The notes under the pieces: model-generated
Seen by the model: only the letters and a program-made list of their open reading frames with translations
Database searches by the model: none
Told to the model about the DNA's origin: nothing
Made by a program: the position numbers and the translations under genes
NCBI GenBank assembly: GCA_001789695.1
Contig: MGAI01000017.1
Span: forward strand, 1 to 32,785
Reading direction: 5' to 3'
DNA: 32,785 nt
Origin: Candidatus Roizmanbacteria bacterium RIFCSPLOWO2_01_FULL_37_16
GTDB lineage: Bacteria > Patescibacteriota > Microgenomatia > UBA1406 > GWC2-37-13
Shown: in pieces, positions 1-32,785 of the stretch
Position numbering within the stretch: the first letter of the stretch is position 1
How the letters are laid out: each line of letters starts with the position of its first letter

Positions 1-1731
1 CACAACTTCCTTAAAAACTCTTATGCAAGTTTAGTCGGCGCATTCATTTTTACTTTCAATCCCATTACTTTAAATCTCATTAACACTCTTCAATTAACAA
101 ACAAGTTCTTTCTTCCTCTTGTTTACCTATATGCTTATAAATTTTTTAGTAAGCCTTCATTTAAAAACGGTATATTATTCTACTTATTCTTTACGTTGAA
201 CGCTCTGTCTTCAATTTACTATCAGATCTTCACCGTAGTTACCTTGCCGCTATTTTTTATTCCATTCTTTTCTCAATACTTTCTAAGAAAAGACTTTAAT
301 TATTTTTTAAAACTCATAAAATATAGTTTAATTTTTTTTATTTTCCTCCCCTTGCTTCTCTACTTTAATCTTCCCTATTTGGACTTCTCGAAAAAAGAAG
401 CCTACAGGCCTCTTGAAGAAAATCAGTACTACTCTGCTAGAATAAGCGATTTTTTATTTTCAAGTGAAACCAATTTACTATATGGAGGAATCGCTAGGAA
501 ATATGCCAATATGCGCAATCCCAAGGAAAAATTGGGAAAGGTTGAATATTTCAACTCATCCGAACACACTTTATTTACAAACATCCTCCCCACGTTGCTC
601 TATCTAATAGGAATTATATTTGTAAGCAAAAAGCTAATTAAAAAAAAGTCTTTGAGACTAATAGCTCTTTCATTTGGTATTTTAGCACTCTCTTCATTAA
701 TTCTAATGTTCGGCCCCTTTTTTCTGGGTTGGAACAGCAATGAAGGAACAATTAAACTGCCTTTTTATTATCTTTATAACTACTTTAAACCGTTAGAAGG
801 TATCAGAGTGCCAACAAGATTTCAGTTTATCTTCTATATCCCCTTTTCTTTATTTGCGGCTTATGGATTCTATGCAATAACACATAAACTAAAAAGAATC
901 ACAGCTTTTTTCATCTTTGTAGCTTTTCTAATATTGATATCATTAGAAAATTTTACGCCTTCTTTTTTTAATCCGACTCCTTCGATTATTGAAGAACTAA
1001 ACTGGTTAAAAAATAACCAAAATCTTGCTTTTCTAAAAAATAGAATTATACTTCATCTTCCGACTATCCCGGATCATATAATATTTGACGAAGTAAGATA
1101 CTTAAACTGGAAAATATTTACAGATGAAGTTGTCATAAACGGGTATTCTGACTATGTACCTCCGGACTGGGAACAATTCATAACTGAGGTTGCAGCTAAT
1201 TTTGACCAAGAAGAAGTTAAGAAACTTAAAAGCCTTGGATTGGATTATGTAGTTGTCCATAAAGACGCCTTAGATAATTCAAACAAAAAAAAATATGCAT
1301 TAAATCCAAGGAAATGGCTAAAAGTAGTATACCAGGATAAAAAAATCATTATCTATGACCTTACTCAATTCAATTTTAGCTACAAGATATGCGAAGTTAA
1401 AAACTTTATTTCAGATCTATCGTTTCCCTCTAAATTACCATCCTCAGAAAAATTATATATAACCTTAGATATAAAGAATAAATCCAACTGTTATTTACCA
1501 AATAAATTCCAAGACAGATATTTGGAAGCGAATATTTTTCTTAATAAGAATAAATACCGTATTTATTTTAAGATGCCTATTTTAATAGAACCGTATACTA
1601 GATATACATTAGGATCTTATTTAAAAAAGTACAAAAATTTTCTTGAGTTTCACAAGAAGGGTACTTATAAAATACAGGTCTTTATCAACAAACTGAACCT
1701 TTATACATATAATACACTAGAAGTTTATTGA
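1..1731 (+). CDS. Multi-pass membrane glycosyltransferase-like protein (5' partial)
   Basis: The reading frame is open from base 1, so the true start lies upstream of the window; a TTG at 196 is only an internal codon. The product has many hydrophobic segments followed by a soluble C-terminal part of roughly 250 residues. A loop reading RVPTRF after a long hydrophobic stretch resembles the 'RVPARF' loop seen in YfhO/GT-C-like membrane glycosyltransferases, and a later 'LGLDYVVVH' is also typical of that group. Such enzymes use polyprenyl-linked sugars at the outer face of the membrane. The gene ends at TGA 1729-1731, just before a GT4 gene, which fits a glycan-assembly operon. The family call rests on topology and this loop, so the substrate is unknown. 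Confidence 0.6.
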   Translation, partial: HNFLKNSYASLVGAFIFTFNPITLNLINTLQLTNKFFLPLVYLYAYKFFSKPSFKNGILFYLFFTLNALSSIYYQIFTVVTLPLFFIPFFSQYFLRKDFNYFLKLIKYSLIFFIFLPLLLYFNLPYLDFSKKEAYRPLEENQYYSARISDFLFSSETNLLYGGIARKYANMRNPKEKLGKVEYFNSSEHTLFTNILPTLLYLIGIIFVSKKLIKKKSLRLIALSFGILALSSLILMFGPFFLGWNSNEGTIKLPFYYLYNYFKPLEGIRVPTRFQFIFYIPFSLFAAYGFYAITHKLKRITAFFIFVAFLILISLENFTPSFFNPTPSIIEELNWLKNNQNLAFLKNRIILHLPTIPDHIIFDEVRYLNWKIFTDEVVINGYSDYVPPDWEQFITEVAANFDQEEVKKLKSLGLDYVVVHKDALDNSNKKKYALNPRKWLKVVYQDKKIIIYDLTQFNFSYKICEVKNFISDLSFPSKLPSSEKLYITLDIKNKSNCYLPNKFQDRYLEANIFLNKNKYRIYFKMPILIEPYTRYTLGSYLKKYKNFLEFHKKGTYKIQVFINKLNLYTYNTLEVY

Positions 1732-1739
1732 AGGTTAAA

Positions 1740-2906
1740 ATGAATAAAAATCCTAAGCGTATTCTCTGGATTACTAATAACTGGCTTTCAGACTTCGGTG
1801 GAAGAAAAATTGTCTCAAAAAAAATATTAAAATTTCTTGCCCATAAAAAATTTTCGGTAACAATTTTGGATTTTGAAGAACACCCACCCTCTAAAAAAGA
1901 CTTAAAACAATACATTCAACTTCCTAAGACTATTGCCTTTAGATCTTCTGTTATCCAAAACAATAAAGAGGTTATTTTTAAGCTCTTAAGATACCCAAAT
2001 AAAAATAATTTAGACATCATTATCTGCAGCACCTATGCGCTTATTGACATTTTATCTATATTTACTATTCGTTTGTTTAATCTTTTACCTCATACAAAAA
2101 TTGTTCTTTTTGAGAATGGAAATCCACTTCAGGATATTAGACTGTCCCGTTTTTGGCACTTATATGCTCTTATGGGTAAATTTTTTTATCCGGCTTTTGA
2201 TTTTATAATTACCCCAGGCGTTTCCTTAAGGCAAATGTTTATAAATCAATTTGGTGTCACTGCCAATAAAATTTATACTATCCCTCAGCCAATAGTCAGT
2301 AAACAAACCTCTCGCCTTACAAGTGAGCCACTAAGTAATAAGCTTTTTCAGCAAAAAAAAAGTAAAATTATCATCACCTCTTCCAGATTAATCTTGCCGA
2401 GTAAGGATTTTCCAACACTTTTTAAAGCTATTAAAATCGTACTTAATAAAGTTGATGCAGTCTTGGCAATTCTAGGAACAGGACCCCACCGAAGAAAAAT
2501 TGAGGCTTTAGCTAAGAGATTAAAACTTGAGAATAGGATATTTTTTTTGGGTTTTCGGAAAAATCCTTTTAAATATCTGGCTAAAAGCGATGTCTTCGTA
2601 CTCTCGTCTCTTCACGAAGGAGCACCATTAGTGCTTGTCGAGGCAATGGCCTGCAGAATTCCAGTTGTAGCTTCTGATTGTGATTTTGGGCCGAGAGATA
2701 TATTGGAAAACGGAAAAAACGGTATTTTGGTACCCATTGGAGATCAATACTCCATGGCTGAGGCAATTATTAAACTTTTAAATAATGAAAAATTAAGACA
2801 GGAATTTATTGCTAAAGGGAAAGTAAAATCTCAACATTATTTAGAAGAAAAGTCGTTAAAAGCGTGGTATGATTTTCTGCAATCGTTAAATTATGATAAA
2901 GCATAG
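1740..2906 (+). CDS. GT4-family glycosyltransferase
   Basis: This is a GT-B fold glycosyltransferase of the GT4 (Glycos_transf_1) family, which moves a sugar from a nucleotide donor to a lipid-linked or glycan acceptor at the cytoplasmic face. The C-terminal half shows the classic donor-site pattern: 'TSSRLILPSKDFPTLFKAI', then 'LGTGPHRRKIE', then 'FLGFRKNP', then the E-x7-E motif in EGAPLVLVEA followed by 'PVVASDC'. ATG 1740 is chosen over the TTG at 1728 because it has a GAAGG Shine-Dalgarno directly upstream (about 1730-1734). It follows the membrane protein by 8 nt and its 3' end overlaps the permease remnant that starts at 2893. Sugar specificity cannot be read from the sequence. Confidence 0.85.
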   Translation: MNKNPKRILWITNNWLSDFGGRKIVSKKILKFLAHKKFSVTILDFEEHPPSKKDLKQYIQLPKTIAFRSSVIQNNKEVIFKLLRYPNKNNLDIIICSTYALIDILSIFTIRLFNLLPHTKIVLFENGNPLQDIRLSRFWHLYALMGKFFYPAFDFIITPGVSLRQMFINQFGVTANKIYTIPQPIVSKQTSRLTSEPLSNKLFQQKKSKIIITSSRLILPSKDFPTLFKAIKIVLNKVDAVLAILGTGPHRRKIEALAKRLKLENRIFFLGFRKNPFKYLAKSDVFVLSSLHEGAPLVLVEAMACRIPVVASDCDFGPRDILENGKNGILVPIGDQYSMAEAIIKLLNNEKLRQEFIAKGKVKSQHYLEEKSLKAWYDFLQSLNYDKA

Positions 2907-3092
2907 ATATCTTAAACATTACTTTCAGCTTCTTGAAGCTTCACGGCCAGAGAAATTAAGTCACGGTATAGAAGATCACTTCTTGGTCCTCTTTGGGTTG
3001 AAACAGTTTATAGCAAACGGTTTGTTAAAATTGAACGATTACGAAGACTTAATTCACTCAAGCAATGGTTACGATCTTTAAATAAAATTTAA
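2893..3092 (+). pseudogene. Frameshifted N-terminal remnant of an ABC-2 glycan-export permease
   Basis: The first 16 codons encode 'YLKHYFQLLEA', nearly the same as 'YLRHYFQLLEV' at the start of the intact permease at 5918. After about 2939-2951 the similarity moves to the +2 frame, where 'REIKSRYRRSLLGPLW' matches 'REIKSRYKASLLGPLW' in the intact protein. The interval between the two matches is 11 nt here and 12 nt in the intact gene, so one base has been lost. After the LLGPLW block the similarity stops and about 30 residues of unrelated, basic, protein-like sequence run to TAA 3090-3092. The piece is therefore a decayed, deletion-fused fragment and not a functional 62-residue gene. It starts inside the end of the GT4 gene and stops 3 nt before the next gene. 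Confidence 0.85.
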
Positions 3093-3095
3093 AAA

Positions 3096-5900
3096 ATGAA
3101 AAATAAATTCAATCTTTTTATTTTTATCGGTATTGTTATTTTTTTAACCAGTCTGTCATATTTTTTGAGCAAAAACATCTGGTGGAAATTTGCTACTAAA
3201 GGAGAAATTTATTCCAGTCCTCAACTCTATAAGGAAAGCATTTATTTTGGCAATAATGCCGGAAGATTTTATTCTGTCGATGCAAAAACGGGCAAAGAAA
3301 AATGGAATTTTAAGACTGGGTACGAAATTTTTATCTCTCCAGTATTTGATCGGGGAAGAGTATTTTTTACTTCATCTAATTATTTATTTGCTCTTGATGC
3401 CAAAACCGGCAAAGAGCTCTGGCGAAGCCAAACGGAGAAAAATTATCGATTCATAACCGATATCAAGATCTATAAAGGTTCACTTTTTGTCGGAGATGCA
3501 AGCGGAACACTCTACTCTTTTAACACTACGGGTAAACTCCGCTGGAAAGTTCATTCGAAAACCGTGTCTAAACTGAGCTCTATACTAATTGATTACTGGC
3601 TTAATTGGTTCGGAAGAAGTTTCGAGATAAAAGACGGATTTATATATTGGGGAAGCATGGACGGAAACCTATACAGTCTCTCGACTAATAACGGCAAACT
3701 AAAATGGCGCTTTGATTCTGGAGAAACCATCTCAACCTCTGTGTCACTCACAGTCGATAAGATCTATCTCGGCAACCGAAGCGGCAAAGTTTTTATACTG
3801 AGTCGAAAAACTGGACGCCTAATCAGGTCCTGGAGGGAGGAAAAAAACTATGTCCAGTGCCTAACTGTTAGTCCGAAAAAATTTCCTTGGCAACGAGAGG
3901 AATTGACCGTATCCTACAATAACGGCAGGATTATTAAAAAAGACAACCAGGGCAAAACTTTGTGGAACATAAAAAGAGAAGACAGTGGTTATCATTGTCC
4001 GTTTGAAAGAGACTCTACCATCCTTATCTCTAATAAGAAAGGTTTATTAACCGCTTTAGACTCTCGAACCGGTAAGGAAAAATGGAACTTTACGACAAAC
4101 GCAGCAATAAAGGTTGACCCTTTAGTGACTAGAGTGAGACTAATACCCAATGTGTATATTTCTGATATAAACGGGGTCATGCACGCGTTAAAATTTAAGA
4201 CCGGAAAAAAAATCTGGAGTTTCAAGACCGACGGTCCACTCACAACCTATCCCATTATGACTAATAATTATTTATTCTTGACTAGCACCGACGGAGGACT
4301 CTATAAGATAAATAAATTTACAGGTAAAGCCAACCTGCCTTTTTTTACAAAACGTAAATTCAGAGTCGCACAGGAAATTGTAAAGATTAGAGAAAATAAT
4401 ATTGTTGAATTTACGATAAAAGTTGACGACTCTCTTTTGACCAATCCCTGGAAGGATGCATCTATAAAAACTGTCTTTTCCCATGAGACCGGTAAGAAAA
4501 TAGAAACTAGTGGTTTTTACTATGACAAAGACACCTGGAAGATCCGCTTCAACCCTCCTATCAAAGGAAAATGGCGGTGGAATTTGAAATTCGAATTAGC
4601 CGGGTATATCCTTGAAAGAAATGGGTTTTTTAACAGCACAACCAATACCAGCCGCACTTATTTGAAAATTAGCGAAAACAATCCTAAGAGATTAACCAGG
4701 GACGGAAAAACCATTTTTAATGGACTCGGATTTCAAGATGTTGTCTGGGACTTTAATTATAACGGAACCCCACTTGACGATTGGGCAATCGGAGACAGCA
4801 ATCCGGTAGTCGCTACTAATTCCGGAGAAAAAATATCTTTCAGAAGTGATAAAATAGTTAATCTTTCACCCTATCTGTCAACCTACGGAAAAGGTGGTGG
4901 TTTTAACCTCTATCGCTATATAGCTAATCTCTGGGAACCGTCAGGTATTCACTCCGAGTTCTTGCTTAATGAAGGCAAATCAGTAGACACATTTCTACAG
5001 GCTCTGAAAAATCATGATTACCAGATTTGGGTGACAATTTTTGGTTTTGACATACCATACGGCTCAACTCTCTATAGTATTGAAAAGAAGGAACTGGCCG
5101 ATTATATAGAGTATATGATCGCTAGATATGGTGCTTACGTGTCTATCTGGGAAATCGCCAATGAAGCCGGACTACCGGATAATCTTGTTAAATTTGTAGC
5201 AGACAACATAAAACTAAACGACTTTGAAAAAAAGCCGATAAGTGTAAGCTGGGAACAGCCCTACCACGATAGTATCGATGTAATCTCGCCGCACTGGTAT
5301 GAGACCGAACCCGTATCTGAATCCGACCTACGAACCGTTCAACTAATAGATAAATTTTCCGACACAAAAAAACCTGTCGTCTTCGGCGAACAGGGAAACC
5401 ATATCTTAAACTGGGACAAAGACTCGGCAATCAGGATGCGCATCCGTGCCTGGAGCGCTTTTTTTAATGAGGGTATCCTTATCTTTTGGAATAGTTCGGA
5501 AAAAAAAGAAATCGTTCCAAGAAGAGCAGATATTGATTTTACTTACGGTAATCAGTATATCGGTGAGGAGGAAAGGGGATATATGAAGATCCTACAGAAG
5601 TTTACCAACGGAATAGATATATCTGCAAAAAAAGAAGCTTTAAGCTCCAGAAATCCAGAGGTAAGAGGTTACATTCTCGTGTCTAATAAAGAACAATTGG
5701 GTTATCTGTACCATTACACCAATCAAGAAGTCACTACCACAACCCAGTTTGAATTGAATATCCCGAAAACTGGTACTCTAATTTGGATAGATCCAGCAAG
5801 TGGTAAGGTTAATCTGAAACAATACCTGGAAAAAGGCCAAAACGCTCTCAATTCGCCACCTTTTAATATAGATTTAGCTTTCAAAATTAAGTTTGAATAA
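3096..5900 (+). CDS. Membrane-anchored PQQ-like beta-propeller / DUF5060 / glycoside hydrolase fusion
   Basis: The protein has 934 residues. Residues about 4-25 form one hydrophobic signal-anchor. Residues about 30-415 carry repeated blades with 'DAKTGKEKWNFKTG'-type motifs, as in PQQ-binding-like (PQQ_2) propellers. Residues about 420-510 match the DUF5060 pattern ('NIVEFTIKVDDS', then 'GKWRWNLKFE'), a domain that usually precedes (beta/alpha)8 glycosidases. From about 530 on is a TIM-barrel hydrolase: Glu690 in 'WEIANEAG' fits the acid/base on strand 4 and Glu765 in 'VVFGEQGN' fits the nucleophile of clan GH-A. It most likely cuts or trims a polysaccharide outside the cell. It lies between a permease remnant and the intact ABC exporter, so it may process the exported glycan. 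The GH family and substrate are not resolved. Confidence 0.8.
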   Translation: MKNKFNLFIFIGIVIFLTSLSYFLSKNIWWKFATKGEIYSSPQLYKESIYFGNNAGRFYSVDAKTGKEKWNFKTGYEIFISPVFDRGRVFFTSSNYLFALDAKTGKELWRSQTEKNYRFITDIKIYKGSLFVGDASGTLYSFNTTGKLRWKVHSKTVSKLSSILIDYWLNWFGRSFEIKDGFIYWGSMDGNLYSLSTNNGKLKWRFDSGETISTSVSLTVDKIYLGNRSGKVFILSRKTGRLIRSWREEKNYVQCLTVSPKKFPWQREELTVSYNNGRIIKKDNQGKTLWNIKREDSGYHCPFERDSTILISNKKGLLTALDSRTGKEKWNFTTNAAIKVDPLVTRVRLIPNVYISDINGVMHALKFKTGKKIWSFKTDGPLTTYPIMTNNYLFLTSTDGGLYKINKFTGKANLPFFTKRKFRVAQEIVKIRENNIVEFTIKVDDSLLTNPWKDASIKTVFSHETGKKIETSGFYYDKDTWKIRFNPPIKGKWRWNLKFELAGYILERNGFFNSTTNTSRTYLKISENNPKRLTRDGKTIFNGLGFQDVVWDFNYNGTPLDDWAIGDSNPVVATNSGEKISFRSDKIVNLSPYLSTYGKGGGFNLYRYIANLWEPSGIHSEFLLNEGKSVDTFLQALKNHDYQIWVTIFGFDIPYGSTLYSIEKKELADYIEYMIARYGAYVSIWEIANEAGLPDNLVKFVADNIKLNDFEKKPISVSWEQPYHDSIDVISPHWYETEPVSESDLRTVQLIDKFSDTKKPVVFGEQGNHILNWDKDSAIRMRIRAWSAFFNEGILIFWNSSEKKEIVPRRADIDFTYGNQYIGEEERGYMKILQKFTNGIDISAKKEALSSRNPEVRGYILVSNKEQLGYLYHYTNQEVTTTTQFELNIPKTGTLIWIDPASGKVNLKQYLEKGQNALNSPPFNIDLAFKIKFE

Positions 5901-5917
5901 ATCTTTTAAATAATCTA

Positions 5918-6700
5918 ATGAGTCTAATGAACATTAATTACCTAAGACATTATTTTCAGCTTTTAGAAGTTTTTACATTACGTGAAATCAAATCCCGTTA
6001 TAAAGCCTCGCTACTTGGTCCTTTATGGATTGTTCTTTATCCATTATTTACTGCAGTTATCTTGAATTTTATTTTCGGCAAATTTATCAGGATAAAGACA
6101 GAAGGTATTCCATACTTTGTTTTTGTTTTATCCGGTCTTATTATCTGGAATTTTTTCCAGCAAGGAGTAGACTTGGCAAAAAACTCACTCGTCTGGAACC
6201 GTGAACTCATAACAAAGACGGCCTTCTCAACGAGCGTATTACCCTTTTCTTATGTACTCTCAAAAATTCCGGATTTTCTTGTTTATCTTATATTATTATT
6301 GGTTTCCTACAACTTTAATAACTATAGGGCTAATTTTTCTTATTTTTCTATTGTCATCATTATTCTTCCCCTTATTTTATTAACTTCTGGTGTGGCTTTG
6401 ATTAGTTCCTTGACTAATGCGGTTTTCAGGGATTTTGGCAAAATTGTCGATTTTGCATTTATGATTATTTTTTATGCTACTCCAATCATCTATCCTGAAT
6501 CTCTCATACCTGCCAAATTCAAGTTTATGCTATATCTCAACCCTCTTGCCCTACTGATAGCCTTTATTCGCAATTTACTTTTCAGAAGCGACTTCCGTCT
6601 CCATCTTTACCTACTTTCCTTTCCTATGAGTTTATTCATTTTTCTATTGGGAATTATTTTATTTAAGAATTTTAATAAAAAAGTCGCTGATCTGATATGA
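5918..6700 (+). CDS. ABC-2 type polysaccharide export permease (Wzm/TagG-like)
   Basis: The 260-residue membrane protein has about six hydrophobic segments and the N-terminal hallmark of polysaccharide/polyol-phosphate exporters: 'LREIKSRYKASLLGPLWIV', an amphipathic helix before TM1. The family moves an undecaprenyl-linked glycan across the inner membrane together with an ATPase partner. The stop codon overlaps the start of the ATPase gene as ATGA (6697-6700), which shows translational coupling. An in-frame ATG at 5927 is an alternative start and aligns better with the first codon of the remnant at 2893; neither start has a Shine-Dalgarno. The exporter type implies glycans finished in the cytoplasm before export, rather than a Wzx/Wzy route. 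Confidence 0.88.
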   Translation: MSLMNINYLRHYFQLLEVFTLREIKSRYKASLLGPLWIVLYPLFTAVILNFIFGKFIRIKTEGIPYFVFVLSGLIIWNFFQQGVDLAKNSLVWNRELITKTAFSTSVLPFSYVLSKIPDFLVYLILLLVSYNFNNYRANFSYFSIVIIILPLILLTSGVALISSLTNAVFRDFGKIVDFAFMIIFYATPIIYPESLIPAKFKFMLYLNPLALLIAFIRNLLFRSDFRLHLYLLSFPMSLFIFLLGIILFKNFNKKVADLI

Positions 6701-7368
6701 GCCAACCAGCTATTGTTATTAACAATATAACTAAAAAGTATTATTTAGAAAAACCAAGAACTTTGAAGAAGTGGTTTCACACTATTATTTCTCCTTTTGA
6801 AAAATTCACAGTGTTCAAAAATTTTTCTTTATCTGTAAACAAAGGAGAATTTATCCTAATAACCGGCTCAAATGGGAGTGGAAAAACAACACTTTTAAAG
6901 TTAATTGCGGGAATAACATTTCCTGACGAAGGAAGTATTAAAACTTATGGTAGAATTGTGCCTTTGATTGAGCTTGGCGCAGGATTTAACTACGAATTAA
7001 CCGGAGAAGAAAATATAGTTACAAATGCAACTATTTTAGGGATTCAAAAATCAAAAATAAAAGAAATTATCCCAAAAATTGTTAGTTTTTCTGGTTTAAA
7101 AGATTTTATTGATGTACCGCTTAAGAGATACTCAACTGGAATGGTTACTCGATTAGCTTTTTCAATTGCAGTTTATTCTAACCCTAACATTCTTCTGATT
7201 GACGAGATTTTTGCAGTCGGAGATCATGAATTTAGAAAAAAGTCTATAAAAAGAATTTTAGATTTTAAAAAAAAATCTATAACAATCGTCCTCACATCTA
7301 ATTTTAGAATCGCAAAATATATTTTTGATAGAGAAATTAAACTAATAAACTCATTTCAAACATCCTAA
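6697..7368 (+). CDS. ABC transporter ATPase for polysaccharide export (Wzt/TagH-like, short form)
   Basis: This ATPase energises the permease encoded directly upstream. Walker A is GSNGSGKT (residues 57-64), the signature is the TagH/Wzt-type 'YSTGM' (145-149) and Walker B is 'ILLIDE' (165-170). The long segment before the beta-strand ('PRTLKKWFHTIISPFEKF') is typical of Wzt/TagH proteins. At 223 residues it lacks the C-terminal carbohydrate-binding domain that longer Wzt proteins use to recognise the chain end. The export signal must therefore be read elsewhere or not at all. The D-loop reads 'EIFAVGD', as in the family. Confidence 0.88.
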   Translation: MSQPAIVINNITKKYYLEKPRTLKKWFHTIISPFEKFTVFKNFSLSVNKGEFILITGSNGSGKTTLLKLIAGITFPDEGSIKTYGRIVPLIELGAGFNYELTGEENIVTNATILGIQKSKIKEIIPKIVSFSGLKDFIDVPLKRYSTGMVTRLAFSIAVYSNPNILLIDEIFAVGDHEFRKKSIKRILDFKKKSITIVLTSNFRIAKYIFDREIKLINSFQTS

Positions 7369-7460
7369 CCTTTCAGTTGGCAATAAATAACTAACAAACC
7401 CACAAGTATTGATAAAATATAGATTGAAATATTTTTCTATGATAATCCTTAATAAAAATC

Positions 7461-7489
7461 TTGAATAATTAAAGTTAATGGGTAATAAT
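7461..7489 (+). promoter_or_regulatory. Candidate promoter for the reductase gene in the 7369-7538 spacer
   Basis: The 170-nt spacer between the ABC ATPase and the reductase holds no gene. A TTGAAT (7461-7466) lies 16-17 nt before TAATAAT (7483-7489), which fits a sigma-70 promoter and would give a leader of about 45 nt. The rest of the spacer is AT-rich without clear structure. Confidence 0.35.
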
Positions 7490-7538
7490 AGATGTGTGAT
7501 ATCTATTTATTTAATAAAGCCGATAAATAACATCATTT

Positions 7539-8474
7539 ATGGACTTTTGGAAAAATAAACGCGTTTTGGTAACAGGAGGGGGGGGATTTTTGGGTTCTTG
7601 CGTTGTTGCATTATTACGACAAAAAAACCTTAGAGAAATTCGTATCCCACGTTCTCAAGAGTTTGATCTACGTAAAAAAGAAAATTGCGCGAAGGTAGTA
7701 AAAAATATAGATATAGTAATCCATTTAGCTGCGGTCGTTGGAGGTATAGGATTTAATAATGAATTCCCTGGCAGAATGTTTTATGACAATATTTTAATGG
7801 GAGTATATATGCTTGATGAAGCGAAAAAAGTAGGTGTATCAAAATTTGTAGCATTAGGGACAGTTTGCTCATATCCAAAAAATACTACTATACCATTTAA
7901 AGAAGAAGATCTTTGGAAAGGATATCCCGAAGAAACAAATGCTCCTTACGGAATAGCAAAAAAAGCACTATTGGTTCAGGCTTACGCTTATAGAAAACAA
8001 TACGGTTTTAATTCAATTTACCTTATACCAATAAACCTTTATGGACCACGAGACAAAGCTGATATTAACAACTCACATGTCGTCCCGACCCTTATTAGAA
8101 AGTTTATTGAGGCAAAAGAACTAGGAAAAGACTGTGTAACTCTCTGGGGAACTGGTAAACCCTCGAGAGGATTTCTCTATGTGGAGGATGCAGCTAAGGG
8201 AATTCTTTTAGCCACAGAAAGATATAATAAGCCTGATCCAATTAATTTAGGATCAGATCTTGAAATTACAATATCCGATTTAGCCCAAAAAATAAAAGAA
8301 ATTGTTGGATTTAAGGGTAAAATAATTTGGGATAAAACTAAACCAGACGGGCAACCAAGAAGAAAATTAAATACATATAAAGCCTTGACTGAATTTGGAT
8401 TTAAAGCAAAAATGGCTTTTGACGAAGGATTGAGGAAAACGGTAAGGTGGTATAAGAATTACCTCTTCAACTAG
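7539..8474 (+). CDS. NAD(P)-dependent epimerase/reductase, GDP-L-fucose-synthase-like
   Basis: This is an extended short-chain dehydrogenase that remodels a nucleotide sugar for glycan synthesis. The N-terminal Rossmann motif is TGGGGFLG (residues 12-19) and the catalytic pair is Tyr137/Lys141 in 'YGIAKK'. The segments 'GTVCSYP', 'NLYGPRD' and 'HVVPTLIRKF' are those seen in GDP-4-keto-6-deoxymannose epimerase/reductases (Fcl/WcaG), and 311 residues is the usual length. No GDP-mannose 4,6-dehydratase (Gmd) is in the window, so a fucose product is probable but unproven; a related 6-deoxy or CDP-sugar enzyme remains possible. Confidence 0.8.
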   Translation: MDFWKNKRVLVTGGGGFLGSCVVALLRQKNLREIRIPRSQEFDLRKKENCAKVVKNIDIVIHLAAVVGGIGFNNEFPGRMFYDNILMGVYMLDEAKKVGVSKFVALGTVCSYPKNTTIPFKEEDLWKGYPEETNAPYGIAKKALLVQAYAYRKQYGFNSIYLIPINLYGPRDKADINNSHVVPTLIRKFIEAKELGKDCVTLWGTGKPSRGFLYVEDAAKGILLATERYNKPDPINLGSDLEITISDLAQKIKEIVGFKGKIIWDKTKPDGQPRRKLNTYKALTEFGFKAKMAFDEGLRKTVRWYKNYLFN

Positions 8475-8492
8475 AAAATATTCTTCTGGTTG

Positions 8493-8521
8493 GTGAAAAA
8501 GTAGAAGGCTTTCTTTATAAT
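8493..8521 (+). promoter_or_regulatory. Promoter with -10 box 9 nt before the start codon
   Basis: GTGAAA (8493-8498), a 17-nt spacer and a perfect TATAAT (8516-8521) stand just before ATG 8531. Transcription would begin at or within a few bases of the ATG, giving a leaderless or nearly leaderless mRNA. No Shine-Dalgarno is present. Confidence 0.5.
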
Positions 8522-8530
8522 TATAAACTT

Positions 8531-9517
8531 ATGATTAACTGGTTCAAATCACTTATTAAAGATATTTTATTCAGATGCTTAATTTTCTTATTTGAGACAA
8601 AAAAGACTCCAGATGTTTCTCATCAGATAGGAATCTGTAGTCTTGTCTGTCATAAACATGTAGATATGTTTATCTACAACTTGATGTCGATTTTTTACTA
8701 TTTGGGAAAAAGTTTACCCGTCTATGTAGTAGACGACGGCTCACTGACCTTAGAAGATAGTAAAAAGCTAAAAAAATATTTTACCGTTATAGTTGAATCT
8801 CATAGATCAAGTCAGGATAAAATGTCTAGGGTTTTAAGAGGATATAAAAACATCCTTAAATTTAGATTTGATGAAGAGGTATGCGCCTTAAGAAAAAAAT
8901 TGGACGCTTTTTTTCTTAATCCTTTCGCGCGCTTTATATATCTTGATGCCGATCTTCTTTTCCATAAATATCCAAAGGAAATTGTAAATTGGCTAGAATC
9001 TAAAGACGAAGAAACTCTCTATACTGCCCATCTACCTTATCCAAAAGACTTTTTTAACTATGAAGCGGCAAGACTGCAGCACGCCTACCGGTTTTTATTA
9101 AGTAAGTATTTTTCCATACCCGTTGATCCTAGTTTTAATACAGGCCTTCTCTGTATTCCGAATAAAAAATGCTTAAATCTTAGATTTCTAGATAGACTGT
9201 TGGATTTTTTCTATAATAGCTACTATATTTACTCATGGGTCTCCGAGGAAACTGCCTTATCGTTTTCTTTTAATCATAACAATCTCAGACAATTATCTAC
9301 CGCAAAATATGTCAATGTTTGGGCTGATGAAGAATATCTAAAAGCTTTTACAAATAAGACTATTACTCTCCATTATAGTGGTAATGCTAAATATGTAAAA
9401 TTCAAAGGTGACGCTATCAAATTAGCAATAAAGAACAATCTATTCCGAGTGAATCCAAGCGAGGGTTATCATACGATAATCTTACATATCCTAAAAATGC
9501 TTTTAAAAACAAGATAA
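8531..9517 (+). CDS. GT-A type glycosyltransferase, family unassigned
   Basis: The 328-residue protein has the marks of a GT-A fold enzyme. An early strand ends in 'VYVVDDGSLT' for nucleotide binding, and a later 'FIYLDADLLFHKYP' carries a DxD metal/sugar-nucleotide motif, as in GT8-like enzymes. Near the C-terminus 'ITLHYSGNAKYVKF' resembles the His-containing closing motif of that group. It would add a sugar to the glycan made by this cluster. No membrane segment is obvious. It ends one base before the convergent GT4 gene on the other strand. I do not recognise a more exact family. Confidence 0.65.
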   Translation: MINWFKSLIKDILFRCLIFLFETKKTPDVSHQIGICSLVCHKHVDMFIYNLMSIFYYLGKSLPVYVVDDGSLTLEDSKKLKKYFTVIVESHRSSQDKMSRVLRGYKNILKFRFDEEVCALRKKLDAFFLNPFARFIYLDADLLFHKYPKEIVNWLESKDEETLYTAHLPYPKDFFNYEAARLQHAYRFLLSKYFSIPVDPSFNTGLLCIPNKKCLNLRFLDRLLDFFYNSYYIYSWVSEETALSFSFNHNNLRQLSTAKYVNVWADEEYLKAFTNKTITLHYSGNAKYVKFKGDAIKLAIKNNLFRVNPSEGYHTIILHILKMLLKTR

Positions 9518-9518
9518 A

Positions 9519-10754
9519 CTAGTTCTTCGATACTTTATTGTAAAACGAAGCAGTCTGAAGAGCTATTTTTCTAATATCGAACCTTTTTTTATATCTGGCA
9601 TTATATTGTTCAAACTCTAGCCTCAATTTATCATTGCCCAATAGCAATTCTATTATTCTTACCAGGTCTCTTGTATTATTAGGAGAGAAAAGGAGACCAT
9701 TCGCCTTATGTCTGATTATTTCTGGAATTCCTCCGGTATTACTTCCAATAACCGCCTTGTTATAAGAGACTGCTTCTAATAGTACCATTGGAAAATTTTC
9801 TGTGCCAACAGAAGGCGCAATAAAAAAAAGACAGTTTTTATAATATTCTCTCAGCTGAGTACTTGTTTTTTTAGGTAACAATAGAATACCTTCCTCTAGA
9901 TGATTTTTATAAATATATGATTTCAAATACTCTTTATAATTTACTAGCTTCTTTTTAACGAACATTTGTGTATCTTCTCCTATTAATATGAGTTTTATAT
10001 TTTTATACCTCTTTATTACCTGTTCGAAAGATTTAATTAGAGTAAAACTGCCTTTTGCTTTTTCTATTCTTCCCACTGACAGAAGATATCTATTTTTACT
10101 TGTGTACTTAAGTTTGAATTTTCTTGTTGTTTCGATCTCAACACCATATGGAATAACTTTAATGTTTTCATTCTTTCTTATTTTTTTGAAGATTGTTATC
10201 AATGGCTTATAGTAGTTAAACATGAACTCTGATGGCGAAGTTAAGGCTGTAGCAAAAATAATAGACAAAAATTCGAGCAAACAAATCAACCACTCATCAA
10301 TGCTTATTGGCAGATCATTATCTTTTAGATAACAATACCAACCTCTATGAAGTTTAACTACCACTTTGGATTTAGTGAACAGGGAGATGAATAAGGCGTT
10401 ATTGCACCATTCCGGTGATTCTATGATATCAAAAGGCCCTTTTTCCTTAACAAAGAAAAAAACATATAGAGCCCAATATATCCTCCCGACAAACTCTGGA
10501 AAAAATTTTTTAAGTCCCCTATCTAATACTTTACAGAGAATTTTGAGAAAAATATTTTTTTTAAACTCAAAATCTGATATTATATAAACTTGATAATTAC
10601 TTTGGCGAAAAAAACTATTTTCATCCCCGCGTGATAGTACATAAACTTCGTTACCCAGCTTTGCTAAATGTTTTGCCAAGATAAGTGTTGAAGTAGAAAC
10701 GCCTCCGCGCCTTTCTCCTTTCAAATCTTCAGGACAAATGAATAGAATTTTCAT
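9519..10754 (-). CDS. GT4-family glycosyltransferase
   Basis: This is a GT-B glycosyltransferase. The N-terminus 'MKILFICPEDLKGERRGGVS' gives the acceptor-side Rossmann strand and Gly-rich loop. The C-terminal half has 'SVGRIEKAKGSFTLIKSF', 'LILIGEDTQ' and an E-x7-E motif in 'ENFPMVLLEA' followed by 'IGSNTGGIPEII'. The start is fixed at 10754 because this ATG overlaps the stop of the upstream gene as ATGA; an upstream extension to 10790 is not needed. It is the last gene of a four-gene minus-strand glycan operon. The donor is unknown. Confidence 0.87.
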   Translation of the reverse strand: MKILFICPEDLKGERRGGVSTSTLILAKHLAKLGNEVYVLSRGDENSFFRQSNYQVYIISDFEFKKNIFLKILCKVLDRGLKKFFPEFVGRIYWALYVFFFVKEKGPFDIIESPEWCNNALFISLFTKSKVVVKLHRGWYCYLKDNDLPISIDEWLICLLEFLSIIFATALTSPSEFMFNYYKPLITIFKKIRKNENIKVIPYGVEIETTRKFKLKYTSKNRYLLSVGRIEKAKGSFTLIKSFEQVIKRYKNIKLILIGEDTQMFVKKKLVNYKEYLKSYIYKNHLEEGILLLPKKTSTQLREYYKNCLFFIAPSVGTENFPMVLLEAVSYNKAVIGSNTGGIPEIIRHKANGLLFSPNNTRDLVRIIELLLGNDKLRLEFEQYNARYKKRFDIRKIALQTASFYNKVSKN

Positions 10755-11743
10755 ATCCTTGGAGTTAACTCTTTCAACTCCTTGAGCCATAAAGTGAGGA
10801 TGTTTAATTCCTCTGGTTTAACGAAGTTCTTCGCAACTAGATGCTCATAAATAAAAACTAACATTTCATCAATTTCGCCTTTAAGTTTAAGCAATTTTAA
10901 ATAATTAATGAGGTTTTCTGATTTTAAATAACAATCGGCCTCTTCATGCAGATCATTTAGCAGGTTATGTTTATTTCTTATCTGATAACAGCAGGGCGAA
11001 AGAAATATCAACTGCCCGTCCAACTCCCATAAAACTCGTTGAGCAATATAACCTCGCCAGATGTCAGTAACCCTACTGGAAACAGAAGAAGGGAGATAAA
11101 GTAAGGGAAAAGCCTTTTTATGCCAGTAGGTGTTTTGCGAGTTAAATGGGCAAAAGGTGTTTTTAGCCAAAGTAAAAGATTTGTTTTTTTCGAATCGTAT
11201 TTTTTTTCCAATAGTTAATCGGTAAATAGCATCAACATCTGGATCAAGATCAGCTAGCGACTGTTGAATATAAGGGAAAATTTTTCTTTTAGTAGCTTGA
11301 TAGGTTATTTTTTTATTGATAAAATTCAAGGGAAAACCCCTTGGCCACACTTTCTTTTTTGTAAACAAAGCATAAATATTTAAAACTTGGGGAGAGCTCA
11401 CTTCATCTAGTGTAGTGACCTTTGTATAAAAATTAGGAAAGAACTTATTTGGAAATCCATCATCATCTGTTTCATAGATAAATTTGCTGGCTTTTTTAAT
11501 TGACTCGAGATAACCCAGATTCTTCCTGGCGTAATGGTTCGCTGGAATTGCTCTTGCCAATTTTGGATACTTTGTATACTGATCTTCTATTGAAAGAAAT
11601 TCTGTATTTATTACACGCCAATCTTTAGGAGTTTTTTTATCTCCCACAATAATCGTAATAAAATTTTTTAGTTTCCCGATTTTTTTTATCGCTTTAGTTG
11701 GCTTGTTTATTGAAGTGATTACAATCGGTGTTTTATAATCCAT
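10751..11743 (-). CDS. STELLO/DUF288-family putative glycosyltransferase
   Basis: The N-terminal part reads 'IVITSINKPTKAIKKI', then 'IIVGDKKTPKDW', 'FLSIEDQ', 'ANHYARKNLGYLESI' and 'FIYETDDDGFP'. This series matches the DUF288 (STELLO) family, whose plant members are Golgi proteins linked to cellulose-synthase assembly and are thought to be GT-A enzymes; the DDD is the likely metal site. The start at 11743 (MDYKTP) overlaps the upstream stop by 11 nt, with AGGA upstream as a possible Shine-Dalgarno. The 3' end is ATGA-coupled to the GT4 gene. No membrane anchor is seen, unlike the plant proteins. Function in bacteria is unknown. Confidence 0.75.
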   Translation of the reverse strand: MDYKTPIVITSINKPTKAIKKIGKLKNFITIIVGDKKTPKDWRVINTEFLSIEDQYTKYPKLARAIPANHYARKNLGYLESIKKASKFIYETDDDGFPNKFFPNFYTKVTTLDEVSSPQVLNIYALFTKKKVWPRGFPLNFINKKITYQATKRKIFPYIQQSLADLDPDVDAIYRLTIGKKIRFEKNKSFTLAKNTFCPFNSQNTYWHKKAFPLLYLPSSVSSRVTDIWRGYIAQRVLWELDGQLIFLSPCCYQIRNKHNLLNDLHEEADCYLKSENLINYLKLLKLKGEIDEMLVFIYEHLVAKNFVKPEELNILTLWLKELKELTPRI

Positions 11744-13442
11744 ACTGGTATGAATCCTGTTTATAAGCAAACATATTCTCATCCGTCTTTATTAATTGAA
11801 AACCGTGCTTCTCAAGCAACTTTTCACATTGTTTATTATCAGAAAGACTCAAATGTTTATGTTCATATAGGATCATTTTCGGCTCTAGGGTATCAAATGG
11901 AATAAGCTTTATAAGTTCGTAATCGTACCCCTCGGTATCTATGCACAAAAAATCAATTTTGTAAACACTATGCTTATTCAGTAATTTGCTAAAAGACAAA
12001 CATTTCACCCTCTCTTTGATTAAATACTTGTCGAAATTCGGTATTTCATTTCTGTGTTTTTGGATGACTTCCTTTTTAAACGTCCCAAGTTGATCATACC
12101 AAAAGGGGTTGCCGGGTTCGGAATTTTTTTCAATCCAGTAGAATGTCCTATAGCCATCTTTATTATCGATAGCGACATTTTCGAAAGCCAAGCCGCTGAA
12201 ACTTTTGTATGTTTTTTTCAATCTTTTAAAAATGTATCGAACAGGTTCTATTAGAATTCCATTCCAATGGTATTTGTACTGTTTTACATATCTGTAGATT
12301 ATATCTCCTCGGCCATCATTCGAGCCGATCTGAATAAAGAAAAAACTATTTGTACCTGAATTATACTGTTTTATGATATTATCTATTTTTTCTATCGGCG
12401 TCTCTTCTTTCATCTTATTTTTTAGTCCCAACCAGTGACGCAGAGAACTGGTTTTTTTTTGAAAAACACCAATAATGTTATAGATATTCCGCTTAAGGAC
12501 TCCAAAGAGCAGTAGATATCTTTTTTTTAACTCATAGAAAATTAATAAAGGATTAAGCATAAACGTAGCGATTTCTATGCCCATTTTTTTGCAGACGAAT
12601 TCTCCCAAGTAGGGCAATTTCGAACGTCCACAGACTGCGTAGGGTTCTTTATCCTTAATATTCTTTTGAATAAACAACCTGCGTTTGAAAATCTGATTAT
12701 CAAAATCAAAGAAATTAGACAGCTTCTCCTTAGGATATGCATATCGTATATTTTTCTTTTTTACCCTACCGTTCGACGATTGTCTGAAAGGATAATGGGA
12801 TTGAAAATTGCTTGCTAATCTTTCGCTCAGAATTGAGGCTTTAAATTTGTTATCAACCTTTTTCCAATCATAGTGTCTAGGATAGGGGCGATGAGTTTTA
12901 TTGACTGCTTCAACTGCGTCAAACTGAAAAACATGATGGCGATAGAGTAGGGAGGCAAGGTGGAGAAAATATATTCCTGAATTCCACCAAGACTCCATGT
13001 CATCACCATCATAAAAAGGTAGTAAAACGTTTAAAGCTTCTTTATGAATTGCATTAATAGGTGCGTCAAAGTAGTATACCGCCTTTACTTCTTTGTAGGG
13101 TGTCTTATCCCAGGAAAATCTGGGAACTCCTACGGCTGGAAGAAATTTTAACAAATAGCTTTCAAGCACTCGCCAAGGGTTTTTATTAGTTTTTTTATGT
13201 GGGTGAGCTACTCTCAAATCAACATCTCCATCAAGAAAGATGTAATATAAATAGTTTGTCAGAAAAACTTCTTGATACAGTCTGTTTCTTCCTTCAGTCC
13301 AGGTACTCAAAGGAAAAAACATTGCTTCCTTAGTCGGTTTTTTCCATGTCAAAAGAATAATATCGCTATTTAAACCGTATATAACTTCTAGACGGCTATT
13401 TAATTTTCCCTCGCTTTGAACTAGATAAACAAACTTCTTCAT
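11733..13442 (-). CDS. Fusion of a GT-A-like domain with an FkbM-family methyltransferase
   Basis: Residues about 1-265 look like a nucleotide-sugar transferase: 'YYIFLDGDVDLRV' gives a DxD-type acidic motif, and 'FYDGDDMESWWNSGIYF' is a second acidic cluster. A basic, partly hydrophobic linker follows (about 280-345). Residues about 350-560 are an FkbM methyltransferase (Methyltransf_21): the SAM motif is 'FIQIGSNDGRGD', then 'GILIEPVRYIFKRLKK', 'FENVAIDN' and 'IDFLCIDTEGYDYELIK'. FkbM enzymes often O-methylate sugars, so one protein could add and cap a residue. ATG 13442 is preferred over the GTG at 13448. It overlaps the STELLO-like gene downstream. Confidence 0.75.
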   Translation of the reverse strand: MKKFVYLVQSEGKLNSRLEVIYGLNSDIILLTWKKPTKEAMFFPLSTWTEGRNRLYQEVFLTNYLYYIFLDGDVDLRVAHPHKKTNKNPWRVLESYLLKFLPAVGVPRFSWDKTPYKEVKAVYYFDAPINAIHKEALNVLLPFYDGDDMESWWNSGIYFLHLASLLYRHHVFQFDAVEAVNKTHRPYPRHYDWKKVDNKFKASILSERLASNFQSHYPFRQSSNGRVKKKNIRYAYPKEKLSNFFDFDNQIFKRRLFIQKNIKDKEPYAVCGRSKLPYLGEFVCKKMGIEIATFMLNPLLIFYELKKRYLLLFGVLKRNIYNIIGVFQKKTSSLRHWLGLKNKMKEETPIEKIDNIIKQYNSGTNSFFFIQIGSNDGRGDIIYRYVKQYKYHWNGILIEPVRYIFKRLKKTYKSFSGLAFENVAIDNKDGYRTFYWIEKNSEPGNPFWYDQLGTFKKEVIQKHRNEIPNFDKYLIKERVKCLSFSKLLNKHSVYKIDFLCIDTEGYDYELIKLIPFDTLEPKMILYEHKHLSLSDNKQCEKLLEKHGFQLIKTDENMFAYKQDSYQYGL

Positions 13443-13513
13443 GGTCACATTTAAGAGATAATACTAGAACATGTAAATTAATAAAATATTTTGCTTCAGG
13501 AAATCTTGTTTTT

Positions 13514-13657
13514 CTACGGTTTTTGTACAGTAGTAATTTTGGGATTTTCTTTTAGTTTTTTTGTAATTATAGCAGTATGATCTTTATGAAGCGGTGACCA
13601 GCGCCCAATGAAAATCACACGAGGAAGATGAAGTTTTGAGTTTGTGTAATAAATCAT
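13514..13657 (-). pseudogene. N-terminal remnant of a cytidylyltransferase-like nucleotidyltransferase
   Basis: A 47-codon frame (ATG at 13657, stop at 13516-13514) encodes 'PRVIFIGRWSPLHKDHTAII'. This is the first strand and the (H/T)xGH loop of the nucleotidyltransferase superfamily (cytidylyl/adenylyltransferases), which normally needs a further 80-130 residues. The Gly of HxGH is replaced by Asp (HKDH), and the frame stops right after the first helix. Both facts suggest a dead gene fragment left in the spacer between the RGP gene and the GT/FkbM gene. No continuation is visible in the other frames down to 13443. Confidence 0.6.
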
Positions 13658-13680
13658 GTCTGAAGAGATATCGAATTATC

Positions 13681-14664
13681 TCAAAATAATCGATACCAAG
13701 TATTCATAGCGTCTATTAATTTGTTGAAATAAGTTTCGTTGGGAAAATTAACTTTCTCAGCTAGTTCATGATAGCAATCTAAAACAGTTTTTGATTTCAA
13801 TTCTAATTTTTGTACCTCTTTATAGAGAATTTCGTTAGTCTTTATTCCGCTGGCTTCTTTCTGTAAATTTTTAAAAACGTCTGAAGCCTTTCTATGCTCT
13901 ACAAAAGGCGCACCATTCACCACAGCATAGCCAAGGTGATCAAGAATTTTTTTACTAAAAATTCCTGCCCAAATGTCATCAAAACGATCATAGCCCCAAT
14001 TATTTCCTTTATTGTCATAACCCATGGGTGGAAAATACATAATTGGTGTTATTTTGCTTTTAAAAGCCAAGTTCATCGAACACATTGGATAAAAATAATT
14101 TTCTGGTATAAATTCAACAAACGGAAAGCTCGTTGGGATATTTAGATCCATATTCAAAAGCTGAGTAGGGGCATCAAAATCAACAACTCCTTTCCATAAA
14201 CCGTGGCTTATGACTACTTCCTTTTTATTTCGTATTCCGTAAGGAACTCCTCTGGTATAAAAATAGCTCCTGTGTGGATAAGTTGGAAACCAATCAACAG
14301 GAGCCCAGTAAGAAAGATTTTCTAAATGTTGATTTACAAAGTCTTGATTTTTGACTGGATAACAATCGTCATCAAGTGTGATTATAATATCTACTCCTTT
14401 TTGAAAGGCTTTTAAAAATCCATATGATCTTATCCCTGCATTTTTTCTTGGGATTATCCAGCTATTTTTTCCTAATTCTTTATCTATATCCTGCCAAGAA
14501 TAATGATATACCTGCTTAAAAAATTTATTAGGAGTTTTTACTTCCTTTTTCTGATGGTCTTCGACTATAACCCCGAGACAATCTCTGAATTCATCTTGCC
14601 AAGATTCTAAAAAATCCAAATTTCTGATTGTAGGAATAACAACTGCAACTGTTTGCTTTTTCAT
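13681..14664 (-). CDS. Reversibly glycosylated polypeptide / UDP-arabinopyranose mutase family protein
   Basis: The protein aligns by eye with the plant RGP family along its length: 'VVIPTIRNLDFLESW' at the N-terminus, 'IITLDDDCYP' (DDD 98-100), 'SHGLWKGVVDFDAPTQLL', 'FYPMCSMNLAF', 'RFDDIWAG', 'HLGYAVVNGAPFVEH'. Plant members interconvert UDP-arabinopyranose and UDP-arabinofuranose and are glycosylated on an Arg that precedes the SHGLW block; Arg145 here sits in that place. The inferred role is supply of a furanose sugar nucleotide to the glycan cluster. A TACAAT 9 nt before the ATG (14674-14679) may be its own promoter. 327 residues is close to the plant length (about 350). Confidence 0.88.
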   Translation of the reverse strand: MKKQTVAVVIPTIRNLDFLESWQDEFRDCLGVIVEDHQKKEVKTPNKFFKQVYHYSWQDIDKELGKNSWIIPRKNAGIRSYGFLKAFQKGVDIIITLDDDCYPVKNQDFVNQHLENLSYWAPVDWFPTYPHRSYFYTRGVPYGIRNKKEVVISHGLWKGVVDFDAPTQLLNMDLNIPTSFPFVEFIPENYFYPMCSMNLAFKSKITPIMYFPPMGYDNKGNNWGYDRFDDIWAGIFSKKILDHLGYAVVNGAPFVEHRKASDVFKNLQKEASGIKTNEILYKEVQKLELKSKTVLDCYHELAEKVNFPNETYFNKLIDAMNTWYRLF

Positions 14665-14703
14665 AATCGTAACATTGTAATTGACGAGGTTATTAAAAAC
14701 AAT

Positions 14704-17058
14704 CTATAATCTAGCCCTTTGAGCGACCTCTGCCTCCACCAGTTCTTTAGGGCGACCATATTTTAAGCGTGAAAGCTGGATGACTGCCTGAGAGATTTTC
14801 TCATTTGCTAAGGTCCGAAGTTTTTTCATATCCTTGGTCATGTCGACTGAAAAAGGCGGAACTGGCTCGTTGTCAACGATCGTCTTCATATAGGCATGAA
14901 ATCTCTCTACATTAATTAGGTCTGATTCTGAAAAAATTGGCTGATACTCCCTCTGAAGATAAGATGCGTCAGTAACTCCTACCCTAAAACTAATGAGCGT
15001 ACCTACATTGCCAAATACGGCATTTTTGACTTCCTCGTCCATCTGGCCTATAAATTGATTTGCCACAGTCAAATTCAGGTGATATTTTCTAGCCTCTGAC
15101 AGAATCGTCGCAAAATCTGGGGTGGCAAAATTTTGAAACTCGTCCACATATAAAAAGAAATCCCGCCTCTGTGGCTCTGGAGTCTCTTGTCGACTCATTG
15201 CAGCAACTAATATTTTTGGAATTAAAACCAACCCCAAAAAACTGGAGTTTTCCTCCCCAAGCTTTCCTTTTGACAAATTGATTAGAAGAATTTTCCCCTC
15301 ATCCATACACTTTCGAAAATCAAAAGCACTCTTTGACTGTCCGATGATATTTCGCATGGTTTTATTTGTGACGAAGCGGCCAAATTTGGAGACGATGTAA
15401 TCGAGAACTTCTGATTTGTGAAAATCTGACGTTTGAGCTATCTGGTCAGTCCAGTAGCGACGTACAATAGGATCTTGCACTTTGGGAAGTAACTCTTGGA
15501 CATATTTTGGATCCGTCAAAACCCGCACCACCTCAACAAACGTCGATCCCGGCTCAGACATCACAGTAAGCATGGCGTTTCGCACTGCGTGTTCAAATCT
15601 GGGACCTATGATTCCAGTTCTTTGGGGGTCGTATAGTTTATACATAAGATTGATAATTGCCGTGGTCATAAAGTGTTTTTGTTCCTCGCTATAAGCTTCA
15701 AGAAGATTTAAGCCCATCGGCCGCTCAGTATCTGAGGGATCAAAATAAATAACATCCTCTGCCCGCTCTGGAGGAGTATATTTGATGATGTCGTCTATCA
15801 AATCACCGTGAGGATCGATGACGCAAACTCCATGTCCGGCTCTCACATCTTGAATAGCCATATCTTGAAGAAGAACCGACTTGCCAACGCCGGTCTTGCC
15901 TATGATATAGACATGGCGGCGCCGATCTTCAAAACCGATATTCACCGATCTTTTTGTACCTCGATAATATCCGTAACCTACGAAAGTTCCACCCGTCTGA
16001 AGCACATCTGCTGGAACAGGTCCTGTCTTTGCTTTAAGCCAGTTGATGTGTGGAGTCTCAACAGTTTTATTGGGGAAGTGAAACACCGTAGCCAGCTCGT
16101 CAGAGGATAAAATCGAGATTGATCTAAATAATGGCAATTCAAATACTGGAAAAAATTTGTAAATAAAGTTGATCATATATCCGCCTTTAAAAAGAACGCG
16201 CGTTCCTTTGAGACTATTTAAGTCCGAGTTAAATTGGGAAAATGCCGTCTTGATATTGCGAATGTGTATATCTGCGGCTTCTTTTGTTTTTGCTGATACG
16301 ACAAAACGGATGGCTGTCTGAAAACCTTGTTTTGAACTTTTCTCGTCGATCTTATCTAAAACCTTAGGATCAGTCTTAAAAGTTGCTTTCTCAGGATTAG
16401 CCTCAGTCTTTTTTGTCGAAGCAACATATGATTTACCCAACTTTTTCCATTTCGAGTCGGCTGGCCGGATCAATATCTGCACCATCGCTCCCTCATCGTC
16501 TCCCATTTTTGAAAGAGCAGAGGTTATTGTCGCCAGCGAGTCGGATGGTAAATCTTTAAATAGTTTTAAAGGCATATAGGAGTAATCCTTTGTAACCAGG
16601 GCGCCGAAAGACACTTTCCCCTCCTCGGAGAATATATTTGGCTCGTCAACTTTTCTGATGTCTGCTGAAGGATAATAACTATAGATGGTCTTTTCTACCA
16701 AATCGACGATGCGTGCAGGAGCTGAAACATAAAACCGGATGTCAGCCTTTTTACCTACAATCTCAAAGGCCAAAACATCGTCAAGATCAAAAGCAGAAAG
16801 CCAACCGGACTTTTTTAGAGAAGCAAAAGAGGTAAACATCTGTTCAGCTACGTCGATTTTTATTTCATTATCCTTAGGCGTCTTAACTTCCAACGTCACC
16901 ATCTCCAATGAAATTTGTTCTCTTTTTTTTAGACGAAGAAAAATAATAACCAGGTAAAGAACAAGAAAGGTCAAGCCGGCTGCGCTAAGGGCTGCTATAA
17001 GAGCTAAAATAAAAGCAATTGCTCTTTCAATTATGGTTTGTGGTTCAAATAGGTCCAT
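14704..17058 (-). CDS. VirD4/TraG-like type IV secretion coupling ATPase
   Basis: The protein has 784 residues. One or two N-terminal TM segments (about residues 10-45) are followed by a long alpha/beta region and then a FtsK/HerA-type motor. Walker A is GKTGVGKS (387-394), 'VCVIDPHGD' follows, Walker B is 'FFLYVDEFQNF' (VDEF at 638-641), and 'TVANQFIGQM' resembles sensor motifs of conjugative coupling proteins. Family members pump DNA or protein into a type IV secretion channel. The start at 17058 is preferred over 17097 because a TATAAT lies 6 nt upstream of this ATG and the longer form would run back through that promoter. VirB4 and PrgI partners are encoded at 19375-22755. No relaxase is seen in the window. 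Confidence 0.88.
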   Translation of the reverse strand: MDLFEPQTIIERAIAFILALIAALSAAGLTFLVLYLVIIFLRLKKREQISLEMVTLEVKTPKDNEIKIDVAEQMFTSFASLKKSGWLSAFDLDDVLAFEIVGKKADIRFYVSAPARIVDLVEKTIYSYYPSADIRKVDEPNIFSEEGKVSFGALVTKDYSYMPLKLFKDLPSDSLATITSALSKMGDDEGAMVQILIRPADSKWKKLGKSYVASTKKTEANPEKATFKTDPKVLDKIDEKSSKQGFQTAIRFVVSAKTKEAADIHIRNIKTAFSQFNSDLNSLKGTRVLFKGGYMINFIYKFFPVFELPLFRSISILSSDELATVFHFPNKTVETPHINWLKAKTGPVPADVLQTGGTFVGYGYYRGTKRSVNIGFEDRRRHVYIIGKTGVGKSVLLQDMAIQDVRAGHGVCVIDPHGDLIDDIIKYTPPERAEDVIYFDPSDTERPMGLNLLEAYSEEQKHFMTTAIINLMYKLYDPQRTGIIGPRFEHAVRNAMLTVMSEPGSTFVEVVRVLTDPKYVQELLPKVQDPIVRRYWTDQIAQTSDFHKSEVLDYIVSKFGRFVTNKTMRNIIGQSKSAFDFRKCMDEGKILLINLSKGKLGEENSSFLGLVLIPKILVAAMSRQETPEPQRRDFFLYVDEFQNFATPDFATILSEARKYHLNLTVANQFIGQMDEEVKNAVFGNVGTLISFRVGVTDASYLQREYQPIFSESDLINVERFHAYMKTIVDNEPVPPFSVDMTKDMKKLRTLANEKISQAVIQLSRLKYGRPKELVEAEVAQRARL

Positions 17059-17064
17059 AGAAAA

Positions 17065-17074
17065 ATTATATAAT
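17065..17074. promoter_or_regulatory. Divergent overlapping -10 boxes between virD4-like gene and the TPR-like gene
   Basis: The palindrome ATTATATAAT (17065-17074) contains TATAAT on both strands. On the minus strand it ends 6 nt before the virD4-like ATG (17058), which predicts a leaderless mRNA. On the plus strand it lies 21 nt before ATG 17096. No convincing -35 was found for either direction. Confidence 0.5.
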
Positions 17075-17095
17075 AATAACCACACAACATAAAAC

Positions 17096-17512
17096 ATGAA
17101 ACATTTGACCTATTCTCTTTTAAAAATCTTGGCAATAATTTTCTTTTTTTCTTTTCTGGTTCTTAATTTAACTTTAAGCCAGTATATCTCACCGCTTTAC
17201 TTTCAATTAATGAAAGAAGATAAAAACGCAGCTATTAGATTTTTAAGCAAAATAAAAAATTTACCCTACTTTCTCCCTCTGCTTGAGGTGAATAAAAATA
17301 TCTATGACAATTCGTTAGAACAAGAGGTTTTTGCTGAAGATATAAAAAGAAAAAAAATAATCAGCCAATTTGAATCATTACTGCAAAAAAACCCGAAATC
17401 AAGAGATATATTATACAATCTTTACTTACTTCATAATGAAGATGGAAATAAAATTATGGCGCAAGAATATCTAAGAAGAGCAAAAGAGATTGATCCTTCT
17501 ATTGATAAATAA
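17096..17512 (+). CDS. Small membrane-anchored protein with TPR-like C-terminus
   Basis: A 138-residue protein with one N-terminal hydrophobic segment (about 5-30). A helical, Lys-rich region of about 80 residues follows, and it ends with a TPR-like repeat ('DILYNLYLLHNEDGNKIMAQEYLRRAKEIDPS'-type pattern, residues about 102-136). TPR units usually mediate protein contacts, so it may act as a small membrane scaffold. It is divergent from the virD4-like gene with 37 nt between starts. I do not recognise a named family. Confidence 0.65.
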   Translation: MKHLTYSLLKILAIIFFFSFLVLNLTLSQYISPLYFQLMKEDKNAAIRFLSKIKNLPYFLPLLEVNKNIYDNSLEQEVFAEDIKRKKIISQFESLLQKNPKSRDILYNLYLLHNEDGNKIMAQEYLRRAKEIDPSIDK

Positions 17513-17608
17513 ATTTTCAATTTGAAATTTAAAATTTGAAATATTTAAAAATTAATAGAATAAAAATTCAATGAAAATTAAAAATTAAAAATTTCAAATT
17601 TCTTAAAT
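17513..17608. repeat. AT-rich spacer with inverted repeats
   Basis: This 96-nt spacer is almost pure A/T and made of variants of AAATTTGAAAT. The copy at 17532-17542 is the exact reverse complement of ATTTCAAATTT at 17591-17601, so a large hairpin is possible. No gene or clear promoter is seen. Confidence 0.5.
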
Positions 17609-17908
17609 GTGTTAAAGCAGGTTCGTCTTTATATCAAAGGTGACGTCATCGCTGTTGGTTTTCGGGCTTGGACAAAAATCCAGGCAAAGATCGTAGGCGT
17701 TTCCGGTTGGGTAAGAAATGTCTACGACAAATCAGAAGTCTATGGGATTAGCGGAGGAGTAGAAGCCATTATTCAAGCAGAAGAAGAAAAAATAAACAAA
17801 ATACTTGAACTTATTAAAAAAGGTCCGCCAATTTCGCGCGTCGAAGAGGTTGAAGTGATGTGGGAAGAACCAAAGGAGATGTTTGAGGGATTTGAGATTA
17901 GAAAATAA
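17609..17908 (+). CDS. acyP: Acylphosphatase
   Basis: A 99-residue alpha/beta enzyme that hydrolyses carboxyl-phosphate bonds of small acyl phosphates. The phosphate-binding loop reads 'KGDVIAVGFRAW' with the catalytic Arg19, and Asn37 in 'GWVRNVYD' is the second catalytic residue. Length and order fit the family. The usual GxVQGVGFR core is changed to GDVIAVGFR here (QG to IA), which keeps the Arg but is uncommon. The start is GTG 17609, since the ATG at 17607 runs into an immediate stop. No Shine-Dalgarno is evident. Confidence 0.85.
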   Translation: MLKQVRLYIKGDVIAVGFRAWTKIQAKIVGVSGWVRNVYDKSEVYGISGGVEAIIQAEEEKINKILELIKKGPPISRVEEVEVMWEEPKEMFEGFEIRK

Positions 17909-17954
17909 GCTTGAAATGGCGTTTTTGGCAAAAATTTGTTAAACTCTGCATATT

Positions 17955-18176
17955 ATGAAAAAAGTGAATGTTTCTGTCAAATATATGGCTAGGTTTGCCG
18001 GAAAGTGGATTGCGATCGACACCATTAAACATCGTATTATTGCAGTTGGCAATACACTCAAAGAAATTGGGCCCTTAGTTACACGAACCATGAAAGATAA
18101 AACGCCTGATGAAAAAATTCCTGCCGCTTTTAAAGTCCCTCGTAAAGATGAGGGTCCATACGTTTTAATTTTATGA
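17955..18176 (+). CDS. Small DUF5678-like protein
   Basis: The 73-residue protein reads 'FAGKWIAIDTIKHRIIAVGNTLKEI' in its middle, a short beta-hairpin pattern (G-K-W-I-A ... I-A-V-G-x-T) seen in DUF5678-like proteins. No function is known for these. The stop overlaps the start of the aspartic protease gene as ATGA (18173-18176), so the two are co-translated. Such small proteins paired with a retropepsin-like protease may form a functional couple; that is inference only. Confidence 0.65.
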   Translation: MKKVNVSVKYMARFAGKWIAIDTIKHRIIAVGNTLKEIGPLVTRTMKDKTPDEKIPAAFKVPRKDEGPYVLIL

Positions 18177-18568
18177 AGTCTGCGTCTTTAACGATATTCC
18201 CCTATTACTTTAACGGTTCTGATTATTATCCTGTTATACCATTGGTGTTTTTAACTGGAGGCAAAAGGATTCGCTCTCAAGCTTTAGTTGACTCGGGGGC
18301 CACTATTTCTATCTTTAATAAGGAAGTCGCTGATTCTTTAGGAGTTAAGATTGAGAAAGGAGATAAAACTATTCTTGGTGGCGTGGGAGGAAGAATTATT
18401 GGTTATGTACATAAATTACACATCAGGGTTGCCGGTAAAGAATTTATTTGTCCAATTGTATTCTCTAGCGAATATCTTGTTTCTTTCAATCTTCTGGGCA
18501 GAATGGAATTTTTCAAAAGATTTAGGATAATTTTTGAAGAGAAGAAAAATTTTTTAAAACTAGAGTAG
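18173..18568 (+). CDS. Retroviral-type (clan AA) aspartic protease-like protein
   Basis: The 131-residue protein carries 'QALVDSGATISIFN' with the catalytic triad motif D40-S41-G42 followed by A-T, then the glycine-rich 'GGVGGRIIGY' flap region, and 'NLLGRMEFFKRFRIIF' as the second hydrophobic-hydrophobic-Gly motif near the C-terminus. This is the layout of single-domain retropepsin-like proteases, which act as dimers. Target proteins are unknown. It is coupled to the small DUF5678-like gene upstream and ends one base before the 3' end of the convergent tRNA-Ala. Confidence 0.8.
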   Translation: MKSASLTIFPYYFNGSDYYPVIPLVFLTGGKRIRSQALVDSGATISIFNKEVADSLGVKIEKGDKTILGGVGGRIIGYVHKLHIRVAGKEFICPIVFSSEYLVSFNLLGRMEFFKRFRIIFEEKKNFLKLE

Positions 18569-18642
18569 TGGACCTGACCGGGATCGAACCGGTGGTCTGC
18601 TGACTGCCAGCCAGCTGTTTTAACCAACTAAACTACAGGCCC
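18569..18642 (-). tRNA. tRNA-Ala (anticodon GGC)
   Basis: The minus strand folds as a full cloverleaf of 74 nt. The acceptor GGGCCTG pairs with CAGGTCC (one G-U), the D arm is closed by GTTT/AAAC, the anticodon stem GCTGG/TCAGC encloses loop CTGGCAG with anticodon GGC, the variable loop has 5 nt, and the T arm is ACCGG-TTCGATC-CCGGT. The discriminator is A. CCA is not encoded (the next bases are CTA). Its 3' end abuts the stop codon of the convergent protease gene. Confidence 0.93.
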
Positions 18643-18690
18643 TTCCGCGTAAATCCGTGTTGATATCTGCGTTTATCCGCTTCTATATTC

Positions 18691-18696
18691 TATAAT
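18691..18696 (+). promoter_or_regulatory. TATAAT -10 box 7 nt before the phosphoribosyltransferase start
   Basis: A perfect TATAAT ends 7 nt before ATG 18704, so the mRNA would start at about the ATG. No clear -35 is found at 16-18 nt upstream. Confidence 0.45.
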
Positions 18697-18703
18697 ATGA
18701 TCA

Positions 18704-19339
18704 ATGATATTTAAAGATCGGCAAGAAGCGGGAAGAAAGCTTTTGGTAAAACTATTTGAAGATCGAGATATTAAAAAAAACCTGCGAAAGGTTGTGGTTG
18801 TGTCTCTTCTTCGGGGAGGAGCAGCGGTTGGCAATGTGATAGCAAGCGGTCTTCAGGTCAAACATCTTCCTTTGATTGTAGCCAAAATTCCCGCTCCCCA
18901 TAATCCAGAACTGGCAATTGGAGCGTTGTGTTTTGACATAACCTATCTTGAAAAAAGCGTTGTTGGCTCGCTTGGTTTAACTAAGGGAGAAATTGTAGAT
19001 CAAGTTGAAATCGCCAAAGAAAAATTTAACTCCTACCTTAAAAGGTTCGGAATCAAAAAAACCTTTTATTCGAGAAGCTTGAAAAATAAAATTATTATCT
19101 TGACTGATGACGGTATTGCAACCGGATCAACTGTCAAGGTTGCAATTTTATATCTAAGGTCCAAAAAGTCGAAGTTAGTCATACTTGCTATTCCTGTTGC
19201 TCCGGCTGATTTCTCAGCAGTAGGGGTAGATAAAGAATTTATTCTCCATAAAAATTTCGCCTTTGGCGCAGTCTCGCAATTCTACGAACATTTTCCTCAG
19301 ATTGATGATAAAGAGGTAAAAAAGATATTAGCAAGTTAA
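18704..19339 (+). CDS. Phosphoribosyltransferase-domain protein
   Basis: The type I PRTase fold is shown by the PRPP-binding loop 'IIILTDDGIATGSTVKVA' at residues about 130-147, preceded by 'VVSLLRGGAAVGNVIA' (the PPi loop with LRGG), and a flexible hood region with Lys/Arg. At 211 residues it fits the stand-alone 'phosphoribosyltransferase (COG1926)' type, often annotated as predicted PRTases of unclear base specificity. It would join a base or other group to PRPP in nucleotide salvage. It is flanked by the tRNA gene and, convergently, by the virB4-like gene. Confidence 0.82.
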   Translation: MIFKDRQEAGRKLLVKLFEDRDIKKNLRKVVVVSLLRGGAAVGNVIASGLQVKHLPLIVAKIPAPHNPELAIGALCFDITYLEKSVVGSLGLTKGEIVDQVEIAKEKFNSYLKRFGIKKTFYSRSLKNKIIILTDDGIATGSTVKVAILYLRSKKSKLVILAIPVAPADFSAVGVDKEFILHKNFAFGAVSQFYEHFPQIDDKEVKKILAS

Positions 19340-19374
19340 AATAGATCGTTACTGTTTATTATTTTATTATTTTT

Positions 19375-21135
19375 CTACTCTATTAGGGCTCTCTCTTCTT
19401 CCGAGGCTATCACCCGAAAACCAACATGCGAATGACCGGCGAAAAAAAGTCCTTCGCCAACACCCGCTGATAAAAGGAAGTGTTTTTCTCCACCTGTTAA
19501 ATAAAAAGTCTGGGAAATCTTATCGACTGCAGCGGTTGACTGTTTTAAGATAATCTGAAGGCTTGAGTTTGTGATAATCGCCTTTCCCTCGTCGGTTGAT
19601 AAGAAATCTTCAACGTCTTGGGTAATTGTGGTTAAACCAAGTTGGTATTTTCTGGCGCGCTTAGCAAAACTGTGTAAATAAGCTCCCGAATCTTTTTGTT
19701 TTATGAGATACCATGCCTCATCGACAATTAGTGCCCTTTTTCTTCTATCTTTTCTCACCCGATTCCAGATATAATCTAAAACAATATACATAGCAACAGG
19801 TCTTAGGTTTTCTTCAAGGTCTCTAATGCCAAAAACCGTGAATGGGTTTTTAATGTCAAAGTTGGACTGCTGGTTAAAAATACCAGCCGCCGATCCTTTG
19901 ACAAATTTCTCCAACCTATCAGCCATCTCTTTTGCCTCTGGCGTCTCCATGCCGATAAAAATTTTGTATAGATCTTCCAAAAGCGGCGGTTCGTTTTTAA
20001 ATGTCTCAATGTCTTGAGTGATTCCTTTCTCTCTATAAGTAAGAACCAGTGCCCTATCCAAGAGTGCGTCTTGCGAAGGGGTCAAATCTCCCATGATCAC
20101 TTTCATCAGCGAATGGAGATCAAGAATCTTATTGGAAAGTTCGTCTGGTTCAGGATTAGCTGTTGCCAAATCGAAGGGATTAATTTTATATTGAGAACTG
20201 GTCGAAAATACCACAAACTCTCCGCCGACAGACTGGGTTAATTTCTGATACTCGTTCTCTGGATCAATTATCAAAACATCAACACCCATCATAAGAAGCC
20301 TCAGAGATTCGAGTTTAACCAAGAAACTTTTACCCCCACCTGACTTGCCTAAAATCACTGAGTTTGCATTCTCTAAAGTAAATCGATCAAAAATAATCAG
20401 GCTGCCATCGTGTTGATTAATACCATATAAGATTCCTTCATTTTTTGTCAAAGAGGCTGTGGCAAAAGGAAATGTCATCGCCAAAGAAGTGGTGTCAACA
20501 TTTCTCCAAACGCTTAACTTGTCATAGAACATCGGTAGAGTTGACTTAAACCCTTCCTCCATCTCTAAAGTTGCCTGTTTGGCAATAATTAAAAGCGAGG
20601 AAAGAACCGAGTCAATCTCTTTGCTTACCCTGTCTAGCTCTTCCAGGCTTTCTGCTGGGACGGTAATGTAAAGACCAAACTGGAAAAAACGCTCGGCTCC
20701 CTTAGCTAGCTCTGCCTGAAGAGCTAAAGCGTCATCAAGTGCTACTTGGACAGCTGGATCAACAACCTTTCCAGCTTTAATATCGCCTTCTATCGTTGCC
20801 TCCATTTCAGCGATTTTTCTTTTTAGGTCGTCCAAAACCGCTTTTGCCTCGGTAGGATAAATATACATGGCAACGTATAAGGGGTGATCAAATGTGATCA
20901 AAGGATAAAGCCAGTTGGCAGAAACGTAACGCGGATATCCAACCACATAAAAAGTCCTGTAATATTTGTCGTCCACCCTTAGGTGATTAAAATCTACCTC
21001 AATAAATGAAGGCGCAATGATATCCTTTATCGAGATTGCACCTTTGGCCAAAAATTCCGCTACATTTTGCGATGGCGGCAGGTTGGCTGGTTTTCCTTTG
21101 CTATTATTGCTTTTTTTCCCAAATAAATTTAACAT
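19375..21135 (-). CDS. VirB4/TraC-like type IV secretion ATPase (motor part)
   Basis: A 586-residue ATPase. A short Asn/Lys/Pro-rich N-terminus is followed by a helical/beta region ('KYYRTFYVVGYPRYV' at about 57-71, typical of the VirB4 N-domain) and a coiled-coil-like stretch (about 95-150). The HerA/VirB4 motor has Walker A 'GKSGGGKS' (263-270), 'DPENEY' (291-296) and Walker B 'LIVDEAWYLI' (469-478). VirB4 ATPases power pilus or channel assembly and substrate transfer at the inner membrane. The upstream 218-residue gene, 1 nt away, supplies what looks like the missing front part of the N-terminal domain; together they sum to about 800 residues, the usual VirB4 size. Confidence 0.88.
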   Translation of the reverse strand: MLNLFGKKSNNSKGKPANLPPSQNVAEFLAKGAISIKDIIAPSFIEVDFNHLRVDDKYYRTFYVVGYPRYVSANWLYPLITFDHPLYVAMYIYPTEAKAVLDDLKRKIAEMEATIEGDIKAGKVVDPAVQVALDDALALQAELAKGAERFFQFGLYITVPAESLEELDRVSKEIDSVLSSLLIIAKQATLEMEEGFKSTLPMFYDKLSVWRNVDTTSLAMTFPFATASLTKNEGILYGINQHDGSLIIFDRFTLENANSVILGKSGGGKSFLVKLESLRLLMMGVDVLIIDPENEYQKLTQSVGGEFVVFSTSSQYKINPFDLATANPEPDELSNKILDLHSLMKVIMGDLTPSQDALLDRALVLTYREKGITQDIETFKNEPPLLEDLYKIFIGMETPEAKEMADRLEKFVKGSAAGIFNQQSNFDIKNPFTVFGIRDLEENLRPVAMYIVLDYIWNRVRKDRRKRALIVDEAWYLIKQKDSGAYLHSFAKRARKYQLGLTTITQDVEDFLSTDEGKAIITNSSLQIILKQSTAAVDKISQTFYLTGGEKHFLLSAGVGEGLFFAGHSHVGFRVIASEEERALIE

Positions 21136-21136
21136 A

Positions 21137-21793
21137 TTAACCCGTAGTCAATACGACGTCGGTATAACTCTCAACTGGCGCCATCCTCTTACCTGTTGGT
21201 GAAGAATTGTATAGATTAAAAAACAACTCAACCAATTCCTGTCGCTGCAAGATGCTTACCCTAAGACCTATCTTTGATAAAAGGCGGATAAGATGGTCTC
21301 GTTTAGGATAAAGCGAGGTTTTGGCGCGGCTTATGACATACTCTTTATTTAGACTCTTAGTGTTTACACCCGACACTCCCATTTCCAGAGTTGAAAAAGG
21401 CACAACAAAAAAAAATCTTTTTTCCAAAACCGTATTTTTTTTGACTATGGTCTTAATAAACTCCTTATAGCTTTGAAGCCTATTTTTGATAAGCTCCACC
21501 TGTTGTAGAATAATCTTTCCCTGTAAATAATCAAGATATAACGAAACATCCATCTTCTTAGACAAGATCAAAATTTGGGTGGGGAACGATAAAGAATTTA
21601 AAAGACCTGCGTATGAATAGATCATAGCTGACTGTTCCTCAACTGATAAAAGCCAAAAATTTACCGCCCCAACTTCGATAACCACACAGGCAGAAAAATC
21701 TTTCATCAAGATGATGTCATCTCTTATTTCCTCAATCTCAACGAACGCTTGGGTTGAGGCCTTAACTGGTGATGTTGGTTTACTCGTTGGCAT
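21137..21793 (-). CDS. Detached VirB4/TraC N-terminal domain-like protein
   Basis: The 218-residue protein reads 'VEIEEIRDDIILMKDFSACVVIEV', then 'NFWLLSVEEQSAMIYSYAGLLNSLSFPTQILILSKK' as a pattern around residues 20-90. This resembles the start of TraC/VirB4-type proteins (strand, 'S-x-x-E-Q', 'LNSL-x-F-P-x-Q'). The middle is helical and basic. It has no ATPase motifs. It lies directly before the VirB4-like motor and after PrgI in the same strand. A TATTAT 7 nt before the ATG is a possible leaderless promoter. The most likely role is a partner subunit of the motor protein. Confidence 0.7.
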   Translation of the reverse strand: MPTSKPTSPVKASTQAFVEIEEIRDDIILMKDFSACVVIEVGAVNFWLLSVEEQSAMIYSYAGLLNSLSFPTQILILSKKMDVSLYLDYLQGKIILQQVELIKNRLQSYKEFIKTIVKKNTVLEKRFFFVVPFSTLEMGVSGVNTKSLNKEYVISRAKTSLYPKRDHLIRLLSKIGLRVSILQRQELVELFFNLYNSSPTGKRMAPVESYTDVVLTTG

Positions 21794-21942
21794 AATAAAT
21801 ATAATACGAATGATGCGAACTTACTTACGCAAGCAAGTCTTTATGCAAATGCCGCGAATTATCCTAATTCAGATTTTATTCGCACCAAGTCAGACTTGGT
21901 TCGCATAATTAGCATCATTTGCATGTCATTCGTAGATTGGCA
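21794..21942. repeat. Structured noncoding spacer with nested inverted repeats
   Basis: The 149-nt spacer contains several perfect inverted repeats. They are ACCAAGTCAGACTTGGT at 21884-21900, GAATTA-TCC-TAATTC at 21856-21870, ATGCAAATG at 21843-21851 with CATTTGCAT at 21916-21924, and TACGAATGA at 21805-21813 with TCATTCGTA at 21926-21934. The left arm TACGAATGATGCGAAC (21805-21820) is complementary piecewise to three right-hand segments. It contains no ORF. It could be an RNA structure within the prgI-virB4 transcript, a decayed MITE, or a recombination site. Confidence 0.6.
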
Positions 21943-22755
21943 TTATATTAGTTCCTTAGAAAAGAACTCGAAAGGCTTTAGATTTGATTCTTCGATTCTC
22001 AATTTTATTGTATCAAAAAAGTAAGTGTTCTTTGGATCCTTAAACTCAAATAGATAATCCGATTGCGGCAGAGGTTTGAGCGTCCCAAACACTCCATGGG
22101 GATTAGTTTTCAAAAGACGAACCACATTCCCCTGACCGTCTTTCACATAAATTAAAACACCAGGCAGAGGAATAAGCCTGTGATTTTTTACAATGCCAGA
22201 AAAGAATGGTTTGGTCGGGGCTGGTTGTATTTTTTTCACAACCACATTTGGAATAGCTGGTTTTTGGGGGGCTTTTTTTTGCTCAATTAATGCCTCCTTT
22301 GGCTTCTGGAGGAGAACGGCAATTGATTGTTTTTTACGGTTAGGAGAGGGTAGATTAGATTTTGTTTTTGCCAAGTAGGCTGAGAGCTTCTCTTGTGATT
22401 CAATATGACTCATAACGCGGTGAGGGTCGTTGACGAAAAACAGATTTTTTAAAAAATAGATGGGTGGATTTTTCTTGTGATAAATATATTGGGTTGGGGA
22501 AGTGAGTCTTCTGACAAGATTTTTTATCCAGGTGTCTAATGGCCGGTCGTTTACTGGCACAAAGGCAAGAGCTGGACCCATTGCTCCCACTATCACGCCA
22601 ACTAGAAGATTAAGTAGTGGAATAGGAGTAAGTTTATAGGCTATAAATCCAAGCGGAATAAAAATGACAAAATAAATAAACTGTTTTAGGGTGAGAAAGC
22701 CAACTAGTTTAAATTCAAAAGTAGTTATCTGCCTTGGCATTGGGTGCTGTTCCAT
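21943..22755 (-). CDS. PrgI-family membrane protein with C-terminal beta-sandwich-like domain
   Basis: Residues 1-100 match the PrgI pattern: 'FKLVGFLTLKQFIYF', two TM helices (about 26-42 and 45-66), 'AFVPVNDRPLDTWIKNL' and 'RRLTSPTQYIYHKK'. PrgI proteins are inner-membrane parts of Gram-positive-type T4SS, acting beside VirB4. A Lys/Pro-rich linker (about 130-180) leads to a C-terminal domain (about 183-265: 'FSGIVKNHRLIPLPGVLIYVK', 'TNPHGVFGTLKPLPQSDYLFEF' patterns). This looks like a carboxypeptidase-regulatory/prealbumin-like beta fold. That domain is not part of classical PrgI. The gene precedes the VirB4 pair on the same strand. Confidence 0.83.
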   Translation of the reverse strand: MEQHPMPRQITTFEFKLVGFLTLKQFIYFVIFIPLGFIAYKLTPIPLLNLLVGVIVGAMGPALAFVPVNDRPLDTWIKNLVRRLTSPTQYIYHKKNPPIYFLKNLFFVNDPHRVMSHIESQEKLSAYLAKTKSNLPSPNRKKQSIAVLLQKPKEALIEQKKAPQKPAIPNVVVKKIQPAPTKPFFSGIVKNHRLIPLPGVLIYVKDGQGNVVRLLKTNPHGVFGTLKPLPQSDYLFEFKDPKNTYFFDTIKLRIEESNLKPFEFFSKELI

Positions 22756-22878
22756 AGATATCAGTATTTAGTATAAAGTATTTAGTATTCAGAATAAAGA
22801 AACATGGTTTGGAGCGAAAGAAAGAAAAAAAGATGGTGTATTTATACTAGATACTATATACTTGATACTTTATACTAA
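22756..22878. repeat. Spacer of degenerate ATACT-type repeats with a 14-bp inverted repeat
   Basis: TTAGTATAAAGTAT (22768-22781) is the exact reverse complement of ATACTTTATACTAA (22865-22878), and both sit in longer runs of TAGTATTTAG / TACTAGATACT variants. The right arm includes the stop codon of the S1-domain gene (22875-22877). In RNA the minus-strand transcript could form a long hairpin between the S1 gene and prgI, acting as a terminator or processing site. No U-tract follows, so intrinsic termination is uncertain. Confidence 0.6.
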
Positions 22879-23942
22879 CGATAGGTTACTGGTTTTTCTT
22901 TCTGGGGGAGAAGCAAACTCATGCGCCGGCTCTTCTTGTTGATTTTTTCAATGAAGACTCTCACTTCTTGTCCTGGTTCAAGTTTTTCTTCTCCGCTTAG
23001 TTTACTTATGTGAATTAAACCCTCTATGCCTGGCTCCAGCCGAACAAAATAGCCATATTTTTCTCTTCTTACTATTGCCCCTTTTACTTCTTTATCTTTG
23101 GGATATTTTTTCTCGATGTCTTCCCAAGGGTCATTTGTCAATCGTTTAAGAGAAAGGTTGAGTTTTGCGTCGGTGAGATTTTTTTCAACCACCACCACCT
23201 TGACTATATCGCCCGGTTTGACAAATTCAGAGGCGTTGGCGACTTTTTCCCAAGAAATTTCTGATATATGAATAAGCCCCTCTACACCGTCAACTTCGCA
23301 AAATGCGCCAAATTCTGAGACTCCCAGAATTTTGGCTTTATAGGTTTTTCCTTCACTGATCTTGTCAAATTTTTCTTTTAGCTCTTTTTGCGAAATCCCC
23401 AAAGCTGCAGCTTTTTGTGAAACAACCAGTCGGTTTTTCTCTTCGTCAACCTCAAGAATTCTCACCTTAATTTTTTGATTGGTCAATTTCTCTGGCTGAC
23501 TAATGTATGGTTCGGTTAACTGAATCTTAGGGATAACTCCCCTAATTCCCATAAAGTCAGCAAAAACCCCTCCTTTACCATAATCTCCACAGACAACTTC
23601 GATGTCCTCCTCTTTTTCTTTCTTTGCTTTCAAAATCTCCCACTTTCCTTTTTGAAAAAATTTTTTCATCGATACCACTGGATAGCCATCTTTAGATTCA
23701 ACCGCCACAACTCTAACCTTTATTTTGTTTCCTGCTTTTAAATATGGTAGATAGGTGGAGATTTCTTTGACTTCCAAATCGCCTAAAACAGCGTACGCCT
23801 TTGCTCCTATATCAAACAAAACCCCTTTTTTTGATAAAGAAATGATTGTCGCCGCAAGCTCTTGACTCTTACTAATTTTGGGTGGACTATTTGTTTTAAG
23901 TAAAACATCCATCGGGTGAGTAGATTTTTTTGTTTTAGTCAT
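22875..23942 (-). CDS. rpsA: S1-domain RNA-binding protein, ribosomal protein S1 type
   Basis: The 355-residue protein has four S1 (OB-fold) domains. The first is degenerate (about 30-85, 'KKGVLFDIGAKAYAVL'), the second is about 95-160 ('GKGGVFADFMGIRGVIPK'), the third about 195-265 ('SEFGAFCEVDGVEGLIHIS') and the fourth about 280-345 ('YGYFVRLEPGIEGLIHIS'). Ribosomal S1 brings mRNA to the 30S subunit. Four domains is the short form common outside Proteobacteria. It has a canonical promoter and the strongest Shine-Dalgarno in the window, unlike many neighbours with leaderless-type promoters. Confidence 0.87.
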   Translation of the reverse strand: MTKTKKSTHPMDVLLKTNSPPKISKSQELAATIISLSKKGVLFDIGAKAYAVLGDLEVKEISTYLPYLKAGNKIKVRVVAVESKDGYPVVSMKKFFQKGKWEILKAKKEKEEDIEVVCGDYGKGGVFADFMGIRGVIPKIQLTEPYISQPEKLTNQKIKVRILEVDEEKNRLVVSQKAAALGISQKELKEKFDKISEGKTYKAKILGVSEFGAFCEVDGVEGLIHISEISWEKVANASEFVKPGDIVKVVVVEKNLTDAKLNLSLKRLTNDPWEDIEKKYPKDKEVKGAIVRREKYGYFVRLEPGIEGLIHISKLSGEEKLEPGQEVRVFIEKINKKSRRMSLLLPQKEKPVTYR

Positions 23943-23952
23943 CCTCTATTAT

Positions 23953-23960
23953 CCTCCTTT
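23953..23960 (-). promoter_or_regulatory. Strong Shine-Dalgarno of the S1 gene
   Basis: On the minus strand AAAGGAGG stands 10 nt before ATG 23942. It shows that this organism does use canonical ribosome binding for some genes. Confidence 0.8.
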
Positions 23961-23987
23961 AAGACATTGTGCCTTGGTAGAAACTTA

Positions 23988-24016
23988 ACTATAGCAAAAT
24001 ACCTCAAAAAAAACAA
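23988..24016 (-). promoter_or_regulatory. Promoter of the S1-domain gene
   Basis: On the minus strand TTGTTT, 17 nt, then TATAGT with an extended TG (TGCTATAGT) gives a good sigma-70-type promoter. The leader is about 40 nt and contains the Shine-Dalgarno. Confidence 0.6.
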
Positions 24017-24029
24017 GATTAAAATACCC

Positions 24030-24058
24030 TTGAATTTTTAAGCTTGATTTAGTATATT
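24030..24058 (+). promoter_or_regulatory. Promoter of the recombinase-like gene
   Basis: TTGAAT (24030-24035), 17 nt, then TATATT (24053-24058) lies 11 nt before ATG 24070, predicting an mRNA with a leader of only a few bases. It is back to back with the S1 promoter. Confidence 0.55.
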
Positions 24059-24069
24059 ATGGGATTAAT

Positions 24070-24933
24070 ATGGATACGCTCCTTCTTCCGAGCCTGTTGG
24101 ATAAGTTTGTTACCCATCTCAAGACACAGGAAAAATCCGAGTTCACCATCATAGCCTATAAAAAGGACCTTGAGCAGTTTGTGGGATTTTTAACCAGTAA
24201 AGAAAAAAATGACATTCGGGAGGTTAAAAAAGACGATATTGATGGCTTTATTAATAAGCTATTGCAAGAAAATTATACCAAAAAATCTGCTTCACGTAAG
24301 CTCAACTCTATCCGCACCTTTTTCCGTTATTTAAAAAATGAGGAAATTATAGAGCAAAATCCCTCTCTTGATGTGTCTCACCCCAAATACGGTCAAGCTC
24401 CGCCTCGTATTTTTAGCAAACTTGAATATAGGGCACTTCGCGACGTTGGTAAAGAAGATCCTAGAACCTATGCTTTAATCGAAATTCTTCTCCAAACCGG
24501 TATCAAAATAGGAGAGATCGCAAATCTTCGCCTCTCAGATCAAGAAGATGACAATCTTCGAATTAGGACTTACGGTAAAAATCCTGAAAGAAAAGTTCCC
24601 TTAAACAAAGCAGCAAAAAAGGCTATCGCTGAATATTTAAGAATTAGGGGAACCACCGCCCAAGACGACCATCTTTTTATCACGCGCACTGGCCACCCGC
24701 TTCTTATTAGAAACATTCGCCAGATTATTGCTCGCTGTTTTAGGGAGGTCGGCATTGAAAACGCCACCGTCAACGACCTGAGAAATACTTTTATAGCTTA
24801 TCAACTAATAAACGGCGCTTCGGTTGAGTATATAGCTAAAATCGTAGGCCACCGCAGGCTTTCTTCAACCGAACGGTTTTTAAACCTGGTAAAAGAAGAA
24901 GCGGATAGAAAAGAACGCTTAGGACAACTATAA
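24070..24933 (+). CDS. XerC/D-like tyrosine recombinase homologue lacking catalytic residues
   Basis: The 287-residue protein has the SAM-like N-terminal core-binding domain (about 8-95) and the integrase catalytic domain (about 110-280) with normal XerC/D spacing. Compared with E. coli XerD (known catalytic Arg148, Lys172, His244, Arg247, His270, Tyr279), Lys170, Arg238 and His261 are kept. The first Arg is Lys146 ('GIKIGEIANL'), the His of HxLR is Asn235 ('VNDLRNTF'), and the nucleophile Tyr is Phe270 ('STERFLNL'). There is no other Tyr after His261. It should bind DNA but not cleave it, so a structural or regulatory role is inferred. It is followed 9 nt later by the RNase HI gene. Confidence 0.87.
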   Translation: MDTLLLPSLLDKFVTHLKTQEKSEFTIIAYKKDLEQFVGFLTSKEKNDIREVKKDDIDGFINKLLQENYTKKSASRKLNSIRTFFRYLKNEEIIEQNPSLDVSHPKYGQAPPRIFSKLEYRALRDVGKEDPRTYALIEILLQTGIKIGEIANLRLSDQEDDNLRIRTYGKNPERKVPLNKAAKKAIAEYLRIRGTTAQDDHLFITRTGHPLLIRNIRQIIARCFREVGIENATVNDLRNTFIAYQLINGASVEYIAKIVGHRRLSSTERFLNLVKEEADRKERLGQL

Positions 24934-24942
24934 TACTTTTAA

Positions 24943-25350
24943 ATGGAACTAAAAATCTATACGGACGGTGGCTCTATCAATAACCCCGGACCAGCTGCTA
25001 TAAGCTTTCTGGTTTATAAAAACAGTAAACCACTAAAGCAATTTTCTACAAAAATTGGGATTAATACGAATAACTTTGCTGAATATAAAGCTCTAATGAG
25101 CGCAATGGAGTGGGTGAGAGAAAATATTAAAGAAGACTATTCGAAAATAATTGTTTTTTCAGACTCGAACTTGATGGTAAACCAACTAAACGGCTTGTAC
25201 AAAGTAAAAAATACGGTCATTCGAGATTTTATCATTAAGATTAGGGTTTTAGAACAAGAAATAAACAAACCGGTTTTCTATCAGTATATTCCTAGAGAAA
25301 AAAACTGGTTGGCAGATTCTTTAGTGAAGAAAGCCCTACAAAATTTCTAA
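24943..25350 (+). CDS. rnhA: Ribonuclease HI
   Basis: A 135-residue RNase H fold enzyme that degrades the RNA strand of RNA-DNA hybrids. The acidic active site is complete: Asp8 ('YTDGGSINNPGPAA'), Glu47 ('NNFAEYKAL'), Asp74 ('VFSDSNLMVNQL') and Asp125 ('NWLADSLVKKAL'). The short form without the basic handle resembles the RVT_3/plant-archaeal type more than E. coli RnhA. It is probably co-transcribed with the recombinase-like gene. Confidence 0.88.
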   Translation: MELKIYTDGGSINNPGPAAISFLVYKNSKPLKQFSTKIGINTNNFAEYKALMSAMEWVRENIKEDYSKIIVFSDSNLMVNQLNGLYKVKNTVIRDFIIKIRVLEQEINKPVFYQYIPREKNWLADSLVKKALQNF

Positions 25351-25446
25351 TTTCTAAGTATTCTAATTAATCTAACCAAAGCCCAAGTTCAAATTTTCAA
25401 GTTATTTAGGTCAATTAGAAATTGGGTTAATTAGGTTAATTTTAAT
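25351..25446. repeat. AT-rich convergent spacer with imperfect inverted repeat
   Basis: The spacer between convergent rnhA and dnaN has AATTTCTAA/TTAGAAATT and CTAATTAATCTAACC with a related GGTTAATTAGGTTAATT. These could form a weak bidirectional hairpin. No gene is present. Confidence 0.4.
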
Positions 25447-26541
25447 TTATTCTTGTATTCTCACCGGCATAATGATGTGAAGAAAGTCTCTGTCTTTATC
25501 TGTTTTAAAAACAACCGGCGCGTCTGGTCTTAAAATTTCAATGATGATGTTTTTGCAGTCAACAACATTTAAAAGATCTAATAAAAATTTGTAATTAAAA
25601 GCTGCCTTCTGCTCCTCTCCCTCAACCTCACCATCTTGAAACGCGCTGTTTTCCTCGCCTTGTGTAGCTTTTGGCATAAATCTGACCCCATTCTTCTTCA
25701 CGTCTAAAATAATGACGTTTGAGAGATCTCGGGCAAAAACAGAGATGAGTTTTGTATTTCTCAAAAACTCTTCTTTCTCAAGTGTGACCGTTGTTTTTTT
25801 TTCTTGTGGGATGACTTTTTCAAATGGAGGAAAATCTCCCTCGATCAGTCGCGAATAAAACTCTGTTTCTCCCGCCTTAAATACAATAACCTTCTCTTTG
25901 CTTGAGTAAGCAAAATCTACCTCTTTTTCTTCTTTGATAAAATGGGTGATTTCTCGTAGAAAGTCAGCGGGCAAAATCACCGAGGGAAGCTTATCTTCTT
26001 TCTTTACCTTAACTAAAGAAAGCCTAAATCCGTCAGTAGACACCAGTGTTAACTCGTCGTTTGTGAGAAAATTTATCCCTGATAGTGCGGGGCGAGTCTC
26101 GTCTGTTGCGGCTGAAAAAAGCACGAGCGGCAATTTGCTGATTAAAAATTCTGTTTTTAATTTTTGTTCCTTCTCTTCTATTTTGGGAGGCAGCGGAAAA
26201 TCTTTTGCCTCCATTAGGGGGAAATTCCCCTTCGTTTTACCCGCGCTGATAAAGAGCTGTTTGTTTTTTATCTCTAGTTCTATCTCTGTCTCGGCTAAAA
26301 AAGATAAAAACTCGATTATTTTCTTAGGTTCAGTCAAAAAGTCTTCACCGCTTTTTAGTTCGCCAAGCAGACTAGTGTGAAAAAAAGCATTGAGATTGCT
26401 CGCGTAAAGATGTAGTTTTTCTTTATCTACTCTGAGATATACCCCCTGCAGAATAGGAAGTGAGGAAAGTTTGGTTGAAGTAAAACGCGCTGCAAGCGAT
26501 AGTTTATCTAAAAAGATCTCTTTTTTGAATTTTGCCTTCAT
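25447..26541 (-). CDS. dnaN: DNA polymerase III beta subunit (sliding clamp)
   Basis: A 364-residue protein with the three-domain clamp layout. Domain 1 begins 'MKAKFKKEIFLDKLSLAARF'-like; the middle has 'ETRPALSGINFL' and 'TLVSTDGFRLSLVKV', a strong DnaN signature; the C-terminus is 'IIMPVRIQE', where the family ends with the 'MP(M/V)R' strand that forms part of the peptide-binding cleft. It tethers polymerase to DNA. It follows dnaA on the same strand as in many bacteria. Confidence 0.95.
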   Translation of the reverse strand: MKAKFKKEIFLDKLSLAARFTSTKLSSLPILQGVYLRVDKEKLHLYASNLNAFFHTSLLGELKSGEDFLTEPKKIIEFLSFLAETEIELEIKNKQLFISAGKTKGNFPLMEAKDFPLPPKIEEKEQKLKTEFLISKLPLVLFSAATDETRPALSGINFLTNDELTLVSTDGFRLSLVKVKKEDKLPSVILPADFLREITHFIKEEKEVDFAYSSKEKVIVFKAGETEFYSRLIEGDFPPFEKVIPQEKKTTVTLEKEEFLRNTKLISVFARDLSNVIILDVKKNGVRFMPKATQGEENSAFQDGEVEGEEQKAAFNYKFLLDLLNVVDCKNIIIEILRPDAPVVFKTDKDRDFLHIIMPVRIQE

Positions 26542-26675
26542 ATTTTCATGTCACTTTTAGTATTTTAATATTTTATATTAGTAGTATTAGTAATTGGGCA
26601 TAAGTGTATAAAAAAAGACAGGGATTTTCAAGACGACAAGATTGAAAAAAAAACAGTGTTGAAACGATGTGAAAT
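26542..26675. other. dnaA-dnaN spacer with candidate origin unwinding element
   Basis: The spacer is very AT-rich. Five trinucleotides TAG-TAG-TAT-TAG-TAA (26579-26593) are followed by a small G/C cluster TTGGGCA and then AGTGTATAA (26603-26611), which is TTATACACT on the other strand, 8 of 9 to the DnaA box TTATACACA. This order of DnaA-trio, GC cluster and box is like the basal unwinding system known from Bacillus subtilis between dnaA and dnaN. Only one near-consensus box was found, so the origin call is tentative. Confidence 0.4.
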
Positions 26676-28016
26676 TCATGTTGATAGATTCAATGATTGG
26701 ATAATCTGATCAACCTCTCTTTTGATGAGAGGGTCTTTAGCTGTAAGTCTGTTAATTTTGTCTATTGCATGCATTACCGTGGTGTGGTCCTTCCTTTTTA
26801 AAAAAAAAGCAATTTCACTAAGCTTCATTTTAAGGTAATTTCTCAAAATAAACATAGCAACCTGACGAGGAAGGACAACATTGCTTGTTCTTAAACCGCT
26901 TTTAAGGTGAGAGGGACGGATATTATAAAAAGAACTAACCGTTTTTAACACATCTTGTGGAAGAAGTTTATTGGCCAAGGCCTCCTGCTTTTTTGAAAAA
27001 AAAGCCCTAACAGATTCAAAGTCGATAAATTCTTTATTACCCAACACCTTCGAATAGAGCGTGAGAAGCGTTCCTTCAAGTTCGCGGGAGTCAGAGACGC
27101 GTTCGGCTATAGCTTTTGCTGACTCAATATCAATCTCGATATTTTTTTCCCTAGCCTTGATGAGAAGAATGGCGGTGCGCAGTTCAAAATCCGGCGGTTG
27201 AATGTCGACGATTAGCCCACCCGAAAAACGAGAGCGGAGCCTGTCCTCAAGATTTTTAATTTGGGAGGGGGGTTGGTCCGCCGTGAGAATTACTTGTCCG
27301 CCGGCAGAAACAAGTGAGTTAAACGTATGAAAAAACTCTTCCTGCACTTTTTCTTTTCCGGCAATAAATTGAACATCGTCAAGGATAAGCAGATTTAAGC
27401 GGCGGTATTTTCTACGGAAACCCGGCGTTGATTTTTCTCTAATTGACTCGATGAGTTCATTGGTAAATTGGTCGCTGGGACAAAAAAAAATTTTTTTATC
27501 CTGGTCTTTTTCTAAGACGTTTCTGCCAATTGCTTGAGCGAGGTGTGTTTTTCCCACCCCAACCCCCCCATACAAAAGCAAAGGGTTATAGGCGTGACCT
27601 AGGCCATTTGTTACCGCCTGGGCGGCGGCATGGGCAACTTGGTTGGTGGAGGAGACAGCAAAATTGTCAAAGCTGTATTTTGACAAAAGCCCGGTTTTAT
27701 AGTATAGATCGCTTAGGGTTGGTTGAAAATTCAAAAGAGGCGCGTCTTTGGGTCTTTTTTTAGTTGAAGTTACTGAGAGTTCTATCCTTATCCTTTTTCC
27801 GGCTTGTTCCGAAAGAGAATCTTCCAACTCCTCGTGCGGTTTTCCTTTATCTAGGTAAAACTTAAGGCCTTGGTTTTGACAACTTAAAACAATCTTCTCT
27901 TCGGTTAATTCTACTGGATGGATTTGTTTTAAAAGAGGAAAAAGAAGAGGGTATTTTTTTTGATTTTTTGCTATAGATTCGATAAATTGGTCCCAAAAAG
28001 AGGATAGTATAGACAT
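26676..28016 (-). CDS. dnaA: Chromosomal replication initiator DnaA
   Basis: A 446-residue AAA+ protein that opens the origin. Domain I is about 1-75. The AAA+ domain has Walker A 'GGVGVGKTH' (150-158), Walker B 'ILDDVQF' (211-217) and an Arg-finger region 'DRLRSRFSGG'. Domain IV ends with the DNA-binding signature DHTTVMHA (410-417). ATG 28016 (MSILSSF) is the start; a longer TTG form from 28046 would translate through the DnaA-box pair and -10 region. Promoter and boxes directly upstream indicate autoregulation. Confidence 0.96.
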   Translation of the reverse strand: MSILSSFWDQFIESIAKNQKKYPLLFPLLKQIHPVELTEEKIVLSCQNQGLKFYLDKGKPHEELEDSLSEQAGKRIRIELSVTSTKKRPKDAPLLNFQPTLSDLYYKTGLLSKYSFDNFAVSSTNQVAHAAAQAVTNGLGHAYNPLLLYGGVGVGKTHLAQAIGRNVLEKDQDKKIFFCPSDQFTNELIESIREKSTPGFRRKYRRLNLLILDDVQFIAGKEKVQEEFFHTFNSLVSAGGQVILTADQPPSQIKNLEDRLRSRFSGGLIVDIQPPDFELRTAILLIKAREKNIEIDIESAKAIAERVSDSRELEGTLLTLYSKVLGNKEFIDFESVRAFFSKKQEALANKLLPQDVLKTVSSFYNIRPSHLKSGLRTSNVVLPRQVAMFILRNYLKMKLSEIAFFLKRKDHTTVMHAIDKINRLTAKDPLIKREVDQIIQSLNLST

Positions 28017-28026
28017 GTGTAATATA

Positions 28027-28045
28027 TGTGGATAACTTATCCACA
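28027..28045. promoter_or_regulatory. Perfect inverted pair of DnaA boxes in the dnaA leader
   Basis: TGTGGATAACTTATCCACA is a 19-bp palindrome made of two consensus boxes (TTATCCACA) facing each other around one base. It lies right after the dnaA -10 box and before the start codon, so bound DnaA would block its own transcription. It may also belong to the replication origin. Confidence 0.85.
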
Positions 28046-28046
28046 A

Positions 28047-28075
28047 ATTCTACACATTTCCCCAACATCAGTCAA
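28047..28075 (-). promoter_or_regulatory. dnaA promoter
   Basis: On the minus strand TTGACT (28075-28070), exactly 17 nt, then TAGAAT (28052-28047): nearly consensus sigma-70. The leader of about 25 nt is filled by the DnaA-box pair. Confidence 0.75.
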
Positions 28076-28096
28076 GAGGTCTAAATGTATCAAAGA

Positions 28097-28105
28097 TGAT
28101 ATAAT
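28097..28105 (+). promoter_or_regulatory. Extended -10 promoter of the LD-carboxypeptidase gene
   Basis: TGATATAAT is a TGn-TATAAT extended -10 element. It ends 9 nt before ATG 28115, which predicts a leaderless or nearly leaderless mRNA. No Shine-Dalgarno is present. Confidence 0.55.
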
Positions 28106-28114
28106 TTCTGGTAA

Positions 28115-29047
28115 ATGAATCTGCTCGCGCCTAAACTTAAAATAGGAGATAAAATAGGAATAGTTGCTCCATCTAATCCACTTAATATAGAAAGCAAAAG
28201 AAAACTTAATAAATTTAAAGGATATTTAGAAGACTGCGGATTTAAAATAAAACTTTCCAAAAATATTTTTAAAATAGATCAATTTAACTCTTCAGCGGGT
28301 AGTCCTGAAAAAAGAGCCAACGATATAAATACGATGTTCAAAGATCCAAAAATAAAAGCTATTTGGTGTTTCCAAGGCGGAGAAACCGCAAATCAGACGC
28401 TAGATTTATTAGACTTTAACCTCATAGGGAAAAACCCCAAAATATTCCTAGGGAAAAGCGATATTGACGTCCTTTCTTTGGCTATTCATAAAATAACCGG
28501 ACTGGTTACTTTTCATGGCTGCGATGCCAAAATTGGTGACGGACGAGAGATGGACTTTGACTACACAAAAAAGTGGTTTATTGAAAGGATTATCAACTGC
28601 GCCAAAGCCATTGAGCCCAAAAGCAGATGGATAACCATAAGGGAAGGTTTGGCAGAGGGTAAGCTTTTGGGTTGCAACCAAACGTCAATTCTTAAATTGG
28701 TAGGAACGAAGTATTTTCCGGATTTTAAAGAATCGATTCTTTTTTTAGAAACATACAAAACAAAAGTAAAACATCTACTTTTCCAAATCGAACAAATGAA
28801 CCAGATTGGAGTCTTTCAAAAGATAAAAGCAATGGTAGTTGGGAATAACTATAGATTTGAAGGCGAGAAAAACAATTTATTTGTTAAAGACATTATAAAG
28901 GAGTTAACTTCTAAATATCAATTTCCGATACTAAAAATAAATGAGTTTGGACATTACCAACCGCATGCGTTTTTACCTATAGGAGCAAGAGTTTTAGTTG
29001 ACGCAACCAATAAAAAAATTGAAATTTTAGATAATTTTTTGAATTAG
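28115..29047 (+). CDS. S66-family LD-carboxypeptidase (LdcA/MccF-like)
   Basis: The 310-residue protein matches the S66 serine peptidase layout. It has an N-terminal 'KIGIVAPSNP', 'WCFQGGETANQTLDLLD', the nucleophile Ser115 in 'GKSDI', Glu212 in 'ILFLET' and His280 in 'NEFGHYQPHAFLPIG'. These three fit the Ser-Glu-His triad of LD-carboxypeptidase (Ser115/Glu217/His285 in the Pseudomonas enzyme). Family members trim the terminal D-Ala from tetrapeptides in peptidoglycan recycling or cleave microcin C. A cytoplasmic location is expected, since no signal peptide is seen. LdcA or MccF function is not separable here. Confidence 0.87.
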   Translation: MNLLAPKLKIGDKIGIVAPSNPLNIESKRKLNKFKGYLEDCGFKIKLSKNIFKIDQFNSSAGSPEKRANDINTMFKDPKIKAIWCFQGGETANQTLDLLDFNLIGKNPKIFLGKSDIDVLSLAIHKITGLVTFHGCDAKIGDGREMDFDYTKKWFIERIINCAKAIEPKSRWITIREGLAEGKLLGCNQTSILKLVGTKYFPDFKESILFLETYKTKVKHLLFQIEQMNQIGVFQKIKAMVVGNNYRFEGEKNNLFVKDIIKELTSKYQFPILKINEFGHYQPHAFLPIGARVLVDATNKKIEILDNFLN

Positions 29048-29066
29048 CTGGTCAATATGATAAGAT
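29039..29066 (+). promoter_or_regulatory. Promoter of the PIN-domain gene
   Basis: TTGAAT (29039-29044), 16 nt, then TAAGAT (29061-29066) ends 6 nt before ATG 29073. Initiation would fall on the start codon. The -35 overlaps the end of the preceding gene. Confidence 0.45.
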
Positions 29067-29072
29067 AGATTC

Positions 29073-29699
29073 ATGGAAAGATACATTCTTGACGCCAATT
29101 TGTTTTTTAACATGGAGGCTGGTTTGGGGTTGGGGGAAAAAACCGAAGTGGTTGTAAAAAAACTTACCGAGATGGTAAATAAACTAAAGGCCGCAAAAAG
29201 GGCGGAATTCTATATGCCTCCCCGAGTGGTAGATGAGTTTTTGAGTTTCTTTGACAACAAAGAACAGCAATTTCTAAAAAATTTTCTTTCGGGTATAACC
29301 GTAAAGTCACCAGATATAGCTAAGGCAACGTTTCCGGCCCAGGTTTTTTACGAACTGGTGGCTGACATTAGACAACGCAGCTACCGCGGTTTGAATATCG
29401 GTGAAGAAGAAATTGAAAAAGCCGGCAGGGTAATGTTGGGGAAGAACAATCTTTCAACAAAAGATTTTCAAATACAGATCGGCTCCGTGGTTAAAAAATT
29501 TAGGGAAAGATACCGCCAGGCAACCCGTTTTGGCTTTTTAGACAGTGTGGCCGATCTTGACCTGGTTGTTCTAGCCAAAGAGCTTGACGGATTTTTAATT
29601 TCTACCGATGAAGGGGTTATTCACTGGGGAAGGTTATTCGGAGTCAAAGAGACGCCGGTTGGGGTTTGGAAGAAGAAACTGGACGACTTACTTTCATAG
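29073..29699 (+). CDS. PIN-domain protein, RNA-ligase-partner (UPF0278/PIN_5)-like
   Basis: The 208-residue protein begins 'MERYILDANLFFN' with Asp7 in the place of the first PIN metal ligand, and has an acidic C-terminal core 'DSVADLDLVVLAKELDGFLISTDEG' pattern (about residues 165-190). 'FYMPPRVVDEFLSFF' after the first helix is like the archaeal RNA-ligase-partner proteins. PIN domains are metal-dependent RNases. No antitoxin-like gene is adjacent and the length exceeds VapC (about 130), so an RNA-processing role is more likely than a toxin. No RNA ligase gene is in the window. Confidence 0.72.
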   Translation: MERYILDANLFFNMEAGLGLGEKTEVVVKKLTEMVNKLKAAKRAEFYMPPRVVDEFLSFFDNKEQQFLKNFLSGITVKSPDIAKATFPAQVFYELVADIRQRSYRGLNIGEEEIEKAGRVMLGKNNLSTKDFQIQIGSVVKKFRERYRQATRFGFLDSVADLDLVVLAKELDGFLISTDEGVIHWGRLFGVKETPVGVWKKKLDDLLS

Positions 29700-30246
29700 A
29701 CTTGCCCCCCTTTTCTTTATAATGCTCTTTATGCATTAATGAGGGCTCAACTTCTTCATCATCGTCAGGCAATAATTTCATAAACCAATTCACCATTTTG
29801 TCGGTCAGGCTTAGATTGGGTTTTTCTTGGTAGACAACATGTTGGGAAAGGATGAGTATGAGATTTTTTTTGACATCTTCTTGAGGAACAACAACATACG
29901 CATGATAAAAAAAGGGAGCATGTCCTACAAGAGTGAGGATATAAAAACCAAATCTTTTAGTAAAGTAGAAATGCGAAAGTGACTCCCACCTCAGGGTGAC
30001 TCCTGCGGTTTCAATACCAAAGGTGGTTATTTTATTCTCTACCTCAGGCGGCGGCGTAATAGTTAACACATAAAACAAGAAAAGGACTGTTCCGATGGGA
30101 ATAAGAAGAACTTTATCTCCGAAAAACCACACGATTAACCCCAATAGAAGAGCCACAGTTACGTAAAAACGCAAGATCAGGGAAGACCTTTTTTTATAAG
30201 GCCTGATTGGTGCTTTCCAGGTAAAGACGACCTGTGGATTATCCAT
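29644..30246 (-). CDS. Two-TM membrane protein of unknown function
   Basis: A 200-residue protein with a short basic N-terminus, two close TM segments (about 27-42 and 46-63), then a soluble beta-rich domain ('TTFGIETAGVTLRWESLSHF') and a charged, low-complexity tail (about 160-200). The layout resembles bacterial PH-domain-like membrane proteins, but I do not recognise the family. Its last 56 nt overlap the convergent PIN gene, coding for the low-complexity tail. It has a good TTGACT promoter. Confidence 0.65.
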   Translation of the reverse strand: MDNPQVVFTWKAPIRPYKKRSSLILRFYVTVALLLGLIVWFFGDKVLLIPIGTVLFLFYVLTITPPPEVENKITTFGIETAGVTLRWESLSHFYFTKRFGFYILTLVGHAPFFYHAYVVVPQEDVKKNLILILSQHVVYQEKPNLSLTDKMVNWFMKLLPDDDEEVEPSLMHKEHYKEKGGKSMKVSRPVSSSKPQPASL

Positions 30247-30252
30247 AGCTTT

Positions 30253-30281
30253 ATTGTTCTACATGAGCTGATAAAAGTCAA
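30253..30281 (-). promoter_or_regulatory. Promoter of the two-TM protein gene
   Basis: Minus-strand TTGACT (30281-30276), 17 nt, AACAAT (30258-30253), then 6 nt to ATG 30246. The near-consensus -35 and ideal spacing support a leaderless transcript. Confidence 0.5.
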
Positions 30282-30313
30282 CTCTAAACCAGCCAAGGTT
30301 GCAATTCATATCC

Positions 30314-30319
30314 TATAAT
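30314..30319 (+). promoter_or_regulatory. TATAAT -10 box 8 nt before ATG 30328
   Basis: A perfect TATAAT ends 8 nt before the start of the small surface-protein gene. No convincing -35 is found, and there is no Shine-Dalgarno. Confidence 0.45.
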
Positions 30320-30327
30320 GATAAAAT

Positions 30328-30669
30328 ATGGGGGTGGATAATTTTAATAGGATTGTTTCTTTCGTCTTGGGACTTATTGTCGTCGTTGTCTTTTTGGCGG
30401 CTGTCACAGGACGACTTAATTTAAGAAATAGGCTCAAAAATTTAGGAAGTCAAACAAAAACTTCTCCTACTCCAGTAGTTAAAGTGACCTCCTTCCCTAC
30501 TCCGAAGCAACTCACCAACTTAAGTCAGGAAAAAACCAATAGCAACAGTCCAACAGCAAAAACACCAACCACAATTCCCGCAACTGGTTTACCCAGTTTT
30601 TTATTACCACTAGTTTTTTCCACTTTTTCTTTGGGTATTTATCTAAGAAAAAAAGCTGAAAGAAATTAA
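30328..30669 (+). CDS. Small surface protein with LPXTG-like (IPATG) sorting signal
   Basis: The 113-residue protein has an N-terminal hydrophobic segment (about 9-27), a Ser/Thr/Pro/Lys-rich low-complexity middle (about 40-82), then IPATG at 83-87, a hydrophobic stretch (88-105) and a positive tail RKKAERN. That tripartite end is the layout of a sortase sorting signal, with Ile instead of Leu. A covalently anchored or membrane-spanning stalk is inferred. No sortase is in the window. Both ends being hydrophobic also allows a simple two-TM protein. Its stop overlaps the stop of the convergent pilin-like gene. Confidence 0.65.
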   Translation: MGVDNFNRIVSFVLGLIVVVVFLAAVTGRLNLRNRLKNLGSQTKTSPTPVVKVTSFPTPKQLTNLSQEKTNSNSPTAKTPTTIPATGLPSFLLPLVFSTFSLGIYLRKKAERN

Positions 30670-31232
30670 AATCCAGGAATCTTCAAAATTCCAGTAGCCA
30701 GGAAATTAACGACAAAAACAGAGGAGAGGGTGAAAATTAATCCAACGATCGCTCCATAGACAAGCCTTTTTCCGTAGTTGAGCCGCTCTGGTTCAGCCTG
30801 AGAGGTGAGGATGATAAATGAACCGTAAATAAGATAAAGGAAAGCAATGCCTCCGATGACGCTAAAGATGACATTTAGTAAAATCTGAACAACGCTTGCC
30901 GCTGCTCCTTCTTGTTGAAAACTTGCCAAGTCTGTCTGAATGCAACCAATGATGGTATATTGCCTACCTTGATGAGGGGTGGGCCCGGTATTGGTTGAGA
31001 GATCGATGCGTAAAGTATCTTTGGAGGCTGGATCGCTACTTGCCAAAGGATAGATGCACTTACGACAACTTTCCCAGGTTGACGGTGGCGTATCTGGCGG
31101 GCAGTATCCGCAAAGATCGCAGGCCGCAAAGCGAGAAGGAGCGGGTGTATTGGTCTGCGCCAGCACTGTCGCAAACGAGGTAAAGCTGAAAAATGACAGC
31201 CAAAAAATTAATAAAATAAAAAATTTTTTCAT
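30666..31232 (-). CDS. VirB2/TrbC-like two-TM pilin-type protein with Cys-rich N-domain
   Basis: The 188-residue protein has a signal peptide (about 1-25, ending 'TVLAQT'). A Cys-rich segment ('CDLCGYCPP', then 'CRKC', with a further Cys before the TM region) follows. Then come two TM helices (about 113-140 and 155-182) separated by the basic loop 'ERLNYGKRLVYGAIVG'. Two C-terminal TMs around a short basic loop are the layout of VirB2/TrbC pilins and T4SS-associated membrane proteins in CPR genomes. It is likely part of the same secretion machine as VirB4/PrgI/VirD4. The Cys-rich part could form disulfides or bind metal outside the membrane. Confidence 0.72.
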   Translation of the reverse strand: MKKFFILLIFWLSFFSFTSFATVLAQTNTPAPSRFAACDLCGYCPPDTPPSTWESCRKCIYPLASSDPASKDTLRIDLSTNTGPTPHQGRQYTIIGCIQTDLASFQQEGAAASVVQILLNVIFSVIGGIAFLYLIYGSFIILTSQAEPERLNYGKRLVYGAIVGLIFTLSSVFVVNFLATGILKIPGF

Positions 31233-31239
31233 AGTTTTG

Positions 31240-31248
31240 AGTATAGCA
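31240..31248 (-). promoter_or_regulatory. Extended -10 promoter of the pilin-like gene
   Basis: Minus-strand TGCTATACT (TGn-TATACT) ends 7 nt before ATG 31232, predicting a leaderless mRNA. Confidence 0.5.
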
Positions 31249-31308
31249 AAAATTAGAAAAGTAAATTTTTAAGTGAAATTTCAAATTAATCTACTGGTAC
31301 GATTTCAT

Positions 31309-31314
31309 TATAAT
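31309..31314 (+). promoter_or_regulatory. TATAAT -10 box 6 nt before the SpoIID-like gene
   Basis: A perfect TATAAT ends 6 nt before ATG 31321. No good -35 and no Shine-Dalgarno are seen. Confidence 0.45.
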
Positions 31315-31320
31315 TAATCT

Positions 31321-32785
31321 ATGAGAAGAATATGGGTTTTATTTTTATTTAGCCTGATTTTTTTCTGGCCGTTAATGTTTGTTCGGGCAGACGAGCTTGA
31401 TGACATCACTCATCAGCTAAACAATCTGAAAAAGCTCTTCAACGACATAAAGGTTGCTACAGATACCAACCAGGTGACATTAGATAGCCTTAATAAACAA
31501 CTTACACAAATAAAAGGCCAGGTTACAAATTTGGAGCTTGAGATTGACAAGAAAGAAAATGAAGTTAGAGCGGGAGAGATGGCATTGTCTTACCAAAAAA
31601 TTTTACTCAACGAGCGAGCAAGATCCTATTACAAAAATATTGGCAAATCGACAACATCGTTGATTAGTTTTCTAACAGGAAAAAATCTATCGGCGTCTTT
31701 AAAGAATTTTACCTATCAGAAATCTCTGGTTGACGAGGATAGAAAAACAATTATCAAGGTGGTTTTATACATCAAAAATTTAGAAGAAAAAAAAGCCAGT
31801 TTACAAAGCGAAAAAGAGCGATTAACCGCTATAAAGTTAGACGTTGACAAACAGTCGCAGTTTTTAGCTGGTGAGATCACTAAAGCGCGCCAGTATCAGG
31901 GCGAACTCCAGCAGAAGATAGCTACTCTAACCACCAGACAACAGCAACTTATAGCCCAAAGATTGGCGAGTTTAAATATTCCCAGATCAGCTGGTACATC
32001 TATCCGTGGCTGCACAGACGATCGGAGTGTTGATCCAGGTTTTTCACCCAGAGTTGCCTTTTTCACCTATGGAGCCCCCCACAGAAATGGACTTAATCAA
32101 TACGGTGCTTGGGGGAGAGCAAAAGATGGACAAAATGAAGAACAAATTCTTGCGGCCTATTATCCAGTCATGTCTTTGAAGAAAGACTATGATCAAGGCG
32201 TTCAAATAAATGTTGAGGGATATGGAACTTATTCAATCGAAGACTATGTAAAAAGAATTTATGAGGTGCCTGATTCCTGGACGGATAACAGTTCAGCTGT
32301 ATTAAAGGCTCAGGCTGTTGCAGCCCGCACTTACGCTTTAAACACAATGCAAAGGAGAGGGTCGATCTGCACCACAGAAGCCTGCCAAGTTTTCAAACCA
32401 GAACCAAAGGGCGGAAACTGGGAACAAGCGGTAGAAGCAACAAAAGGCTGGGTTCTGATGGATGGAGGAGGCCCTGGATTTACTCAATATGCCTCAACTC
32501 ACGGAGGCTATATTCTCAATTTGGGAAAATTTGACGGTAGAAGCGGAAACCCCGGGAGCTTCGCCGAGCTAAACGAAAGAGCCTATGATAAGGAATCGCC
32601 CTGGTTTTACTGCGATTGGGGTTCACGGCCAAGCTACAATAAGACCGCCTGGCTAAGACCAAGCGAGGTTGCAGATATAGTCAACGTTATTCTTCTTGCT
32701 CGGGTAGACTCCTCAACCGGCGATCATCTTTATCAGACAGATAAAGCTCATCCTTATGGCGGAGAGGTTTGGAGTGAGGATAGAG
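31321..32785 (+). CDS. SpoIID/LytB-domain protein with PcsB-like coiled coil (3' partial)
   Basis: The frame is open to the window end (488 codons so far). It starts with a signal peptide (about 1-23). Residues about 24-215 are a long coiled coil of PcsB/CwlO type. A motif 'PHRNGLNQYGAWGRAKDG' (253-270) corresponds to the GHGxGMSQYGA motif of SpoIID proteins. The SpoIID core follows: Glu315 in 'RIYEVPDSW' aligns with the catalytic Glu, then 'LKAQAVAARTYAL' (328-340). SpoIID is a lytic transglycosylase acting on denuded glycan strands; with a coiled-coil regulator it is likely a cell-wall remodelling enzyme on the outer face. The glycine-motif-first order is also known in actinobacterial SpoIID/LytB proteins. 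Confidence 0.87.
   Translation, partial: MRRIWVLFLFSLIFFWPLMFVRADELDDITHQLNNLKKLFNDIKVATDTNQVTLDSLNKQLTQIKGQVTNLELEIDKKENEVRAGEMALSYQKILLNERARSYYKNIGKSTTSLISFLTGKNLSASLKNFTYQKSLVDEDRKTIIKVVLYIKNLEEKKASLQSEKERLTAIKLDVDKQSQFLAGEITKARQYQGELQQKIATLTTRQQQLIAQRLASLNIPRSAGTSIRGCTDDRSVDPGFSPRVAFFTYGAPHRNGLNQYGAWGRAKDGQNEEQILAAYYPVMSLKKDYDQGVQINVEGYGTYSIEDYVKRIYEVPDSWTDNSSAVLKAQAVAARTYALNTMQRRGSICTTEACQVFKPEPKGGNWEQAVEATKGWVLMDGGGPGFTQYASTHGGYILNLGKFDGRSGNPGSFAELNERAYDKESPWFYCDWGSRPSYNKTAWLRPSEVADIVNVILLARVDSSTGDHLYQTDKAHPYGGEVWSEDR

Follow-up and report, generated by a model that had tools for sequence, protein, structure and literature searches.

The window, a single stretch of 32,785 nucleotides from a Candidatus Roizmanbacteria (Microgenomates) contig, carries a gene for a Xer-type tyrosine-recombinase paralogue between a type IV secretion-like cluster and the replication genes dnaN (0.5 kb downstream) and dnaA (1.7 kb downstream). 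The genes of the locus are as follows.

14704-17097, minus strand: VirD4/TraG-like ATPase, whose homologues adjoin the paralogue in many other families
19375-22755, minus strand: VirB4-like ATPase, a small protein and PrgI, a type IV secretion-like cluster
22875-23942, minus strand: divergent neighbour of the ribosomal protein S1 type, assigned from sequence
24070-24933, plus strand: coding sequence of the Xer-type paralogue, 287 aa, without three catalytic residues
24943-25350, plus strand: rnhA, RNase HI
25447-26541, minus strand: dnaN; the window's cumulative GC skew is lowest around 25-26 kb, the putative oriC region
26676-28046, minus strand: dnaA, with overlapping DnaA boxes TTATCCACA at 28027-28045

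Domain analysis of the open reading frame at 24070-24933 revealed an N-terminal SAM-like domain (Pfam PF02899, residues 10-91, 4.4e-17) and a Phage_integrase domain (PF00589, residues 128-274, 8.3e-23, 81.5 bits against a gathering score of 27.1); both the PF00589 score and the fold place the protein in the tyrosine recombinase superfamily. In an alignment with E. coli XerD, three catalytic positions are changed (R148 to K146, H244 to N235 and Y279 to F270) and two are retained (R247 as R238, H270 as H261), while the beta2-beta3 lysine most likely persists as K170, the hairpin around it having one residue fewer than in XerD. No tyrosine lies C-terminal to H261 in the 287-aa protein. A preliminary description of this DNA had reported the same three replacements in a XerC/D homologue, no tyrosine past His261 and an intact frame at these coordinates, all of which the alignment and the translated frame bear out; Lys170 was absent from it and is added here. 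The key positions are listed below, with residue counts among the 146 distinct family members of the survey described further on.

24274-24339, plus strand: helix D (residues 69-90) of the core-binding domain, in which R76, K77 and N79 hardly vary
24505-24507, plus strand: codon K146, Arg-I position of Xer, placed by XerD alignment and orthologue counts (R 80, K 64, T 1, G 1)
24577-24579, plus strand: codon K170, probable beta2-beta3 lysine, retained here and gone in most distant orthologues
24772-24774, plus strand: codon N235, His-II position (N 139, Q 6, H 1)
24781-24783, plus strand: codon R238, Arg-II (R in 146/146)
24850-24852, plus strand: codon H261, His/Trp-III position, retained
24877-24879, plus strand: codon F270, nucleophile position (Y 78, F 67)
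24928-24930, plus strand: codon of the C-terminal Leu287 (final residue Leu in 141/145 orthologues)

The replacement of three catalytic residues could in principle mark a pseudogene in decay or a sequencing error, the latter suspected at 24877-24879. The window's genome was compared with 56 relatives; of these 57, 54 gave a match to the paralogue and 52 carried a clear orthologue with an open frame, at 42-100% identity; identity was 82-90% in named Candidatus Roizmanbacteria relatives and 66-78% across most of the window's family. Phe270 recurs in same-genus orthologues at 84-90% identity and is therefore not a base-calling error. In pairwise comparisons across the same genome pairs within the family, the paralogue was conserved about as well as the canonical Xer or better, and better than dnaN, dnaA, rnhA and S1; against the nearest relative it reached 90%, compared with 82% for Xer, 78% for dnaN, 76% for dnaA, 69% for rnhA and 86% for S1. 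Non-synonymous differences amounted to 0.05-0.18 per site, with synonymous sites near saturation. This pattern indicates that the paralogue is under strong purifying selection and not decaying, in agreement with its earlier designation as a conserved protein. Identical residues in same-genus species, open frames in relatives and purifying selection together rule out decay or error, to which we give a negligible probability.

To trace the family more widely, we surveyed 381 genomes of the phylum, taking scores above about 250 bits as orthologues. Almost every member of the class had one, as did members of about 20 families beyond it, and a wide score gap set these proteins apart from other Xer matches. 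In a tree of 113 proteins, one branch (SH-aLRT 97) separates 90 paralogue members from the canonical Xer proteins that these genomes also encode. None of the 146 members has the full R-K-H-R-H-Y set, so that the catalytically normal orthologues envisaged by the preliminary description as a sign of decay were not found. The best explanation is an ancient, vertically inherited, chromosomal relative of Xer.

The catalytic changes differ in age. Asn or Gln occupies position 235 in 145/146 members, whereas Tyr-to-Phe and Arg-to-Lys are mainly limited to the window's order, Tyr being mostly retained elsewhere (family-wide weighted conservation 90% for Tyr and 82% for Arg-I). Most members of the window's family read K-K-N-R-H-F and most members outside its order R-x-N-R-H-Y, with the lysine gone; about nine members, such as L093 and L202, have only His-II replaced. 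Exchanges between Tyr and Phe occurred at least four times on the tree, with one apparent reversal to Tyr inside the window's family. Judged from this distribution, His-to-Asn is an old family signature, and Tyr and Arg-I were lost at a later stage and locally. Conservation of Phe270 and Asn235 across species, the check proposed in the preliminary description, holds for Asn235 and, for Phe270, mainly within this order; the three replacements are all present in this copy but arose at different times, His-to-Asn being the oldest.

The survey also returned atypical copies. Two genomes carry second, more degenerate copies (K/G-N-R-Y-F) beside a normal orthologue (L128, G174:C30; L129, G106:C1). 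L130, L131 and L132 (family f65) belong to a side branch, distant from the rest; their catalytic positions read K-F-R-H-Y, their neighbours are different, and one of the three matches contains an internal TAA. L182 (DYJZ01000057.1), a contig titled Thermoanaerobaculum aquaticum, bears a Roizmanbacteria-type orthologue at 71% identity and is probably a mislabelled record or a contaminated bin.

What these replacements imply for chemistry can be gauged from Cre, in which K201A, R173A and Y324F abolish recombination while DNA binding and synapsis persist, and in which H289A still recombines (PMC4381057). Because Cre(H289A) recombines, His-to-Asn alone is no proof of inactivity, and the roughly nine members with only the histidine replaced, which may still be active, confine a non-cutting claim to the window's order. 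For the family as a whole, we claim that the cutting chemistry appears to be under relaxed or lost selection. The window's protein is without a nucleophile, so cutting is not expected, and it should not cleave strands. Within its order, these residues point with good confidence to a conserved, non-cutting, DNA-binding paralogue.

Structural prediction is consistent with DNA binding. An AlphaFold2 monomer model (pLDDT 87.7) was superposed best by Foldseek on DNA-bound lambda Int (TM 0.74-0.78), and also on Tn1549 integrase complexes, with XerA as the best match by E-value (Foldseek E down to 5e-16). On this model, the two domains of the paralogue would form a C-clamp around DNA, as those of lambda Int or Cre do when bound. 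Helix D and the catalytic-domain region considered here contact DNA in XerD and Cre. In 41 effective sequences (weighted), helix D residues R76, K77 and N79 are conserved at 98% where canonical Xer has Y, F/H and I/V, and catalytic-domain residues T205, R214, N215 and R217 at 98-100% where canonical Xer has R, R, S and E. Reading positions that are near-invariant yet altered predict one conserved site unlike that of canonical Xer; the paralogue would read it through the core-binding helix D and the catalytic-domain helix, neither of which matches its counterpart in the cell's canonical Xer. The C-terminal end of Xer proteins mediates contacts between protomers, and the conserved C-terminal Leu suggests that the free C-terminus is perhaps recognised by a partner or a neighbouring protomer, through which the paralogue may oligomerise. 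Asp236, considered as a further invariant, was dropped, since HDLRH is common among integrases.

Comparison with known systems sets the family apart. With XerC/XerD, the single-Xer XerA and XerH, the paralogue shares the two-domain fold, the length, the catalytic spacing and a housekeeping-type chromosomal gene; it differs from XerC/XerD in its broken catalytic set, its separate clade and its other DNA-reading residues. It falls well short of the curated XerC/XerD cut-offs (158 of 329.6 and 156 of 335 bits) and of that for XerA (132 of 220 bits). The streptococcal XerD-like protein (PRK02436 / NF002685) is likewise a Xer homologue with replaced active-site residues, its gene lying next to the segregation genes scpA/scpB, but it belongs to another phylum and another gene context, and membership was rejected at 35.6 bits against a cut-off of 178. 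A mobile-element integrase was also rejected, the paralogue being chromosomal, nearly always single and flanked by conserved neighbours; among viral sequences, only two distant relatives (28%) were found. PADLOC returned no match to a defence system. Chain 14 of PDB 9i5v, named RaiA (401 aa), was dropped as a lead: its N-terminal 285 residues are a Xer-type recombinase with the usual motifs, including HxLRH and Tyr, and the chain is apparently a fusion or a joined gene model.

Analogies of function lie further afield. Yeast Ndc10, of the CBF3 kinetochore, has a non-cutting, tyrosine-recombinase-related DNA-binding domain and serves segregation (Perriches and Singleton 2012, as cited in PMC6077249); it resembles the proposed role of the paralogue, but is eukaryotic and not encoded next to an origin, and the likeness is one of analogy only. 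Crypton tyrosine recombinases were domesticated in ancient times (PMC3212892), from eukaryotic transposons, whereas the paralogue is bacterial and chromosomal. ParB has an origin-proximal DNA-binding role like the one proposed here, with no relation in sequence or fold. We found no papers on this Xer paralogue family in Patescibacteria in a search that left out most subscription journals.

The window's genome (1.14 Mb in 60 contigs, 93% complete) also contains the second, intact Xer gene that the preliminary description had suggested seeking: a protein encoded at G000:C53:3041-3766 has all six catalytic residues (R-K-H-R-H-Y). FtsK is encoded as well. Most genomes carry both paralogue and canonical Xer, and a few nearly complete ones show only the paralogue (G394 and G327, both 98% complete). 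In 12 genomes, matches to the classical dif consensus were no commoner than in a reversed control.

Several Xer genes in the survey have unusual architectures. In a complete Roizmanbacteria genome (L324, G030:C1, about 885568-887361), the canonical Xer is a 736-aa frame in which an apparent intein, with a Cys-Leu start and a His-Asn end before Ser, splits the catalytic LRH(S/C) motif. In family f38 (L307, L308, L309 and L327), canonical Xer proteins of 436-487 aa have insertions in the core-binding and catalytic domains. At L003 (G000:C38:1350-1655 and downstream), a Xer-type N-terminal SAM-like domain is part of a fusion that also comprises a membrane segment and a surface protein with collagen repeats; comparable N-terminal-only matches lie inside long reading frames in G001, G002, G004 and G054.

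Upstream of the paralogue, the following elements were recognised.

24030-24035, plus strand: probable -35 TTGAAT, 17 bp before the -10, with TTG(A/C)NN as its equivalent in orthologues
24050-24063, plus strand: conserved promoter element TAGTATATTATGGG (TRRTATATTATRGG), candidate operator
24053-24058, plus strand: probable -10 TATATT, with the start codon 11 nt downstream

The family shares this layout (TTG(A/C)NN, about 17 bp, TATATT, ATRGG, a few nucleotides, ATG), and conservation of the -35 and -10 supports the earlier proposal that the gene has its own promoter. With the start codon so near the -10, the mRNA is probably leaderless. TATTATAGG precedes the paralogue in 60/71 orthologues, a conservation similar to that of the DnaA box upstream of dnaA (39/45), and no comparable upstream element was found at S1, PrgI, VirB4 or rnhA. 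The window's genome has a single copy of the 14-mer TRRTATATTATRGG and relatives have 0-2 each, nearly always at the paralogue gene; G011 has a second, inverted copy overlapping the end of a VirD4-like gene 0.8 kb upstream. Among 7-mers in the corresponding regions of distant families, CCTATAA shows the strongest enrichment (20/62 against 3.3 expected), and CCTATAR is enriched in the intergenic region shared by ftsB and xer in other families.

Because the element and the -10 overlap, promoter function accounts for some of the element's conservation; at four loci (L055, L084, L088 and L114) it is reversed inside the -35/-10 spacer, which -10 function alone would not explain. The simplest reading of these patterns is an operator for autoregulation, with the paralogue as the presumed binder, although another regulator could bind there. 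The paralogue would then be likely to bind TATATTATRGG / CCTATAR, the element that covers its promoter, and may in this way repress its own gene. We hold this assignment of the paralogue to its own promoter tentatively, at somewhat less than even odds. With about one copy per genome, the element is more in keeping with an operator than with a function as a centromere or in the nucleoid, and the nucleoid factor suggested in the preliminary description is accordingly not favoured.

The genomic setting of the paralogue varies between lineages. In the complete relative G030, the GC skew reverses within a span of about 75 to 95 kb that includes the paralogue (86.5 kb); together with the skew of the window, this places the paralogue at the origin in Roizmanbacteria. 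The region upstream of dnaN (26542-26675) contains an element, TTATACACTTA, that is found in 40/45 orthologous regions and is distinct from the DnaA box, a possible origin element. Outside the window's family, 65/76 members have a divergent DivIC/FtsB septum-formation gene (PF04977) beside the paralogue, often with a VirD4/TraG-like ATPase on the other side. In Roizmanbacteria ftsB lies elsewhere, the pairing having been lost in the window's own family, and the promoter element is absent directly upstream of Roizmanbacteria ftsB. Proximity to dnaA and dnaN, as first described, therefore stands for Roizmanbacteria, but elsewhere the constant neighbour is the divergent ftsB/divIC. No genome of the window's order (G000-G047) appears to encode a chromosomal-type ParB apart from the contaminated G033, in which the paralogue itself was not found; 8/9 other class members tested do encode one. 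This relation between ParB absence and the paralogue is correlative and depends on one or two evolutionary events.

Collectively, these data are best explained by a Xer paralogue that binds specific DNA sequences without cutting them, probably regulates its own expression and links chromosome and division, a reading to which we assign a probability of about 0.6. It draws on features read from the sequences themselves: loss of catalytic residues, conservation, a single clade, altered DNA-reading positions, the promoter element and gene pairing. The proposed role is chromosome organisation or segregation coupled to division, suggested by the divergent ftsB/divIC pairing across the phylum and by the oriC position in ParB-less Roizmanbacteria; taken by itself, this role is possible but doubtful.

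Other readings share part of this evidence. The paralogue might instead be a transcription regulator of a small regulon (itself, ftsB/divIC and perhaps VirD4) with no direct role in chromosome structure, as divergent pairing is typical for regulators and the element lies at its own promoter, in the shared ftsB-xer region and, at some loci, flipped within the spacer. The displaced Roizmanbacteria ftsB, with no element immediately upstream, and the near confinement of the exact 14-mer to the xer gene would reduce such a regulon mainly to the paralogue itself, and we regard this reading as unlikely. Slightly less likely is an inactive partner of the canonical Xer that would occupy one dif arm in a heterotetramer and regulate the active Xer and FtsK, in the manner of XerC/XerD mutual regulation. 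A six-residue Xer and FtsK are at hand, most genomes hold both proteins and the conserved C-terminal end corresponds to the one through which Xer protomers touch; but the divergent DNA-reading residues would require adjacent arms of differing sequence, the classical consensus revealed no dif-like site above the control level in 12 genomes, G394 and G327 show the paralogue alone, and strand exchange, which takes two rounds, could not be finished by a dead protomer.

In a further reading, the protein of many clades, with His-II changed to Asn and Tyr kept, is still a recombinase of residual or altered activity, which Roizmanbacteria lost only recently. This would accommodate the Arg-I, Arg-II, His-III and Tyr of most members outside the order, the activity of Cre(H289A) (PMC4381057) and the genomes in which the paralogue is perhaps the sole Xer. 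The beta2-beta3 lysine, essential in Cre, is nevertheless gone in most of those members, and Tyr and Phe interchange within the order, with one reversal; we consider this reading less probable again than a partner role. The boldest form of the preferred reading, that of a non-cutting DNA-binding paralogue linking chromosome and division, would run as follows: in Roizmanbacteria and allied ParB-less families, the oriC-encoded protein might bind origin-proximal DNA as a segregation or origin-anchoring factor coupled to the divisome, which we think improbable. If true, bacteria would possess an equivalent of Ndc10, in which a recombinase has become a centromere protein.

To our knowledge, chromosome organisation and segregation in the ultra-small Patescibacteria, with their reduced chromosomes, are largely unknown. 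A protein better conserved than DnaN or DnaA, present class-wide and in many other families, evidently matters there, and its Xer-like sequence can be expected to invite annotation as an ordinary recombinase. If our reading is correct, it would represent a bacterial enzyme family that has lost its chemistry and kept a dedicated DNA site, and the candidate site makes this directly testable.
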